Below are positions 1 through 59,761 of a stretch of DNA of 59,761 nt, in pieces; the stretch's first letter is position 1, and the number at the start of each line of letters is the position of its first letter. Under the pieces are notes generated by a model. That model worked only from the letters and a program-made list of their open reading frames with translations. It did no database searches and was not told the origin of the DNA. Source of the stretch: an uncultured Selenomonas sp. (GTDB taxonomy: Bacteria; Bacillota; Negativicutes; Selenomonadales; Selenomonadaceae); the NCBI GenBank assembly GCA_902780535.1, contig CACZFT010000010.1:1-59761 (forward strand), given 5' to 3'. A program made the translations under genes and the position numbers.

Positions 1-543
1 TCCTATACGGGCGCCGAGGTCGGCGGCCAGACGACGGCAACCGAGCTCACGGTGAACCTCGCGGGCGACCGCTCGACGGCCGATGTCTGGGCGCTCTATT
101 TTGGCGACGAAGAACGCCTCTTGGACCTCAACTACATCATCCGCCAGGGCGGAAAGAAAACCGACGCGAACATGCAGGTGCGCGGTACGCTCATGGGCAA
201 GGCGACGAAGAACTTCCGCGGCACGCTCGACTTCCTCGAAGGGACGAAGGGCTCGGTCGGCCGCGAGAACGAAGAGGTTATGCTGCTCGATGAGGGTGTG
301 CGCAACCGCAGCGTGCCGATCATGCTTTCGCACGAGGACGACGTCGACGGCCATCATGCCGTCTCTGTCGGCCGCATGGACGAGGCGAAGCTCTTCTACC
401 TCATGAGCCGCGGCCTCGACATGGAAGAGGCGAAGAGCCTCGTCGTTGAAGCATCGCTGCGCCCCGTCATCGACCGCATCCCGGACGAAAAGCTCCGCGA
501 TGAAATCGACCAGTATCTCAAAGGGAGGCTCGCAAATGGCTGA
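1..543 (+). CDS. sufD: SufD, Fe-S cluster scaffold subunit (3' part)
   Basis: C-terminal part of SufD, a subunit of the SufBCD scaffold that builds Fe-S clusters in the cytoplasm. The frame is open from base 1 and the gene starts before the window. The visible protein carries the SufB/SufD beta-helix and the C-terminal helical region (RNRSVPIM, HEDDVDGHHAVSVGR, FYLMSRGLD), where the histidine-rich stretch and the 'YLMSRG' segment are typical of the family. Its TGA overlaps the start of sufS by 8 bases, and sufU follows, so this is the tail of a suf operon. No oddity is visible in this part. Confidence 0.93.
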   Translation, partial: SYTGAEVGGQTTATELTVNLAGDRSTADVWALYFGDEERLLDLNYIIRQGGKKTDANMQVRGTLMGKATKNFRGTLDFLEGTKGSVGRENEEVMLLDEGVRNRSVPIMLSHEDDVDGHHAVSVGRMDEAKLFYLMSRGLDMEEAKSLVVEASLRPVIDRIPDEKLRDEIDQYLKGRLANG

Positions 544-1749
544 TCCACAGGAATTTCTCAAAGACTTCCCGCTCCTCCATACGCAGATGAACGGCAAGCC
601 CATCGTCTACCTCGACAACGGCGCGACGACGCAGAAGCCCGAGCAGGTCATCCGAGCGCTTTGCGGCTACTATGGCGGCTGTAATGCAAACCCGCATCGC
701 GGCGCCTATGCGCTTTCCGTCGAGGCGACGGAAATCTACGAGAACGCGCGCAAGGTCACGGCGCAGTTCATCAACGCGAAGCGCCCTGAAGAAATTATCT
801 TCACGAAGAACGCGACAGAGGCGCTGAACCTCGTTGCCTACAGCTATGGCCTCACGAATGTCGGCAAGGGAGACGAAATCGTCATCACGATTGCCGAGCA
901 CCACAGCAACCTCGTGCCGTGGCAGCATGTCGCAAAGGCCAAGGGCGCGACTTTGAAGTACATTTATTTGGAGAAAGACGGCAACCTCAGCGACGAGGAC
1001 ATCGAGACCAAGATCACGGAAAAGACGAAGCTCGTCGCCGTCACGCAGGTCTCGAACGTGCTCGGCCTCAAAAACGACGTCAAGAAAGTCGCGAAAAAGG
1101 CGCACAGCGTCGGCGCGGTCGTCGTCGTCGACGGCTCGCAGAGCGTCGCGCAAGGACATCGATGCCGATTTCTTCGCGTTCTCCGGCCACAAGATGCTCT
1201 CCCCGATGGGCATCGGCGTGCTCTATGGCAAGTACGACATCCTCGACGCCATGCCACCGTTCCTCATGGGCGGCGACATGATCGAGTACGTGCAGGAGCA
1301 GGACACGACATTCGCCGAACTGCCCGCGAAATTCGAAGCGGGCACGCAGAACGTCGGCGGTGCAGCGGGCCTCCAGGCGGCGATCGAATATCTCGGAAAG
1401 ATCGGCTTCGACCGCATCGAGGCCATCGAGAAAGCGCTCGTTGACTACGCCCTGCCGCAGCTCAGGGAACTGCCGTACATCGAGCTCTACGGCTGCGACA
1501 GCACGCGTGACAACAAGACGGGCATCATCGCGTTCAACGTCAAGGACGTCCATCCGCATGACGTCGCGACGATCCTCGACAGCACGGGCGTCGCTGTCCG
1601 CGCGGGCCATCACTGCGCGCAGCCTTTGCACCGCTACCTCGGCCTCGAGCTGCCGCGCGAGCTTCTACCTCTACAACACGAAGGAAGATGTTGACCGCTG
1701 GATCGCGGCGCTGAAGAAAGTCAGGAAGGTGCTTGGATATGAGTCTTGA
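536..1749 (+). pseudogene. sufS: SufS cysteine desulfurase, interrupted by two frameshifts
   Basis: PLP-dependent cysteine desulfurase that supplies sulfur to SufU/SufBCD. The start is ATG 536 (MADPQEFLKDF), overlapping sufD. Homology runs in three successive frames. The first reads to about 1151 (VVVDGSQSVA). The second runs from about 1152 (KDIDADFFAFSGHKM, holding the PLP lysine) to about 1649. The third, from 1651 (SCRASFYLYNT), has the active-site cysteine. Both junctions fit loss of two bases or gain of one. All catalytic elements exist, so this may be sequence error in an essential gene rather than a true pseudogene. The 3' end overlaps sufU by 11 bases, keeping normal operon geometry. 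Confidence 0.85.
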
Positions 1750-2170
1750 AGATGTCTATACGGAGCTCGTCAGCGAGCACAGCAGGAGCCCCGAAAACCG
1801 CCACCCGCTCGCGGGCGCGAACTGCTCGCTCAAGGGCCACAACCCGAGCTGCGGCGACGAAATCACGCTCGAGCTCAAAATCGAGGACGGCATTGTCAAA
1901 GACGCCGCGTTCGAAGGCGTCGGCTGCGCCATCAGCCAGGCCTCGACCGACATGATGATCGACCTGATCCGCGGCAAGAGCGTCGAAAAAGCCCGCGAGC
2001 TCGCAGGAAAATTCATCGCGATGATCAAGCGCGAGATCACGGACGACGACGAGCTCGAAGAACTCGACGAAGCCCTCTCCCTCAAAAACGTCAGCAACAT
2101 GCCGGCCCGCGTCAAATGTGCCGTGCTGGCATGGCATACGCTCGATGACGCGTTGAAGGAAAAGAAATAA
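1739..2170 (+). CDS. sufU: SufU, sulfur-relay / Fe-S scaffold protein
   Basis: SufU accepts persulfide sulfur from SufS and feeds the SufBCD scaffold in Gram-positive-type SUF systems. The 143-residue protein has the IscU-like fold signatures: a first cysteine in HNPSCGDEI, a second in GVGCAISQAS and a third near the end in ARVKCAVLAW, the usual zinc/sulfur ligands, with a conserved Asp in CGDE. ATG 1739 was chosen because MSLEDVYTE matches the family start; an upstream TTG at 1733 is less likely. The start overlaps the end of sufS, indicating translational coupling. It is the last suf gene and is followed by a hairpin. Confidence 0.93.
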   Translation: MSLEDVYTELVSEHSRSPENRHPLAGANCSLKGHNPSCGDEITLELKIEDGIVKDAAFEGVGCAISQASTDMMIDLIRGKSVEKARELAGKFIAMIKREITDDDELEELDEALSLKNVSNMPARVKCAVLAWHTLDDALKEKK

Positions 2171-2185
2171 ACGTTGATATGCAAC

Positions 2186-2234
2186 CGCCCGCAGGCAGCG
2201 ACAGAATATGTTGTTGCTTGTGGGCGAATTTTCT
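2186..2234 (+). terminator. Probable terminator of the suf operon
   Basis: Imperfect hairpin (CGCCCGCAGGCAGC pairing with GTTGCTTGTGGGCG, with wobbles) followed by AATTTTCTT, 16 bases after the sufU stop. Confidence 0.4.
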
Positions 2235-2282
2235 TGCGGAGGATTGAGAAAGCAAGTAAAATGAGGTCAGGAGGGATGCTTT

Positions 2283-2426
2283 ATGGAGATTGCAACGATT
2301 CGAGCGGCAGTACGGGAAATTGCCGCGCACTATCCTGTCCGGCAAGTGACGCTCTTTGACTCGCAGGCGGATGGAACGGCCGCGCCAGAAAGCGATGTCG
2401 ATCTCATCGTTGAATTTGCAAAATGA
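2283..2426 (+). pseudogene. Remnant of MNT-type nucleotidyltransferase (antitoxin) gene
   Basis: A 47-codon reading frame behind a good GGAGG site. It encodes the start of a minimal nucleotidyltransferase: RQVTLFDSQADG and ESDVDLIVEFA correspond to the family pattern LFGSRARG...SDVDL. The usual Gly of the GS motif is Asp here, and the frame stops at TGA 2424, well short of the usual ~95-110 residues. Such proteins pair with HEPN toxins (MntA/HepT), and a HEPN fragment follows two bases later. Seen: motif remnant and truncation. Inferred: a dead toxin-antitoxin module. Confidence 0.6.
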
Positions 2427-2427
2427 A

Positions 2428-2670
2428 ATGCAGAAGCGTGCCATTGGCATGACGACAATCAATATTGGAGAGCTCGTCAAGAATGTGGCGATGGAACCCC
2501 GCACAGCGTATCCGGACGTTCCTTGGAAAGCAATTGCAGGTTTTCGCGATATTACAGCACATCGTTACCAGACGCTTCGGATGGAAGACGTGTATGCATC
2601 TGTGCATGTGGATTTTCCGATGATTCGAGAACAACTGATGGATATCTTGAAGAACGAAACCGATCTGTGA
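2428..2670 (+). pseudogene. HEPN (DUF86/HepT-like) toxin remnant
   Basis: About 80 codons matching the C-terminal two thirds of HepT-like HEPN ribonucleases: the helix KRAIGMTTINIGELVK, then PDVPWKAIAGFRD, ITAHRYQTL and a closing helix. The catalytic motif in this family is R-x4-6-H; here it reads R-D-I-T-A-H, so the polar residue after Arg is altered. The N-terminal helix is missing, and the preceding antitoxin remnant lacks its C-terminus, so one deletion spanning the gene boundary would explain both. An intact but different MNT/HEPN pair lies at 22963-23645. Confidence 0.6.
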
Positions 2671-2687
2671 ATAAATGGAGCGATGAC

Positions 2688-2733
2688 AAACCGCCTTGTT
2701 TGCGTTGAGAATGTGCAAACAAGGCGGTTTTTG
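2688..2733 (+). terminator. Strong intrinsic terminator
   Basis: Perfect 16-bp stem (AAACCGCCTTGTTTGC with its complement), 11-base loop, then TTTTT. It ends the HEPN remnant. Confidence 0.9.
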
Positions 2734-2734
2734 T

Positions 2735-2985
2735 TCAAAGATGCAGTGTCATTTCGGAGTACAGCACAGCATCGCCAGCGAGTTCGACCGTCGCGCGCTT
2801 TGAGTTTTGCCTGATCGGACGTCATCGCGCGCACGACCTGCTCGTCATCGTAGACGAGCAGGAGGTCGCGTGCGAGGTACGCTTCGCGTGGGCGAGCGCC
2901 GGTCGCGGCGGCCATCGCGTCTGTGACGGGCACGGGCTTCAGGTCGTAGGAAGGGAACGCCATCGTGTAGCGGCCTCCTCCTTGT
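2735..2985 (-). pseudogene. PhzF-family isomerase remnant
   Basis: On the minus strand, codons beginning near GRYTMAFPSYDL and continuing through VPVTDAMAAATGARPREAY, RDLLLVYDDEQVVRAMT and QAKLKARDG match the middle of PhzF/YddE-like epimerases (FPs...dAla.alG..P...y...D.llvv.de..vr.l.pD...l). A second piece in another frame, VELAGDAVLYSEMTLHL then TGA, matches the PhzF C-terminus. The N-terminal half, about 80-100 residues between the two pieces and the reading frame are all missing. A matching C-terminal tail occurs at 23648-23690. Confidence 0.55.
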
Positions 2986-3075
2986 CCGTATGGTTTGTTT
3001 TTCTGCATTCTATCACGGCATGGTGCTGCTTGCAAACATGAGTTCCTTTCTTTTCTGTCTTCTTGCAAAAAAACA

Positions 3076-3104
3076 TTGCGCTCCTCCATGGGACGTGCTA
3101 TAAT
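3076..3104 (+). promoter_or_regulatory. Promoter of amt
   Basis: TTGCGC, 17-base spacer, TATAAT (3099-3104), about 150 bases before the amt start. Confidence 0.75.
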
Positions 3105-3140
3105 TCTCGCAAGGAAAAACAAAATAAATCATTCCGTTTC

Positions 3141-3192
3141 GGCAATGAGGCCCGGGCGGCGCGTGTGCGCTTGCCCGGGCATTTTGTTTTTC
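3141..3192 (+). promoter_or_regulatory. amt leader: hexaloop hairpin overlapping a terminator
   Basis: A short hairpin GGC-AATGAG-GCC (3141-3152) shares its 3' arm with a GC-rich terminator whose arms GCCCGGGC lie at 3150-3157 and 3173-3180, followed by ATTTTGTTTTTC. The two structures exclude each other, the layout of a terminator/antiterminator switch. Similar leaders precede the corrinoid gene at 4790, mtmB and the symporter at 23857. Confidence 0.6.
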
Positions 3193-3258
3193 TGCGGGGG
3201 AAGATTCCCGGCTTTTCCCGCGAGATATGAGCAAGAGAGATCAGAGGGAGGAATCGCT

Positions 3259-4587
3259 ATGATGAACTGGAAGAAGAGATGGTCAGGCTTCATCGCCTTG
3301 ACGGGCGCCTTGTGCGCCCTGCCGCAGCCGGCGTTCGCTGCAGAGGAAGGTGCGAGCACGCTGAGCAGCGCGGATATGGGGTTCATGGCCTTCGCGGCGC
3401 TCATGGTGTTCTTCATGACGCCGGCGCTCGGCTTTTTTTATGGCGGCATGGTGAAGCGGAAGAACACGCTGAACACGATCATGATGTCCATGGTGGCAAT
3501 CGGCATCATCGGCGTCCAGTGGATCTTGTTCGGCTATTCGCTGTCGTTTGGCACGGACATCGGCGGCATCATCGGCGGCGGCGACTGGCTCGGCTTCCAT
3601 GGCGTCGGCCTCGCGGCGGATCCGGACTTTTCCGAGACGATCCCGCATCTGGAGTTCGCCGTGTTCCAGATGATGTTCGCCGTCATCACGGCGGCCATCA
3701 TCAGCGGCTCCATCGCGGAGCGCGTGAGTTTCGGCGCGTACTGCCTGCTGATCTTCCTTTGGACGACGCTCGTTTACGATCCGCTCTGCCACATGGTCTG
3801 GGCGTCGGGCGGCATCATCTACGAGCTCGGCGCGCTCGATTTCGCGGGCGGCACGGTCATCCACATTTCGTCGGGCGTCTCGGGCCTCGTCGCGGCGCTC
3901 GTGCTGGGGCGGCGCCGCGGCTACGGCATCATCCCGAACATCCCGCACAATGTCCCGTACATCATCCTCGGCGGCAGCATCGTCTGGATGGGCTGGTTCG
4001 GCTTCAACTCGGGCTGCGCCATCGGCTCGAACGACATCATGATCGCGGCGTTCGCGAATACGGCGGCATCGTCGATGATGTCGTTCCTCGTCTGGACGCT
4101 TCTCGAGTGGCGCATCGAGCATCAGGTGACGCTGTTCGGCACGCTGACGGGCGGCATCGCCGGCCTCGTCGGCGTCACGCCGGCCGCGGGCTTCGTCGAG
4201 GTCTGGGCGGCGCTCGTCATCGGCGCAATCACGTCGGTTGTCTGTTTCGTCGCCATCACGGTCGTGAAGCGGAAAGTCGGCTATGATGACGCGCTCGATG
4301 CATTCGGCTGTCATGGCGTCGGCGGCATCTGCGGCGCGCTGCTTACGGGCATCTTCGCGACGACGTCCGTGAATCCGGACGGCGCGGACGGCCTGCTCTA
4401 CGGCAACGCGGCGCAGATGTTCCCGCAGGTCGTCGGCGTGCTGACGTCCATCGCCGTGTCCGTCGTCATGACGTTCCTGATCCTCAAGGCGATCTCGCTC
4501 GTCACGCCGCTGCGCGTGCCGGAGGAGACGGAGAAGGCCGGCCTCGATCTCGCGCTGCATGGCGAGGCGGCGTATATGAAGTTCTGA
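3259..4587 (+). CDS. amt: Ammonium transporter (Amt/MEP/Rh family)
   Basis: Membrane ammonium channel/transporter of 442 residues, about the usual length. A signal peptide (LCALPQPAFAAEEG) is followed by eleven predicted membrane spans. Family landmarks include FFYGGMVKRKNTLNT, GSIAERV, the first pore histidine in DPLCHMVW and the second in FGCHGVGG. ATG 3259 follows GGGAGGAA at good spacing; ATG 3262 is also possible. It stands alone with its own promoter and attenuator-like leader. No glnK gene is adjacent. Since MtmB releases ammonia from methylamine, placing amt beside the methylamine island and under a similar leader is functionally sensible, but the link is inference. Confidence 0.93.
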   Translation: MMNWKKRWSGFIALTGALCALPQPAFAAEEGASTLSSADMGFMAFAALMVFFMTPALGFFYGGMVKRKNTLNTIMMSMVAIGIIGVQWILFGYSLSFGTDIGGIIGGGDWLGFHGVGLAADPDFSETIPHLEFAVFQMMFAVITAAIISGSIAERVSFGAYCLLIFLWTTLVYDPLCHMVWASGGIIYELGALDFAGGTVIHISSGVSGLVAALVLGRRRGYGIIPNIPHNVPYIILGGSIVWMGWFGFNSGCAIGSNDIMIAAFANTAASSMMSFLVWTLLEWRIEHQVTLFGTLTGGIAGLVGVTPAAGFVEVWAALVIGAITSVVCFVAITVVKRKVGYDDALDAFGCHGVGGICGALLTGIFATTSVNPDGADGLLYGNAAQMFPQVVGVLTSIAVSVVMTFLILKAISLVTPLRVPEETEKAGLDLALHGEAAYMKF

Positions 4588-4623
4588 CACATAAAACGGT
4601 AAAAACTTTTTTGCAAAATAGAC

Positions 4624-4652
4624 TTGCATCCGAAAAACTGTTATGATATACT
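4624..4652 (+). promoter_or_regulatory. Promoter of the corrinoid/methyltransferase operon
   Basis: TTGCAT, 17-base spacer, TATACT (4647-4652). It matches the -35 of the mtmB promoter exactly. Confidence 0.7.
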
Positions 4653-4703
4653 ACAGCCATGGGAACAAAAAAGAAAGTTCCGTTATATAGCATCGTCCAT
4701 CGA

Positions 4704-4759
4704 AAGCAAAGGAGCTTGCGCGACGGGAGGCTGTCAGCCGCCCGGGCGCAGGCTCCTTT
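4704..4759 (+). promoter_or_regulatory. Leader of corrinoid operon: hexaloop hairpin overlapping a terminator
   Basis: Hairpin AAGC-AAAGGA-GCTT (4704-4717) overlaps the 5' arm (4708-4721) of a 14-bp stem closing at 4746-4759 (GCGCAGGCTCCTTT), with a nested inner hairpin, followed by TTTGTCTT. Upstream is a perfect small hairpin GGAAC/GTTCC (4662-4681). The ribosome site GAGGAGG comes right after. Confidence 0.6.
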
Positions 4760-4789
4760 GTCTTGGTACTTGTCAGAGGAGGAAGCACC

Positions 4790-5452
4790 ATGAGCACGAA
4801 AGAAGAAGTCCTGGAAAAATTGAAGAAGAGCATCGAGGAACTGGATGAAGACCTCGGCACGGAGGCGGCAAAGGAAGCCGTCGAACTGAAGATGGATCCG
4901 ATCGAGGCCATCAGCCAGGGCCTCGGCGCCGGCATGCAGACGCAGAGCGATCTCTTCGACGAAGGCGAAGTGTTCGTCCCGCAGCTCGTCGTCGCGGCCG
5001 ATATTTTCGAGCAGTGCGTCGGCATCATCACGGCCGACCTCTCCGAAGAAGCGAAGTCGGCGACGTCGCTCGGCAAGGTGCTCATCTGCACGGTCGAGAG
5101 CGACATCCACGACATCGGCAAGAACATCGTCAAGACGATGCTCGCGGCGAGCGGCTTCGAGGTCATCGACCTCGGCCGTGATGCATCGAGCGCCGACGTC
5201 GTCGCGACGGCGGAGAAGGAGCATGTCGACATCATCGCGGGCGCGGCGCTCATGACGACGACGATGCCGGCCCAGCGCGACATCGTGAACCTCCTGATCG
5301 AGGACGGCGTCCGCGACCAGTTCAAGTGCATGTTCGGCGGTGCGCCGGTCTCGCCGGAATGGGTCAAGTCCATCGGTGCCGATGCGTACGCGGAGAACGC
5401 GGCGGAGGCCATCACGGAAGCGAAGCGCCTCGTCAAGGAACTGCGCGGCTGA
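4790..5452 (+). CDS. Corrinoid protein 1 (MtmC/MtbC/MttC family)
   Basis: Methyl carrier of 220 residues that shuttles a methyl group between a substrate methyltransferase and a second methyltransferase. Residues 1-90 form the helical cap domain (PIEAISQGLGAGMQ, EGEVFVPQLVVAADI). Residues 95-220 form the B12-binding Rossmann domain with the cobalt-ligand motif D-I-H-D-I-G (His107) and the GGAPVSPEWVK strand that holds the lower ligand tail. It opens a seven-gene operon that contains no substrate methyltransferase, so its partner is uncertain. It may serve MtmB (encoded 7 kb downstream) or an enzyme elsewhere. The precise substrate cannot be read from sequence. Confidence 0.9.
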   Translation: MSTKEEVLEKLKKSIEELDEDLGTEAAKEAVELKMDPIEAISQGLGAGMQTQSDLFDEGEVFVPQLVVAADIFEQCVGIITADLSEEAKSATSLGKVLICTVESDIHDIGKNIVKTMLAASGFEVIDLGRDASSADVVATAEKEHVDIIAGAALMTTTMPAQRDIVNLLIEDGVRDQFKCMFGGAPVSPEWVKSIGADAYAENAAEAITEAKRLVKELRG

Positions 5453-5524
5453 GCGTATGTGAAACGAAACGGACAGGAACGCGGTGCGGCAGCAGCCGCA
5501 CCATCAGGGAAAGGAGCCTTTGAA

Positions 5525-6175
5525 ATGGCGAAAAGTGCAGAAGAACTGAACAAGGCATTGGCAGATGCCGTCGTCGATATGGATGAAGATCTCGTCGCGG
5601 ATCTCGCGAATGAAGTCGTAGATAATGGATACGATGCGCTGAATGCGATCGACCAGGGTCTCGCAAAGGGCATGGATGAAGCGGGTAAGCTGTTCGAGGA
5701 GGAAGAGTATTTTGTCCCAGAGCTCCTGATGTGCTCCGACGCCGTCAATACGGGCATCGACATCCTGAAGCCGCACATCCACATGGAGGCGGCCGGCGAA
5801 AAGCACAAGATCGTCGTCGGCGTCATCGAGGGCGACACGCATGACATCGGCAAGAACCTCGTCAAGGTCATGCTGAGCTCGGCGAATTTCGACGTCATCG
5901 ACGCCGGCCGCGACGTCCCGCCCGCAGTCTTCGTCGACACGGCCGTCAAGGAAGGCGCACAGATCATCATGATCGCCGCGCTCATGACGACGACGATGGA
6001 CAAGATCGGCGACACGATCAACCTCATCAAGGAGCGCGGCCTCGAAGGCAAGATCAAGGTCGTCATCGGCGGCGCACCGATCTCGCCGGCATTCGCGAAA
6101 AAAGTCGGCGCGGATGCCTACAGCATCAATGCGAATGCGGCCGTCCGCATCGCGCGCGAAATGCTGAACTGCTGA
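5525..6175 (+). CDS. Corrinoid protein 2 (MtmC/MtbC/MttC family)
   Basis: A second methyl-carrying corrinoid protein (216 residues) with the same two-domain layout: a helical cap (DALNAIDQGLAKGMDEAGKL, EEYFVPELLMCSDAV) then the B12 domain with D-T-H-D-I-G, ALMTTTM and GGAPISPAFAKKVGAD. It starts at ATG 5525 and follows corrinoid protein 1 after 72 bases. The two differ enough to serve different methyltransferases or act at different steps; this one looks closer to corrinoid protein 3 in its EGDTHDIGKN segment. Its immediate neighbour is a UroD-type methyltransferase, a likely partner. Confidence 0.9.
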   Translation: MAKSAEELNKALADAVVDMDEDLVADLANEVVDNGYDALNAIDQGLAKGMDEAGKLFEEEEYFVPELLMCSDAVNTGIDILKPHIHMEAAGEKHKIVVGVIEGDTHDIGKNLVKVMLSSANFDVIDAGRDVPPAVFVDTAVKEGAQIIMIAALMTTTMDKIGDTINLIKERGLEGKIKVVIGGAPISPAFAKKVGADAYSINANAAVRIAREMLNC

Positions 6176-6202
6176 CGTCTTTGTCTGAGGGGAGGAACAT
6201 CC

Positions 6203-7225
6203 ATGGATAGCCTGACACCGAAAGAGCGCCTGTTGCGCTCGCTGAAGAAAGAAAAAGTCGACCGCCATCCGGTCATCTGCCCGGGCGGCATGATGAATGC
6301 AGCGCTGACGGAAATCATGAAGAAGACGGGGCACAAGCTGCCAGAGGCGCATCACGTCGATACGCTCATGCGCGAGCTGGCCTTTGACGTATACGAAAAC
6401 ACGGGGTTCGAGAACTTCGGCATCCCGTTCTGCATGACGGTCGAGGCCGAGGCGCTCGGCAGCCCGATTGATTTCGGTTCTTTGGAATGCGAGCCGAAGA
6501 TCAAGATTGAGGCGTATAAATCCGTCAACGATGTCAATTTCCTGCCGCGCGGCACGCTTGCGAAGAGCAGCCGTGTCGCCGCCGTCGTGCAGTCGCTCCA
6601 TTATCTCTCGGTGCACCATCCCGACGTGCCGGCCATCGGCAGCCTGACGGGCCCGCTCTCGACGTCGGCATCCATCGTCGATCCGATGACGTTTTTGAAG
6701 CAGCTGCGCCGCGAGAAAGAGCAGGCGCACAAGGTCATCGACTACGTGACGGATCACCTCATCGACTACGCGCAGCTCATGGTCGACAATGGCGCGACGG
6801 TCATCTCCATCGCCGACCCGACGGCGACGGGCGAGATCCTCGGGCCGAAGATGTTCAAGGAATACGCCGTGACGTACCTGAACAAGCTCGCGGATGCCAT
6901 CCATCTCATGGGCGTGCCCGTCATCATCCACATCTGCGGCGAAATGGCCATGGTCAAGCCGCAGATCGCGGAGCTCCACGGCGATGCCATCAGCGTCGAC
7001 GCCTTCGTCAACCTGAAGTCGATGAAGGAAGAGTACCACCAGCTCACGACGATGGGAAACCTCAGCACGTACCTCCTCGAGTTCTCGAATCCGGACACGA
7101 TCTACAAGCAGTCGAAAGTCCTGCTCAAGAACAATATCGACATCATCTCCCCAGCCTGCGGCCTGAGCACGTCGACGAAGCTCGAAAACATCCAGGCGTT
7201 CACGACGGCCATCAAGGAGGAATGA
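6203..7225 (+). CDS. UroD-fold methylcobamide methyltransferase 1 (MtaA/MtbA-like)
   Basis: Member (340 residues) of the uroporphyrinogen-decarboxylase fold that in MtbA/MtaA takes the methyl group from a methyl-corrinoid protein. The catalytic zinc motif is H-I-C in VIIHICGEMAMV with a distal cysteine in SPACGL near the end, matching the H-x-C...C pattern of MtaA/MtbA rather than true decarboxylases. In methanogens the acceptor is coenzyme M; in this bacterium the acceptor is unknown, with tetrahydrofolate the obvious candidate. It starts at ATG 6203 after GGGGAGG and is 4 bases before the RACE gene, so the two are coupled. Confidence 0.85.
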   Translation: MDSLTPKERLLRSLKKEKVDRHPVICPGGMMNAALTEIMKKTGHKLPEAHHVDTLMRELAFDVYENTGFENFGIPFCMTVEAEALGSPIDFGSLECEPKIKIEAYKSVNDVNFLPRGTLAKSSRVAAVVQSLHYLSVHHPDVPAIGSLTGPLSTSASIVDPMTFLKQLRREKEQAHKVIDYVTDHLIDYAQLMVDNGATVISIADPTATGEILGPKMFKEYAVTYLNKLADAIHLMGVPVIIHICGEMAMVKPQIAELHGDAISVDAFVNLKSMKEEYHQLTTMGNLSTYLLEFSNPDTIYKQSKVLLKNNIDIISPACGLSTSTKLENIQAFTTAIKEE

Positions 7226-7229
7226 GCGT

Positions 7230-8900
7230 ATGCCAGACATCTATTTCAAAGAGCAAGACCAGCATGTGCAGGCCGCCGAAGGCACGACGATCCTCCAGGC
7301 TGCGCGCGACGCCGGCATCATCGTCGAGTCGCCGTGCGACGGCGTTGGCACGTGCGGCAAGTGCAAAGTGCAGGTCGAAGGGCCGGAGGGCAGCTTCCTC
7401 TCGGAGGAAGCGCACTTCCAGATGCCGCCGGAGCTCACGGCGCAGGGCTACGTGCTCGCCTGCCATACGAAAGTCTATGGCGACATCACGGTCATCGCGC
7501 CGAACACGGCGAGCCAGAACAAGACGCTGAAGATTTTGAGCGAAGGCGAGTCGTTCTCCTACAGCATCGATCCATACATCAAGAAGGTCTACGCCGCGCC
7601 GAAAGACAAGACGTTCATCCTCGCGGGCAAGCAGAAAGTCGGCGAGGAAGACGGCGACACGACGGACAAGTTTTACGGCCTCGCCATCGACATCGGCACG
7701 ACGACGCTCGTCACGGCGCTCATTGACATGAACACCGGTGAGGAAATTGACAGCCTCTCGGCACTGAATCCGCAGAGCCTCCACGCGCAGGATGTCATCA
7801 CGCGCATCCACATGGCGTCGAAAGAGGAAGGCTTGAAGCTCCTTTACGAAGCCATCCGCGACGAATTCAACAACACGATCGACGAGCTCTGCAAGCGCAA
7901 CCACATCGAGAGCAAGTATATTTATGAAGCGATTTACAGTGGCAACACGACGATGATCCACCTCGCGACGCGCACGAACCCCGAGCCGCTCGGCCAGTTC
8001 CCGTACACGGCGGTCATCAAGGGCGGCAACACGGTCTCGGCTGCGGAGCTCCACATGTCGCCATTTGGCAACATCTACCTGCCGCCGATCATTTCGGCCT
8101 ATGTCGGTCCTGACATCACGTCCGGCGTCCTCGCGGCGCAGCTCGAGAAGAAGAAGGGCACGACGCTCTTCATCGACATTGGAACGAATGGCGAGATGAT
8201 CCTCGCGCAGGACGGCCGCCTCGCCGGCACGTCGACGGCGGCAGGCCCGGCGTTCGAGGGCATGAACATCACATGCGGCATGCGCGCGGGCGATGGCGCC
8301 CTCGAGCTCTACCAGGTGCAGGAAGACGGCACGCCGAAGACGCACGTCATCGGCGACGTCGAAGCGACGGGCATCTGCGGCAGCGGCCTGCTCGACATCG
8401 TCGGCGAGCTCGTGCGCGTCGGCGTCATCGGCAAATCCGGCCGCCTCGTGAAGCCGGAGCGCGGCAAGTATTCCGACGTCCTGAAGCCGAACATGAAGGA
8501 AAAGGACGGCAAGCCCGTCTTCTACGTCAGCAAGAACGTCTACATCACGCAGGGCGACGTGCGCCAGGTGCAGCTTGCGAAAGGTGCGATCCGCGCCGGC
8601 GTCGAGATGCTCATGACGGCGCTCGGTGTCTCGCCCGAGACGGTTGACTGTGTCGAGATTGCCGGCTCGTTCGGCTATCACTTGCGCGAGAGCAGCCTCA
8701 TCAATCAGGGCATGCTGCCCGAGGCGTTCCGCGGCAAGGTCAAGTTCGTCGGCAACACGTCGAAGTCCGGCGCGAAAGCGTTCCTGCTGAACCAGGGCGT
8801 GCGCACGTACATGGAACAGCTCGTCGGCGAAATCAAGGACGTCGAGCTCTCGCAGGATCCGAAGTTCCAGGATGTCTTCGTCAAGGCGCTGACGTTCTGA
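7230..8900 (+). CDS. RACE protein 1: Fe-S reductive activator of corrinoid proteins
   Basis: ATP-dependent reductase (556 residues) that rescues corrinoid proteins oxidised to Co(II). An N-terminal 2Fe-2S ferredoxin domain (about 1-90) shows C-x5-C-x2-C in CDGVGTCGKC plus a distal cysteine in VLACHTK. The large C-terminal DUF4445/ASKHA domain holds phosphate-binding loops LAIDIGTTTLVT and LFIDIGTNGEM, and the conserved CGMRAGDGALE, ATGICGSG and IAGSFGYHL. It lies between UroD-type methyltransferase 1 and corrinoid protein 3 in one operon. A second, more divergent RACE gene follows mtmB, so each may serve its own corrinoid protein. Confidence 0.92.
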   Translation: MPDIYFKEQDQHVQAAEGTTILQAARDAGIIVESPCDGVGTCGKCKVQVEGPEGSFLSEEAHFQMPPELTAQGYVLACHTKVYGDITVIAPNTASQNKTLKILSEGESFSYSIDPYIKKVYAAPKDKTFILAGKQKVGEEDGDTTDKFYGLAIDIGTTTLVTALIDMNTGEEIDSLSALNPQSLHAQDVITRIHMASKEEGLKLLYEAIRDEFNNTIDELCKRNHIESKYIYEAIYSGNTTMIHLATRTNPEPLGQFPYTAVIKGGNTVSAAELHMSPFGNIYLPPIISAYVGPDITSGVLAAQLEKKKGTTLFIDIGTNGEMILAQDGRLAGTSTAAGPAFEGMNITCGMRAGDGALELYQVQEDGTPKTHVIGDVEATGICGSGLLDIVGELVRVGVIGKSGRLVKPERGKYSDVLKPNMKEKDGKPVFYVSKNVYITQGDVRQVQLAKGAIRAGVEMLMTALGVSPETVDCVEIAGSFGYHLRESSLINQGMLPEAFRGKVKFVGNTSKSGAKAFLLNQGVRTYMEQLVGEIKDVELSQDPKFQDVFVKALTF

Positions 8901-8935
8901 GGGAACCTGTATTTGCAAGGGGGAGGCAGAGGCGC

Positions 8936-9622
8936 ATGACAGCGGAGACCAGGGAGACCAAGGGACAGGCGGCGCTGCGGGAGCAGCTGAAACGCAATCT
9001 TTCGGACGCCATCGTCGAAATGGAGGTCGAAGAGGCCGAGCGGATCGCGAAAGAGATCACGGCGCAGGGCCTGTTCCAGATGAATCTCCTCGAGACGAGC
9101 GTCGCGGCTGGCATGGCCGTGGCGAGCCGTCTTTATGAAGAAGGCGAGTATTTCATCCCCGAACTCCTCTCTTGCGCGGATGCGGCAGAGGCGGCGACGG
9201 AGATCTTCCGCCCCTATATGCTCGGCGAAAAGCCCGCGCCGAAAGGCTGCGTCGTCATCGGCTCCGTCGAGGGCGACACGCATGACATTGGCAAGAACAT
9301 CGTCGCGCTCGTCATCGAGGCGGGCGGCTACGAGGTGCACGACCTCGGCCGCGATGTGCCAGCCAGCGTCTTCGCCGATGCCGTCGAGGCGCATCATCCC
9401 GACGCCGTCGCGCTCGCTTCGCTCATGACGACGTCCATGGGGCACATGGCCGATGTCGTGCAGGAGCTTACGCGGCGCGGCACGCGCAGCAGCTGCAAGA
9501 TCATCATCGGCGGCAAGCCAGTCTCGACGTCATTCGCGAAAAAAATCGGCGCCGACTACTATGCGCCGGGCGCTGGCGAGGCCGTGCGGCTGCTCGATGA
9601 CATCTGCAGCCGGCGCAGCTGA
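8936..9622 (+). CDS. Corrinoid protein 3 (MtmC/MtbC/MttC family)
   Basis: Methyl-carrier corrinoid protein of 228 residues. The cap domain contains NLLETSVAAGMAVASRLYE and EYFIPELLSCADAAEA. The B12 domain has D-T-H-D-I-G, LGRDVPASVFADAV, ASLMTTSM and GGKPVSTSFAKKIGAD. ATG 8936 lies 36 bases after the RACE stop with GGGGGAGG upstream. It is the third corrinoid protein of the operon and directly precedes UroD-type methyltransferase 2, repeating the corrinoid-UroD order of genes 5525 and 6203. This duplication suggests two parallel methyl-transfer branches; the substrates are not readable from the sequence. Confidence 0.9.
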   Translation: MTAETRETKGQAALREQLKRNLSDAIVEMEVEEAERIAKEITAQGLFQMNLLETSVAAGMAVASRLYEEGEYFIPELLSCADAAEAATEIFRPYMLGEKPAPKGCVVIGSVEGDTHDIGKNIVALVIEAGGYEVHDLGRDVPASVFADAVEAHHPDAVALASLMTTSMGHMADVVQELTRRGTRSSCKIIIGGKPVSTSFAKKIGADYYAPGAGEAVRLLDDICSRRS

Positions 9623-9706
9623 GCATTCCAAGCGGTTGCCGGGCGTGAGGGGCTTGGCGGCGCTTTCGTTCGATGGTATGATGGATTTTGAAAGGTGGCT
9701 TTTATC

Positions 9707-10729
9707 ATGTCAGATACGATGACGGGCAGAGAGAGATTGCTCAAAGCACTCAAGGGAGAGCCGACGGACAGGCCCTCCGTCATCAGCGCGTGCCAGTACG
9801 CGACGTACGAGCTCATGGATGCCGTCGGCGCGTCATGGCCGGAGGCGCACCGCGACGCCGAGCTCATGGCGACGCTCTCGGGCAAGGGCGGCGCGGAGGT
9901 CATCGGCCTCGACGCCATCCGCGCGCCGTACTGCCAGACGATCGAGGCCGAGGCGCTCGGCGCGAAGATCAAGAGCGGCGGCAAGACGCACATCCCGAGC
10001 ATCGCCGAGCATCCATACAAGGTCGACGACGTGCCGGAGTTCCCCGATGACTTCCTCACGCGCGGCCGCGTGCCCGTCGCGGTGAAAGCCGTCTCGCTGA
10101 TGAAGGAGAAGTATGGCGATCAAGTGCTCGTTATGGGTGGTATCGGTGGGCCGTTCAGCATCGCCAATAGCCTCATCGGCATCACGCCGTTCCTCAAGGC
10201 GATGTTCAAGACGCCGGATAAGATCCAGCCGTTCCTCGAGATGGGCTACCAGGCCGCGCTGACGTTCGGCAAGGCGTACATCGAAGCGGGCGCGGACGCC
10301 ATCGTCATCGAGGACATGATGGCGTCGCTCGACATGATCAGCCCGAAGAACTACCGCCAGCTCGCGCAGCCGTATGAGAAGAAGCTCATCGCCGATCTCG
10401 GCGTGCCCGTCATCCTGCACATCTGCGGCAAGCTCGACAAGGTCATGCTCGACATCGCGGACACGGGCTGCGCCGGCATCAGCGTCGAGTCGGCCGTCAA
10501 CATCCCGGCTGCGAAAGCGGCGTACAAGGAAAAAGGCATCCGCCTGCCGATCATCGGCGACATCAGCCCGTCGGGCGTGCTCCTGAACGGCACGCCGGAC
10601 GAGATCAAGGACGCTGTTCACGATGCGCTCGCGCGCGGCGTCGACATCATCTCGCCGGGCTGCGCGGCCGCACCGAGCACGCCGCTCGCGAACCTCAAGG
10701 CCATGGTCGAGGGCGCAAAGGACGCCTGA
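9707..10729 (+). CDS. UroD-fold methylcobamide methyltransferase 2 (MtaA/MtbA-like)
   Basis: Second free-standing MtaA/MtbA-type enzyme, 340 residues. It starts MSDTMTGRERLLKALKGE, typical of this family. The zinc motif is present as H-I-C in VILHICGKLDKV and a distal cysteine in SPGCAAAPSTPL. ATG 9707 was chosen over an upstream in-frame start because AAAGGTGG lies 8 bases before it. It follows corrinoid protein 3 in the same direction, 84 bases on. The enzyme probably moves a methyl group from corrinoid protein 3 to a thiol or pterin acceptor. Whether that acceptor is coenzyme M, tetrahydrofolate or something else is open. Confidence 0.85.
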   Translation: MSDTMTGRERLLKALKGEPTDRPSVISACQYATYELMDAVGASWPEAHRDAELMATLSGKGGAEVIGLDAIRAPYCQTIEAEALGAKIKSGGKTHIPSIAEHPYKVDDVPEFPDDFLTRGRVPVAVKAVSLMKEKYGDQVLVMGGIGGPFSIANSLIGITPFLKAMFKTPDKIQPFLEMGYQAALTFGKAYIEAGADAIVIEDMMASLDMISPKNYRQLAQPYEKKLIADLGVPVILHICGKLDKVMLDIADTGCAGISVESAVNIPAAKAAYKEKGIRLPIIGDISPSGVLLNGTPDEIKDAVHDALARGVDIISPGCAAAPSTPLANLKAMVEGAKDA

Positions 10730-10799
10730 GCCATCGGTTGGGACGGTACTGACCGTTTCATGATGTGCAGCGGAAAGGGAAAGGAAGGAGGCGCGGCGC

Positions 10800-12020
10800 A
10801 TGTACATCACGTTCCTGCCGAGCGGCAGGCGCGCCCGCGTCAAGAAGGGGGAGACGATTCTCCAGGCGGCGAAGCGCACGGGCGTCCCCATCGAGAGCGC
10901 CTGCAGCGGCACGCGCTGCTGCGGTCTCTGCCGCGTGCACGTGCTGCCGGAAAAGCCATCGAAGCGCTGGGACGACGAGCCGCTCGTCGCGCCATCCGAC
11001 CGCCGCGAGCGCTCGGCTCTCTCGCCGGAGGAACGGCGGGACGGCTGGCACCTCGCCTGCATGACGAAGCCCGTGGCGAGCATCCGCGTCGAAGTCCCGA
11101 AGCCGAAGAAGCAGCGCCTCATCCCGACGGCGACGGGCGAAAAGCTCCCCGTCTTCGACTGCAACCATGCGGGCAGCGAGGAGATCCCCGCGTTCGTCAT
11201 CCGGAAATTCGGCGCGAGCTATTGGGACGCATACCAATACGCGCCGCTCATGAGCGCGGCGTCCGCGCTCATCGCCGACAGCAATGGCGACGAGGTCTGC
11301 AAGCTGCCGTTCTGCGTGACGATCGAGGCCGGCGCGTTCGGCGCCGAGATTTCGTATCCCGAAAACGGCGTGCTGCCGCTGCCGGGGCAGCCGATGATCC
11401 AGCGCATCGAAGACCTCGACACGCTCGGCGACATCGATTTTTCGCAGGGGCGCATCGCCGAAGTGCTCGAGGCCGTCCGCCTGCTGCACGCCGTCGGCCG
11501 CCGCTGCGTGCTGAAAGTCGAAGCGCCGTTTACCGTGCTCTCGATGCTCATGGACTCGCTCGTGCTGTTCCGCGCCGTGCGCAAGGACCGGCCGCGCGTC
11601 GATGCGGCGCTCGCGAAGATCCGCAAGAATCTCGTCGAGTACATCCGCCGCGCGTTCCTCGCCGGGGCAGACATCATTTCGTATGCCGACCCGAGCGGCG
11701 TCGTCGAGTTCGTCGGGCCGAAAGTCTTCCGTGACGTCAGCGGCCGCGAGACGATCCGGCTGCTGCGCGACGTGCAGACGATCCGCCCCGGCGGCATCAT
11801 CCACATCTGCGGCAAGACGTCGACGTCGCTCGAGTACATGGGGCTCGCGACATCGGAGACGTATGAGCTCCCCGAGCCGCGCGCGACGTTCGCGCACGCG
11901 CTGCTCTCCATCCACGATCGCCGCAAGATCCAAGTGACGGGGCACAACTGCATCCTGGTGACGGCCGCGCCGATCCCGCACCAGCGCATCAGCTTCCTGT
12001 CGCTCGCGGAGGACGCGTGA
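10800..12020 (+). CDS. Fusion protein: 2Fe-2S ferredoxin domain + UroD-type methyltransferase
   Basis: 406 residues with an unusual domain order. Residues 1-~100 are a plant-type 2Fe-2S ferredoxin like the head of RACE proteins: cysteines at C-x5-C-x2-C in ACSGTRCCGLC and another in HLACMTKP. From about 110 to the end is a UroD/MtaA fold with H-I-C in IIHICGKTST and a distal cysteine in VTGHNCILV. The ASKHA domain of RACE proteins is absent. It is the last gene of the operon starting at 4790. A methyltransferase carrying its own electron-transfer domain suggests coupling of methyl transfer to corrinoid reduction, but this is inference. Confidence 0.8.
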   Translation: MYITFLPSGRRARVKKGETILQAAKRTGVPIESACSGTRCCGLCRVHVLPEKPSKRWDDEPLVAPSDRRERSALSPEERRDGWHLACMTKPVASIRVEVPKPKKQRLIPTATGEKLPVFDCNHAGSEEIPAFVIRKFGASYWDAYQYAPLMSAASALIADSNGDEVCKLPFCVTIEAGAFGAEISYPENGVLPLPGQPMIQRIEDLDTLGDIDFSQGRIAEVLEAVRLLHAVGRRCVLKVEAPFTVLSMLMDSLVLFRAVRKDRPRVDAALAKIRKNLVEYIRRAFLAGADIISYADPSGVVEFVGPKVFRDVSGRETIRLLRDVQTIRPGGIIHICGKTSTSLEYMGLATSETYELPEPRATFAHALLSIHDRRKIQVTGHNCILVTAAPIPHQRISFLSLAEDA

Positions 12021-12065
12021 ATGCGCATGTGCGTGCGATATTTTGCACAAACTTCAAAAATCTGC

Positions 12066-12094
12066 TTGCATCGTGGCATACCACGTGCTATAAT
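12066..12094 (+). promoter_or_regulatory. Promoter of mtmB
   Basis: TTGCAT, 17-base spacer, perfect TATAAT (12089-12094), about 120 bases before the mtmB start. Confidence 0.85.
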
Positions 12095-12133
12095 CATCAA
12101 AGAGACAAAAAAATAATTTCCGCTATCGCGGAA

Positions 12134-12190
12134 CGAGCAACGAGGCTCGATCGGCAAGCTGTATGCAGCATGCCGACCGGGCCTCGCGTT
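12134..12190 (+). promoter_or_regulatory. mtmB leader: hexaloop hairpin overlapping a terminator
   Basis: Hairpin CGAGC-AACGAG-GCTCG (12134-12149) shares sequence with the 5' arm of a long stem (12141-12156 with 12171-12186, one A-C mismatch) followed by CGTTTTCCC. A separate perfect hairpin TTCCGC/GCGGAA lies just upstream at 12118-12133. The layout matches the leaders at 3141, 4704 and 23759. Confidence 0.6.
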
Positions 12191-12214
12191 TTCCCATCTG
12201 AAGGAGGGATTTTT

Positions 12215-13627
12215 ATGACACTCGCCAGACCGCTCACGGTCATGGATGTCTACGACCGCGCGAAGACGGGGCCAAAGGTCGAAGAGAAAGACTGGGACTT
12301 CAAGATCATCCCCCAGACAGCCATGAAGCTCAAGAAGAAATACGGCATCAAGATGGACAAGCACAAGATCATCCCGGAGGATGAAGCGCTGTGCAAGAAC
12401 CTGTTCAAAGCCGGCCTCGAGCTGCTCGCGACGTGCGGCGTCTATTGCATCGACACGCACCGCGTCATCAAGTACACGGAAGAGGAAATCCTCGCTTCCG
12501 TCACGGCGGCGCCGAAGACGGCGCAGTTCGGTGAGCCGGGCGTCAACGGGCGCACGATCGCCTGCCGCAAGCATGACGACAAGCGTCCTCCGATCATCCA
12601 AGGCGGCCCGACGGGCGCGCCGTGTTCCGAGGACCTGTTTTTGAAGATCCATCAGTCGTATGCGCAGGAGCCGATCGTCGACACGATCGTCGACGGCGTC
12701 ATGCAGACGATCAAGGGCAAGGATCCGACGCCGGGCACGCCGTGGGAGATCGCGGCGGTCAAGGCCGAAGCCAAGGCGGTCCGCGAAGCGCAGATGCGCG
12801 CCGGCCGCTGCGGCATGGGCCTGTAGGGGAATGAGACTTCCCTTTCTGCCGCCGGTGCCATTGCAGCGGATTTCCCCGGCGGCATGCGGACGACCGACAG
12901 CCATGAAGTATCGCAGCTGAACGAGCTCAAGATCGATGTCAGTGCACTCGCTTTTGACGCTCACTATGTCCTCTCCGGCGATATGATCATGTGCGAGCAG
13001 ATGCCGATTTTCGGCGGCTATGCCGGTGGTCTCGAAGAGACGACGATCGTCGATGTCGCAACGACGCTCAATTCTTTCGTCATGATGCAGGCGACATGGC
13101 ATCTCGACGGCCCGACGCATGTGCGCTGGGGCAACACCACGTCCAGGGAGACGCTGGCGATTGCCGGACACGCCTGCATGGCCATCGAGTCCGAGCTCGA
13201 CCTCATGATGGGCAACCAGTACTACACGACGGCCGGTCCGTGCACGGTCATGTGCCTCCTCGAAACAGCGGCGCAGGCCATCACGGATACGTGCAGCGGC
13301 CGCGAAGTGCTCTCGGGCGTTGCCGCGAGCAAGGGCGTCGCGACGAACTACACGACGGGCCTCGAAGCGCGCTTCATGGGCGAATGCGCATACGCCGTCG
13401 CCGGCATGGAGACGGCGAAGGTCAACGAGCTCCTCGACAAGCTCATCAGTCTCTACGAGAAAGACTACAAGCAGGCACCGGTCGGCAAGCCGTTCGAAGG
13501 CTGCTACGACACGACGACGCTCCTGCCGACGCAGGAGTACCTCGACGTCTATGACGAAGCCGTGAAGATCATGACGGATCTCGGCCTCGACTACTGGACG
13601 AAGAAGAAGAGCCGCGTCGACGCCTGA
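12215..13627 (+). CDS. mtmB: MtmB, monomethylamine methyltransferase containing pyrrolysine (UAG at codon 204)
   Basis: Transfers the methyl group of monomethylamine to a corrinoid protein, releasing ammonia. ATG 12215 follows AAGGAGGG. The frame meets TAG at 12824-12826 and continues unbroken to TGA 13625, giving 470 residues if UAG is read; the methanogen enzyme is ~458 with Pyl at 202. The flanks RCGMGL-(UAG)-GNETSLSAAGAIAAD match the family's Pyl loop, and DSHEVSQLNELKID, MPIFGGYAGG, TWHLDGPTHVRWG and AGPCTVMCLLE match MtmB after the amber codon. Having pylT and pylSBCD nearby makes sense decoding the only reasonable reading. It is transcribed from its own promoter with an attenuator-like leader. 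No paralogue for di- or trimethylamine is in the window. Confidence 0.96.
12827..12883 (+). promoter_or_regulatory. Possible PYLIS-like stem-loops after the mtmB UAG
   Basis: Immediately after UAG is a hairpin GGGAA-TGAGAC-TTCCC (12827-12842), then a longer one with 8-bp arms GCCGCCGG (12848-12855) and CCGGCGGC (12876-12883). Such structures were proposed to aid UAG readthrough in methanogen mtmB, but are not strictly required there. The role here is unproven. Confidence 0.4.
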
Positions 13628-13669
13628 CACGCGCGCCGGCCTCCATCATACCTCTTTTCTTTCAACGAA

Positions 13670-13715
13670 GAAGCAGGCACAGGAATCCGCAGGGTCGGAC
13701 GACTGTGCCTGCTTC
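13670..13715 (+). terminator. Strong hairpin after mtmB
   Basis: Perfect 13-bp stem GAAGCAGGCACAG (13670-13682) with its complement (13703-13715), 20-base loop, but no U-run directly after it. It may protect or partly terminate the mtmB message before the second RACE gene. Confidence 0.5.
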
Positions 13716-13806
13716 ATGCTATCATACGATTCTTTTCATTCATGACAGTGATAGATAACGGTAGTTATTTTATGGATAGATAGAAATCGGAAGGCGGGGG
13801 ATGTTC

Positions 13807-15708
13807 ATGGCAGTGCATCTGCTCTTTCAGCCCTCGGGGCAGCGCGTGCGCGTCGAAGGCCGCAAGACGGTGCTCGAGGCGGCGCGCGCGAACGGCGTCT
13901 CGCTCACGGCGGTCTGCGGCGGGCACGGCACGTGCGGCAAATGCCGCGTACGGCTGCTCGCGGGCGGGCTCTCGATGCGCCAGCTCGTCGAGAAAGGCTA
14001 CGTGAATGGCGTCACGCGGGAGGAACTGCGCGTGCTCTCAAAAAGCGAGATCCAGCAGAACATCCGCCTCGCCTGCCGCGTGTACGCAGCTCGCCGCATG
14101 ACGATCGAAGTGCCGGAGGAAAGCCGCGAAACGCGCGGCGTCATCCTCGGCGCGGCGGCCATCCGCATCAGCGTGCATCCCTGTATCCGCGACGTGCGCG
14201 TCCGGCTCGTGCCGCCGTCGCTCGAGGATTTCCGCTCGGATGCCGAACGTCTCGCGGACGGCGTCGCCAGCGAACTCGCCGTCCGCGCGGAGGCCGTCAC
14301 GCTGAGCTATCCGCTGCTCGTCACGCTGCCGAAGCGCCTGCGCCAGTGGAAATGGCAGGTGCGCGCCATCGTGCGCGAGCTGCCGGAGGCGCGCGGCTGG
14401 GAAATCATCGACGTGCTGCCGCTCCCGAAAGAAGGCATGGCGGCGGACCGTCTCTATGGCATCGCCGTCGACCTCGGCACGACGACGATCGCTGCGACGC
14501 TTGCGGATCTCAAAACGGGGCGCGTGCTCGCGCATGCGTCGCGCATGAACAGCCAGATCCGCATGGGCGACGATGTCGTCTCGCGCATTTCCTATGCGAT
14601 GATGCACGAGGGCGGCGGCACCGAGCTCACGGAGGCCGTGCGGAGCGACCTGCGCGCGCTCGCACTGGAACTCGCGGCGAAAGCGCAGGTGCCTCTAGAG
14701 CGCATCTATGAAATGGTCGTCGCGGGCAACACGGTCATGGGGCATCTCTTCCTCGGGCTCGATCCCGAAGCCATCGGCAAGTCGCCGTTCATCTCGGTCA
14801 CGCGCGTGCCGCTCGACCTGCCAGCCGCTGCGCTGGGGCTCGGCATCGCGCCGGCCGCGAATGTCCACGCGCTGCCCGTCGAGGCCGGCTTCGTCGGCGC
14901 GGACAATGTCGCCGTGCTGCTCGCGACGCGCCTCATCGAGCGGCGCGTGCCGACGATGGTCATCGACATCGGTACGAATGGCGAGATCGCCTATGGCGAC
15001 CATCGCGGCATCTTCACGACGTCGTGCGCGACGGGGCCGGCACTCGAGGGCGCGGAGATCTCGTGCGGCATGCGGGCGGCCGAGGGCGCAATCGAGCATG
15101 TGACGATTGCGCCGGACACCTACGAGCCGGTGCTGCAAGTCATCGGCTCCGCAGAGCCGCGCGGCATCTGCGGCTCGGGCATCATCGATCTCTGTGCCGA
15201 GCTCGCGCGCACGGGCCTCATCGGCGCGGACGGCACGTTCCGCAAGGACCTCGACACGCCGCGCCTGCGCCCTTTCGGCAAGCACAGCCGCGCCTATGTG
15301 CTCTACGAGGCGCCCGAGGGCGGCCGCGACATCGTCGTGACGCAGAAAGACGTGCGCGCCGTCCAGCTCGCGAAAGGCGCGCTCTACGCCGGCGCCGTGC
15401 TGCTCATCCGCGCGCGCGGCGGCGAGCGGCCGCGCCGCATCGAGCTCGCGGGCGCATTCGGCAGCTACATCGACAAGAAGCAGGCGCGCCGCATCGGCAT
15501 GTTCCCCGCAGACGACGACACCGTCATCGACAGCATCGGCAATGCGGCCGGCGCCGGGGCACTCATCGCGCTGCTCGACAGCAACGAGCGGCGGCGGGCG
15601 CGCGACATCGCGCGCAGCGTCCATTTCGTCGAGGCGGCGAGCCAGAAGGATTTCCAGATGCTGTTTTACAAAGGGACGCTGTTCCCGATGACGAAGAAGG
15701 AGGCATAA
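13807..15708 (+). CDS. RACE protein 2: Fe-S reductive activator of corrinoid proteins
   Basis: Second corrinoid activator, 633 residues, longer than RACE 1 (556). The 2Fe-2S domain has C-x5-C-x2-C in CGGHGTCGKC plus LACRVYA. A linker of about 100 residues (ETRGVILGAAAIRISVHPCI and onward) precedes the ASKHA/DUF4445 domain with IAVDLGTTTIAATL, MVIDIGTNGEI, CGMRAAEGAIE, RGICGSGIID and LAGAFGSYID. ATG 13807 is preferred over 13801 because GGCGGGGG sits 6 bases upstream. It lies between mtmB and pylSc, the position of a RamA-type activator in Pyl operons, so it is the likely reactivator for the MtmB corrinoid partner. Confidence 0.9.
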   Translation: MAVHLLFQPSGQRVRVEGRKTVLEAARANGVSLTAVCGGHGTCGKCRVRLLAGGLSMRQLVEKGYVNGVTREELRVLSKSEIQQNIRLACRVYAARRMTIEVPEESRETRGVILGAAAIRISVHPCIRDVRVRLVPPSLEDFRSDAERLADGVASELAVRAEAVTLSYPLLVTLPKRLRQWKWQVRAIVRELPEARGWEIIDVLPLPKEGMAADRLYGIAVDLGTTTIAATLADLKTGRVLAHASRMNSQIRMGDDVVSRISYAMMHEGGGTELTEAVRSDLRALALELAAKAQVPLERIYEMVVAGNTVMGHLFLGLDPEAIGKSPFISVTRVPLDLPAAALGLGIAPAANVHALPVEAGFVGADNVAVLLATRLIERRVPTMVIDIGTNGEIAYGDHRGIFTTSCATGPALEGAEISCGMRAAEGAIEHVTIAPDTYEPVLQVIGSAEPRGICGSGIIDLCAELARTGLIGADGTFRKDLDTPRLRPFGKHSRAYVLYEAPEGGRDIVVTQKDVRAVQLAKGALYAGAVLLIRARGGERPRRIELAGAFGSYIDKKQARRIGMFPADDDTVIDSIGNAAGAGALIALLDSNERRRARDIARSVHFVEAASQKDFQMLFYKGTLFPMTKKEA

Positions 15709-15711
15709 GCC

Positions 15712-16563
15712 ATGCAACAGGCAGCAGGCACCATATCGTGGAGCGAGACGCAGGCCGTGCGCCTGCGCGAGCTCGGCGGGGACGACTGGCTAGAGGAGAC
15801 GTTCGCTACGGCTAAGGAACGCGATCAGGCATTTGCCCGCCACCAGAAGGAGCTCGCGGAGCGCGGGCGGCAGCATCTGGAACAGTTCCGCGCGAACATC
15901 CGCCGGCCGCTCCTCTGCCGCATCGAGGACGCGCTCGTCGAGGCTTTGACACAGGCGGGCTTCGTGCAGGTCGTGACGCCGACGATCATCTCGAAGGACA
16001 TGCTCGCGCGCATGACGATCGACGAGAGCCGCGCGCTGTTTTCGCAGGTGTTCTGGCTCGACAAGAACAAGTGCCTGCGGCCGATGCTCGCGCCGGGGCT
16101 CTACGAGATCTCGCGCGACCTGCTGCGCCTGTGGAAAGGCCCGGTGCGCATGTTCGAGATCGGCTCGTGCTTCCGCAAGGAGTCGCAGGGTGCGACACAC
16201 CTCAATGAATTCACGATGCTCGACATGGTCGAGTGGAATGTCGCAATGGACGAGCGGCAGGCACATCTGAAGGCGTTTGCCGAGCTCGTCATGCAGGCGG
16301 CCGGTCTCGCGGATTACCAGCTCGAAACGGAAGATTCGACGGTCTATGGCGATACGGTCGATGTCACGTACCATGGCGTCGAGGCCGCGTCGTGCGCGTT
16401 CGGCCCGCACCCGCTCGATGACGCCTGGGGCATCCACACGTCGTGGGTCGGTCTCGGCTTCGGCCTTGAGCGCCTCGCGATGCTGCGGGAGGGCGGCCAT
16501 CATGTGAAGAGCTACAGCCGCAGCCTCACCTTCCTTGACGGCGTCCGGCTGAACCTTTCATGA
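15712..16563 (+). CDS. pylSc: PylSc, catalytic domain of pyrrolysyl-tRNA synthetase
   Basis: Class II synthetase catalytic core (283 residues) that charges tRNA-Pyl with pyrrolysine; bacteria split PylRS into this and PylSn. Motif 1 region VVTPTIISKDML, motif 2 FEIGSCFRKE...HLNEFTMLDM and motif 3 GLGFGLERLAML are clear, as is VYGDTVDV with the mobile-loop tyrosine. Two differences from the archaeal enzyme stand out. The residue equivalent to Asn346 of M. mazei PylRS, in the segment FTMLN, is Asp here (FTMLD). The small residue before the last Gly of motif 3 is Leu (GLGFGLER). Both alignments are from memory. Its ATG is 4 bases after the RACE 2 stop. Confidence 0.95.
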   Translation: MQQAAGTISWSETQAVRLRELGGDDWLEETFATAKERDQAFARHQKELAERGRQHLEQFRANIRRPLLCRIEDALVEALTQAGFVQVVTPTIISKDMLARMTIDESRALFSQVFWLDKNKCLRPMLAPGLYEISRDLLRLWKGPVRMFEIGSCFRKESQGATHLNEFTMLDMVEWNVAMDERQAHLKAFAELVMQAAGLADYQLETEDSTVYGDTVDVTYHGVEAASCAFGPHPLDDAWGIHTSWVGLGFGLERLAMLREGGHHVKSYSRSLTFLDGVRLNLS

Positions 16564-16609
16564 CGGCATCAGGTCAGAGAGAAAAAACGAGAACACAGGA
16601 GGAACGATC

Positions 16610-17716
16610 ATGACATATGCACATAGAAGTGATGTCCGCGCCATCCTCGCCGCTTGGGAAGCGACGGGCAGCGTCACGGATGCGCAGCTGCGCACGCTCG
16701 TCGATCTCACGGACGCGTCGGCACGCGAGGAACTGTTCCGCGCGGCACGGCGCGTGCGCGAGCGGGAATTCGGCAAAGACATCTTCGCGTACGGCTTTGT
16801 CTATTTTTCGACGTATTGCCGGAATGCCTGCCGCTTCTGCTATTTCCGCAAGGCCAATCCCGAAAGCATGCGCTACCGCCGAACGGAAGAGGAAACCGTT
16901 CGCGCTGCCGTCGCGCTGAAGGAATCGGGCGTCCATCTCATCGACCTCACGATGGGCGAGGATCCGTATTTCCTCTCGTCAGGCGAAGCGGGCTATGCGC
17001 GCCTCGTCCACCTCGTCTCCGCCGTAAAGGAGGCGACGCAGCTCCCCGTCATGATCTCGCCAGGCGTCGTGCCCGCAGAGCTGCTGCCGCGCCTGCGGGC
17101 GGCCGGAGCGGACTGGTACGCGCTCTATCAGGAGACGCACACGCGCCGCCTGTACGAGAAACTGCGCGAAGGCCAGCCGTACGACGTGCGCTGGAAGGCG
17201 AAATGCGCGGCGGCGCGCGCAGGGCTGCTCGTCGAGGAAGGGCTCATGACCGGCCTCGGTGAGACGGCGGACGATCTCGTGCATTCTCTGCGCGCGATGG
17301 CAGCGCTCGACGCCTCGCAGGTGCGCGTCATGACGTTCGTGCCGCAGGCCGGCACGCCGCTTGGCGGTCTCGTGCCGCAGGACAGCCGCCGCGAGCGCAA
17401 CCTCATCGCCGTCATGCGCCTGCTGATGCCGGACCGCCTCATCCCCGCGTCGCTCGATGTCGAGGGCGCAGATGGCCTCGAATCGCGCATCGAGGCTGGC
17501 GCGAATGTCGTGACGTCCATCATCCCGCCGGATGCCGGCCTCGCGGGTGTTGCGCAGAGCGAGATGGACATCGGCGACGGCCGCCGCACGGTCGCGGGCG
17601 TGCGTCCGCGCCTCGAAGCCATGGGGCTGTACCTCGCAGAGCCTGCGGCCTATGCAGCATGGGTGCAGGCGCGGGAGGGCGCGCAGACCCATGCGCATGA
17701 GGAGGCGTCGGCATGA
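16610..17716 (+). CDS. pylB: PylB, 3-methylornithine synthase (radical SAM)
   Basis: First enzyme of pyrrolysine biosynthesis: rearranges L-lysine to (3R)-3-methyl-D-ornithine. At 368 residues it is close to the usual size. The radical-SAM cluster motif C-x3-C-x2-C is at residues 70-77 (YCRNACRFCYF), followed by the glycine-rich SAM-binding strand (LIDLTMGEDPYF), YQETHTRRLYEKLR and FVPQAGTPL. ATG 16610 follows ACAGGAGG. Its stop overlaps the pylC start (ATGA), so the two are translationally coupled. The gene order pylSc-pylB-pylC-pylD is that of bacterial pyl operons. Confidence 0.95.
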   Translation: MTYAHRSDVRAILAAWEATGSVTDAQLRTLVDLTDASAREELFRAARRVREREFGKDIFAYGFVYFSTYCRNACRFCYFRKANPESMRYRRTEEETVRAAVALKESGVHLIDLTMGEDPYFLSSGEAGYARLVHLVSAVKEATQLPVMISPGVVPAELLPRLRAAGADWYALYQETHTRRLYEKLREGQPYDVRWKAKCAAARAGLLVEEGLMTGLGETADDLVHSLRAMAALDASQVRVMTFVPQAGTPLGGLVPQDSRRERNLIAVMRLLMPDRLIPASLDVEGADGLESRIEAGANVVTSIIPPDAGLAGVAQSEMDIGDGRRTVAGVRPRLEAMGLYLAEPAAYAAWVQAREGAQTHAHEEASA

Positions 17717-18969
17717 AACAGGCGAAGGGTGGAACAGAGGGGGCGGGGGAAGCCCGCCCAGGGGCAGCGACCTCCCCGCCGCGCGCGCTCGTGCTCGGCG
17801 GCAAGCTGCAGGGCGTCGATGCCGCGTATCTCATGAAACGCGCGGGCTATACGGTCACGCTCGTTGACCGTAATCCCGCATGCGCGGCGCGCGAGCTCGC
17901 CGATACGTTTCTCTGCGGCGACCTCCTGGACGAAGCATTTCTCCAGCGCGTGATGGCGGATGCGGATTTCATCATCCCCGCGCTCGAGAAACTGCCCGTG
18001 CTCGAAGCCATCGACCGGGTGGCGAAAGCCGTTGCGGGGGCGGACGGCAGGCGGCCGCGCCTGATGTTTTCGCTCGGCGCGTATCGCGTGAGCTCGTCAA
18101 AGCTCCGCTCCGATGCGATGTTCCACCGCATCGGCATCCCCGCGCCGCGCTATTATCCGGACGGCGATTTCCCGCTCATCGCGAAGCCGTCCGGACGCAG
18201 CGGCAGCGAGGGCGTGACGGTGCTCGAGACGCCCGGCGACCTCGTCGCCTATCGGCAGGCGCACGACATCATGGACTGCGTCGTGCAGGAATACGTGGCG
18301 GGACCGTCGTACTCCATCGAGGTCATCCGACGCGGCGGCCGCGCGCGGACGTTTGCCGTGACGGATCTCGTCATGGACGAAGGATATGACTGCAAGCGCG
18401 TCGTCTGCCCGTCGCGCCTCGCGCCGGAGCTGCAGGAGCGTTTCGCGCAGTACGCCGCCGACCTCGCCGCCGCCGTCGATCTCGAGGGCATCATGGATGT
18501 CGAATGCATCCTCTCGGGCGGCGTGCTCTACGTGCTCGAGATCGATGCGCGCATCCCGAGCCAGACGCTCACGGCTGTCTATCAGGAGACGGGCGTCGTC
18601 GCGCCCGCTGTCTATGCAGCAGGCGCGCCAGGCGAGAGCCTCTGTCAGCCGTCGAACTGGCCGGAGCGCGGCGTCATCTACGAGCACATCGAGGCAAAGG
18701 ACGGCCGGCTGCTCTTTGCGGGCGAGCACATCATGGGCGGGCGCGGCCCGCTCCACGCCATCCATGATTTCTATGGTGCCGATGAAGCGCTCACGACGTA
18801 CGAGCCGGGCCGCAGCGACTGGGTCGCGACGCTCATCCTCACGGCGCCGACGCGGGCTGCCGCCTGGGAAAAGCAGCGGCAGGTCATCGCGCGCATCTGC
18901 GCCGACGAACACCTCGCGTTTGGCGGCGGCCAGGACGACCTTCGCGATACGATGGAAGACATTTCCTGA
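17713..18969 (+). CDS. pylC: PylC, 3-methylornithine-L-lysine ligase (ATP-grasp)
   Basis: Second pyrrolysine-biosynthesis enzyme, joining 3-methylornithine to lysine with ATP. The 418-residue protein begins with an atypical ~24-residue Gly/Ala/Pro-rich extension before the family start ALVLGGKLQGVDAAYL. The ATP-grasp core includes FPLIAKPSGRSGSEGV, VVQEYVAGPSYSIEV and LEGIMDVECIL/YVLEIDARIPSQT (metal and ATP ligands). ATG 17713 overlaps the pylB stop and has GGAGGCG 6 bases upstream, supporting the extended N-terminus. Nothing suggests loss of function. Confidence 0.94.
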   Translation: MKQAKGGTEGAGEARPGAATSPPRALVLGGKLQGVDAAYLMKRAGYTVTLVDRNPACAARELADTFLCGDLLDEAFLQRVMADADFIIPALEKLPVLEAIDRVAKAVAGADGRRPRLMFSLGAYRVSSSKLRSDAMFHRIGIPAPRYYPDGDFPLIAKPSGRSGSEGVTVLETPGDLVAYRQAHDIMDCVVQEYVAGPSYSIEVIRRGGRARTFAVTDLVMDEGYDCKRVVCPSRLAPELQERFAQYAADLAAAVDLEGIMDVECILSGGVLYVLEIDARIPSQTLTAVYQETGVVAPAVYAAGAPGESLCQPSNWPERGVIYEHIEAKDGRLLFAGEHIMGGRGPLHAIHDFYGADEALTTYEPGRSDWVATLILTAPTRAAAWEKQRQVIARICADEHLAFGGGQDDLRDTMEDIS

Positions 18970-19046
18970 TACCTGAAGAGAGCTGCAAGAGCAGCCGTTT
19001 TCAAAAGAACTGGATGAACTGAATGAACATATGAGGAGGAATCATC

Positions 19047-19898
19047 ATGACGAGACTCAGAGAAGAAGACATCGCCGGCATTGAAGCGCGCCTCGTGCGC
19101 CACGATGCGGAACTCCGCCGCCAGACGGGCGCCGGGCTCCGTGACATCGCGCTCTGCGCCGCCAGCGCCCCGCGCCGTTTCGCACGCCAGCTCCAAGACC
19201 GTCCCGTCGCCGTGCTGCCCGTCACGACGGGGCAGGGCATCATCGGCGGCTTCTCGGAAAGCGTGCGGGGCATTCTCGCGTTTCTCGGCATGGATGCCTT
19301 TGTGACGCAGCGGCCGGATGTCGCCGGCCTCGTCGAAGCGGTCGAAAGCGGTGCCGGGCAGGTGTTCCTCGCGGATGACGACACCTGCACGATGCTCGAT
19401 TTCGCTTCGCATGCGACGGTCGAGAACAGCGCGGCGACGGGGCGCGGCTTCGCAGCGGCACTCGCGCTCGCGGCCGGCGACCTGCGCGGCCGCACCGTCA
19501 CCGTGCTCGGCGCCGGCATCGTCGGCCGGTCGGCTGCGGCGTATCTCCGGGATTGCGGTGCCGACCTCGTGCTCTACGATACGGACGAGACGCGTACGGC
19601 GCCTTTTTCGCACCGCCCGCATTTCGCTGTCGCCCGGAGCCTCAGGGAAGCGCTCGATGCTTCGAATCTCTATTTCGAGGCGACGACGGCGCGCGGCACG
19701 ATTGACGTCTCCGATATGGACGAAGAGACGCTCGTCGCCGCGCCCGGCATCCCACTCGGCGTCACGGACGCAGCGCTCGCCCGCTATGGCGCGCACATCA
19801 TCCACGATCCATTGGAGCTCGGCGTCGCCGCGATGGCCTGCGAGCTCCAGGTCGCTGCGGCCGGCGTCCTCTTTGACGAAAACAAAAAAATAGGGTAA
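19047..19898 (+). CDS. pylD: PylD, pyrrolysine synthase (dehydrogenase)
   Basis: Last step of pyrrolysine biosynthesis: NAD-dependent oxidation of lysyl-3-methylornithine followed by ring closure. 283 residues. The N-terminal substrate domain has VLPVTTGQGIIGGFSESV, a PylD hallmark. The Rossmann domain has VTVLGAGIVGRSAAAYLRD (nucleotide loop) and the acidic strand end LYDTDETR. The C-terminus IIHDPLELGVAAMACELQVA also fits. ATG 19047 follows ATGAGGAGG. It is separated from pylC by 77 bases. The 3' end overlaps the promoter of the next gene at 19873. Confidence 0.94.
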   Translation: MTRLREEDIAGIEARLVRHDAELRRQTGAGLRDIALCAASAPRRFARQLQDRPVAVLPVTTGQGIIGGFSESVRGILAFLGMDAFVTQRPDVAGLVEAVESGAGQVFLADDDTCTMLDFASHATVENSAATGRGFAAALALAAGDLRGRTVTVLGAGIVGRSAAAYLRDCGADLVLYDTDETRTAPFSHRPHFAVARSLREALDASNLYFEATTARGTIDVSDMDEETLVAAPGIPLGVTDAALARYGAHIIHDPLELGVAAMACELQVAAAGVLFDENKKIG

Positions 19899-19901
19899 AC
19901 T
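19873..19901 (+). promoter_or_regulatory. Promoter for the HTH / corrinoid 4 / pylT / pylSn unit
   Basis: TTGACG, 17-base A-rich spacer, TAAACT (19896-19901); the -10 begins in the pylD stop codon. Confidence 0.65.
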
Positions 19902-19944
19902 AAAGGCACCCAGAAAAGCCAGGAAAGGAAATGAGGTGCCTGTC

Positions 19945-20406
19945 ATGCCGCGAACTGCCGTGAAGATCGTCCTGACGCCGGAAGAGGCGGAGGCGCTCCG
20001 ACGCAACGTGAAGAGCCAGAAGGTCGAGCGCCGCCTGTATCTGCGTTCGCAGATCGTGCTGCTCTCGGCCGAGGGACATGAGTGCACGGAGATCGGGCGG
20101 ATGCTCGGCATCTCGGAAAAAACCTGCCGCAAGTGGCGCAACCGCTTTGCAAAAGAGCGCATGGCCGGCCTCACCGACCTCCAGCGCCCCGGCGCCCCGG
20201 AATGCTTTTCCAAGGAAGAGCGCTTCGAGATCCTGCGCATGAGCTGCCAGCCGCCGCCCGACATCGGGAAGTGGACGCTCGCCGAGCTCACGGAGCGCGT
20301 CCGTCAGAAATATCAGAAAGACATTTCCATCGAAACCGTGCGCCTCATCCTGCGCGGTGCAGATGCAGAAACGATGCGCGCTGTGCAGGAAAGCCTGAAG
20401 GAATGA
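19945..20406 (+). CDS. Helix-turn-helix protein (IS630-type HTH, no transposase domain)
   Basis: 153-residue basic protein embedded in the pyl cluster. Residues ~20-80 resemble the homeodomain-like HTH at the head of IS630-family transposases (SQIVLLSAEGHECTEIGRML, GISEKTCRKWRNRFAKE, GLTDLQRPG), and residues 85-135 resemble the second winged HTH (WTLAELTERV, DISIETVRLIL). The catalytic DDE domain of IS630 is absent and no inverted repeats flank the gene, so it is unlikely to be a working transposase. It has its own promoter and leads into corrinoid protein 4 and pylT. A domesticated regulator of the Pyl/methylamine genes is a reasonable but unproven reading; a transposase remnant is the alternative. 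Confidence 0.7.
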   Translation: MPRTAVKIVLTPEEAEALRRNVKSQKVERRLYLRSQIVLLSAEGHECTEIGRMLGISEKTCRKWRNRFAKERMAGLTDLQRPGAPECFSKEERFEILRMSCQPPPDIGKWTLAELTERVRQKYQKDISIETVRLILRGADAETMRAVQESLKE

Positions 20407-20454
20407 GGAAGGGATTTCTTTGGAAGCGCAGAATGTCATAGGAGCGTGATTGCC

Positions 20455-21174
20455 GTGAAGGATGCCAGTGATGCCAGTGGAAAGAAGCCAGCGCCAAGGC
20501 CTGCAATGAAGAAGCTCCAGCATGCCCTGCTCGGGCTCGATACCGATGCGGCCGTCAGCGCGGCACAGCAGCTGCGCAAGGACGGTACGCCGCTCCTCGA
20601 CGTGCTCCAGGAGGCCGTGCTGCCGGCGCTCGATGTCCTGAGCCGGTCGTATGACACGGGCGAGCTCTACATCCCGCAGATGCTCGTCGCGGCCGATGCG
20701 TTCGAGACGGCCATCGGCGCGCTCACGGAGGGGCGCGAGGACGAGATCCACGATGCGCTCATGGACGGGCGCGTCGAGATCTACACCGTCGAGGGCGACA
20801 TCCACGACATCGGGAAGAACCTCGTCGGCACGATCCTGCGGGCGAGCGGCTTCGCCATCCTCGACCTCGGGCGCAACGTGCCGACCGAGCAGGTCATCGC
20901 CGAGGCGCGCAAGTGGCGGCCCGACGTCATCATCGGATTCGCGCTCATGACGACGACGGTGCCGGAGCAGCGCACGCTCGTCGAGCAGCTCAGCGAGCAG
21001 GACATGCGCGACCATGTCGCCGTGCTCGTTGGCGGCGACGTCGTCTCCGAGCGCTGGGCGCAGGAAATCGGCGCCGACGGCTACGCGAGGACGGCATTTG
21101 ACGCCGTCCGCCTCGTGCGCGACATGGTCGCGCGGCGCAGGAACGCCGCACGCGAAGCTGCGGGCGAGGTGTGA
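20455..21174 (+). CDS. Corrinoid protein 4 (MtmC/MtbC/MttC family)
   Basis: Fourth methyl-carrier corrinoid protein, ~239 residues. It begins with a Lys/Pro-rich tail (DASGKKPAPRP) not seen in the other three. The cap domain has PLLDVLQEAVLPALDVL and ELYIPQMLVAADAFETA. The B12 domain has D-I-H-D-I-G, GFALMTTTVPEQ and GGDVVSERWAQEIGAD. GTG 20455 gives a better spacing from AGGAG (20440-20444) than GTG 20446. Being the only corrinoid gene inside the pyl gene cluster, it is one candidate for the MtmB partner (MtmC), along with corrinoid protein 1, whose VESDIHDIGKN segment it resembles. Confidence 0.88.
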   Translation: MKDASDASGKKPAPRPAMKKLQHALLGLDTDAAVSAAQQLRKDGTPLLDVLQEAVLPALDVLSRSYDTGELYIPQMLVAADAFETAIGALTEGREDEIHDALMDGRVEIYTVEGDIHDIGKNLVGTILRASGFAILDLGRNVPTEQVIAEARKWRPDVIIGFALMTTTVPEQRTLVEQLSEQDMRDHVAVLVGGDVVSERWAQEIGADGYARTAFDAVRLVRDMVARRRNAAREAAGEV

Positions 21175-21215
21175 GCACGCCGTCCGCCTGCGGGGCGGGC
21201 GGCACACATTTACAT

Positions 21216-21287
21216 GGAGGATGGATCGGACAGATCACGCGGACTCTAACTCCGCGCAGCCGGGTGGAACTCCCGGATTCTCCGCCA
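21216..21287 (+). tRNA. pylT: tRNA-Pyl (anticodon CUA)
   Basis: 72-base suppressor tRNA that inserts pyrrolysine at UAG. The 7-bp acceptor pairs GGAGGAT with ATTCTCC, then discriminator G and encoded CCA (21285-21287). One base (G) separates acceptor and D-stem. The D-stem is GATC/GATC with a 5-base loop lacking the GG of ordinary tRNAs. The anticodon stem is 6 bp (CGCGGA/TCCGCG) around CTCTAAC, with CTA at 21246-21248. The variable loop is only 3 bases. The T-stem is CCGGG/CCCGG with loop TGGAACT lacking TTC. All are hallmarks of tRNA-Pyl. It lies 41 bases after corrinoid gene 4 and 12 bases before a terminator, and is probably cut from a longer transcript. Confidence 0.97.
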
Positions 21288-21298
21288 GCAAACAGCAA

Positions 21299-21329
21299 GG
21301 CTGCTGCACATCGGGCAGCAGCCTTTTTT
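21299..21329 (+). terminator. Terminator after pylT
   Basis: Perfect 9-bp stem GGCTGCTGC/GCAGCAGCC with 7-base loop and six T residues. Confidence 0.92.
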
Positions 21330-21387
21330 GATACCTTTTTGTATGCCGCTCCGTTTTGCGCGAGCGAAGAAAGCATGGTGATGCATC

Positions 21388-21741
21388 ATGAAACAGAAAC
21401 ATGTCACGGCCATCCCGCAGACGAATGACCCGAAGACGCGCGACCGGTTTTATCGGAAGAACACGGAATTTTTCCGCCTCGTCGAGCAGATCAAGCTCTG
21501 GCCGACGCGCTCCGGCGTGCTGCACGGCGTGAAATCCATCGAAATCTATGGCGAGACGGCGCGCATCACGACATTCTGCGGCGCGTCGTTCCTCGTGCGC
21601 AATTCGAAGAACAGCCGCGCGGCGCGCTGGCTCCGCAACAAATGGTGCCGCTCGGCCTGCAAGGCGTGCAAGATCCCCGCGTGGAAGATCGCGAAATACC
21701 AGAAGACGCATATGAATCAGAACTTTGGCTTGGAACTCTGA
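21388..21741 (+). CDS. pylSn: PylSn, N-terminal tRNA-binding domain of pyrrolysyl-tRNA synthetase
   Basis: Small basic protein (117 residues) that binds tRNA-Pyl tightly and works with PylSc. The core IKLWPTRSGVLHGVKSIEI, ITTFCGASFLVRNSKNSRAA, RWLRNKWCRSACKACKIP matches the PylSn fold, including the zinc-type ligands (His in LHGVK, Cys in FCGAS, C-x2-C in CKAC). There is an N-terminal extension of about 25 residues relative to the archaeal domain. It lies downstream of the pylT terminator, unusual given that pylSc is 5 kb upstream, and has only a weak ribosome site. pduX follows 15 bases after its stop. Confidence 0.92.
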   Translation: MKQKHVTAIPQTNDPKTRDRFYRKNTEFFRLVEQIKLWPTRSGVLHGVKSIEIYGETARITTFCGASFLVRNSKNSRAARWLRNKWCRSACKACKIPAWKIAKYQKTHMNQNFGLEL

Positions 21742-21756
21742 GAGAGGGGGAACGTT

Positions 21757-22620
21757 ATGGAAAGCTTTGTCCGCGTGCCCGGCTCGTGCGGCGAGCTCGT
21801 GCAGGGCTGGCACCGTGGCGAGCCGTTCCTCGTGACGTGTCCGATCGAACTGTATACGACGGTGCATGTCTCCGACCGCATCGAGGGGCTGCATGGTCTC
21901 GGGCGGAAGTCGCTGCGGGCGCTGGAGCTTGCACTCGAACTCGTCGGCGAAGAGTCGTTCCCATGGGGCATGGAGCTTACGAGCGAGCTGCCGCATGGCA
22001 AGGGCATGGCGTCTTCGAGCGCGGACATCGCGGCCGTTGCGGCGGCAACGGGACTTGCATTTGGCCGCGCGCTGACGCCGCATGAGATTCTCTCGCTCGC
22101 CGTGCGCATCGAGCCGACGGATGGCGTGTTCTTCCCGAGCATCGTGTGCATGAACCAGGTTACGGGGACGCTGCTCGAAGCATATCCCGCGATGCCGCGC
22201 TTCTGGATTGCTGTGTTTGACACGGGCGGCACGGTGGACACGCTGGCACAGCATGCGCGTCGGCTGCCGCTGCCGGAGCATCCATGGCAGGACATCTTTC
22301 CGCTCCTGCACGGGGATGCGGCGACGGTCGCGCGCGCGGCGACGCAGAGCGCCCGCTGGCACGACGCCGTCCTGCCAAAGCCGGACTTCGCCGCATTCCT
22401 CGCTGCTGCACGGCAAAGCGGCGCCCTCGGCCTCTGCACAGCCCACAGCGGCACGGTGCTCGGCGCACTGTTTCCGCCGGAGCTGACGAAAGAGGCGGTG
22501 GAAGTGGAGGCTTCGAAGCTTTGTGCCGCCGTCCCCGCGCTCGCCTTCCTCCGCCTCACGCGACTGCGCGCTGGCGGCATCGAGGTTTCGATGTCAGAAA
22601 AACGGTATTTGCAAAGATGA
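21757..22620 (+). CDS. pduX: PduX-like L-threonine kinase (GHMP family)
   Basis: GHMP kinase of 287 residues resembling PduX, which makes L-threonine phosphate, precursor of the aminopropanol arm of cobalamin. Features: substrate loop PGSCGELVQGW, ATP-binding GHMP motif ELPHGKGMASSSADIAA, and a C-terminal AHSGTVLGALF segment. ATG 21757 follows AGAGAGGGGG. Its place 15 bases after pylSn links cobamide supply to the corrinoid proteins encoded upstream. No other cobalamin-synthesis gene is in the window, so it may support salvage or completion of a corrinoid made elsewhere. Confidence 0.85.
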   Translation: MESFVRVPGSCGELVQGWHRGEPFLVTCPIELYTTVHVSDRIEGLHGLGRKSLRALELALELVGEESFPWGMELTSELPHGKGMASSSADIAAVAAATGLAFGRALTPHEILSLAVRIEPTDGVFFPSIVCMNQVTGTLLEAYPAMPRFWIAVFDTGGTVDTLAQHARRLPLPEHPWQDIFPLLHGDAATVARAATQSARWHDAVLPKPDFAAFLAAARQSGALGLCTAHSGTVLGALFPPELTKEAVEVEASKLCAAVPALAFLRLTRLRAGGIEVSMSEKRYLQR

Positions 22621-22625
22621 ACTTG

Positions 22626-22657
22626 GCGAACCTGCTGTTGCGGTTCGCTCTTTTATT
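22626..22657 (+). terminator. Probable terminator of pduX
   Basis: 7-bp stem GCGAACC/GGTTCGC with 9-base loop followed by TCTTTTATTT. Confidence 0.6.
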
Positions 22658-22696
22658 TCTGTGAATATTATACGCGAGGACGGAAATCATCAACCT

Positions 22697-22893
22697 TTAT
22701 TGGAGCAGAGACAGCAAGCTCGATGCGTTCTGGTTCGCCTGCGCGAGCATGGTTTGTGCGGACTGGGCGAGGATGCTGGCTTTCGTGTAGTTCGTCATTT
22801 CCTTTGCCATGTCGGCGTCGCGCGGCGTGAGCTTGACCTTCATCCCCGACGCGGCTTTCTTGAGCTGCTTGCCGAGCGTCGTGTCGGGGGGTA
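22697..22893 (-). pseudogene. Internally deleted flagellin remnant
   Basis: Minus-strand frame whose end, DADMAKEMTNYTKASILAQS and then MLAQANQ...LLSLLQ before TAA, is the conserved C-terminal D0 helix of flagellin. About 15 residues earlier, LGKQLKKAASGMKV matches the N-terminal D0 helix (family pattern sL.kslkkvsSGmkI). The ~200+ residues normally between are gone. No promoter or proper start is seen. It shows the lineage once made flagella; no other flagellar gene is in the window. Confidence 0.7.
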
Positions 22894-22962
22894 AAAATTT
22901 TATGTGGATGCAAGAAAATACCATAGCGATATGATATACTGAAAGCAAATGGAGGCGGCATC

Positions 22963-23250
22963 ATGAAATATATCGAACGCATCAAGGCGCTTGTCCTGCA
23001 TGAATTGCAGAACGAAGATGCAAGCGTGTTTCTTTTTGGCTCTTGGGCGCGTGGGCAGCAACGGCAGAGCTCGGATGTCGATGTCGCCATTGAATACCAT
23101 GGCCCATCGAACTGGCGGAAAATTGCTGATCTGAGGGAAGCACTCGAAGAATCGACGATCCCGTATCGCGTGGATGTCGTTGATATGCAAGAGGTTTCAG
23201 CCGCACTTGTGAAGGAAATCCGAAAGGATGGCATCGTATGGAAAGCATGA
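22963..23250 (+). CDS. MNT-type nucleotidyltransferase (antitoxin of HEPN pair)
   Basis: 95-residue minimal nucleotidyltransferase. The catalytic pattern G-S-x-A-R-G...D-V-D-V is intact in FLFGSWARGQQRQSSDVDVA, followed by the third acidic strand YRVDVVDM. In MNT/HEPN modules this protein modifies or neutralises the HEPN toxin. ATG 22963 has GGAGG upstream, and an extended -10 (TGATATACT, 22932-22940) precedes it. The next gene overlaps by 13 bases, the usual coupling. It corresponds to the gene whose remnant lies at 2283, but sequence detail differs. Confidence 0.88.
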   Translation: MKYIERIKALVLHELQNEDASVFLFGSWARGQQRQSSDVDVAIEYHGPSNWRKIADLREALEESTIPYRVDVVDMQEVSAALVKEIRKDGIVWKA

Positions 23251-23645
23251 CGGAGCGCATGGAAAAAGCGGGGGACGCCTTGCGGCGTTTGCATGAGGTC
23301 ATCGTTCGTGATGATCTGAACGAGCTGGAACGGGATGGCCTCATCCAGCGGTTTGAGTTCTGTTTTGAAATCCTCTGGAAATGCGGCAAGGACTATTTGC
23401 GCGATGTGGAAGGTCTCGATGCGGCTTCACCGAAGAAAGTCATCCGCATGTCACGCGAGGTCGGCCTGCTCACGGATGAAGAAACGGAACGGGCGCTCAA
23501 CATGGCGAATGACCGCAACCAGACGGCACACATGTACGACGAACAGATGGCCATCGCACTCGTGGAACGAATCAGAGGGCATGAGGCGCTCATGCAGCAG
23601 TGGTATCAGCGGATGAAATCTGCAGAAGTTGCAGAGAGGAATTGA
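23238..23645 (+). CDS. HEPN / nucleotidyltransferase substrate-binding protein (HI0074-like toxin)
   Basis: 135-residue all-helical protein of the HI0074 family, partner of MNT proteins and probable RNase toxin. Landmarks: LIQRFEFCFEILWKCGKDYL, ASPKKVIRMSREVGLL and the HEPN motif R-N-Q-T-A-H in NDRNQTAHMY. ATG 23238 overlaps the antitoxin end; ATG 23247 (overlapping its stop as ATGA) is an alternative. Intact and likely functional, unlike the module at 2283-2670. Confidence 0.85.
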   Translation: MESMTERMEKAGDALRRLHEVIVRDDLNELERDGLIQRFEFCFEILWKCGKDYLRDVEGLDAASPKKVIRMSREVGLLTDEETERALNMANDRNQTAHMYDEQMAIALVERIRGHEALMQQWYQRMKSAEVAERN

Positions 23646-23647
23646 GC

Positions 23648-23690
23648 TCATAAATGCAGTGTCGTTTCGAAATACAGCACGGCATCAAGA
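23648..23690 (-). pseudogene. Tail-only remnant of a PhzF-family gene
   Basis: Minus-strand codons DAVLYFETTLHL then TGA match the last 12 codons of the PhzF remnant at 2735 (DAVLYSEMTLHL), with about 30 similar bases. In both places it follows a MNT/HEPN pair, in the opposite orientation. Confidence 0.4.
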
Positions 23691-23710
23691 AATGGAGTGT
23701 ATTTTTATAG

Positions 23711-23739
23711 TGGACAAATTGGACACTTTGTGCTAGAAT
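23711..23739 (+). promoter_or_regulatory. Promoter of the symporter gene
   Basis: TGGACA, 17-base spacer, TAGAAT (23734-23739). Confidence 0.65.
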
Positions 23740-23758
23740 CTTTTTCGGAAACATTTCA

Positions 23759-23809
23759 GGCAATGGAGCCGCGCAACACAGGAGTCGTGTCTTGTGGTGC
23801 GCGGCTTTT
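23759..23809 (+). promoter_or_regulatory. Symporter leader: hexaloop hairpin overlapping a terminator
   Basis: Hairpin GGC-AATGGA-GCC (23759-23770) shares its 3' arm with a terminator stem GCCGCGC (23768-23774) / GCGCGGC (23799-23805), extended by an inner stem, then TTTTGG. Same layout as the leaders of amt, the corrinoid operon and mtmB. Confidence 0.55.
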
Positions 23810-23856
23810 GGTTTATCCTGCCGCAGGAGCGGCATGGGAAAGGGGAAAGGATTTTT

Positions 23857-25073
23857 ATGGGAGAGACAAAGTCTCACGGCATGAGCCTGGATAGGCTCGG
23901 CCTCTGGATCATCGTTGCGACGGTGCTCGGCGCTGTCGTCGGCCTCGTCATGGGCAAGCCGGCGCACATGTTCGCGCCGCTCGGCAACCTCTTCATGCAG
24001 CTCATCAAGATGGTCGTCGTGCCGCTCGTCCTGTTCTCGTTGATCGGCGGCGCGGCTGCACTCGGCAAGTCGAAGAGCGCGGGCAAGATCGGCCTTCTGA
24101 CATTCGTCTACTATGGCATCACGACGGCCGTCGCCGTCGCGCTCGGCCTTGCGATGAGCACGATTTTCACGCCAGGCGCGGGCATCGACATGTCGACGCT
24201 CGAAAGCGCGGCCATCCATGTCGATCACATGGAGGAGAGCACGCAGATCCCGGGCTTCTGGGATACGGTCACAGGGTTTGTGCCGGCAAACCCGTTCAAG
24301 GCGCTCGTCGATGGCAACATTCTGCAGATCATCGTCTTCGCGATGTTCATGGGCTTTGCGGCGACGTTCCTCGATGATGAAAAGAAGCAGTTCGTGCTGA
24401 ACTTCTTCAACTACCTCACGGAACTCTTCATCAAGGTCATGACGGCCATCATGTATGTCGCGCCGATCGGCGTCTTCTGCCTCATGGCGGATGCGACGGG
24501 CACGTTCGGCTACACGGTGCTTGCAAAAATCGGCTACCTCATCGTGCTCTACGTCATCGTCCTTGCGGTTGTCACGTACGGCATGATTGGCGGCACGGTT
24601 GCGATGTTCTCGAAGTGCACGACATACACGAAATTCTTCAAGGCGATGTGGAAGGTGCAGGTCTTCGCATTCTCGACAGCGTCCTCGATGGCGACGTTGC
24701 CGCTCAATATGCAGACGGCGCGCGAAGAGCTCGGCGTCTCGGCCGAGACGACATCGTTCGCGCTGCCGCTCGGCGCGACGATCAACATGAACGGCAACGC
24801 GGCCTACTACGCGATGGCCGCGACGTTCATCGCGCAGATGTACGGCATGGATCTCTCGATGCCGCAGTACATCGCCATCATCATCACGAGTACGCTCGGC
24901 GCTGTCGGCCAGTGCTCGTCGTCGCCGTCCTCGTTTCGGCGGGCATTCCGATTGACGCCCTGCCAATCCTCTTCGGTGTCGACCGTATCTTCGACATGCT
25001 GCGCACGGCGGTCAACATCACCGGCGACGCGGCCTGCGCGACGATCGTCGATCGTTTCCGCGAAGAGGGCTGA
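23857..25073 (+). pseudogene. Dicarboxylate/amino acid:cation symporter (DAACS, GltP-like), disrupted
   Basis: Sodium- or proton-coupled uptake of glutamate, aspartate or C4-dicarboxylates. ATG 23857 follows AAGGGGAAAGG. Frame 1 covers most of the protein (FAPLGNLFMQLIKMVVVPLV, FALPLGATINMNGNAAYY, ITSTLGAVG) to about 24908. The family continues with a glycine-rich AG-P-GAG segment, which is missing. The protein resumes in another frame at 24912 (VLVVAVLVSAGIPIDALPIL, DRIFDMLRTAVNITGDAACA) to TGA 25073. Loss of roughly 30 bases (3n+1) explains this. The missing helical hairpin contributes to substrate binding, so the product should be inactive unless the junction is an assembly fault. Confidence 0.85.
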
Positions 25074-25131
25074 TTTCTGCGGATTGCGCGGAAAACGTCA
25101 TTCTATCACTGCTTCCTTTATGCTATAATGT

Positions 25132-25161
25132 GCCTGTGGACTTATATCCGCAGGCTTTTTT
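25132..25161 (+). terminator. Intrinsic terminator between symporter and PBP
   Basis: 9-bp stem GCCTGTGGA/TCCGCAGGC with one G-U pair, 6-base loop, six T residues. An extended -10 (TGCTATAAT, 25121-25129) lies just before it, so it may also act as an attenuator for the PBP gene. Confidence 0.75.
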
Positions 25162-25197
25162 GTGCCTGTAGGAACAGATAGAGAGGAAGTTTCCGTT

Positions 25198-27144
25198 TTG
25201 GAAAAAGACCGGCAGGGAAAGAACGAGATTCAGAAGCGCATCATGCGCGTGCTCGCGGCAATGCTCGTACTCATGGGCATCATCGTCTTGCGCTATGGCT
25301 ATGTGCAGCTTGTGCAGGGCGACAAGCTCGCGGCGCGCATGAAGTCGCTCGTGGGGCAGGAGTACGAGCGCCAGTCGCCGCGCGGCGCCATCCTCGACCG
25401 CAACGGCCGCGAGCTCGCCGTCAGCTCCATGACGAAATCGCTCTTCATCGACCCGAGCCAGGCCGCGAAGAAAGAATCGCCCGAGGATGTCCAGGCCGCC
25501 ATCGCCAAGGGCGGCGGTTTCGTCTGGCTCAAGCGCTTTCTCTCGCAGGACGAGTACGACGCCGTCAAGGCCTACATCCGCGAGAAGGAGCTCACGGACT
25601 GCCTCGGCTTCGTCGACGAGCCGAAACGCTACTATCCGAACGACGTGCTCGCGGCGAACGTGCTCGGCTTTGTCGGTTCGGAGGACAAGGGACTCGACGG
25701 CATCGAGCAGGCGTATGACAGCCTCATCAAGGGAGAGGTCACGGAGAGCTTCCTTTATACGGATTCGCGCTCGAAGCCGATTCTTGACTCCATCTTCCAG
25801 AAGCAGCCATATCGCGGCAACCGTTGCAAGAACATCCAGCTCACGATTGACAGCACGATGCAGTTCACCGTCGAGCAGGAACTCGACCGCGCCATGGCGG
25901 AAAACAATCCGACGGCCGTGACCTGCGTCGTCATGGATCCGAAGACGGGCGACGTGCTCGCCATGGCTTCGCGGCCGACGTACAACCCGAACAAGTATTA
26001 CGATTATTCGCCGGAAGCGTGGAAGAACCGCGCCGTTTCCTTCATCTATGAGCCGGGTTCTACGTTCAAGTCCGTCGTCGCGGGCGCGGTGCTCCAAGAA
26101 AAAGTCGTCACGCCGAATCAGGTCTTCGTCGATCCTGGCTACGTCATGGTCTCGGGCCGCCGCATCCAGAACTGGAACGGCGCGAGCTTTGGCACCGTCA
26201 CGTTCACGGACGTCGTGAAGCAGTCGCTCAACACGGGCTTTGCGCAGGTCGGCCTGCGCCTCGGCGCCGAGAACCTCATGAAGTATGCGAAGGCATTCGG
26301 CTTTGGCGAGCCGACGGGCATCGGCCTGCCGGGCGAGGAAAGTGGCATCCTCTTCGACCCCGACGACATGCGCGCCTCCGACATCGCGACGACGGCCATC
26401 GGCCAGTCCATCGCCGTCACGCCGATCCAGCTCGTGCGCGCCATGGCCGCCATCGCGAATGACGGCGTCGTGCTGAAGCCGCACATCGTCAAGTCCATCC
26501 AGAATGCCGACGGCTCGACCTACATGGAAGCCCAGCGCGAGGAAGTAGGCCGCGCGCTCGAATCCGCGACGGACAAGACGCTCGTCGGCCTGCTCGAACA
26601 GGTCGTCGCTTCGGGCGGCGGCAAGAAGGCGGCCGTCAAGGGCTACCGCATCGCGGGCAAGACCGGCACGGCGCAGAAGATTCGTCCCGACGGCACGGGC
26701 TACATGGAAGGACGCTACATCGCCTCGTTCTGCGGCTTCGCGCCTGTCGAAGACCCGCAGATCGTCGTGCTTGTCATGATTGACGACCCGGGCACGGGCA
26801 ACTTCTACGGCGGCCAGATTGCCGCGCCTGTCGCCCAGCGCATCTTCGCTCAGCTCCTGCGGTATCTGCGCGTCGAACCGTCGACCGATCCGTTTGCCGA
26901 CATGGAAAAGACCCAGCGCGAGAAGCCGCGCCCCGAACCGAAGAAGTTCGAGGGCGAGATTCCGACCGGCATGATTGTCGTGCCGGATTTCAGCGGCCTT
27001 TCCATCCGCGCCGCTGCGCAGAAAGCGGCCGCCGCCGGCCTCCAGTTCGAAAGCGAGGGCAGCGGCACGGCCGTCTCCCAGACCATCCCAGCCAACACCC
27101 TCGTCGAGCAGGGCACGAGCGTCAGCGTGACGTTCGGGCAATAA
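25198..27144 (+). CDS. Penicillin-binding protein 2 / transpeptidase with PASTA domain (FtsI/SpoVD-like)
   Basis: Class B transpeptidase that cross-links peptidoglycan. 648 residues: a short cytoplasmic tail, one membrane anchor (MRVLAAMLVLMGIIVL), a dimerisation/pedestal domain (SPRGAILDRNGRELA), then the transpeptidase domain with active-site S-x-x-K in EPGSTFKSVV, an S-x-N motif in KQSLNTGF, and K-T-G in AGKTGTAQKI. The C-terminus is a single PASTA domain (VVPDFSGLSIRAAAQKAAAAG), more typical of SpoVD/PBP2x than of E. coli FtsI. TTG 25198 was chosen for its GAGAGGAAG site; GTG 25162 would add 12 residues. It stands alone rather than in a dcw cluster, so it may be a second FtsI-type paralogue. 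Confidence 0.9.
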   Translation: MEKDRQGKNEIQKRIMRVLAAMLVLMGIIVLRYGYVQLVQGDKLAARMKSLVGQEYERQSPRGAILDRNGRELAVSSMTKSLFIDPSQAAKKESPEDVQAAIAKGGGFVWLKRFLSQDEYDAVKAYIREKELTDCLGFVDEPKRYYPNDVLAANVLGFVGSEDKGLDGIEQAYDSLIKGEVTESFLYTDSRSKPILDSIFQKQPYRGNRCKNIQLTIDSTMQFTVEQELDRAMAENNPTAVTCVVMDPKTGDVLAMASRPTYNPNKYYDYSPEAWKNRAVSFIYEPGSTFKSVVAGAVLQEKVVTPNQVFVDPGYVMVSGRRIQNWNGASFGTVTFTDVVKQSLNTGFAQVGLRLGAENLMKYAKAFGFGEPTGIGLPGEESGILFDPDDMRASDIATTAIGQSIAVTPIQLVRAMAAIANDGVVLKPHIVKSIQNADGSTYMEAQREEVGRALESATDKTLVGLLEQVVASGGGKKAAVKGYRIAGKTGTAQKIRPDGTGYMEGRYIASFCGFAPVEDPQIVVLVMIDDPGTGNFYGGQIAAPVAQRIFAQLLRYLRVEPSTDPFADMEKTQREKPRPEPKKFEGEIPTGMIVVPDFSGLSIRAAAQKAAAAGLQFESEGSGTAVSQTIPANTLVEQGTSVSVTFGQ

Positions 27145-27146
27145 AG

Positions 27147-27192
27147 AAATCGCCGGTGAAGCATGCGTGGCACTTCTTCACCGGCGATTTTG
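27147..27192. terminator. Bidirectional terminator between PBP and srlB
   Basis: 14-bp stem AAATCGCCGGTGAA/TTCACCGGCGATTT with a 16-base loop, T-run on both strands. Confidence 0.85.
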
Positions 27193-27222
27193 TCATGCGA
27201 GGAAAGGAAAAGATGAATCGGG

Positions 27223-27585
27223 TTATTTCTTGAAGAACGTGATCTTCAGGCCGTTTGAGAGCACTGGCTGGCCCTTGCCTTTGAGGATGACCTGGCCGGG
27301 CATGGAGCCTTCGGCGTTGAAGACGAGCGTGCAATGGCCCTCTTCCTTGAGGTTCTGGTTGACGTCCTCGCCGACGGAGACGACCGTGTACTCGGAGCTG
27401 CCGATGGAGAGCTTGTCGCCTTTCTTGATTTCGCCCTTGAGCTGGCCGCCTGTGTGCTCGACGACCATCTCGGAGAGGTTCGGGCGGATGCCTTCGTCGA
27501 GCAGGATGACGCTCTGGTTGTTCATGAGGAAGGTGCGCGCGAGGTTGCCGATGGCCGTGATGGTCACTTCATATTTCGTTTCCAT
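27223..27585 (-). CDS. srlB: PTS glucitol/sorbitol-type IIA component
   Basis: 120-residue phosphotransferase IIA protein of the glucitol family. It would pass phosphate from HPr to a sorbitol-specific IIC/IIB, but no permease gene is nearby. Family marks: METKYEVTITAIGNLARTFL, DEGIRPNLSEMVVEHTGG (with the candidate phosphorylation-site histidine) and GSMPGQVILKGKG. Read from ATG 27585 on the minus strand. An orphan IIA of this type may be regulatory; a role cannot be assigned from context. Confidence 0.85.
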   Translation of the reverse strand: METKYEVTITAIGNLARTFLMNNQSVILLDEGIRPNLSEMVVEHTGGQLKGEIKKGDKLSIGSSEYTVVSVGEDVNQNLKEEGHCTLVFNAEGSMPGQVILKGKGQPVLSNGLKITFFKK

Positions 27586-27731
27586 GGATGAGAAATCCCC
27601 TTTCGTCCCAGTTCTATGCAGAATAATGCTTGATTACTCTTCATTATAGCATAAATTTCGGCATTTTTGGCGGACATGTGACAGATTTCTCTTTTTTATG
27701 GAAATTTGCAGAAATATTTTCGTGAAAATCC

Positions 27732-27760
27732 TTGACAGAGAGGGGCAGATTTCGTATAAT
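27732..27760 (+). promoter_or_regulatory. Consensus promoter of tRNA-Gln
   Basis: Perfect TTGACA, 17-base spacer, perfect TATAAT (27755-27760), about 37 bases before the tRNA. Confidence 0.92.
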
Positions 27761-27797
27761 ACTTTTTGTTGACAGCGCAGAGCTGTCATGAAGACCT

Positions 27798-27873
27798 AGG
27801 GGCATCGCCAAGTTGGTAAGGCACGGGATTCTGAATCCCGCATGCGTAGGTTCGAGTCCTGCTGCCCCTGCCA
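27798..27873 (+). tRNA. tRNA-Gln (anticodon CUG)
   Basis: 76-base tRNA with acceptor AGGGGCA/TGCCCCT, discriminator G and encoded CCA. The D-arm contains AGTTGGTAA, the anticodon stem CGGGA/TCCCG surrounds TTCTGAA (CTG at 27831-27833), and the T-loop TTCGAGT is normal. It sits alone between its promoter and a terminator. Confidence 0.95.
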
Positions 27874-27884
27874 TTTGAAAACAG

Positions 27885-27912
27885 AGCATCGCGGATTCGC
27901 GGTGCTTTTTTT
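27885..27912 (+). terminator. Terminator of tRNA-Gln
   Basis: 9-bp stem AGCATCGCG/CGCGGTGCT (one G-U), GATT loop, seven T residues. Confidence 0.9.
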
Positions 27913-28021
27913 GTTGCAGGATTTTGCGCTTTTATCGAGAATCCATAAGGGAGAAACCGATTTTTTGCCGCTGGGCGGTCATCGGTTCTATTTGCAAGTT
28001 CCCTTGTTTTTGGAGACATCT

Positions 28022-29903
28022 ATGAAATGGCGATATTCGTCCCGCTTTCTCGCGGGGCTTCTGTTGCAGATCATCTTTTCTTTCCTGTCATTTTCGAGCG
28101 GGCATCTCGTGCTGGCGTTCTTTGGCACACTGCTGACGGCGGCTGTGATCGGCTTGTTGCCGGGGCTTTGCGCCGCCTTGCTGGCGGGCGCATTTTTCAG
28201 CTTTTTAGTGGAAAGCGGGCGCTTCTTCATGCTGCCCGTAGACTTCCTGCTCGTGTTCGTGGCAGCGTATGCAGCACGGCATAGCTGGCTGGATTCGTGG
28301 CGGCGGATGCTCTTCGGAGGACTCGCAACGGGCTTTGTTGCAGGCCTTGCTGCATTCGGGCTCGGCAGCTGCCTGGAGTTCCCTCTGGCAGATTCCATCA
28401 TGAAGGGGACGTGGCTGACGGCGGGCATGCCGGAGGCGCATGTACAGCTCCTGCTCTCTGGCATATATCATGCGGCGGACGTCGGGATCAGCTTTTTGCT
28501 GCTCGCAGGGCTCCGGCGGCTGGCACCGTCGCTGTTCCTTGTGGAACCGCATCCCGCGACATTCGCGAAGGAAGGCGTGCGGCGGTTCCCCATTCGCGTG
28601 AAGCTCCTCGTGATCTTGAGTGTCGTGATGGTCTTCACGGCGTCGCTGCTCTTTTTCTGCGTGCGCGGCATTTACCGCCAGCAGCTTGTCGAGACGTATG
28701 GATCTGTTGCGCGCAATTTCGTCGAAGCAGCGTCCATGCTCGTGGATGAACGGGAACTGCCCGTCATCCTCGCGCCGGGCGGCAGCGAGACGGAGGCATA
28801 CCGCGAGCTCTTTTCGGATATGCGGGCGTTCTACGCGCGCTCGGACGACATCATCCGCTATCTGAACCTCTATACGGTCGGCGAACAGGACGGGCGCGGC
28901 TATGCCATGACGATCTGCGACCCGTCGGATACGGGCTACCGCTATGGCCGGACGTTCTGGATGGACGAGGATGCGTATTACGATGAAATCGGCAAGCAGA
29001 TGCTCGACCCGAAAGACAACCGCATGATCGGTCTGGCTCATGACGATTTACAAGCCGCTCTATGACCCTGATGGCAAAAAAGTCGCCTTCATCGGCATCG
29101 ACCTCGACATGACGCGCGCGATGCAGGAGATGCGCGTGCTCGATACGAAGATGCTGAGCATCGAATTCATCATCTTCAGCCTGCTGCTGGCGCTGATGTA
29201 CCGGATTATCACGCAGCAGGTCATCGACCCCGTGCGCCGCTTGCAGGAGATGCTCGGCTATTTCCGCGAGCATCGCGAAAAATCGCCTGCTGAAGAGGCG
29301 CCGACGTCGGGGGACGAGTTCGAGGTGCTCGCGCACGACATTACGGAGGTGCAGGACATCATCCTGCAGGATTCGGAGCAGCTCCAGGAGTATCTCGACC
29401 TCATCCAGCGCATGGCGCTCCGCGACGAGCTCACGGGCGTGCAGAATCACACGGCGTATGAGAACAAGCTCTCGGAGCTCACGGCCGTCATCACGGCGGG
29501 CACGGCGGAGTTCGCCATCCTCATGGCGGATATGAACGGGCTGAAATTCGTCAACGATGTCTACGGCCATGAAAAAGGCGATATCGCACTGCGGGCGATG
29601 AGCCGCGCACTTTGCGACATCTTCAAGCACAGTCCGGTTTACCGCATCGGCGGCGACGAGTTCGTCGTCGTGCTGACCGGCCGCGACTACGAAAACCGCG
29701 ACGCGCTGCTGGGGGAGCTCGCGCCCTATGAGCGCGTGCGCAACCGCGCAGCGGCCGAACCGTGGACAGAAGTCGCCATGGCTGTCGGCTGCTCCGTCTA
29801 CGATCCGCTCCAAGACCGCGACTATCAAGACGTTTTCAACCGCGCGGACGAGACGATGTACGAGAACAAGCGGCGGATCAAGAAAGAAGCGGGCGAGCTC
29901 TGA
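28022..29903 (+). pseudogene. Membrane diguanylate cyclase (GGDEF), frameshifted
   Basis: Would make cyclic di-GMP. ATG 28022 follows TTGGAGA. Residues 1-~190 form five to six membrane spans resembling an integral sensor or small-molecule-permease fold (FGTLLTAAVIGLLPGLCAAL). After a further span comes an extracytoplasmic dCACHE-like part (FWMDEDAYYDEIGKQML). At about 29039 the frame changes. The second frame continues MTIYKPLYDPDGKKVAFIGI, a final membrane span, a HAMP-like linker and an intact GGDEF domain (ALRDELTGVQNHTAYENKL, RIGGDEFVVVL). One inserted or two deleted bases would explain the break. A separate product starting in the second frame at ATG 29040 is possible but would lack the sensor. 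Confidence 0.85.
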
Positions 29904-29921
29904 ACTGTCCGAACACCCGAT

Positions 29922-29972
29922 AAAAATGCGCACTGCGAAGCTTTGAAAGCTGCTTCGCAGTGCGCATTTTTT
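29922..29972. terminator. Bidirectional terminator between cyclase and mannanase genes
   Basis: Perfect 20-bp stem (arms 29922-29941 and 29952-29971) with A-run and T-run on either side, serving both convergent genes. Confidence 0.92.
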
Positions 29973-29995
29973 GCATGTGTTATCGCGTGATTGCG

Positions 29996-32659
29996 TTACT
30001 GCCGGATGGCGCGGATGTCGTCGAGGTAGAAGTGGGAATCGACGGGCTCATCGCCGACGGTGTTGCAGTAAATCGCGAAATGCTGCAGGCGTTCGGGATG
30101 GAACGTGCCGCCGTTCTTGCCGACGAAATCCTTGAACGGCAGGACGACGTGCTGCGGCGTCGTCTTTTTTGCGAGGTCGGTGAGGTTCACCTCGAAGTCC
30201 TCGCCGTCCGAATTCATCTGAATGATGAATTTCTGGCCCTTGCCGTCCGGATAGAACCAGAACGAGACGGCATCATAGGCGCTCCAGTCGACGCCCATCG
30301 ATTTGATGATGCCGGCCCAGCCGCCTTTGACGAGGCTGTAATGGAAGTCGAGGCTGTAGCTGCCGTCGCTTTTTTGCGCAGCGTCCGTGGAAAGGCTCGG
30401 GCGGATGGCGCAGCCGGGGCCGCAGTTCGTCGAGTACGCACCGCGCAGGAGCTCGTTGTCGCCATAGTAGTTTTCAAACGTATCGACGACGTCTGCCGGG
30501 AGCGCGACCTCGGGCATGTTGTAGAAGACGCGCAGGCTGTCGACCGTTTTGCCATCGAGCAGGAAGTCGATGTTTCCGACCGTCTTGCCAATTTTTTCGA
30601 GGAGGTCGCTGGTGATGGAGGCGGCAAATGTACCGTCGGCCGTCTTCGTGGCGGCTTTTTCCTCGATGGCTTTGCCCGCAGCGTCTGTAAAGCGGAACGC
30701 GGCCTTCTGGTACGTTCCAGCTGCTTTTGCCGTGACCTCGGCTGGAGCCGTGATGCGCGCATTCGAGCTCGGCGCGGTCAGGTAGCCGTAGGTGGCGGCA
30801 GCGGGGACAGACTGGACATCGAGCTTCTGCCAGTCGGGCATCTGTCCTGCAAAGACGGAACGCGGGTCATTGTAGAAGCGCGTGAAGCCGTCGACCATCT
30901 CGTGGCCGCGCTGCTTGTCCACCATATAGGGCTGGTCGAAGACATCTTCATTGAAGTTCGACCATGTCGAGAAATACGGGAACTTGTGCGCGGAAAGCAC
31001 ATCCAGCGCCTCGGTGAACCAGTCCTTGCGCTGTGCCCCCGTGCGGCCGAGCGTGTCCTTGCCGCAGAGGATGCCCGTCTCAGGAATCGTCGTGATCTTT
31101 CCGTGCTTCGCGGCGAACGACTGCACGATGTCCATGTTCTTCGCGAAGTTCTCCATCCAGTTGTCCTTCGCCTGCGGCTTTTCCTGATACATGTCAAAGC
31201 CCGGCACGTCGATGAACGCATCGCCGGGGTAGCGTGTCAGGTAGTCCGCCTCGTCCGTGAACGGGCCATTTGGCGAGTAGACATAGAGGAAGTTGTGCAC
31301 GCCCTTTTCGTCGCGCAGGTATTCTTCCGTGTAGCGGAAGAGGTTCTTGAACTCGCTCGCCGAGCAGTGCGCCGCACCCCACCAGAACCAGCTGCCGTTG
31401 TTCTCGTGATAGGGACGGAACAGCACGGGGATGTTCTTTTCCTGCAAGGCGAGGCCATAGGCCGCAATCTTGTCGAGATAGGCCGTGAAGACAGGGTTGA
31501 GGTCGCCGCCGGGCAGCACGCGCCGCACGACATCGCCATCCGTCACGACAGACGTGAAGCCGGAAAAATCATAATCGCCATTTGTTTTGCCCTTGGCCGC
31601 GACCTGCGCAAAGTTCGGCATGTGCGCGGAGAGCGAGACGATGGCGCCGAGCTTTGATGCGCACTCGGACGCTTCGACGGCGCGGTCGATGGCGGCCTGT
31701 CCCGTCACGGGCGGATACGCGCCGGCAGGCGGCTCGTGTCCCTGATATTCCGTGTCATTTCCCGCGAGCGTCATCGCGTCAATCGGCATCACGGCCGGAT
31801 AGTCGCGCAGCATCGTGAAAGTATCCGACGTGCCAGCCTTGCCCGGGCCTGCATGCATGAGCAGGTCGTTCATGTGGCCGTAGAGCACATAGTCGGAGTC
31901 TGCGATGCCGCCGAGGAAGCTGTAGAGCTTCGCGGCATTCGGGATGGCCTTCGCATCGGTCAGAGCGACCTGCGCGGGCGTCTGCAGCTTCTTCAGATCG
32001 ACCTTCTCCTGTTTCGCCGGCTGCACGGTGCGCGTCACATAGCCATCATCGTAGGACAGCGTGATGTTGTCGATGGCGAGCTTGCCGCAGTAGTCGGTCT
32101 CCGAGCCGACGATGTTGACTTCGAGCAGCGTGAGCGGCGCGGCGGGCGTGTCGAATGCAGCCGTGACATGCGCTTTCTTCCAGCCGTTCCCGGCATCCGC
32201 CGCGTTCTTCGTGTCGATGGCCGTGACGGCGGAGACCTCCGCGCCTGCCGTCGTCTTCATGTAGACCTTCGTCTGGAACGCGCCCTGCGTCATGGCCTCG
32301 GGGCGGAAATAGAAGTCGAACGAGAGGCGGTTGCTCCTGCCGACGTCGAGCGGCTGCGCTTTGCTTGCCGCACCAGCGCCGAACTTCACCTCGCTCCAGC
32401 CGTTTTCCTTCTGGCCCCGATAGTCGGCATCGAACGCGAGCGCACCGCCGCCGACCTCGGAAAGATGCAGGACGGCAGGCTCGCCATCATACGCCCACTT
32501 TCCATCATAATGCCAGCCTTCGAGGTCTTTGGCAAAATTCCAGGAAATGGTCTCGGCAGCCTTGGCAGGCGAAGCGAGGACAGGCACGGACGCAGCCCCG
32601 AACGCAAGCGAGAAAGAGAGTGCCAGCGGCACCGCGCGCCACAGCAGACGGTCATTCAT
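29996..32659 (-). CDS. Secreted GH26 beta-mannanase with flanking carbohydrate-binding domains
   Basis: Endo-1,4-beta-mannanase of 887 residues that cuts mannan outside the cytoplasm. Signal peptide at the start (LALSFSLAFGAASVPVLASP). Residues ~40-220 are a beta-sandwich resembling mannan-binding modules. Residues ~250-590 are the GH26 barrel, with the acid/base Glu in RPYHENNGSWFWWG (about residue 420) and the nucleophile Glu in TTIPETGILCG (about 525). After a linker domain, a C-terminal carbohydrate-binding sandwich (VDTFENYYGDNELLRGAYST ... FYLDDIRAI) ends the protein. ATG 32659 has GGAGGAA 7 bases upstream. No anchor motif is visible, so it is free or held by its binding domains. Own promoter and operator; no neighbouring mannan genes. 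Confidence 0.92.
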   Translation of the reverse strand: MNDRLLWRAVPLALSFSLAFGAASVPVLASPAKAAETISWNFAKDLEGWHYDGKWAYDGEPAVLHLSEVGGGALAFDADYRGQKENGWSEVKFGAGAASKAQPLDVGRSNRLSFDFYFRPEAMTQGAFQTKVYMKTTAGAEVSAVTAIDTKNAADAGNGWKKAHVTAAFDTPAAPLTLLEVNIVGSETDYCGKLAIDNITLSYDDGYVTRTVQPAKQEKVDLKKLQTPAQVALTDAKAIPNAAKLYSFLGGIADSDYVLYGHMNDLLMHAGPGKAGTSDTFTMLRDYPAVMPIDAMTLAGNDTEYQGHEPPAGAYPPVTGQAAIDRAVEASECASKLGAIVSLSAHMPNFAQVAAKGKTNGDYDFSGFTSVVTDGDVVRRVLPGGDLNPVFTAYLDKIAAYGLALQEKNIPVLFRPYHENNGSWFWWGAAHCSASEFKNLFRYTEEYLRDEKGVHNFLYVYSPNGPFTDEADYLTRYPGDAFIDVPGFDMYQEKPQAKDNWMENFAKNMDIVQSFAAKHGKITTIPETGILCGKDTLGRTGAQRKDWFTEALDVLSAHKFPYFSTWSNFNEDVFDQPYMVDKQRGHEMVDGFTRFYNDPRSVFAGQMPDWQKLDVQSVPAAATYGYLTAPSSNARITAPAEVTAKAAGTYQKAAFRFTDAAGKAIEEKAATKTADGTFAASITSDLLEKIGKTVGNIDFLLDGKTVDSLRVFYNMPEVALPADVVDTFENYYGDNELLRGAYSTNCGPGCAIRPSLSTDAAQKSDGSYSLDFHYSLVKGGWAGIIKSMGVDWSAYDAVSFWFYPDGKGQKFIIQMNSDGEDFEVNLTDLAKKTTPQHVVLPFKDFVGKNGGTFHPERLQHFAIYCNTVGDEPVDSHFYLDDIRAIRQ

Positions 32660-32681
32660 AAAAGATTCCTCCAATGCAATT

Positions 32682-32700
32682 ATTTCAAATATGTTGAAAT
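32682..32700 (-). promoter_or_regulatory. Operator-like inverted repeat in the mannanase leader
   Basis: Perfect palindrome ATTTCAA-ATATG-TTGAAAT located just downstream of the mannanase start of transcription; a likely repressor site. Confidence 0.6.
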
Positions 32701-32717
32701 ATATAAGTTATATCTTT

Positions 32718-32746
32718 ATAATACACGACGGAAGACGAAAAGTCAA
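32718..32746 (-). promoter_or_regulatory. Promoter of the mannanase gene
   Basis: On the minus strand TTGACT, 17-base spacer, TATTAT (32723-32718). Confidence 0.75.
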
Positions 32747-32762
32747 TCGAAAACGCGAAACC

Positions 32763-32791
32763 TTGTTCCATGCCTGCTTTTGCGATACAAT
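32763..32791 (+). promoter_or_regulatory. Promoter of the Uma2 gene
   Basis: TTGTTC, 17-base spacer, TACAAT (32786-32791). Confidence 0.65.
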
Positions 32792-32850
32792 GAAAAGAAA
32801 GCTGAAAGAAATTTTGTGCGGAAATTTATTTCGGAGAGGAGTGCAGGAGG

Positions 32851-33417
32851 ATGGAAGAGCTTTCGTATAAAGAAGATGCATGGATGGAGAAGGTTGACGG
32901 AAAAATTGTCATGATGTCACCGCGGCCATTTGTGAAACATACGATCATTGCTTCTAATATTTTTGCGATTTTTCATCGCTTTTTGAGAGGCAAACCGTGT
33001 GTCGCATTTGGCGATGGTGTGGATGTCCATCTGGACGAAAAGAACACGTTCATTCCTGATGTGATGATTGTCTGCAATCAGGACATTATCCATGAAGACG
33101 CAATTTACGGTGCGCCGGACCTTGCCGTCGAAGTCCTTTCTCCATCGACGATGCGCCGTGACCGCACGGTGAAAATGAAAAAATACGCGGCGGCGGGCGT
33201 GCGCGAGTACTGGATCGTGACGCCAGGGACGAAAAGTATCGAGGTATATCTGAATCAGGATGGCACGTTCGAACTCGACGAGGTTTACGTCGATTTTACG
33301 GAACTTGAGCTCAAAGCGATGGACGAGGAAGAGAAGAAGGCCGTGAAGTGGCAGATCAAGGTGTCGCTGTATGATGATTTGCTGGTTGATGTCAAAGAAA
33401 TTTTCGAGAAAGTTTGA
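32851..33417 (+). CDS. Uma2-family restriction-endonuclease-fold protein (DUF820)
   Basis: 188-residue protein of the Uma2 family, a PD-(D/E)XK nuclease fold of uncertain role, often in many copies per genome. Signatures: EKVDGKIVMMSPRPFVKHTI near the start, then FIPDVMIVC, APDLAVEVLSPST (the catalytic D...E-V-L core) and KMKKYAAAGVREYWIV. These keep the likely metal ligands Asp and Glu-x-Leu. Start ATG 32851 directly follows GGAGG; spacing is tight, and ATG 32881 would remove part of the domain. It stands alone before the phosphatase gene. Confidence 0.85.
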   Translation: MEELSYKEDAWMEKVDGKIVMMSPRPFVKHTIIASNIFAIFHRFLRGKPCVAFGDGVDVHLDEKNTFIPDVMIVCNQDIIHEDAIYGAPDLAVEVLSPSTMRRDRTVKMKKYAAAGVREYWIVTPGTKSIEVYLNQDGTFELDEVYVDFTELELKAMDEEEKKAVKWQIKVSLYDDLLVDVKEIFEKV

Positions 33418-33443
33418 GTGTGTGAAAAGAAAGCGGGAATGTG

Positions 33444-33926
33444 ATGCATAAGATTCTTTTTGTCTGCCATGGCAATATCTGCCGGTCGCCGATGTGCGAG
33501 TTCGTGATGAAGGAGCTCGTGCGGCGGGCGGGGCGGGACGCGGAGTTCGTCATCGATTCGAAGGCCTGCCGCACCGATGAAATCGGAAATGACGCGCACC
33601 CCGGCACGCAGCAGATGCTCCGCGCGAAGGGCATCCCGTTTTCGCGCCGTGCGGCACGGCTTATCCGGCGCGAGGACTATGAGGCGTATGACTTCGTCAT
33701 CGCGATGGACGACGAAAACATGTGCGACCTGCGCCGCCTCACGAAAGGCGACCCCGAGCACAAATGCCGCCTGCTCTTGTCGTTCGCAGGCGAAGAGCGC
33801 GAAGTGGCCGATCCGTGGTACACAGGGAATTTTGAAGCGACGTATCAGGATGCCGTGAAGGGGTGCAAGGCGCTTCTGGAAGCGTGCGAGGGAAGGGGCG
33901 AGGAACCATCATCATGTGGAAAATGA
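33444..33926 (+). CDS. Low-molecular-weight protein tyrosine phosphatase
   Basis: 160-residue cytosolic phosphatase. The P-loop C-x5-R-S is at the start (LFVCHGNICRSPM) and the general-acid loop DPWYTG is near the end. Enzymes of this kind commonly regulate tyrosine kinases that control polysaccharide export; the following genes encode glycosyltransferases, which fits. ATG 33444 is preferred to the GTG at 33441. The end overlaps the next gene by 13 bases, indicating an operon. Confidence 0.93.
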   Translation: MHKILFVCHGNICRSPMCEFVMKELVRRAGRDAEFVIDSKACRTDEIGNDAHPGTQQMLRAKGIPFSRRAARLIRREDYEAYDFVIAMDDENMCDLRRLTKGDPEHKCRLLLSFAGEEREVADPWYTGNFEATYQDAVKGCKALLEACEGRGEEPSSCGK

Positions 33927-35227
33927 TTCGGACATGGCCGATTTGTCGGATGGCAGGACTGCTTTGCGCATCCATCGTGCTTGGAACGATAGCGATGATT
34001 GGCGTATATTTCCTCCCGACGGCACCGATGTTCCATCATGTGGAACGTTCTATCGAGATTTTCGAGACAGAAGGCACGCATTATGGATGGGCGAACGGCA
34101 AGCACAGTTCCGATATTGATAATTTCACGAATGCGCTGATGCTGCAGAATGCTATCTTTTCAGGGTCTGGAAACGCTGCCTATGATGCGATGCTGAACCA
34201 GCGCTTTGCTTATCTGGATACAGAGCCTGCGGAGGCTTTGGTCAAAGAGGTGCATGGCGAGGCTCCTTTGTCGGTGGCGACATATGCGCATTACTGGCAT
34301 GGATACCTTGTCATCTTGAAACCTCTGCTCTGTCTCATGGATGTTTCTTATTTGCGGATACTGAATCTTATGGTGCAGGTGCTCTTGTCGGCATGGCTCA
34401 TTCGGAAACTCGGGCAGGAATTCGGATCGGGGGCCGGGACGGCTTATCTTCTGATGTATCTTTTTCTGAATCCTGTATCACTTGCGATGTCGTTTCAGTT
34501 TTCGACGATGTTCTACATCATGTCAATCATGACCGTCTGCGTGCTTCGAAGATTTGATGATTGGGATGAAAAGCGGCGATGCATGCAGAGGTTCCTCGTT
34601 GTGGGTGCATTGACGGCATTCTTTGACTTCTTGACCTATCCGTTCGTGTCTCTGGGCATTCCTCTCGTTGTCTTTCTCATGATGCGGCAGAAGCGTGGCG
34701 GTCTCCGGACCATGTCGGAGGGCGGGGAGCTCCTGCTTTCTACCGGAGTGTCGTGGGGCATCGGTTACGGCGGCATGTTTCTTGGAAAATGGCTCGTTGG
34801 ATGGTTTCTGACAGGCGTGAATGTCCCAGCGGAAGCCATGCATCAGGCAGCGTATCGGATGTCTTCGCAGTCAGGGCTCGACGGTGGTGGTACGTCGTTC
34901 CATGCGCCCGCTGTGTGGTTCAAGAATTTCATCATTCCGCTCCATGAACCTTTTGGTCTCTGTCTCCTGCTGGCCTTTCTGTTCCTGGCATGGAAGGCAT
35001 ATCGTCATCGGAAAGAGATCGTTCTGGCGGAACAGAAGGTGCTTTGCAAGCTGCTCGGGATCGTCGCTTGCTATCCTTTTCTCTGGTATGCGGCCTTGAC
35101 GAACCATTCGTATATGCATGACTGGTTCACCTATCGCGAACTGGCAATCACCGTGTTTGCTGTCAGCATGCTGCATTCTGTTATTTCCGCCAAAGAGAAG
35201 ATGCGGGAGGAGGGGAGGCATGGATAA
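33914..35227 (+). CDS. Polytopic membrane protein (GT-C glycosyltransferase-like)
   Basis: 437 residues with about ten hydrophobic segments, a first span (MAGLLCASIVLGTIAMIGVY) and a large outside loop after it (about residues 45-115) containing HVERSIEIFETEGTHYGW. This layout resembles GT-C enzymes that use polyprenyl-phosphate sugars. No family motif was firmly recognised. ATG 33914 follows GAGGAACC. It overlaps the downstream GT2 gene by 8 bases; such pairs (GT2 making polyprenyl-P-sugar plus GT-C using it) are common. Function is inferred from layout and neighbour only. Confidence 0.65.
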   Translation: MWKMIRTWPICRMAGLLCASIVLGTIAMIGVYFLPTAPMFHHVERSIEIFETEGTHYGWANGKHSSDIDNFTNALMLQNAIFSGSGNAAYDAMLNQRFAYLDTEPAEALVKEVHGEAPLSVATYAHYWHGYLVILKPLLCLMDVSYLRILNLMVQVLLSAWLIRKLGQEFGSGAGTAYLLMYLFLNPVSLAMSFQFSTMFYIMSIMTVCVLRRFDDWDEKRRCMQRFLVVGALTAFFDFLTYPFVSLGIPLVVFLMMRQKRGGLRTMSEGGELLLSTGVSWGIGYGGMFLGKWLVGWFLTGVNVPAEAMHQAAYRMSSQSGLDGGGTSFHAPAVWFKNFIIPLHEPFGLCLLLAFLFLAWKAYRHRKEIVLAEQKVLCKLLGIVACYPFLWYAALTNHSYMHDWFTYRELAITVFAVSMLHSVISAKEKMREEGRHG

Positions 35228-36173
35228 GATTGCAGTTCTGATTCCTTGCTATAATGAGGCGAAGACCATCGGAAAAGTGGTGGACGATTATCGGCGTGCC
35301 CTGCCGGAAGCAGCCATCTATGTCTATGACAACAACTCGACGGATGGCACGGGAGAGATTGCGCGGCAGCATCATGCCATTGTCCGACGGGAGTTCCGGC
35401 AGGGCAAGGGGAATGTCATCCGGACGATGTTCCGAGAGATTGAAGCGGATTGCTATCTCATGATTGATGGAGATGATACGTATCCTGCGGAACATGCACG
35501 AGAGATGTGCCAGATGATTCTTTCAGGCGAAGCCGATATGGTCATCGGAGATCGCCTTTCGACAACGTATTTTGAAGAAAACCAGCGTCCATTCCACAAT
35601 CTGGGGAATGAAATGGTTCGAAAATTCATCAATCTCTTCTGGCATCCACAGGAACCCATCCGTGACGTCATGACAGGGTATCGCGCCTTCAGCCCGATGT
35701 TTGTCAAGAGTTTTCCCATTCTGGCGCAGGGCTTTGAAATCGAGACCGAGATGACGATTCATGCGCTTGACAAGAATCTCTGCATCCGGAGTGTCGGTGT
35801 CGAGTATCGTGACCGTCCGCCAGGGAGTGTGAGCAAGCTCAACACTTATACGGATGGTGCAAGAGTGCTTTGGACGATTTTCCGCTTGTATCGCGATTAT
35901 CGCCCGATGCGGTTCTTCGGCATGGTGGCCGTATTTTTCGCAGCTGTTTCTATCCTGCTGTTCCTGCCAGTTCTGACAGAATATCTGGAAACAGGGATGG
36001 TTCCGCGGTTTCCAACGTTCATCGCAAGTGCGTTTTCCATGCTGGCGGCTTTTCTGGCAACGGCCTGCGGCTTGATCTTGGATACGCATGCGAGGAACAG
36101 CCGGAAGAACCTCGAAATCCAGATGAACATCATTCACATGATGCTGCATGTGAAGAAACGCGGAGAAGGATGA
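35220..36173 (+). CDS. GT2 glycosyltransferase with C-terminal membrane domain (DPM/GtrB-like)
   Basis: 317 residues. N-terminal GT-A domain: VLIPCYNEAKTIGKVVDDY, VYDNNSTDGT, and the metal-binding D-x-D in MIDGDDTYP, with acceptor-loop residues in MTGYRAFSPMFVKSFP. Two membrane spans close the protein (FFGMVAVFFAAVSILLFLPV and AFLATACGLIL), as in polyprenyl-phosphate glycosyltransferases. It probably loads a sugar on undecaprenyl phosphate for the neighbouring GT-C-like protein. ATG 35220 overlaps the upstream gene end. Confidence 0.88.
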   Translation: MDKIAVLIPCYNEAKTIGKVVDDYRRALPEAAIYVYDNNSTDGTGEIARQHHAIVRREFRQGKGNVIRTMFREIEADCYLMIDGDDTYPAEHAREMCQMILSGEADMVIGDRLSTTYFEENQRPFHNLGNEMVRKFINLFWHPQEPIRDVMTGYRAFSPMFVKSFPILAQGFEIETEMTIHALDKNLCIRSVGVEYRDRPPGSVSKLNTYTDGARVLWTIFRLYRDYRPMRFFGMVAVFFAAVSILLFLPVLTEYLETGMVPRFPTFIASAFSMLAAFLATACGLILDTHARNSRKNLEIQMNIIHMMLHVKKRGEG

Positions 36174-36201
36174 CTTTGCAATCCGAAGGGAAGGAAGACC
36201 G

Positions 36202-36486
36202 ATGGTGAAGATTACGGGCTGGTACCAGCTGCCGAATGCGCTGCCGCAGCAGGTGGATTTTGAAGAGCTGTTCGATGCATCGTTCATGCGGCGGTTCACG
36301 CGGTATCGGTCGTTTGAAAAGTTCCTGGCGGGCGGCCGTTTCGTCATCCGCTCGCAGGCGGATTTCGAGGCGCTGCCAGAAGAAGAGATGGACGCGCATG
36401 TGCGGCGGGCGACGCGGTTTTCGTCGTGGAAGGAGATGCTTGACACGGCGACGGATCTCTATGCGCGGCGTGCGGGCAGGAGGTGA
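36202..36486 (+). CDS. Small conserved-looking protein of unknown function
   Basis: 94-residue soluble protein, no signal or membrane span. It contains several aromatic/arginine segments (FMRRFTRYRSFEKFLAGGRF, RRATRFSSWKEMLDTATDL). I do not recognise a family. It is reached 28 bases after the GT2 gene and its stop overlaps the ribosome site of the next glycosyltransferase, so it is part of the same operon and may be an accessory factor. Confidence 0.65.
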   Translation: MVKITGWYQLPNALPQQVDFEELFDASFMRRFTRYRSFEKFLAGGRFVIRSQADFEALPEEEMDAHVRRATRFSSWKEMLDTATDLYARRAGRR

Positions 36487-36491
36487 TGATG

Positions 36492-37757
36492 ATGGATTTT
36501 CAGGATCTCATCCATGCGATCCATGTGGCAGAGGCGGAAGGTGATATCGATGGTTGTGCTGCCTGCCAGCTCCAGATGCTGGAGATGACGAAGGCACAGC
36601 CAGAGCTTTTGCGGACGGTCGATACGACATATCTGAGGATTGACTATCTCATGCGGATTCTGGCGGCAGCTGTCCTGGCTTTCGGGCGGGGCGAGTGGAA
36701 GATGGCGAAGTATTACATGCTGCACTTTCCTCCTCAATTCCTGAAGCGTCAAGGATGCTTCCCCGAACATCGGGCGATGCTCGGACGCATTGCCTATGAA
36801 GAAGGTGCATTCGAAGAAGCGTCACAGTTCCTGAAAGCGCACCTTGCAGAATATCCTCAGGACGAGATGGCATGGTTCTGGCTGGGGAATGCTGAGTTCC
36901 GGCAAAGGCGGTTCTCAAAAGCGGTGGCAGCTTATACGCGTGCGCTTCATCGGAAGAAGAGCCTGTGCGAGGCAGATGAGAATCGTGCAGCTGCATTTCA
37001 GGAAATGTGCACGCAGGTGGGGCAGATGACTCTTCCAAAGATACCATCTCCTGCAGTGGAGGTAGATGCGGAGGATTGGGAGGCAGTACGCCATCTGCCT
37101 ATCTTCATCAATTGCCGCGACCGCGTCGATTGCCTTTCCAGGCTGGTGGACTGGCTCTTGCAGGCAGGGTATGAGAATCTCATCCTGCTGGACAATGATT
37201 CGACGTATGAGCCGCTCTTGCAGTATTATGAAGATATCCGCTCAGAGCGGGTGCGCGTCGTGATGCTCGGCGAGAATCTCGGACATACGGCCCTATGGGA
37301 CAGCGCGGTGCTGGAGATGCTGGACATCGAGACACCGTATGTTTATACCGATCCTGACGTTCTGCCAGCCGAAGCATGCCCGAAGCGGTTCCTGATGGAT
37401 GATTTGCGTATCCTTTCCCGCTATCCGGGCATCCAGAAAGTCGGCGCTGCATTGCGTTATGATGATATTACTTATGAGGCGAGCGAGCGGACGAGGTCGG
37501 AGGCAGCCTGCTATTATCATGCACCTCTGGGCGGAGATGTTTATTTTGCCAATGTGGATACGACGTTCGCACTTTATCGGAATGCCCGCTTCTATTATCG
37601 AGGTCCGGCCGTCCATATGGCGGGAAAGTACATGTTCCGGCATCTTCCCTGGTACTATGATTCGGAGCATCTCCCGGAGGATGAAGTATATTATATGAAA
37701 CACGCGAATGCTTCTTCGTCAACGGGAACGCTCTTGAAGACGTTGCATCGCATCTGA
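36492..37757 (+). CDS. TPR-headed glycosyltransferase, copy 1
   Basis: 421 residues. The N-terminal ~170 residues are helical and TPR-like (YEEGAFEEASQFLKAHLAEY, AWFWLGNAEFRQRRFSKAVA). The C-terminal ~250 form a GT2-like domain: PIFINCRDRVDCLSRLVDWL, LILLDNDSTYEPLLQYY, and TPYVYTDPDVLPAEACP, where D-P-D replaces the usual D-x-D site. ATG 36492 was selected for 8-base spacing from GGAGG; two ATGs just before are possible. It is clearly paralogous to the next gene over its full length. Likely acts on a surface glycan; acceptor unknown. Confidence 0.75.
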   Translation: MDFQDLIHAIHVAEAEGDIDGCAACQLQMLEMTKAQPELLRTVDTTYLRIDYLMRILAAAVLAFGRGEWKMAKYYMLHFPPQFLKRQGCFPEHRAMLGRIAYEEGAFEEASQFLKAHLAEYPQDEMAWFWLGNAEFRQRRFSKAVAAYTRALHRKKSLCEADENRAAAFQEMCTQVGQMTLPKIPSPAVEVDAEDWEAVRHLPIFINCRDRVDCLSRLVDWLLQAGYENLILLDNDSTYEPLLQYYEDIRSERVRVVMLGENLGHTALWDSAVLEMLDIETPYVYTDPDVLPAEACPKRFLMDDLRILSRYPGIQKVGAALRYDDITYEASERTRSEAACYYHAPLGGDVYFANVDTTFALYRNARFYYRGPAVHMAGKYMFRHLPWYYDSEHLPEDEVYYMKHANASSSTGTLLKTLHRI

Positions 37758-37770
37758 AGAGGGGAATGGA

Positions 37771-39039
37771 ATGGAATTCCGAGAGATTGACCGGGCATTT
37801 CGTGCAGCGGAACAGGCGGGGGATTTGGAAGGCTGCGCGGCATGCCAGGTTCAGATGTTCGATTTGCTGGAGGAGCATCCTGAAATCGAAGATACGCCGG
37901 AGTTTGGCTACCAGTATATCCGGGGCATGGTTCTTGTTGCGGCGGCTGCGATAGCGTTTGACAACGGAGACGAGCGAAGGGCGGAGTATTATCTGCGCCA
38001 TTTCCCTGCGAGGCTTTTGGGGAAAGGTTTTTTCTTTCCAGAATATCGTCATGCCTTGGGCGTGCTCGCATATCGGCGGGGCAGCTTTGCGGAGGCGCAG
38101 GAGCTCTTGGAGGCGCATCTTGCCCGGTATCCGCAAGATGAAACCGCATGGATGTATCTCGGGAATGCCCGTTTTCACATGGGAGCGTTCCAGCAGGCAG
38201 CGGATGCCTACCGCAAGTCGCTGTTTCAGAAAGCGGAGTTTGAGGAAGCATCTGAAAATCTGACTGCGGCGGTTTCTCGAATGATGTCTCCCAGGGGGGG
38301 CTGTGTGTCCAGCGTGAAAGAGCAGGAGGACAGCCTCGGCATCTCGTACGAAAATTGGGATGCGGTGCGGCGCCTTCCCATCTTCATCAACTGCCGTGAC
38401 CGTGTGGGATGCCTTTCCCGTCTGGTTTCCTGTCTGTTGGCGTGTGGCTATCGGAATCTCATCCTGCTCGACAATGCTTCGACGTATCCGCCGCTGCTTT
38501 CATTTTACGAGAGGATACGGTCTTCACGGGTACGCATCGTGAAGCTGGGGAAGAATTTCGGCCACAGGGCGCTTTGGGACAGCGGCATCCTCGAATTCTT
38601 GCACATCCGGACGCCATATGTCTATACGGATCCTGATGTGCTGCCGGGAGAGGGCTGCCCGCCCCGATTCTTGCAGGATTTCGTGCGCGTTCTTTCGGAG
38701 CATCCGTCTGTCAGCAAAGTCGGAGCGGCACTGCGGTATGACGACATCACATTTTTCGACCGGGAACGGAAACAGGCTTCGGAGTCCGTATTCTATATCG
38801 CGCCGATCGCAGAACATGTCTATTTCGCAAATGTCGACACGACGTTTGCGCTGTATCGCAATGTCCGTTTCTACCACCGGGGGCCGGCGCTTCGCATGGC
38901 AGGGCCGTATATGTTCCGTCATCTGCCGTGGTATTATGATTATGCGCATCTGCCGGAGGATGAGCAATATTATCTCGATCATGTAGAAAAGAGTTCATCG
39001 GTGAAGGCGGACTTCATCAGTGCTTCCAGGGGAAAATGA
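37771..39039 (+). CDS. TPR-headed glycosyltransferase, copy 2
   Basis: 422 residues, full-length paralogue of the preceding gene with the same order: TPR-like head (YRRGSFAEAQELLEAHLARY, AWMYLGNARFHMGAFQQAAD), then GT2-like domain with PIFINCRDRVGCLSRLVSCL, LILLDNASTYPPLLSFY, TPYVYTDPDVLPGEGCP and VYFANVDTTFALYRN. ATG 37771 is 13 bases after the stop of copy 1. The pair differ most in the linker (a Cys/Ser-rich stretch here). Tandem duplication followed by divergence suggests successive addition of two sugars. Confidence 0.75.
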   Translation: MEFREIDRAFRAAEQAGDLEGCAACQVQMFDLLEEHPEIEDTPEFGYQYIRGMVLVAAAAIAFDNGDERRAEYYLRHFPARLLGKGFFFPEYRHALGVLAYRRGSFAEAQELLEAHLARYPQDETAWMYLGNARFHMGAFQQAADAYRKSLFQKAEFEEASENLTAAVSRMMSPRGGCVSSVKEQEDSLGISYENWDAVRRLPIFINCRDRVGCLSRLVSCLLACGYRNLILLDNASTYPPLLSFYERIRSSRVRIVKLGKNFGHRALWDSGILEFLHIRTPYVYTDPDVLPGEGCPPRFLQDFVRVLSEHPSVSKVGAALRYDDITFFDRERKQASESVFYIAPIAEHVYFANVDTTFALYRNVRFYHRGPALRMAGPYMFRHLPWYYDYAHLPEDEQYYLDHVEKSSSVKADFISASRGK

Positions 39040-39073
39040 AGGAAGAGCGGTAGCATCAGGAGAGGGTGGCTGC

Positions 39074-40756
39074 GTGAGAAAAAGCATGTGGAAACGGTGG
39101 CGGTTTTCATGGGCGTTGTTTTTGGGGCTTGTCGCGCTGAACCTGACGGCGCTCGTACAGGCAGAGATGTTCGCAGGAGAAATATCGGTTTCTGCGCATG
39201 CCGGACGGCTCGCTGAGGAGCTCGTGCGCGTGGCGGGCTGGGCTGGCGTCTTCACGGCACTGGCCGGATTCCTGCCGCAAAGGGGGCGGCGCGGAGCTGC
39301 GGCGATGCTTCTGGGGCTGAGCCTCGTGCTCTGCGGCGTCGATGGCTTCACGCTTGCACACTACCACAGCGTGCTCGATGCAGGGCTGCTCGAAATCGTC
39401 TTTGCGACGAATCCTGCTGAGGCATGGGAGTATGTGACGAGCCAGGCGGGCGGCATTGCGGTAGCAGCGGGCGTGCTCGTGGCAGCTGCCAGTCTCGTCG
39501 TGGCTGGCGGACGTTTCTTGCGTTGCAGAAAGGATGCGGCAGGCGAGTTCGGCCGCTGGGGCGCGGTATTCCTCTGCGTGCTGCTGCTGGCATTTTTTGC
39601 GAGCTTTGTCCATGCGGCGATGGATGAGGATGACCGCGTGGAAAATGATATGCGCTCGAATTCCATCCTGCGCCTCGCCTTGAACATCCGTCAGGCCCAT
39701 GAGGAAATCGGCTCGGCGGAGTTCGTGGCGTGGACGCTCGCGAATCACGAGGTCGGGGAGACGGAGGGAACCGACGACATTCCGTATGTCGTCTTCATCC
39801 TCGGCGAATCGACGAGCCGCCATCACATGCAGCTTTATGGCTACGGCCTGCCGACGACGCCGAAACTCGCGGCGCGGGCGGAGGCAGGCGAGCTCGCAAT
39901 CTACGAGAACGTCACGAGTCCGCACGCGGGCACGATGGCCGTCCTGCGGACGCTGTTCAGCTTTTACGACAATGACGCGAACGGCATGTGGTACGATTAT
40001 GGCGATCTCTTCGACATCCTGCGGCAGGCGGGCGTCTACACGGCATGGCTGTCGAACCAGGAGGCGTCGGGCTTTTATGGCAGCATCGGGCGGACGCTCG
40101 GCGAGCGCACGGATCATGTCGCGTTCACGAGTCCGGTCGCACATTCCATCGACCTTGCGGAGCGCTATGACAGCGAGGTGCTGCCGTTCCTGGATGAAGA
40201 GCTGCGCGAGCGCGTGGCGGAGCCGGTGCCAGCCGCGTTCTACGTCATCCATCTGATGGGGGCGCACGAGGAATTTTCGAAGCGCTATCCGCCGGAGTTT
40301 GCACGGTTCACGCCCGAGGATGAGGCGGGACGCGGCGCCCTGGAGGATGCGTCCGCACGGGCCGTGCGGGCGGCGTATGACAATGCCGTGCTCTATGACG
40401 ACGCCATTGTCGATGAAATCATCCGGCGGTTCGAGGACAAGGACGCGCTTGTGATCTTCATTTCCGACCATGGCGAGGAAGTCTATGATACGCGGGCGCA
40501 GTTCGGCCACGGCGACGAGACGAGCCCGTGGCAGCGCGACGTGCCGATGGTGTTCTGGATGTCGAAAGCGTTCCGCGTGAACCATCCGGCCGACGTGCAG
40601 CGCATCGAGGCGGCACGCGGGAATCACTGGCAGAGCGATGAGATGATTCATACGCTGCTCGACCTCATGCATGTCCGCGTGGCGGATTTTGACGAAACAA
40701 AAAGCCTGCTCGCGCCGAGGCAGGAGCAGGCAGAAAAGGAAGGAAACGATTCATGA
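39074..40756 (+). CDS. Membrane-bound sulfatase-fold transferase (EptA-like)
   Basis: 560 residues: several N-terminal membrane spans (WALFLGLVALNLTALVQAE, AAMLLGLSLVLCGVDGF, GAVFLCVLLLAFFASF) then a periplasmic alkaline-phosphatase/sulfatase domain. The metal site and nucleophile region is VVFILGESTSRHHMQLYGY (E and T), with later ligands in YVIHLMGAH and LVIFISDHGEEV, FGHGDE. This resembles phosphoethanolamine or phosphoglycerol transferases that decorate lipid A or glycans; Negativicutes have an outer membrane. GTG 39074 has AGGAGAGGG at 7 bases; ATG 39086 is an alternative. It overlaps the next gene as ATGA. Confidence 0.87.
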   Translation: MRKSMWKRWRFSWALFLGLVALNLTALVQAEMFAGEISVSAHAGRLAEELVRVAGWAGVFTALAGFLPQRGRRGAAAMLLGLSLVLCGVDGFTLAHYHSVLDAGLLEIVFATNPAEAWEYVTSQAGGIAVAAGVLVAAASLVVAGGRFLRCRKDAAGEFGRWGAVFLCVLLLAFFASFVHAAMDEDDRVENDMRSNSILRLALNIRQAHEEIGSAEFVAWTLANHEVGETEGTDDIPYVVFILGESTSRHHMQLYGYGLPTTPKLAARAEAGELAIYENVTSPHAGTMAVLRTLFSFYDNDANGMWYDYGDLFDILRQAGVYTAWLSNQEASGFYGSIGRTLGERTDHVAFTSPVAHSIDLAERYDSEVLPFLDEELRERVAEPVPAAFYVIHLMGAHEEFSKRYPPEFARFTPEDEAGRGALEDASARAVRAAYDNAVLYDDAIVDEIIRRFEDKDALVIFISDHGEEVYDTRAQFGHGDETSPWQRDVPMVFWMSKAFRVNHPADVQRIEAARGNHWQSDEMIHTLLDLMHVRVADFDETKSLLAPRQEQAEKEGNDS

Positions 40757-42027
40757 CATACGAGACAAGGGAACTTCTGGATTTCATCGCGTCCGCGCCG
40801 TCGCCGTGTCATACGGTGGCAGCCTCAGCGGAAAAGCTCCGCCGGGCGGGGTTCGAGGAGCTGGAGCTTGGCGGTGCCTGGCAGCTTTCGCGCGGCGGGC
40901 GCTATTTCATCCGCGTCTATGGCACGACGCTGCTGGCGTTCACGGTTGGCGCGGCGGGGCCACTGCGCATGGCGGCGGCGCATACGGATTTTCCGTGCTT
41001 CCGGCTGAAGCCGGCGGCGGGGCTCGTGCGCGAGGGTTATGGCCTGCTGAATGTCGAGACGTATGGCGGCCTGATTCTGCGTTCGTGGCTCGACCGGCCG
41101 CTCGGCCTCGCGGGCAAGGTCGTGCTGCGTGGGGCGGATGCCTTTCATCCTGAGGTGCGCCTCGTCGATTTCGGACGGCCGCTCGTGACGATTCCGAGCC
41201 TCGCCATCCACATGGATCGCGCGGTGAACAAGGAGGGCGCGCTCAATCCGCAGAAGGACATGCTGCCGCTCGCGGCGCTCTTTGGCGGCGAGGCAGACGA
41301 AGACTGGTGGATGCAGGCACTTGCGGAGCTCTCTGGCGTTCCGGCTGAAGACATCCTTTCCTATGAGCTCTCGACGTATCCATGGGAGCAGGGCTGTACG
41401 CTTGGACTTGCGGAGGAACTCGTTTCCTCGCCGCGCCTCGACAACCTCACGTCCGTCTGGGCGTGCCTCGAAGGACTCATGGCCGCGACAAAGGACAGCG
41501 TGCCTGAGGGCGTGCGCCTCGTCGCGATCTTCGACAACGAGGAAGTCGGCAGCCGCACGAAGCAGGGCGCTGGTTCGGCCGTGCTGATGGAGGTGCTGCG
41601 GCGCATCTATGCAGCGGAGGACGGCGCACGCCTGTCGGCCGCACTCGCGGGCGGCTTTCTGCTTTCCGTCGATGTTGCGCATGGCCTCCATCCGAATCAT
41701 ATGAGCAAAAGCGACCCAGCCGTGCGCCCCGTGCTCGGCGGCGGTGTCGTCATCAAGCAGGCGGCGTCGCAGGCCTACGCGGGCGATGCTGAAGCTGTCG
41801 CCATCGTGCGGGCGCTCTGCGAGGAGCGCGGCATCGCGCATCAGGACTTCGTGAACCGCAGCGACAGTCGCGGCGGCTCGACGCTCGGCTCCATCGCCTC
41901 GGCGCTCGTCCCCGTCCGTACGATGGACGTCGGTGTGCCGATTCTCGCGATGCACTCGGCACGCGAGACCATGGGCGCGGCAGATGAAACAGCGCTTGCG
42001 GAACTCGTGCAGGCCGTGCTGGAATAA
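40753..42027 (+). CDS. apeB: M18 family aspartyl aminopeptidase
   Basis: Cytosolic zinc aminopeptidase of 424 residues, the normal length. Metal and active-site segments: AAAHTDFPCFRLKP (first His), then IFDNEEVGSRTKQGA (catalytic Glu and ligand), LSVDVAHGLHPNHMSK (Asp), and the final His in ILAMHSARETMG. It removes acidic N-terminal residues from peptides. ATG 40753 overlaps the upstream transferase stop, although its function seems unrelated; a strong terminator follows. Confidence 0.93.
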   Translation: MTYETRELLDFIASAPSPCHTVAASAEKLRRAGFEELELGGAWQLSRGGRYFIRVYGTTLLAFTVGAAGPLRMAAAHTDFPCFRLKPAAGLVREGYGLLNVETYGGLILRSWLDRPLGLAGKVVLRGADAFHPEVRLVDFGRPLVTIPSLAIHMDRAVNKEGALNPQKDMLPLAALFGGEADEDWWMQALAELSGVPAEDILSYELSTYPWEQGCTLGLAEELVSSPRLDNLTSVWACLEGLMAATKDSVPEGVRLVAIFDNEEVGSRTKQGAGSAVLMEVLRRIYAAEDGARLSAALAGGFLLSVDVAHGLHPNHMSKSDPAVRPVLGGGVVIKQAASQAYAGDAEAVAIVRALCEERGIAHQDFVNRSDSRGGSTLGSIASALVPVRTMDVGVPILAMHSARETMGAADETALAELVQAVLE

Positions 42028-42042
42028 CAGGACGTATGAGAA

Positions 42043-42083
42043 AAAGAGAGAGACCGCTCTTGGCATGAGCGGTCTCTCTCTTT
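42043..42083. terminator. Bidirectional terminator
   Basis: Perfect 17-bp stem (42043-42059 with 42067-42083), 7-base loop, between apeB and the convergent coiled-coil gene. Confidence 0.92.
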
Positions 42084-42100
42084 ATGGAAAACAGGGCAGT

Positions 42101-42541
42101 TCAGCCCTCTTTGACTTTCTGTGCAACATAGGCAAAAGAATCCGCAACATCTCTGCGAAGATCCTGAAGGGAGGTGACACTGGCTGTTGAGACTTTCAAT
42201 CCTTCGATTTCTGCGGCATTCTTTTCGTTTGCAGAAAGGACGGCACGGAGCATCTGATGAGATTCCTTCTGTCCTGCTTCGAGCGCTGTGACACGGGATT
42301 CGAGATTATCAAAATGTTTGTCGATACGGGCGAACTGAGCGTTCATTCTGTTGTTTAAGGTGTCTATCCTGTTGCTTAAGGTGTCTATCCTGTTGCTTAA
42401 GGCGCCCATCTTGTTGTTTGAAACAACAATTTGCTCATCCATCTTATTGTTCAGGCTGTCGATTTTATCGTTCAAAGCTGCAATCTGGGTATCCATCTTG
42501 TCATTCAAAGCTGCAATTGCAGCTAGAATCTTTTCTTCCAT
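42101..42541 (-). CDS. Coiled-coil protein of unknown function
   Basis: 146 residues, almost entirely amphipathic helix in heptads (ALNDKMDTQIAALNDKIDSL, ALSNRIDTLSNRIDTLNNRM). The last third is less regular (TASVTSLQDLRRDVADSF). No signal or membrane span. Read from ATG 42541 with GGAGGT upstream. Part of the coding region consists of near-identical 21-base tandem repeats, one heptad each. It resembles small bacterial coiled-coil proteins found in many copies; I cannot assign a function. Confidence 0.75.
   Translation of the reverse strand: MEEKILAAIAALNDKMDTQIAALNDKIDSLNNKMDEQIVVSNNKMGALSNRIDTLSNRIDTLNNRMNAQFARIDKHFDNLESRVTALEAGQKESHQMLRAVLSANEKNAAEIEGLKVSTASVTSLQDLRRDVADSFAYVAQKVKEG
42351..42413 (-). 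repeat. Three tandem 21-base repeats inside the coiled-coil gene
   Basis: Units at 42351, 42372 and 42393 (TTGCTTAAGGTGTCTATCCTG on the plus strand with few changes), each coding one heptad. Slippage would change the coil length in whole heptads. Confidence 0.85.
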
Positions 42542-42595
42542 AGCAGGTACCTCCTTCCTGTCGTTTCATGTACAATACATCTACAATCTAATTCA

Positions 42596-43123
42596 TTATA
42601 TCATCTTCTCCTCGCTGGGTACAAGAGAACGCGTGAATTTCTTTATTCGTTGGAAGATGCTTGCTGCCGCACACCCTGTTGCCAGCCCTGTCATCATCCC
42701 GATGGGCCCGAGGATGGCGAGGTAGGTGAGGAGGGCTGGCGTGCCGGTCATGGCGAGGGCGGCGAAGAGCTGGCCGAGGTGGTGGAAAAGCCCCCCCGCC
42801 GCACTGACGGCGGGGAGGGAGAAAGCGTTCGTTCGCTGGAGTAAGAGCATGGCGGCAAAGGACAGCAGACCACCCGCGAGGCTGTAGAGGAAGACGGTCG
42901 GCCCGCCGCCGAAGAGGCTGGCAAGGCCGATGCGCAGGCAGACGACGAGCAGTGCGTCACGCGGCGTGAGCGTATAGAGCGCGACGACGGTCACGATGTT
43001 TGCGAGGCCGAGCTTTGCGCCCGGCGCGAGGAACGGGATGGGCAGCATCCCCTCGAGCACGAAGAGCGAGAGCGAGACAGCGGTCAGCAAGGCGAGATAC
43101 GTGAGGCGGAACGTGCGAGACAT
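42596..43123 (-). CDS. Gx transporter family membrane protein
   Basis: 175-residue protein with five to six membrane spans (LTYLALLTAVSLSLFVLEGM, NIVTVVALYTLTPRDALLVV, LTYLAILGPIGMMTGLATGC). It matches the Gx transporter family, once annotated as heptaprenyl diphosphate synthase component I. The typical PFLAPGAKLGLANIV segment is present. Such genes often neighbour a NusG-II protein, as here 21 bases upstream, and may supply a cofactor precursor for membrane electron-transfer flavoproteins. The substrate is unknown. Read from ATG 43123. Confidence 0.85.
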   Translation of the reverse strand: MSRTFRLTYLALLTAVSLSLFVLEGMLPIPFLAPGAKLGLANIVTVVALYTLTPRDALLVVCLRIGLASLFGGGPTVFLYSLAGGLLSFAAMLLLQRTNAFSLPAVSAAGGLFHHLGQLFAALAMTGTPALLTYLAILGPIGMMTGLATGCAAASIFQRIKKFTRSLVPSEEKMI

Positions 43124-43144
43124 GGAAAGATAACACCTTTTTGC

Positions 43145-43486
43145 TTATTTGATTTCGATGATGAGCTTGTGCGGCAGGCAGGCGATGACTTCGCCCTTTT
43201 GCGAGATGGCGCCAGTTTTCACGCAGATCTTGTCGTGGCAGTCGGCGTCCGTGACGGCGATGGTGTGACCGTCGACCGTGACGGTGTTCCATCCATCCGG
43301 CGTCTCGACGGTGAACGATTCGCGTCCCTCATGCGTCGTCAGCGCGACCGTGCGGACTTCCTCGCCGTCAACCGACACCACCGCCCGCGCGACCGGATTC
43401 CCGTTCCAGCCGAAAAATGCCAAGGGCAGAAACGAGGCTGCAAACAACACCAGAAGAAGCAGAAAATCTCGTTTGGAAAGCCTCAC
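43145..43486 (-). CDS. NusG domain II-containing membrane-anchored protein
   Basis: 113 residues: one N-terminal anchor (RDFLLLLVLFAASFLPLAFF) and an extracytoplasmic NusG-II-like beta domain ending in ADCHDKICVKTGAISQKGEV and ACLPHKLIIEI, where the paired cysteines (CHDKIC ... ACLPH) are a family hallmark. GTG 43486 overlaps the Crp-family stop by 4 bases (GTGA). It forms an operon with the Gx transporter. Often linked to ApbE/RNF-type systems, though none is nearby. Confidence 0.85.
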   Translation of the reverse strand: MRLSKRDFLLLLVLFAASFLPLAFFGWNGNPVARAVVSVDGEEVRTVALTTHEGRESFTVETPDGWNTVTVDGHTIAVTDADCHDKICVKTGAISQKGEVIACLPHKLIIEIK

Positions 43487-44136
43487 TCCGACCGCTCCAG
43501 ATCTTCTGCAATCTTCATCTTCTGCTCGCGCGAGATCGTGATCTTTCCATGCGACAGCCCGATGAGCCCCGCTTCCTTGAGTTTCGTGACGCCGCGGTTG
43601 ACAGTCTTGACGCTCGTGCCGATGTCGTCGGCGATTTCCTGCCGTCCCGTGTGCAGCACGAAGAGGTCGGTATCGACGCCGCCGATGCGGCGCAGCAGGT
43701 AGTTTTCGAGCCGCAGCACGCTCGGCAGGAACTTGATGCGGCCGTTCTCGTCCGATGTCGGGTACATCTTGATGGCCAAGAGCTCGGCTACGCGGATGGC
43801 GAATGCATTGTCCTCCCGCATCCACGCGTAGAATGTGTCGATCGTCAGCGCGTAGACCGTGCACTGCGTCAGCGCCTCGTTCGTCGTCGCATAGCTCTCC
43901 TGATGGCTCAGTGCTTCGAGGTCGCCGAGGATGTCCGGCGCGTCAATCTGCGCGAACGTGTAGCGGTGGCCGCTCTCGAACTCGTTGCTGACGCGCGTCG
44001 CGCCCTCGATGAGGAGGTAGACATGCGTGACGGGCTCGCCTTTGCGCATGAGCGCTTCGCCGGGACGGAAGACGCGCTTCACGGCGCGCTGGCGGATGGT
44101 TTCGGGCATGTGTTCGGCAAAATGGAGGATGTCCAT
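43483..44136 (-). CDS. Crp/Fnr family transcription regulator
   Basis: 217 residues. N-terminal cyclic-nucleotide-binding-like domain (VFRPGEALMRKGEPVTHVYL, GDLEALSHQESYATTNEAL) and C-terminal winged HTH (TGRQEIADDIGTSVKTVNRG). No Fnr-type N-terminal cysteine cluster is seen and the cAMP-binding RxS pair is not obvious, so the signal is unknown. ATG 44136 has AAAGGAGC upstream on the minus strand. It is first of a three-gene operon and divergent from the purine permease, which it may control. Confidence 0.88.
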   Translation of the reverse strand: MDILHFAEHMPETIRQRAVKRVFRPGEALMRKGEPVTHVYLLIEGATRVSNEFESGHRYTFAQIDAPDILGDLEALSHQESYATTNEALTQCTVYALTIDTFYAWMREDNAFAIRVAELLAIKMYPTSDENGRIKFLPSVLRLENYLLRRIGGVDTDLFVLHTGRQEIADDIGTSVKTVNRGVTKLKEAGLIGLSHGKITISREQKMKIAEDLERSE

Positions 44137-44182
44137 GAAAAAGCTCCTTTCGTGCGTGCTTTGCGTGCTGGTTGTTCCTTTC

Positions 44183-44211
44183 ATTGTAGCGGACGCGGCA
44201 GGCCCTTGCAA
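44183..44211 (-). promoter_or_regulatory. Promoter of the Crp-family operon
   Basis: Minus strand TTGCAA, 17-base spacer, TACAAT (44188-44183). Confidence 0.7.
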
Positions 44212-44222
44212 GCCAATGGTAA

Positions 44223-44256
44223 AAAAAGGACATGAAACGTGTCCCATGTCCTTTTT
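44223..44256. terminator. Hairpin with A/T-runs between divergent genes
   Basis: 12-bp stem AAAAAGGACATG (44223-44234) with CATGTCCTTTTT (44245-44256). It contains an overlapping repeat GGACA-N7-TGTCC, so it may be both a terminator/attenuator for the permease and a protein-binding site. Confidence 0.6.
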
Positions 44257-44323
44257 ATCTGTCCGAAATCCTAGTAAAATGAAGGCAACAATCAAGGAAT
44301 GAGAGCCATCAGGAGGAAACAGC

Positions 44324-45493
44324 ATGCAGAAGGACATGAAAAAGGACATCCGCCGGGAGGTCGTCGCCGGCATCACGGGATTCTTCGCCATTTCGTACAT
44401 CATCATCGTCAACCCGATGATCGTCATCGGCTGCCTCATCATGGCATTCTACGCCGATGCGCCGATCATCCTGACGCCGGGCATGGGCATCAATGCGTTC
44501 TTCACGTACACGGTTGTCGCCTCGATGGGCCTCGCGTGGCAGGAAGCGCTCGCCATCTCGCTCGTTGCCGCCGTGCTGTTCGCCATCGTAGCATGCACGC
44601 GCCTGCGGACGCTGCTCGCCGCTGCCGTCCCCGCGTCGCTCAAGACGGCGATCACGGTCGGCATCGGCCTGTTCCTCGTCGAGATCGGCCTCGAAAAAGC
44701 GCAGCTCATCCGCCGCGGCACGAACACGATCATCGAGCTCGGTGACCTCACGAGTCCGATGGTGCTGCTCGCCATCTTCGGTCTCGTGCTAAGCCTCGCG
44801 TTCTATCTGCGCAAAGTGACGGGCGGCTTCGTGCTCGCCATCCTGATCACGAGCGCCGTCGCCTGGGCGCTAGGCCTGCATGACGAGCAGCCGCTCACGA
44901 TCGAGCTTTCGCGCCTCGCGGATTATCCGGCGCTCTTCGCGCAGTTCGACTTCGGAGAGATGCTCTCGCTGCCGTTCCTGCTCTCCGTCTTCTCGATGGC
45001 CATGATCATGATTTTCGAGTCGCTCGGCATCCTCGAAGGCATCCTGCCCGACCATGCGGCGCTGCTTTCTTCGTTCCTCGGCACGAGCCCGACGGTCGTT
45101 GCGGCCGAGAGCGCGACGGGCATCGCGAGCGGCGGGCGCAAGGGCATCATGGCGCTGACGTCGGCCGCGTTGTTCCTCGGTGCGATGCTCTTCGTGCCGC
45201 TCTTGTCGTTCGTGCCGCAGGCCGCCATCGCGCCCGTCATCATCATCACGGGCGCTATGATGATGCAGAATCTCGCGCACATGGATTTCTCCGACTTCAC
45301 GGAGTGGTTCCCGGCGTTCCTCATCGTCGTGCTGATTCCGCTGACGGGCAGCATCTCGACGGGGCTCGCGTTCGGCTTCACGGCATGGCCGCTGCTCAAA
45401 TTCCTCGGCGGCGAGCGCCGCGAAGTCCACGTCGTCAGCGCCTGCCTCGGCGTGCTGTTCTTCTTCAACCTCGTCTGCCAGGCGTGGTTCTAA
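44324..45493 (+). CDS. NCS2/AzgA-type purine permease, shortened
   Basis: 389-residue membrane permease for hypoxanthine, guanine or adenine (AzgA/PbuG group). Recognised segments: REVVAGITGFFAISYIIIVN, PIILTPGMGINAFFTYTVV, SVFSMAMIMIFESLGILEG, VVAAESATGIASGGRKG. After IVNPMIV the protein jumps directly to IGCLIMAFYADAP. Relatives have about 25-30 more residues here (most of membrane helix 2), giving a usual length nearer 420-440. The gap is in frame, so a protein is made but may be inactive. ATG 44324 follows AGGAGG. Divergent from the Crp-type gene and convergent with iclR. Confidence 0.85.
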   Translation: MQKDMKKDIRREVVAGITGFFAISYIIIVNPMIVIGCLIMAFYADAPIILTPGMGINAFFTYTVVASMGLAWQEALAISLVAAVLFAIVACTRLRTLLAAAVPASLKTAITVGIGLFLVEIGLEKAQLIRRGTNTIIELGDLTSPMVLLAIFGLVLSLAFYLRKVTGGFVLAILITSAVAWALGLHDEQPLTIELSRLADYPALFAQFDFGEMLSLPFLLSVFSMAMIMIFESLGILEGILPDHAALLSSFLGTSPTVVAAESATGIASGGRKGIMALTSAALFLGAMLFVPLLSFVPQAAIAPVIIITGAMMMQNLAHMDFSDFTEWFPAFLIVVLIPLTGSISTGLAFGFTAWPLLKFLGGERREVHVVSACLGVLFFFNLVCQAWF

Positions 45494-45507
45494 TTTTCGA
45501 AAAGTGA

Positions 45508-46275
45508 TCACCAGCGTCTTCCGACGACGCTGGCGATTTTTTTTGCGATGTAGCGGAGTTCGGAGAGATACTGCTTCTGCATGTAGCCGGACATCGGCGC
45601 GTCAGAAGCGAGGCCGATGGCATAGTGCACGGGCTCGGCACCGAGCGTGACCGGGACGGCGATGCCGTAGAGGCCGTCCTGATATTCACCGCTGGACATC
45701 GCGCAGCCGTCATAGATGATGCGTTCGAGTTCGGCGGCGAGTACGTCGCCGTCTGTGATCGTCTGCTTCGTGCAGGCGGGGAGCTCCTGCGCGCAGAACG
45801 CGCGCTTTTCATCGGCCGTCGAATAGCCGAGCAGCACCTTGCCGAGGCTCGTCGCGTGGAGCGGCGTGCGCGCACCGACTTTTGCGTAGCTTGCGCCGGA
45901 CGGTGTCTCGAGCTCCGCGCAGAGGCAGACGGCGTCGTCGTGGTCTTTCACAGCGAAATAGACGTCTTTCCGGAACTTTTCGCGCAGGCCTTGCAGGTAT
46001 TCTGTGATATGGTAGTCGATGCGCCGCGTCTCCTTGAAGCGCGAGAACAGCGATACGGCGGCCCCGCCGAGCATATAGCGGCTCGTCTCGCTGTCCTGCG
46101 TCACATAGCCGCAGAGTTCGAAGGTCTGCAGGATGTTGTGCACGGAGCTCTTCAGCATCCCGCTGTAGGTGGCGAGCTCCGTCACGCCTGCATCGGGGTG
46201 GTCGGCGTCAAAATAATCGAGCAGGCGCAGCGCCTTGTAGAGGGATTTCACTTTCGGCGCAGAGGTGTCTTTCAT
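45508..46275 (-). CDS. IclR family transcription regulator
   Basis: 255 residues: winged HTH (SLYKALRLLDYF, GVTELATYSGMLKSSVHNIL) and an effector-binding GAF-like domain (LHATSLGKVLLGY, GEYQDGLYGIAVPV). Read from ATG 46275, with its promoter facing the divergent hyuBA operon. Two matching inverted repeats in the shared region suggest that it represses itself and hyuBA until an inducer binds. The 3' end of the gene contains the terminator of the convergent permease. Confidence 0.93.
   Translation of the reverse strand: MKDTSAPKVKSLYKALRLLDYFDADHPDAGVTELATYSGMLKSSVHNILQTFELCGYVTQDSETSRYMLGGAAVSLFSRFKETRRIDYHITEYLQGLREKFRKDVYFAVKDHDDAVCLCAELETPSGASYAKVGARTPLHATSLGKVLLGYSTADEKRAFCAQELPACTKQTITDGDVLAAELERIIYDGCAMSSGEYQDGLYGIAVPVTLGAEPVHYAIGLASDAPMSGYMQKQYLSELRYIAKKIASVVGRRW
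45511..45544 (+). terminator. Terminator of the purine permease, inside the iclR coding end
   Basis: 8-bp stem CCAGCGTC/GACGCTGG, 7-base loop, then CGA and eight T residues. It lies within the last codons of iclR on the opposite strand. Confidence 0.8.
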
Positions 46276-46306
46276 GAGGATCGTCCCTTTCGTTGCATGG
46301 TTCCTT

Positions 46307-46321
46307 TTCATTATAAATGAA
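46307..46321. promoter_or_regulatory. IclR-type operator, copy A
   Basis: Inverted repeat TTCAT-TATAA-ATGAA, overlapping a minus-strand -10 (TATAAT, 46315-46310) of iclR. Confidence 0.6.
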
Positions 46322-46339
46322 CAAAAGAGAAAAAGAAAG

Positions 46340-46368
46340 TTGACAGGCTGACGGAAGTATGCTATATT
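46340..46368 (+). promoter_or_regulatory. Promoter of hyuBA
   Basis: Perfect TTGACA, 17-base spacer, TATATT (46363-46368). Confidence 0.85.
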
Positions 46369-46370
46369 GT

Positions 46371-46387
46371 GTTCATCATAAATGAAC
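46371..46387. promoter_or_regulatory. IclR-type operator, copy B
   Basis: Perfect inverted repeat GTTCAT-CATAA-ATGAAC covering the hyuBA transcription start; same core as copy A 64 bases upstream. Confidence 0.7.
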
Positions 46388-46397
46388 AAGAAGCCTG

Positions 46398-46438
46398 AAA
46401 GACAACGACGTCTTCGAAAAATGCGTCGTTGTCTTTTT
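46398..46438 (+). terminator. Terminator-like attenuator in the hyuBA leader
   Basis: Perfect 13-bp stem AAAGACAACGACG (46398-46410) with its complement (46424-46436), then TTTTT run. It lies 100 bases before hyuB, so readthrough is needed for expression. Confidence 0.75.
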
Positions 46439-46537
46439 CTATGCAATGATTGTCCGTTTGTGATACCCACATTGTACGAGGTGCCTGCAGGAACTGTCTC
46501 GTATCCGATTTTCCCAGATGAAAAGGAGGTATCCTTC

Positions 46538-48364
46538 ATGAGCAAGCCTGTTGAACCGTATCTGATGTCGGTCCTCTCGAGCCGGCTCTACAGCATCGGC
46601 CTTGAAATGACGAATACGCTGATGCGCACGGCGCGCTCGCAGCTGATGAGCGTCTGCCACGACCTATCCACGGCCATCTGCGACCGCAACGGCAAGGTCA
46701 TCGCGCTCGCCGAGAGCATCCCCGTCCACTGTGCGAACATGGGCCTCACCGTGCGTCCGTGCTTCGATCATCCCGAGGGCATCCAGCCCGGCGATCTGTT
46801 CCTGAACAATTCGCCGTATCACGGCAACACGCATCATGCCGACTACACGTACATCGCGCCCGTGTTCCACGACGGCGAGCTCATGTTTTTCGCCGTGACG
46901 AAAGGACATCAGGCCGACATCGGCAACTCGATTCCGAGCACGTACGCGCCGACGGCGCGCGACATGTTCGAGGAAGGTGCCATCGACTGGCCGTGCATCA
47001 AGATCCAGAAGAATTACAAAGATGTGCCGGACATCATCGCGATCGCGCAGATGCACAACCGCGTGCCGGAGATGTGGTATGGCGACTACCTCGCGTGCGT
47101 CGGCTCGTCGCGCGTCGGCGAGAAGCGGCTCGCGGCCCTTTGCGAAGAGTACGGGAATGAGACAGTCAAGCGCTTCTGCGAGGCATACCAGGAGTATGGC
47201 GCGCGACGCATGAAGGAAGAGCTCAAGCAGCTGCCGAAAGGCCACTATGAGTACGACATCAAGGCGGACGCCATCGAGGGCGTTGTGCCGGAAATCACGA
47301 TCCACATCGAGTGCGATACGCATCCCGAGGAAGGGACGATTGCATTTGATTTCACGAAGAATGCGGATTCGCTGCCGTGCGGCCTGAACATGTGCGAGGC
47401 GACGACGCTCGCGAGCGCCGTGACAGGCGTCTTGAACCGCATGCCGTGCGACATCCCGTGCAACGATGGCGCGATGAGCCAGATCAAAGTGAAGATGCGC
47501 GAAGGCTGCGTCATCGGCAAGGCGAAAGCGCCGTACTCGTCGTCGATGGCGACGACGAATCTTGCAGACCGCGTCATTTCCGGCGTGCAGGCGCTCATGA
47601 ACAAGATTACGTCGAACAAGGGCATGGCCGAAGGCGGCGCGACGCAGTGCCCGGCCGTCGCGGTCGTCTCGGGCACGGATTGGCGCAAGGGCGATGCGCC
47701 GTACGTCAACCAGATTTTCTGCGGCATGACGGGCGGCCCGGCCGTCAATGGCTACGATGGCTGGATCACGTACCAGTACCCGGTCACGGGCGGCGCGATG
47801 AACTGGAACTCGACAGAAGTGCTCGAACAGCAGTATCCTTTCCAGGTCGTGTCGGAAGAGATCCTGACGAATTCCGTCGGTGCAGGAAAGTATGATTCCG
47901 CGCCGTCGTGCAAGTTCGTCATGACGGCGCGCCACGACCCCGTCGTCTGTGCGTACAGCTGCGACGGCATCGCGAACCCGCCGAAAGGGGCGGCGGGCGG
48001 TCTCGATGGCCACAAGTCGGCGGCCTGGAAGTACAAGCTCGCCGAGGGGGAAGCATCGCGTACGGAGCTGCCGCCGTTTGCGGAGCCCGTCATCACGAAG
48101 AAAGAAGCCATTGTCTCTGAAAGCTCTTCTGGCGGCGGTTACGGCGATCCCTTGGAGCGCGATCCCGAGCTCGTCTGCCACCGCGTGCGCGAGGAGTGGA
48201 TCACGAAGGAGTTTGCCGCGAAGACGTACGGCGTCGTCGTGGATGACAGCCATGAACACTTCGTGCCCGACGTCGCTGCGACGAAGAAGCTCCGTGCGCA
48301 GCTGCGTGCCGAGCGCGCCGCGAAAGCAGCAGAGACGCAGGAAGCCGTCGCGAAAGAAGCCTGA
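46538..48364 (+). CDS. hyuB: Hydantoinase B/oxoprolinase family protein
   Basis: 608 residues, the B subunit of the HyuA/HyuB (N-methylhydantoinase, 5-oxoprolinase, acetone-carboxylase-like) enzymes that open a five-membered ring or carboxylate with ATP. Typical segments: NTLMRTARSQLMSVCHDLST, GDLFLNNSPYHGNTHHADYT, YSCDGIANPPKGAAGG and the near-terminal SSSGGGYGDPLERDP. ATG 46538 has AAAAGGAGG upstream. It is followed 15 bases later by hyuA. The substrate cannot be fixed from sequence; hydantoins, N-methylhydantoin and oxoproline are options. Confidence 0.9.
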   Translation: MSKPVEPYLMSVLSSRLYSIGLEMTNTLMRTARSQLMSVCHDLSTAICDRNGKVIALAESIPVHCANMGLTVRPCFDHPEGIQPGDLFLNNSPYHGNTHHADYTYIAPVFHDGELMFFAVTKGHQADIGNSIPSTYAPTARDMFEEGAIDWPCIKIQKNYKDVPDIIAIAQMHNRVPEMWYGDYLACVGSSRVGEKRLAALCEEYGNETVKRFCEAYQEYGARRMKEELKQLPKGHYEYDIKADAIEGVVPEITIHIECDTHPEEGTIAFDFTKNADSLPCGLNMCEATTLASAVTGVLNRMPCDIPCNDGAMSQIKVKMREGCVIGKAKAPYSSSMATTNLADRVISGVQALMNKITSNKGMAEGGATQCPAVAVVSGTDWRKGDAPYVNQIFCGMTGGPAVNGYDGWITYQYPVTGGAMNWNSTEVLEQQYPFQVVSEEILTNSVGAGKYDSAPSCKFVMTARHDPVVCAYSCDGIANPPKGAAGGLDGHKSAAWKYKLAEGEASRTELPPFAEPVITKKEAIVSESSSGGGYGDPLERDPELVCHRVREEWITKEFAAKTYGVVVDDSHEHFVPDVAATKKLRAQLRAERAAKAAETQEAVAKEA

Positions 48365-48378
48365 GAGGAGGAGCCACC

Positions 48379-50502
48379 ATGTCAAAATATGCTTGTGTCG
48401 ATGTCGGCGGGACGTTCACGGACGCTGCCGTCGTCGATGAAAATGGATCCGTCAACGTCTTCAAGTCTCCGACGACGCCGCATGACTGGACCGAGGGCAT
48501 CCTCGGGGCGCTGCGCGTCGCGTCCGAACACTACGAGGAGCCGTTTGATGAATTCCTCAAAGACATCAGCGTCGTGAACGCCGGCATGTTCACGCATGGT
48601 TCGACGATTGCGACGAATGCCGTCGTCGAGAAGAAGTGCGGCAAGGTCGGCATCCTCTGCACGGAAGGGTTCCGCGATGTGTTCTTGTTCCGCGAGGGGC
48701 CGAACAAGAATCCGTTCGACATGTTCCTCGATTACCCCGAGCCGTTCGTGCCGCGCTACCTGACGCTGCCCGTCAAAGAGCGCATCAATTCCGAGGGCGG
48801 CATCGACACGCCGCTGGACGAAGAAGCCGTGAAGGCCCAGACGCGGAAGCTCAAGGGGTACAACGTCGAAGCGATTGCTGTCTGCTTTCTCTGGTCGACC
48901 GTGAACCCCGTGCATGAACAGCGCGCCGCCGAGCTCATTCACGAAGTCTGGCCGGACGTCACGGTCGTGCTCTCGTCGGAAGTGAACCCGAGCAACCGCG
49001 AGTACCGCCGCTGGGTCTCGGCTGCCATGGATGCATCGCTCCGCAAGCTCATCTCGAGCTATGCGAACGACCTCAACGGCCGCCTGAATGATGCGGGCTT
49101 TGTCGGCAAGGTCGGCATGCTCAATGCCGCCGGCGGCGTCATGAGCACGAACGAGATCGTGAACCGCCCGCTGTACTCTGTCGACTCTGGCCCGTCCATG
49201 GCGCCCATCGCCGGCCGCAAATATGCGGAGGACGATCTCGGCGAGCAAAATGCCGTCGTGCTCGACATGGGCGGCACGACGTTCGATGTCAGCTGCGTCA
49301 TCAATGACGAGATTTCCGTGTCGAAAGAAGCCATCATCGGCGACGAGATTCCGGGCATCTCGCGCGTCAACGTCCACAGCATCGGCGCGGGCGGCGGCTC
49401 GATCGCCTGGGTGGACAACGGCGGCATGCTCCGCGTCGGCCCGAGGAGTGCCGGCTCCGTGCCGGGGCCGGCCTGCTACAACCGCGGCGGCACGCTGCCG
49501 ACCGTCACGGATGCGAACTGCGTGCTCGGCTACCTGAATCCTGACTTCTTCAATGACGGCCGCATGAAGCTCTACCCCGAACTCGCGCGCGAAGCCATCA
49601 AGAAGCACGTCGCTGAGCCGCTCGGCATCACGGTCATGGAGGCGGCCTACTCCATCTGGGCGACCGTCAATGTCAATATGATTTCCGCCATCAAGGACAT
49701 CACGATCTGGCAGGGCATCGACCCGCGCTCGTATGCCATGGTCGCGGGCGGCGGCGCGTGCGGCCTGCATGCCATCGCGCTCGCGGAAGGCCTCGAGATG
49801 CAGCACCTGCTGATCCCGCGCACGGCGGGCGGCCTCTCGGCGGCCGGCGGCCTGTTCTCCGACATCGTTTCCGAGTACAGCGGCAGCCATTACACGACGA
49901 CGGCGCAGTTTGATTTCGAGGGCGTCGCAAAAGTCCTCAAGGCCCTGCGCGGCCAGGCGGAGAAATTCTTTGCGCGCAACAAGATTGCGCCGGCACAGCA
50001 GCGCATCGAGGTCTACATGGAAGCGCATTATCCGTTCCAGGTCTACGAACTGCCGGTGAACATCACGCCGTTCGTGAATGACGATTTCACGATCACGCCG
50101 GCCGGCGTCCAGGCGATGGAAGAAGCGTTCCACAAGGAGCACGAGCGCACGTTCTCCATCCGTGACAACACGTACATTGAGTGCGTGACGTGGCGCGTCA
50201 AGGCCATCGGCAAGCACGAGCGCGAAGCCGTCCTGCCGGAGGCGAAGCTGCCGGAGAATCGCGACCTCGCCTATGAAGAAGGTCTCTCCTCGTCGTTCCG
50301 CAAGGTCTTTTTCAAGGAATACGACGACCTCAAGATGACGCCGGTCTTCCACGGCGACCGCCTGTACTACGGCATCACCGTCCACGGCCCCGCCATCATC
50401 GAAGAGCCGACGACCACGATCGTCGTCCTTCCGGGCTATTGCGCGAAAGTCACGAAGCATAACAGCTATTGCATCGAAAAAGAAGTGCTGAAGAAGGCAT
50501 AG
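48379..50502 (+). CDS. hyuA: Hydantoinase/oxoprolinase A subunit (ATP-binding)
   Basis: 707 residues, partner of hyuB. ASKHA-type ATPase with VDVGGTFTDAAVVDE at the start, MFTHGSTIATNAVVEKKCGK, AVVLDMGGTTFDVSCV and VHSIGAGGGSIAWVD. Usual HyuA length. ATG 48379 follows GAGAGGAGG. It is the only intact gene in the window ending in TAG. If Pyl-tRNA competes with the release factor there, the product could gain a tail running through the following terminator. The HyuAB pair acts in the cytoplasm. Confidence 0.9.
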   Translation: MSKYACVDVGGTFTDAAVVDENGSVNVFKSPTTPHDWTEGILGALRVASEHYEEPFDEFLKDISVVNAGMFTHGSTIATNAVVEKKCGKVGILCTEGFRDVFLFREGPNKNPFDMFLDYPEPFVPRYLTLPVKERINSEGGIDTPLDEEAVKAQTRKLKGYNVEAIAVCFLWSTVNPVHEQRAAELIHEVWPDVTVVLSSEVNPSNREYRRWVSAAMDASLRKLISSYANDLNGRLNDAGFVGKVGMLNAAGGVMSTNEIVNRPLYSVDSGPSMAPIAGRKYAEDDLGEQNAVVLDMGGTTFDVSCVINDEISVSKEAIIGDEIPGISRVNVHSIGAGGGSIAWVDNGGMLRVGPRSAGSVPGPACYNRGGTLPTVTDANCVLGYLNPDFFNDGRMKLYPELAREAIKKHVAEPLGITVMEAAYSIWATVNVNMISAIKDITIWQGIDPRSYAMVAGGGACGLHAIALAEGLEMQHLLIPRTAGGLSAAGGLFSDIVSEYSGSHYTTTAQFDFEGVAKVLKALRGQAEKFFARNKIAPAQQRIEVYMEAHYPFQVYELPVNITPFVNDDFTITPAGVQAMEEAFHKEHERTFSIRDNTYIECVTWRVKAIGKHEREAVLPEAKLPENRDLAYEEGLSSSFRKVFFKEYDDLKMTPVFHGDRLYYGITVHGPAIIEEPTTTIVVLPGYCAKVTKHNSYCIEKEVLKKA

Positions 50503-50519
50503 AAAGACAACTTTTTTGA

Positions 50520-50559
50520 AAGGGCCGTTTCCCCTCGGCAGGGAAACGGCCCTTCTTTG
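50520..50559 (+). terminator. Terminator of hyuBA
   Basis: Perfect 14-bp stem AAGGGCCGTTTCCC/GGGAAACGGCCCTT, 7-base loop, then CTTTG. Confidence 0.88.
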
Positions 50560-50620
50560 TGGAATATAGTCATCAAGAAAGTGTCGCGTCAGCGTTACAG
50601 CGTAGAGGAAGGCGATTTTG

Positions 50621-52269
50621 GTGAAAGGGAAACCAGGGATGCTCGTCGTGGACGATGCGGAAATCAACCGCACGCTCCTGCGGCAGATCTTTTCAGACAG
50701 CTTCGAGGTCATCGAGGCGGCGAACGGGCAGGAGCCGTCATGGACGGCTTCGAGGTGCTCGCCTACCTGCGCTGCCACGATACGTTTGTCGAGCTGCCCG
50801 TCATCGCCATGACGACGATTGGCGATCATGACGGGCAGGCGCGCGCGCTCGAGATGGGCGCGTCGGACTTCGTGACGAAGCCGTTCAACCTGCGCCTCGT
50901 GCAGCGCCGCGTGCGCAACGTCATCGCGCAGGTGGAGAATGAGTGGCGCAAGGCCGTGCAGGCGGCGAAAGACCAGCAGCTCATCGAGATGCACCGCTCC
51001 ATCGAGGAAGACCGCCTGACGGGCATCTATAATCGTGAGACGTTCTATCAGCGGACAGCTGCACTGCTGCAGAAAAATGAGACGACGGCCTACGACATCA
51101 TTTATTTCGACATCGAGGCGTTCGGCGTCATCAACGACCTGTTCCATGTCGAGACGGGCAACTTGATTCTGAAGACGGCGGCGTTCTACCTGCAGGCGGC
51201 GGCAGGGAATCTCGGCACCTGCGGGCGGCTCGAGACGGATCATTTCGTTCTCTGCCTGCCGCGCGGCAGCATTCCAGCAGGTATGCTGATCGAGGGCCTT
51301 GACAGCACGATCCAGTCGCTCGGCATCATGCACAACGTGCTCTTTTATGCAGGTGTCTATCCTGTCGAGAACATCTACCTGCCCGTCGACCAGATGATTG
51401 ACCGCGCGCGCTTCGCCGAGCGGCAGGTGCACGGCAGCCACTTGCAGCGCGTCTATACCTACGATTCGAAAATGCGCGAGCAGATGCTGCACGAGCAGAT
51501 GATTCTCAGAGACATGGAGTTTGCACTGCAGGAGCGGCAGTTCGAGGTCTATTTCCAGCCCGTCTACAGTGCAAAAGAAGGAAAGATTCTCCAAGCCGAG
51601 GGCCTCGTGCGCTGGCAGCACCCGTCCGAAGGCCTCATTTCGCCGGGTCTCTTCATCCCTCTCTTCGAGCACAACGGCTTCATCGTGCGCCTCGACCGCT
51701 ATGTCTGGGAAGAGGTCGCGAAATTCCTCGCAGCGGAAAAGGAGCAGTACGGCCATGTCGTGCCGGTCTCCGTCAATGTCTCGCGGCTGAACTTCTACAA
51801 CCACGGCCTGCTCGACTTCCTGACGGAGCTCCTGCGCCGCTATGAGCTCGAGGCCTGGATGATCCAGCTCGAGGTCACGGAGCAGTCGTATGCGGAAAAC
51901 CCGAAGCAGATCGCGCAGGCCATCGCTGAATTCCGCGAGCACGGCTTCGTCGTCATCATGGACAACTTCGGCAGCGGCGCCTCGTCGCTGCGCGTACTCA
52001 AAGACCTGCCCGTCGACGTCATCAAGCTCGACATGCGCTTCCTGAAGGGCGGCAACGAAGACCGTGCCCGCGCCATCCTCAAAGGCGTCGTGCAGACCGT
52101 CCGCGCCATCGAGACCGACTTCGTCGTCGAAGGCGTCGAAACGGACGAGCAGGTCGCCTACCTCGAAACCATCGGCTGCGACCGCATGCAGGGCTACCAC
52201 TTCGCCCGCCCCATGCCGCAGGCGGCATTCTGGAAGCTCTTGAAAGAAACGGAAGAACCCGCAAAATAA
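50621..52269 (+). pseudogene. Response regulator-GGDEF-EAL protein with broken receiver domain
   Basis: Cyclic di-GMP signalling protein. GTG 50621 follows GAGGAAGG. The receiver begins MLVVDDAEINRTLLRQIFSD and EVIEAANGQE, then at about 50735 loses some 25 residues and the frame, resuming as VMDGFEVLAYLRCHDTFVEL and ALEMGASDFVTKPF (conserved Lys). The lost piece would carry the phosphorylated Asp. The GGDEF domain is degenerate (RLETDHFVLCL). The EAL domain keeps EGLVRW, NVSRLNF, EVTEQ, KLD, EGVET and Q-GYHFARP, but DDFG reads DNFG. As it stands the main frame could only yield a receiver-truncated product; phosphodiesterase activity is doubtful. Confidence 0.85.
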
Positions 52270-52320
52270 CACTTGTGTAGATATGGAAAGCATCGATTTG
52301 GGAGCAGTAAGATGAGAGGC

Positions 52321-52707
52321 TCAAGGCTGGATTTTAGGAAGATCGGACAACTGGACTTTCCGATACCCTCCATTTTTCTTGTCCTCAGGATGCGGTTCGA
52401 GGCCGATGACGGTGATGTCTTGATGGTCAGGCCCGTATACCCAGTACATACGGGCGGCACGGCTGTTGCGGTTTTCGAGATATGACTGAAAGACTTTCAT
52501 GCCGTATCGCTTTGATAGCGGCGGGATTTCGTGTGTATGCAGGCTGGGATAGAACGGATTCATCGCGAGGTGCGCCATCGCCTGTCCCCATTTTTGATAG
52601 AGTTGCTGCTCGTCTTTTCCAAGCGTTCCTTGTGCGGCTTCCGTAGAAAGATGCTGCCAGTACGCGAGCATTTCGGGGATGCCGAGGCGGATTGCAAAAT
52701 TTGCCAT
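52321..52707 (-). CDS. Probable toxin of a two-gene module
   Basis: 128-residue basic protein, FAIRLGIPEMLAYWQHLSTE at the start and NSRAARMYWVYGPDHQDITV plus IGLEPHPEDKKNGGYRKVQL near the end, a layout recalling RelE/ParE-like small toxins. Its ATG lies 3 bases after the stop of the upstream small gene, the usual toxin-antitoxin geometry. Family membership is not certain; the call rests on size, the RelE-like end and the pairing. Confidence 0.6.
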   Translation of the reverse strand: MANFAIRLGIPEMLAYWQHLSTEAAQGTLGKDEQQLYQKWGQAMAHLAMNPFYPSLHTHEIPPLSKRYGMKVFQSYLENRNSRAARMYWVYGPDHQDITVIGLEPHPEDKKNGGYRKVQLSDLPKIQP

Positions 52708-52710
52708 GGC

Positions 52711-52956
52711 TTACTCCGTAAAAGCAGAAAGGTCGAGCGGAGCAGAAACTTTTCCTGCTTTGAAGTTCTGGATGGATGCGTCCATGGTGCGAAGCGTGGC
52801 GGCCGAGATGCTTTCGGGGCGTACGAGTTCGCGTGGCTCCAAGAGGATGCAGCCGTTCGCGTATTCGCGGACGTTGTAGTAGTCATAGCGCGCACCGCGC
52901 AGAGTGATGCGTTTCTTCGTGTCAATATGCGCTGTGTAATCTTTGATGGCTTCCAT
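52711..52956 (-). CDS. Probable antitoxin of the two-gene module
   Basis: 81-residue protein: KDYTAHIDTKKRITLRGARY reads like a swapped-hairpin AbrB-type DNA-binding head, followed by YYNVREYANGCILLEPREL and a helical C-terminus. Read from ATG 52956 with GGAGGAA upstream, and preceded by a promoter and a perfect palindrome, as expected for an autoregulated antitoxin. Not a family I can name. Confidence 0.6.
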   Translation of the reverse strand: MEAIKDYTAHIDTKKRITLRGARYDYYNVREYANGCILLEPRELVRPESISAATLRTMDASIQNFKAGKVSAPLDLSAFTE

Positions 52957-52990
52957 GTGGATTCCTCCGTTTCGATGCAGGATGGATCGC

Positions 52991-53006
52991 GGTGGGAAAT
53001 CCCACC
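52991..53006. promoter_or_regulatory. Operator palindrome of the toxin-antitoxin module
   Basis: Perfect palindrome GGTGGGA-AA-TCCCACC in the untranslated leader of the antitoxin. Confidence 0.6.
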
Positions 53007-53017
53007 TTTCTTTCCTC

Positions 53018-53046
53018 AATGTAGCAGAAAATGGTGAGAGCGTCAA
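53018..53046 (-). promoter_or_regulatory. Promoter of the toxin-antitoxin module
   Basis: Minus strand TTGACG, 17-base spacer, TACATT (53023-53018). Confidence 0.7.
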
Positions 53047-53081
53047 GGCCGGTGAAGTTTTTTGAGCAGTTGGGAGACAGA

Positions 53082-53726
53082 ATGAAAGCATTTATCTTTG
53101 ACATGGACGGCGTCATCGTGGACAGTGAGCCGCTGCACAGCCGCGTGAAGATGGAGACGTTCGAGCATTTCGGACTGCATTTCGATGCAGGGGAGCTCGA
53201 ACGCTACATGGGGCGCACGAGTGCGGATATTTTTTCGGACGTGCTCGCGCGGGAGCATCGGACAGATGTGACGGCGGAGGAGATTGCGGACTACAAGCAC
53301 CGCCATTATCTCGAGCTCGTCGAGCAGGGGGCGCTCGCACCGATTCCTGGCAGCCTTGCGCTGATCGAGCGCCTGCGGGAGGCTGGCGTGCCGCTCGCGC
53401 TCGCGACGAGCTCTTGGCGGCGCGTCGTCGATACGATTCTGCGCGACTGGCATCTCCTGGATGCGTTCCAGTCCGTCATCTCTGGCGCCGACCTGCCGAA
53501 GAGCAAGCCCGACCCCGCCATTTACCGCCTGAGCGCCGAGGCGCTCGACGTTTCGCCCGCGGCCTGCACGGTGCTCGAGGACACGGCGGCCGGCGTCGCG
53601 GCGGCGAAGGGCGCGGGCATGCGCTGCATCGGCTTCCGCAGTCCGCATTCGGGTGCGCAGGATCTTTCGCATGCCGACGTCATCGTCGACGACCTCGCTG
53701 CGATTGACGTATCGCGGCTCCAGTGA
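53082..53726 (+). CDS. HAD-family phosphatase / beta-phosphoglucomutase-like
   Basis: 214-residue HAD hydrolase, subfamily with an alpha-helical cap. Motif I FIFDMDGVIVDSEPLH (nucleophile and acid Asp), motif II ALATSSWRRV, motif III Lys in DLPKSKPDPAIY, motif IV VLEDTAAGVAAAKGAG. Such enzymes remove phosphate from sugar phosphates or act as phosphoglucomutases; the substrate is not predictable. ATG 53082 follows GGGAGA. Followed by galM, a sugar enzyme, but the two are separated by a promoter. Confidence 0.9.
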   Translation: MKAFIFDMDGVIVDSEPLHSRVKMETFEHFGLHFDAGELERYMGRTSADIFSDVLAREHRTDVTAEEIADYKHRHYLELVEQGALAPIPGSLALIERLREAGVPLALATSSWRRVVDTILRDWHLLDAFQSVISGADLPKSKPDPAIYRLSAEALDVSPAACTVLEDTAAGVAAAKGAGMRCIGFRSPHSGAQDLSHADVIVDDLAAIDVSRLQ

Positions 53727-53820
53727 CCGCTCGGAGTGCATGGATGTGCGCTCCCGGGCGTCATGCAGTCGGCCTATGGAAGATAGTTCTTATTTATATC
53801 GATTTACCATGGATTTACCA

Positions 53821-53867
53821 TTGACAAACGTTTTCGCACGCGGTAAACTGGAACTATAAATTGTTCC
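53821..53867 (+). promoter_or_regulatory. Promoter and operator of galM
   Basis: TTGACA (53821-53826), 17-base spacer, TAAACT (53844-53849), followed at once by the inverted repeat GGAAC-N8-GTTCC (53850-53867). A further palindrome AACAATTGTT lies near 53886. Likely repressor-controlled. Confidence 0.7.
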
Positions 53868-53931
53868 AAAATGGTAGCAATTATAAACAATTGTTGCGCA
53901 ATTTCGTGCAACTCGGGGAGGTTCTTTTACG

Positions 53932-55053
53932 ATGGCGAAGATTCGGAAGGAAGCATTCGGCAAGCTCAGCGATGGCACAGAGGTGTTCCTCTACACGCTG
54001 CGGAATACGAAGGGAACCGAGGCTTCCATCACGACGTATGGCGCCCGCCTCGTGAAGTGGCGCAAGATGGACAAAGACGGCAAGTTTGTCGATGTCGTGC
54101 TCGGCTATGATACGGGCGCGGACTATGAGAAAGACGATACGAGCATGGGCGGCATCGTCGGCCGTCATGCGAACCGCATTGCGGGCGGCAAGGTTACGAT
54201 CGGTGGAAAGACGTACCAGCTTGACCTCAATACGGGCAGCCACATGCAGAACCACATCCACGGCGGCAATCCGGGCTTCCACAACAAGGTCTGGGACGCC
54301 GAGGAGACGGACACGGGCGTGAAATTCACGCTCGAGAGTCCCGATGGCGAAGGCGGCTATCCCGGCAACATGAAAGTTGCCGTCACGTATGCGCTTTCGA
54401 ATGACAACGAGCTTTCCATCCGCTACGAGGCCGTGTCCGACCAGGACACGATCATCAACCTCACGAACCATTCGTACTTCAACCTCGATGGCTTCGCGGG
54501 CGGCCCCGTGCTCGACCAGAAAGTCCAGATTTTCGCTGACAAGTACACCTGGGCCGACAGCGAGTCGCTGCCGGACGGCCGCATCCTCGATGTCGCTGGC
54601 ACGCCGATGGACCTGCGCGAGCTCACGCGCATCGGCGACCATATCGACGATGATTTCGACGAGCTCCAGATGGGCCACGGCTACGATCACAATTGGGTGC
54701 TGCGCGGCGACCCTGCCGAGAGCGAGCTGAAGCCGGGCATGTTCGGCTTCGACATCCACTGCCCGATTGACTACAACGACGGCAAGCTTCACAAGGCAGC
54801 CTATGCCGAGTCCGACAAGACGGGGCTGACGCTGACGTGCTACACGACGCAGCCGGGCCTGCAGTTCTACACGGGCAACTTCCTCGATGGGCAGGTCGGC
54901 AAGGGCGGCACGAAATTCGAGCGCCGTTCGGGCTTCTGCTTCGAGACGCAGTATTTCCCGAACTCGCCGGCGAACCCGAACTTCCCGCAGCCGCTCCTGA
55001 AGAAGGGCGACACCTGGGAAGCCCAGACGGTCTTCGTCCTCGGAGACAAATAA
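53932..55053 (+). CDS. galM: Aldose 1-epimerase (mutarotase)
   Basis: Interconverts alpha and beta anomers of galactose, glucose and related sugars. 373 residues, slightly above the usual ~340-350. Signatures: TTYGARLVKW, GGIVGRHANRIAGG, HIHGGNPGFHNKVWD (first catalytic His), LTNHSYFNLDG (second His) and FCFETQYFPNSPANP (catalytic Glu). ATG 53932 follows GGGGAGG. No signal peptide. It stands alone with a promoter/operator, probably part of sugar-responsive control. Confidence 0.93.
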   Translation: MAKIRKEAFGKLSDGTEVFLYTLRNTKGTEASITTYGARLVKWRKMDKDGKFVDVVLGYDTGADYEKDDTSMGGIVGRHANRIAGGKVTIGGKTYQLDLNTGSHMQNHIHGGNPGFHNKVWDAEETDTGVKFTLESPDGEGGYPGNMKVAVTYALSNDNELSIRYEAVSDQDTIINLTNHSYFNLDGFAGGPVLDQKVQIFADKYTWADSESLPDGRILDVAGTPMDLRELTRIGDHIDDDFDELQMGHGYDHNWVLRGDPAESELKPGMFGFDIHCPIDYNDGKLHKAAYAESDKTGLTLTCYTTQPGLQFYTGNFLDGQVGKGGTKFERRSGFCFETQYFPNSPANPNFPQPLLKKGDTWEAQTVFVLGDK

Positions 55054-55165
55054 TTTTGGAAACAGCGGGCGCTCTGCGTCCTGCCTGCATATACAATATA
55101 CATCACACACTCTGCTGCCGGGGGGCAGCGCAAGAATTGGAAGCCTATAGCAAGGGGGACAAGAA

Positions 55166-56359
55166 ATGAACATCCATGAGTACCAGAGCAAGGCCATCCT
55201 GAGATCCTACGGGGTCAATGTGCCGGAAGGCTATCCTGCCTTCTCCGTCGACGAAGCCGTCGAGAACGCCAAGAAGCTCGGCACGCCGGTCGTCGTCGTC
55301 AAAGCACAGATCCACGCAGGCGGCCGCGGCAAAGCCGGCGGCGTCAAGATCGCAAAGACGGAGGATGAAGTCCGTCAGTATGCGAAAGAGCTGCTCGGCA
55401 AGACGCTCGTCACGAAGCAGACGGGCCCTGCGGGCAAGGAGGTCCATCGCCTGCTCATCGAAGCTGGTTCGAACATCCAGAAAGAGTATTACCTCTCATT
55501 CGTCACCGACCGCAAGTCGAGCCGCGTCGTCATGATGGGCTCCGAAGAAGGCGGCATGGAGATCGAGAAAGTCGCGGCGGAGATGCCGGAGAAGATCCTG
55601 ACGGAGACGATCGATCCGGCCATCGGCCTCGCACCGTTCCAGGCACAGCGCATGGCATACGGCCTGCACCTGCCGAAAGAAGCCATCCGCAAGGCAACGA
55701 AGCTCATGATGTGCCTCTACAATGCCTTCATCGGCAAAGACTGCAGCCTCGCAGAGATCAACCCGCTCGTCGTCACGAAGGAGCTCGACGTTGTCGCGCT
55801 CGATGCAAAGCTGAACTTTGACGACAGCGGCCTCTTCCGTCATCCGGATGTCGAAGAACTCCGCGACGTGACGGAGGAAGACCCGAAAGAGCTCGCTGCA
55901 GCAAAAGAGGGCCTGAACTACGTCAACCTCGGCGGCGACGTCGCCTGCATGGTCAATGGCGCCGGCCTCGCGATGGCAACGGTCGACATCATCAAGTTCT
56001 ACGGCGGCGAGCCGGCGAACTTCCTCGATGTCGGCGGCGACTCCACGCCGGAGAAGATTGCGGCAGCATTCCGCATCATGCTCGATGGCGGCCAGGCAAA
56101 AGGCATCTTCGTCAACATCTTCGGCGGCATCAACAAGTGCGACCTCGTTGCACAGGGCATCGTCGATGCAGCGAAGATCATTTCCGAGGATGGCAAGTCC
56201 CTGCCGGTCCCAGTCGTCGTCCGCCTCGAAGGCACGAACGTCGAGCGCGGCCGTCAGATCCTGAAAGACACGCCGATCAAGAACGTTATCATGGCACCGA
56301 CGATGGAAGGCGGCGCCGAGACCGTCGTGAAACTCGTCAAAGAAGCAGAGCAGGCGTGA
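55166..56359 (+). CDS. sucC: Succinyl-CoA synthetase, beta subunit
   Basis: 397 residues, normal length. ATP-grasp domain ([36 protein letters not shown]) and the CoA-ligase domain ([37 protein letters not shown]). With SucD it interconverts succinyl-CoA and succinate with ATP or GTP formation. In Negativicutes this commonly serves succinate/propionate metabolism. ATG 55166 follows AAGGGGG. sucD is 15 bases downstream. Confidence 0.96.
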
Positions 56360-56374
56360 GGAGGGCTTACAAAA

Positions 56375-57280
<906 letters not shown>

Positions 57281-57335
57281 CCCGTTGCTCATAAGGTGGC
57301 GTATCTAGGTTTGCCAGACGATGCTCGTTTGGAAG

Positions 57336-57383
57336 GCTCCCTCTCAGAGGGAGCTGTCAGCCGAATGGCTGACTGAGGGAGTG
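57336..57383. repeat. Palindromic intergenic repeat element
   Basis: Two hairpins in tandem, GCTCCCTC/GAGGGAGC (57336-57354) and GTCAGCC/GGCTGAC (57356-57373), followed by TGAGGGAG, which can pair alternatively with the first arm. Repeats of this form occur widely between genes in Firmicutes; I recall the type, not a specific record. Confidence 0.6.
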
Positions 57384-57412
57384 TCGAAGGTACGGCATAG
57401 GTTGATAAAATG

Positions 57413-57456
57413 AATTCGAGTCGAAGGTTTTGCTGTTCCTTCGGCTCGAATTTTTT
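57413..57456 (+). terminator. Terminator of sucCD
   Basis: 15-bp stem (57413-57427 with 57438-57452, one G-U), 10-base loop, six T residues. Confidence 0.9.
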
Positions 57457-57527
57457 GTTTATGATTGACATTCCTTCTCACCCGCTGTATAACAGAATCA
57501 GAAAAGAGAAGGAGGATGATTTTCATT

Positions 57528-57887
57528 ATGAGCACTATCATTGTCGGCATCGCCGTCCTCGCCTGCCTGGGCATCGCGGCGAAGCATATCTACAAGCTGT
57601 TTCATGGCGAGACGAGCTGCTGCGGTACGGAGCAGCCGAAAGTGCCGGAGAAAAAGCTCAACGGCCCCATTGTCGGCGAGAAAGTCGTAGAGATTTCGGG
57701 CATGACGTGCGGCAACTGCAAGAACCGCGTCGAAATGCTGCTTGATGACATCGACGGCGCGGCCGCGAAAGTCAATCTCCATCGCAACCAGGCAACGGTG
57801 AAGATGACGCGCGACGTCAGCGACGACGAGATCCGCACGGCGCTGGCAGGCAGCGGCTATGAGGTCGTTGCCATCACGAAAAGCTGA
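57528..57887 (+). CDS. Membrane-anchored heavy-metal-associated (HMA) protein
   Basis: 119 residues: an N-terminal membrane helix (STIIVGIAVLACLGIAAKHI), a short cysteine pair (GETSCCGTEQ), then an HMA ferredoxin-like domain (VVEISGMTCGNCKNRVEMLL) with M-T-C-G-N-C to bind Cu(I) or another soft metal. It may carry metal to a transporter; none is adjacent. ATG 57528 gives the best family match; ATG 57516, directly abutting GGAGG, is possible. The upstream anchor suggests work at the membrane. Confidence 0.85.
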   Translation: MSTIIVGIAVLACLGIAAKHIYKLFHGETSCCGTEQPKVPEKKLNGPIVGEKVVEISGMTCGNCKNRVEMLLDDIDGAAAKVNLHRNQATVKMTRDVSDDEIRTALAGSGYEVVAITKS

Positions 57888-57904
57888 AAAAGAATCCTCG
57901 TATG

Positions 57905-57937
57905 CGGCTGTTGCTTTTGGCAACGGCCGTCTTTTTT
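57905..57937 (+). terminator. Terminator after the HMA gene
   Basis: 10-bp stem CGGCTGTTGC/GCAACGGCCG (one G-U), TTTTG loop, TCTTTTTT. Confidence 0.85.
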
Positions 57938-57940
57938 GAC

Positions 57941-57995
57941 TTGTAAATGAGAACTGTTTGCAGTATAATATCCATATAAAAGATAAATATTCTCA
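57941..57995 (+). promoter_or_regulatory. Promoter with possible Fur box, DUF3793 operon
   Basis: TTGTAA, 17-base spacer, TATAAT (57964-57969). At 57981-57995, AGATAAATATTCTCA matches 11 of 14 fixed positions of the Fur 7-1-7 pattern. Iron control is plausible for a flavodoxin operon but not proven. Confidence 0.45.
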
Positions 57996-58019
57996 TTTGT
58001 AAACACAGAAAAGGATGCG

Positions 58020-58592
58020 ATGCCGATGAGCCGAGAATGTTTTGAGTCGCTGCTCGGGCTTCATGGAGCGCCGACGTTTGCCGGAGAGAAGCCTGCTGTG
58101 CTGTTGTCATTCCGCAAGAGCCAGTTCGATGATTTCGATGCGATGCTCGCCTCGTTTCTGCCGTGCTTCCATTGCAAGGGCATTTCCGTGCTCCGACTCG
58201 TGGAAGGGGAGGAGTATGTGCTCCTGCTGTTTTATCGGGCGCGGCGCCTCGCCCGCTGTGTGAAGCGTCCCGAGGCGAAAAAACTGCTCGCCGAGCGCGG
58301 CTATGATGCAGATGCGCCGCTTGCATCGCTGCTCGCGGAGATCCAGCGCCGCATGGAGCTCCGCGAAGCCTTCCCGCACGAGATCGGCCTGTTCCTCGGC
58401 TACCCGCCCGAGGATGTCCGCGGCTTCCTCGAACACCACGGCAGGGACTGTGCGCTTGAGGGTTATTGGAAGGTTTACGGCGATCCCGATGTCGCTCGTG
58501 CGCTTTTCGCGCAATATGCGGCGTGCAGCGAGAAATTCTGCGAGAAGCTCGAAGCGGGCGCGCGGTTCGAAGATCTTGTTGTTGCAGGTTGA
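58020..58592 (+). CDS. DUF3793 family protein
   Basis: 190-residue soluble protein matching DUF3793, common in anaerobic Firmicutes next to iron-transport genes and flavodoxins. Features: LLGLHGAPTFAGEKPAVLLS, GISVLRLVEGEEYVLLLFYR and FPHEIGLFLGYPPEDVRGFL, EGYWKVYGDPD. The His-Glu-x-Gly/PPEDV block is family-typical. Function unknown. ATG 58020 or 58026 could be used. The flavodoxin gene follows 14 bases later, so the two are one transcript. Confidence 0.85.
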   Translation: MPMSRECFESLLGLHGAPTFAGEKPAVLLSFRKSQFDDFDAMLASFLPCFHCKGISVLRLVEGEEYVLLLFYRARRLARCVKRPEAKKLLAERGYDADAPLASLLAEIQRRMELREAFPHEIGLFLGYPPEDVRGFLEHHGRDCALEGYWKVYGDPDVARALFAQYAACSEKFCEKLEAGARFEDLVVAG

Positions 58593-58606
58593 AAGGGGAA
58601 AGTTTT

Positions 58607-59041
58607 ATGGCAAAGACAGCAATCGTCTATTGGTCCGGCACGGGCAACACGGAGGAAATGGCAAAGGCCATCCAGCGCGGAACGCGCAAAGCGGGTGCCG
58701 AGGCGCCGCTCTTCGCCGTCGATTCGTTCGGCGCGGATGAAATCCAGGATTATGACGGCTTCTTTTTCGGCTGTCCGGCCATGGGGGATGAAGTGCTGGA
58801 AGAAGGAACGTTCGAGCCGTTCTTCGCATCCATCGAATCGAAGCTCAAGGGAGTGCCCGTCGTGCTCTTCGGCTCGTACGGCTGGGGCGGCGGCGCATGG
58901 ATGAAATCATGGGAAGAACGCACGAAAGCTGACGGGGCGAAACTCTTCCGCGACGGCCTCGTGGTCGAGAATGGCCCGACGGATGCGGATGCCGCTGACT
59001 GCGAAGAACTCGGCGCGTCGTTCGTGAAATCACTGGAATAA
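58607..59041 (+). CDS. Flavodoxin
   Basis: 144-residue short-chain flavodoxin, FMN-based electron carrier replacing ferredoxin when iron is short. FMN phosphate loop IVYWSGTGNTEEMAKAI, then DYDGFFFGCPAMGDE and VVLFGSYGWGGGAWMKSW (aromatic isoalloxazine contacts). ATG 58607 follows GAAAGGGGAAAG. Coupled with DUF3793; possibly under Fur. It could also feed electrons to RACE-type reactivators, but nothing here shows that. Confidence 0.93.
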   Translation: MAKTAIVYWSGTGNTEEMAKAIQRGTRKAGAEAPLFAVDSFGADEIQDYDGFFFGCPAMGDEVLEEGTFEPFFASIESKLKGVPVVLFGSYGWGGGAWMKSWEERTKADGAKLFRDGLVVENGPTDADAADCEELGASFVKSLE

Positions 59042-59076
59042 ATGAGAAAAAATCTCAAAAATATTTCCAAAAGGTA

Positions 59077-59105
59077 TTGATAATTGTTCCTAATTATGGT
59101 ATATT
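59077..59105 (+). promoter_or_regulatory. Promoter with internal palindrome (small RNA 1)
   Basis: TTGATA, 17-base spacer, TATATT (59100-59105). Between them lies ATAATT-GTTCCT-AATTAT (59080-59097), a likely repressor site. Confidence 0.6.
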
Positions 59106-59111
59106 GTACTT

Positions 59112-59212
59112 GGCTTTCGAAGAGAGGATGAAGAAAGGCATCCCGCAGAAGCTCTCCTACTAAATACACAGCAAAAGACCTCCATGTAACTGCTCATGCA
59201 TGGAGGTTTTTT
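59112..59212 (+). ncRNA. Candidate small RNA 1 (~100 bases, possible 10-codon peptide)
   Basis: Unit from the promoter above to a strong terminator (9-bp stem ACCTCCATG/CATGGAGGT at 59178-59207, six T). Inside is ATGAAGAAAGGC... (59128-59160), ten codons, directly after GAGAGG. Nothing else codes here. Confidence 0.5.
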
Positions 59213-59261
59213 GTGCGCTGCACACAGAATGATTTTTATTGATGAAAAGAAAAGATTCTCA

Positions 59262-59290
59262 TTGACAAAGTGATAGCTCTTTGTTATTAT
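59262..59290 (+). promoter_or_regulatory. Promoter with internal palindrome (small RNA 2 / last operon)
   Basis: Perfect TTGACA, 17-base spacer, TATTAT (59285-59290). Perfect inverted repeat ACAAAG-N8-CTTTGT (59265-59284) fills the spacer. Confidence 0.75.
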
Positions 59291-59377
59291 AAGGGTTGGA
59301 ATGGTACTAAATATCATTCCAACCCTTTTGTGCAGGAAGCGCCGAGGGACGCTTGCGTCGCTCGGCGCTTCCTTTTT
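59291..59377 (+). ncRNA. Candidate small RNA 2 or attenuator leader
   Basis: Two hairpins in series: 13-bp AAGGGTTGGAATG/CATTCCAACCCTT (59291-59327), then a very stable terminator of 13 plus 5 bp (59334-59373) with five T residues. Either a small RNA of ~80 bases or a leader that attenuates the gene at 59434. Confidence 0.55.
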
Positions 59378-59433
59378 GGGGAAGCACTGAAATCATCGCT
59401 TCCCATAGAAAATGGTCAGAGGAGGGAAATCCC

Positions 59434-59637
59434 ATGTTCCAGAAAACCGATTTTTGGATCGGCCTCGCAGTGGGTGCTGTTGCTGGCATCTTCGGCTATC
59501 GCTTCATGCAGGAGCGCGAGCAGCAGCTCGCTGCCATGCAGCCGGCAGCTCCGACGGCTGAACTTCCGATTGCGGAACTCCAGCGCCAGAAGGAAGAGCT
59601 CGAGGATCTGATCGCAGCACAGGAAGCGAAGAAGTAA
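59434..59637 (+). CDS. Small single-span membrane protein
   Basis: 67 residues: one membrane helix (FWIGLAVGAVAGIFGYRFM), then an Ala/Pro linker and a short coiled coil (ELQRQKEELEDLIAAQEAKK). ATG 59434 follows GAGGAGGG. No family recognised. It precedes a further gene at the window edge, with which it may form an operon; the region upstream holds an attenuator-like structure. Confidence 0.8.
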   Translation: MFQKTDFWIGLAVGAVAGIFGYRFMQEREQQLAAMQPAAPTAELPIAELQRQKEELEDLIAAQEAKK

Positions 59638-59714
59638 TCCTTCGCACGCTTCCCGATGGGGCTGTCGCTCCCGGATGGATGCGGCAGCCCTATCTTTCTA
59701 AAGGAGTAGTGAAA

Positions 59715-59761
59715 ATGAATCTCATAAATACCCTCCAGATTCCGACCTCGAAGCTCGACCT
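59715..59761 (+). CDS. Start of an unidentified gene (cut by window end)
   Basis: ATG 59715 after AAAGGAG at 6-7 bases spacing; 15 codons visible (MNLINTLQIPTSKLD). Too short to identify. Confidence 0.6.
   Translation, partial: MNLINTLQIPTSKLD

Follow-up and report, generated by a model that had tools for sequence, protein, structure and literature searches.

A probable Fur-repressed iron-sparing small RNA and a separate P-type ATPase operon leader downstream of a Selenomonas flavodoxin gene

The two promoter–hairpin units located at 59042–59433 of the window (the whole 59,761-nucleotide stretch of an uncultured Selenomonas sp. contig analysed here) are both real and are different in kind, with unit 1 (59077–59214) being a small-RNA gene and unit 2 (59262–59379) an operon leader. 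Our overall reading, which we hold to be probable, is that unit 1 specifies a Fur-repressed, trans-acting, anti-Shine-Dalgarno RNA with an iron-sparing role, and that unit 2 is a separate element leading a P-type ATPase operon.

An iron-type neighbourhood, as proposed in the preliminary description of this DNA, finds support in Fur-like boxes, a flavodoxin gene and a DUF3793 gene. A Fur-like box at 57981–57995 (an 11/14 match to TGATAATNATTATCA, which we take to be the Fur-box consensus and used for scoring) lies upstream of the DUF3793 protein gene (58020–58592, + strand; PF12672, E 1.1e-47) and of the flavodoxin gene (58607–59041, + strand; PF00258, E 7.4e-19), the latter being directly upstream of unit 1, and the palindrome TGAGAAAAAATCTCA at 59043–59057 is a possible second Fur-type site (10/14 match). 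Under iron limitation flavodoxin replaces ferredoxin. Ten of the 19 sites in the window with at least 10 matches fall in 57456–59710, a region which is also rich in AT-rich intergenic DNA.

Promoter and terminator scans covering 57900–59761 returned six promoter-like sites, compared with 1.0 (sd 1.1) in shuffled sequences. These include both of the promoters claimed earlier, each on the + strand and with a spacing of 17: TTGATA-17-TATATT at 59077–59105 (10/12 consensus match) and TTGACA-17-TATTAT at 59262–59290 (11/12). Inverted repeats between the -35 and -10 are likewise present in both units; in unit 1 this region corresponds to a Fur-box-like site in relatives which lies over the -35 and is degenerate in the window copy (59078–59092, 10/14), and in unit 2 the repeat ACAAAG...CTTTGT is lost in two relatives (L007 and L026). 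None of 200 shuffles was as stable as the fold of either unit, with z -4.0 for unit 1 (59112–59214) and z -10.8 for unit 2 (59291–59378), the latter including the two stacked hairpins that had been noted. The strong terminators attributed to both units are plain to see in the folds as a long hairpin and then a T run, but the consensus terminator scan of 57900–59761 was at chance level, with three sites against an expectation of 2.5, and the unit 1 terminator was not among them. No larger gene is evident here either, the stretch containing only overlapping mechanical open reading frames in other frames.

Unit 1 is one copy of a dispersed family. A DNA search placed homologues at unlinked positions in six of the seven genomes of the genus (e.g. 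on five contigs of G004), and the aligned copies share one design, consisting of a Fur-like box over the -35, TATATT, a 5' hairpin, CUCUCCUA...AUACACAGC and a long terminator. Covariance model R1, built from 11 copies, matched the window at 59106–59214 with 111.5 bits and 70 of the 189 genomes of the window's family, and model R2, built from 61 copies which themselves came from the family genomes searched, matched 136 of these 189 genomes (76 of 99 good-quality genomes and 19 of 30 genera) at one to seven copies each, with no match in the other 53. A class-wide search gave matches in 143 of 380 genomes, seven of them outside the family, and two of these seven, G278 and G269, contain convincing tandem pairs with palindromic Fur-type boxes. 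The tandem twins from two other Negativicutes families, at L231 2771–3028 and L232 1964–2189, have near-perfect Fur-type palindromes. Low-scoring model matches in L233, L234, L236 and L237, also outside the family, had no Fur-type promoter in 60 nt and were dismissed as chance. A pattern scan of named genomes found 91 stretches, and the 80 of these that were listed all have titles of Selenomonas, Mitsuokella, Quinella, Selenomonadaceae, Selenomonadales or Veillonellaceae; Selenomonas ruminantium, S. bovis, S. artemidis and Mitsuokella species (M. multacida for one) are among the carriers. The predicted transcript is about 100 nt long in the window and about 80 nt in most relatives.

The genes neighbouring the copies vary (235 proteins in 164 clusters) and the strands are mixed, so that unit 1 acts as its own unit, and linkage to a fixed neighbour gene is ruled out by the same count. 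Unit 1 is very probably a small RNA gene. We note that seven loci (L024, L066, L067, L088, L091, L104 and L111) have the 3' half of the small RNA and the terminator without the Fur promoter, and that the promoterless copies in L024 and relatives face a flavodoxin-like gene; with at least seven such copies, it seems that the 3' module spreads or is retained by itself.

The small RNA gene, matched by model R1, extends over approximately 59112–59214 on the + strand, the start being inferred. The RNA begins with a 5' hairpin (59112–59153) that is seen in the folds and has its pairs supported in the alignment of 61 copies. This is followed by the anti-Shine-Dalgarno stretch CUCUCCU at 59152–59158, predicted to be mostly single-stranded with the first two bases mostly paired, then by AUACACA at 59164–59170, a second conserved stretch which is single-stranded by predicted accessibility, and finally by a folded intrinsic terminator at 59171–59214 with the loop TGCTCA at 59191–59196. 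Standard pairs fill 98.2% of the pair cells across the 61 distinct copies, and 324 cells have changes on both sides, compared with 73 in shuffles and no more than 60 in slid controls, these covariation figures leaning towards the model because the alignment was fitted to it; an independent 11-sequence alignment has both sides changed in 8 of 29 pairs. CTCTCC is found in 82 and ACACA in 86 of 92 distinct model matches, and half of the ten matches without CTCTCC are very weak (E above 0.001). A further set of 127 copies was picked by a pattern requiring GCTCTCC and ACACA, and constancy at these positions is therefore by construction. The TGCTCA loop is present in 73 of the 92 model matches and in 113 of the 127 pattern-picked copies, and its conservation exceeds the needs of a terminator. 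In all counts of this kind related copies are not independent.

Judging from promoter sequences, the family is very likely to be under Fur control. A Fur-like box of at least 11/14 is located within 75 nt upstream of 116 of the 127 copies, compared with 3.1% of 2540 letter shuffles, and 86 of these boxes begin at one identical position; TTGA...TANNNT is found in 122 of 127 copies, a count made without a control. The window's own box matches at 10/14, which 18% of shuffles reach or exceed, and it would therefore not stand alone as evidence. Unit 1 has the stand-alone promoter and terminator and the noncoding character of Fur-regulated iron-sparing small RNAs, and the Fur box expected in such a promoter is found at the level of the family (116/127), with the window copy being weak (10/14).

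Predicted pairing between the RNA and 698 start regions of G150, a genome with seven copies, ranked CydA 2nd, PFOR 9th, a 2Fe-2S NuoE-like protein 10th and a NuoF-like protein 15th. Iron proteins recognised by Pfam made up four of the top 40 predicted targets and one of 40 random genes (p 0.18), and comparisons of Fe-S motif classes with the rest of the 698, which involve too few proteins to carry weight, gave p 0.06 for nine proteins and p 0.02 for five of the ferredoxin type. The NuoE-like gene is the first in an operon containing an iron-only hydrogenase and was selected after ranking 10th in G150; three genes were tested in this way (NuoE-like, PFOR and CydA), in 18 genomes with the RNA and 12 without, a genome being counted as 'without' if R2 had no match in it at E 0.01. 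This hydrogenase gene was unmatched in 4 of the 18 and 2 of the 12 genomes. Its pairing had a median of -16.0 kcal/mol in genomes with the RNA (n = 14) and -9.5 kcal/mol in those without (n = 10; p 0.0007), and the difference was retained when G150, the genome which had suggested it, was excluded (n = 13, p 0.0011) and when genus means were compared (8 vs 7 genera, p 0.0011). It is pairing outside the Shine-Dalgarno seed that accounts for the gain (-7.85 vs -1.05, p 0.016), with p 0.33 for the seed alone. The 40 nt that precede the hydrogenase start contain GTGTAT, to which AUACAC can pair, in 5 of the 14 RNA-bearing genomes and in 0 of the 10 others (background, 10 of 698 genes). The observed median was not attained with any of 500 tail-shuffled RNAs, and in 8 of the 14 genomes, from 6 of 8 genera, the pairing ranks among the strongest 1.5% of the G150 background.

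Strong pairing with the hydrogenase is missing in the other six of these 14 RNA-bearing genomes (G000, G001, G003, G126, G171 and G173), and in the window's own genome the site pairs solely through its Shine-Dalgarno sequence (percentile 0.25). Pairing did not differ significantly between genomes with and without the RNA for PFOR (p 0.47) or for CydA (p 0.15). Perfect TAGGAGAG sites before ATG were not enriched over the reversed control (6 and 6 vs 11 and 5); two of the 12 perfect 8-mer sites in two genomes are antisense of the RNA itself, and the other genes with such sites, judged by reading their translations, are not iron-related and include UppS, an aspartate-carbamoyltransferase-like protein and small proteins. 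From these comparisons the [FeFe]-hydrogenase operon is the best-supported target, with about an even chance of being a direct one in the genera concerned.

Other explanations of unit 1 can be set against these data. The short peptide suggested earlier does have an open reading frame in the window (MKKGIPQKLSY, 11 codons) with a purine-rich stretch just before it, and KLSY can be read in L007 and L020 as well, but in L006 and L011 a stop closes the frame after its sixth codon, 76 of the 127 copies lack any start codon (ATG, GTG or TTG) from the start up to ACACA, and sequence changes preserve base pairs instead. A short-peptide gene was rejected on this lack of a conserved frame, and the notion that the RNA is merely its mRNA is scarcely credible. 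A mobile or recombining terminator-like repeat, spread as DNA and with no regulatory role, would agree with the dispersal of up to seven copies per genome and with the promoterless copies, in which the 3' module moves or is kept alone; it is nevertheless very improbable, given that 116 of the 127 pattern-picked copies keep the Fur-like promoter box at a nearly fixed spacing and that the most constant part is the single-stranded core, which a mere terminator does not need. The RNA might instead be iron-controlled and use CUCUCCU or the UGCUCA loop to bind a protein or to sponge RNA, leaving mRNA starts alone. The conservation of the loop beyond a terminator's need (113/127) and the preponderance of predicted mRNA targets that are not iron proteins would suit this, but the extended pairing with the hydrogenase leader varies with whether a genome has the RNA, and we consider such a role improbable.

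We prefer an iron-sparing action through pairing with Shine-Dalgarno sequences, for which we think the case is good. As read from the sequences, Fur bound to the box overlapping the -35 would block transcription when iron is present, and when iron is scarce the small RNA would be made and would end at its own terminator. The exposed CUCUCCU would pair with Shine-Dalgarno sequences and AUACACA would lengthen this pairing further upstream on preferred targets, which would block translation of iron-rich enzymes, with comparison between genomes pointing to the [FeFe]-hydrogenase operon in several genera as the most likely of these. Several unlinked copies per genome may raise the dose or divide the targets. 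More tentatively, the new family could be the own iron-sparing system of the Selenomonadaceae and some other Negativicutes, in which two-part pairing silences the [FeFe]-hydrogenase operon once iron is exhausted and the copies cooperate like the PrrF twins. If this is true, iron supply would set hydrogen metabolism in rumen and oral selenomonads, and a diderm Firmicute class would have an iron-starvation small RNA that links iron to hydrogenase in rumen bacteria. The system is compact, often multi-copy and present in culturable species (the four carriers named above), and is suited to studying how the copies of a single small RNA split the work between them.

Unit 2 would be a separate element, comprising the promoter of a metal P-type ATPase operon together with its leader. 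The promoter at 59262–59290 belongs to the downstream operon, as orthologue promoters in other genera indicate, and is followed just after the -10 by hairpin 1 (59291–59327, + strand), a palindrome with a Fur-like site at 59302 (11/14) which is perhaps a DNA operator, and by hairpin 2 with its T run (59334–59373, + strand). Directly downstream is the gene for a 67-aa protein (59434–59637, + strand; no Pfam match), the first of the operon, with orthologues in 101 of 189 family genomes, and then the first part of an HMA_2 protein gene, truncated where the contig ends (59715–59761, + strand); in L230 a second HMA_2 protein and a P-type ATPase come after the orthologue of this gene (PF19991). Among 29 leaders of the 67-aa gene (one incomplete), several from other genera have TTGACAATGATTCCCATT-type promoters without such hairpins, and in five sequences from the genus 93% of the pair cells are kept with two both-side changes, a number reached by 40 of 500 shuffles. 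With the hairpins missing or different in other genera and the covariation weak, we read unit 2 as the operon's promoter and hairpin leader and not as a second small RNA. The proposal of candidate small RNAs is sustained for unit 1, where homologues in relatives are matched by the covariance models, but not for unit 2, whose hairpins are lineage-specific. An independent small RNA, or an attenuator of two stacked terminators, is unlikely: very stable hairpins just after a near-consensus promoter, T runs after both of them and the retention of pairs within the genus would all be in keeping with it, but so few both-side changes are matched by shuffles, L026 has lost the T run after hairpin 2, the hairpins differ or are missing in other genera, and hairpin 1 can also be taken for a Fur-like palindrome at the DNA level. 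A second 67-aa gene start is found in G000 (contig C35, 97–325), 95% identical to the window over 229 bases; this copy begins near the contig end and stems either from strain variation or from duplication in the assembly.

Elsewhere in the window, the monomethylamine methyltransferase gene mtmB (12017–13630) is read through an in-frame TAG and contains a PYLIS_1 element at 12824–12923, and there is a tRNA-Pyl gene at 21216–21287, which together point to pyrrolysine use in a Selenomonas-like genome.

Rfam scans of the window stretch and five loci gave no bacterial family at gathering or relaxed cut-offs, and microRNA matches below the gathering score were taken as chance; so far as RyhB, PrrF, FsrA and IsrR have Rfam models, none of these was matched. 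Our literature search, with subscription literature mostly outside its coverage, found neither the unit 1 family, the absence of which is not proven by this, nor an iron-starvation small RNA for this diderm Firmicute class. A survey of structured RNA motifs in the Selenomonadales and Negativicutes lists gltD and ldh2 motifs in the part available to us and describes its own method as not well suited to small RNAs (PMC8632094); the motifs given there are gene-associated leaders, and the unit 1 family is undescribed in that part. The unit 1 RNA can be likened by predicted role to RyhB of the enterobacteria and PrrF1/PrrF2 of Pseudomonas, which are sparing RNAs of iron starvation, and the PrrF paralogues are comparable to the tandem pairs in G278 and G269, although the unit 1 family differs from these in having no sequence match in the Rfam scans. 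FsrA of Bacillus subtilis is reported to be Fur-repressed and to bind Shine-Dalgarno sequences by a C-rich motif (PMC9410917), and the unit 1 RNA resembles it in the Fur-box promoter and C-rich anti-Shine-Dalgarno stretch, both read from sequence alone, but belongs to a family that is usually multi-copy and, within the genomes searched, Negativicutes-wide at most. Accounts of staphylococcal IsrR similarly give Fur boxes in the promoter, C-rich single-stranded regions and iron-enzyme targets (PMC9410917, PMC11257911), though IsrR is 174 nt long with three C-rich regions (PMC9410917), whereas the unit 1 RNA is of about 80–100 nt and has one CUCUCCU and one AUACACA stretch. The small RNAs of unit 1 are a so far undescribed family, distinct in sequence, with a probable mechanism like that of FsrA and IsrR.
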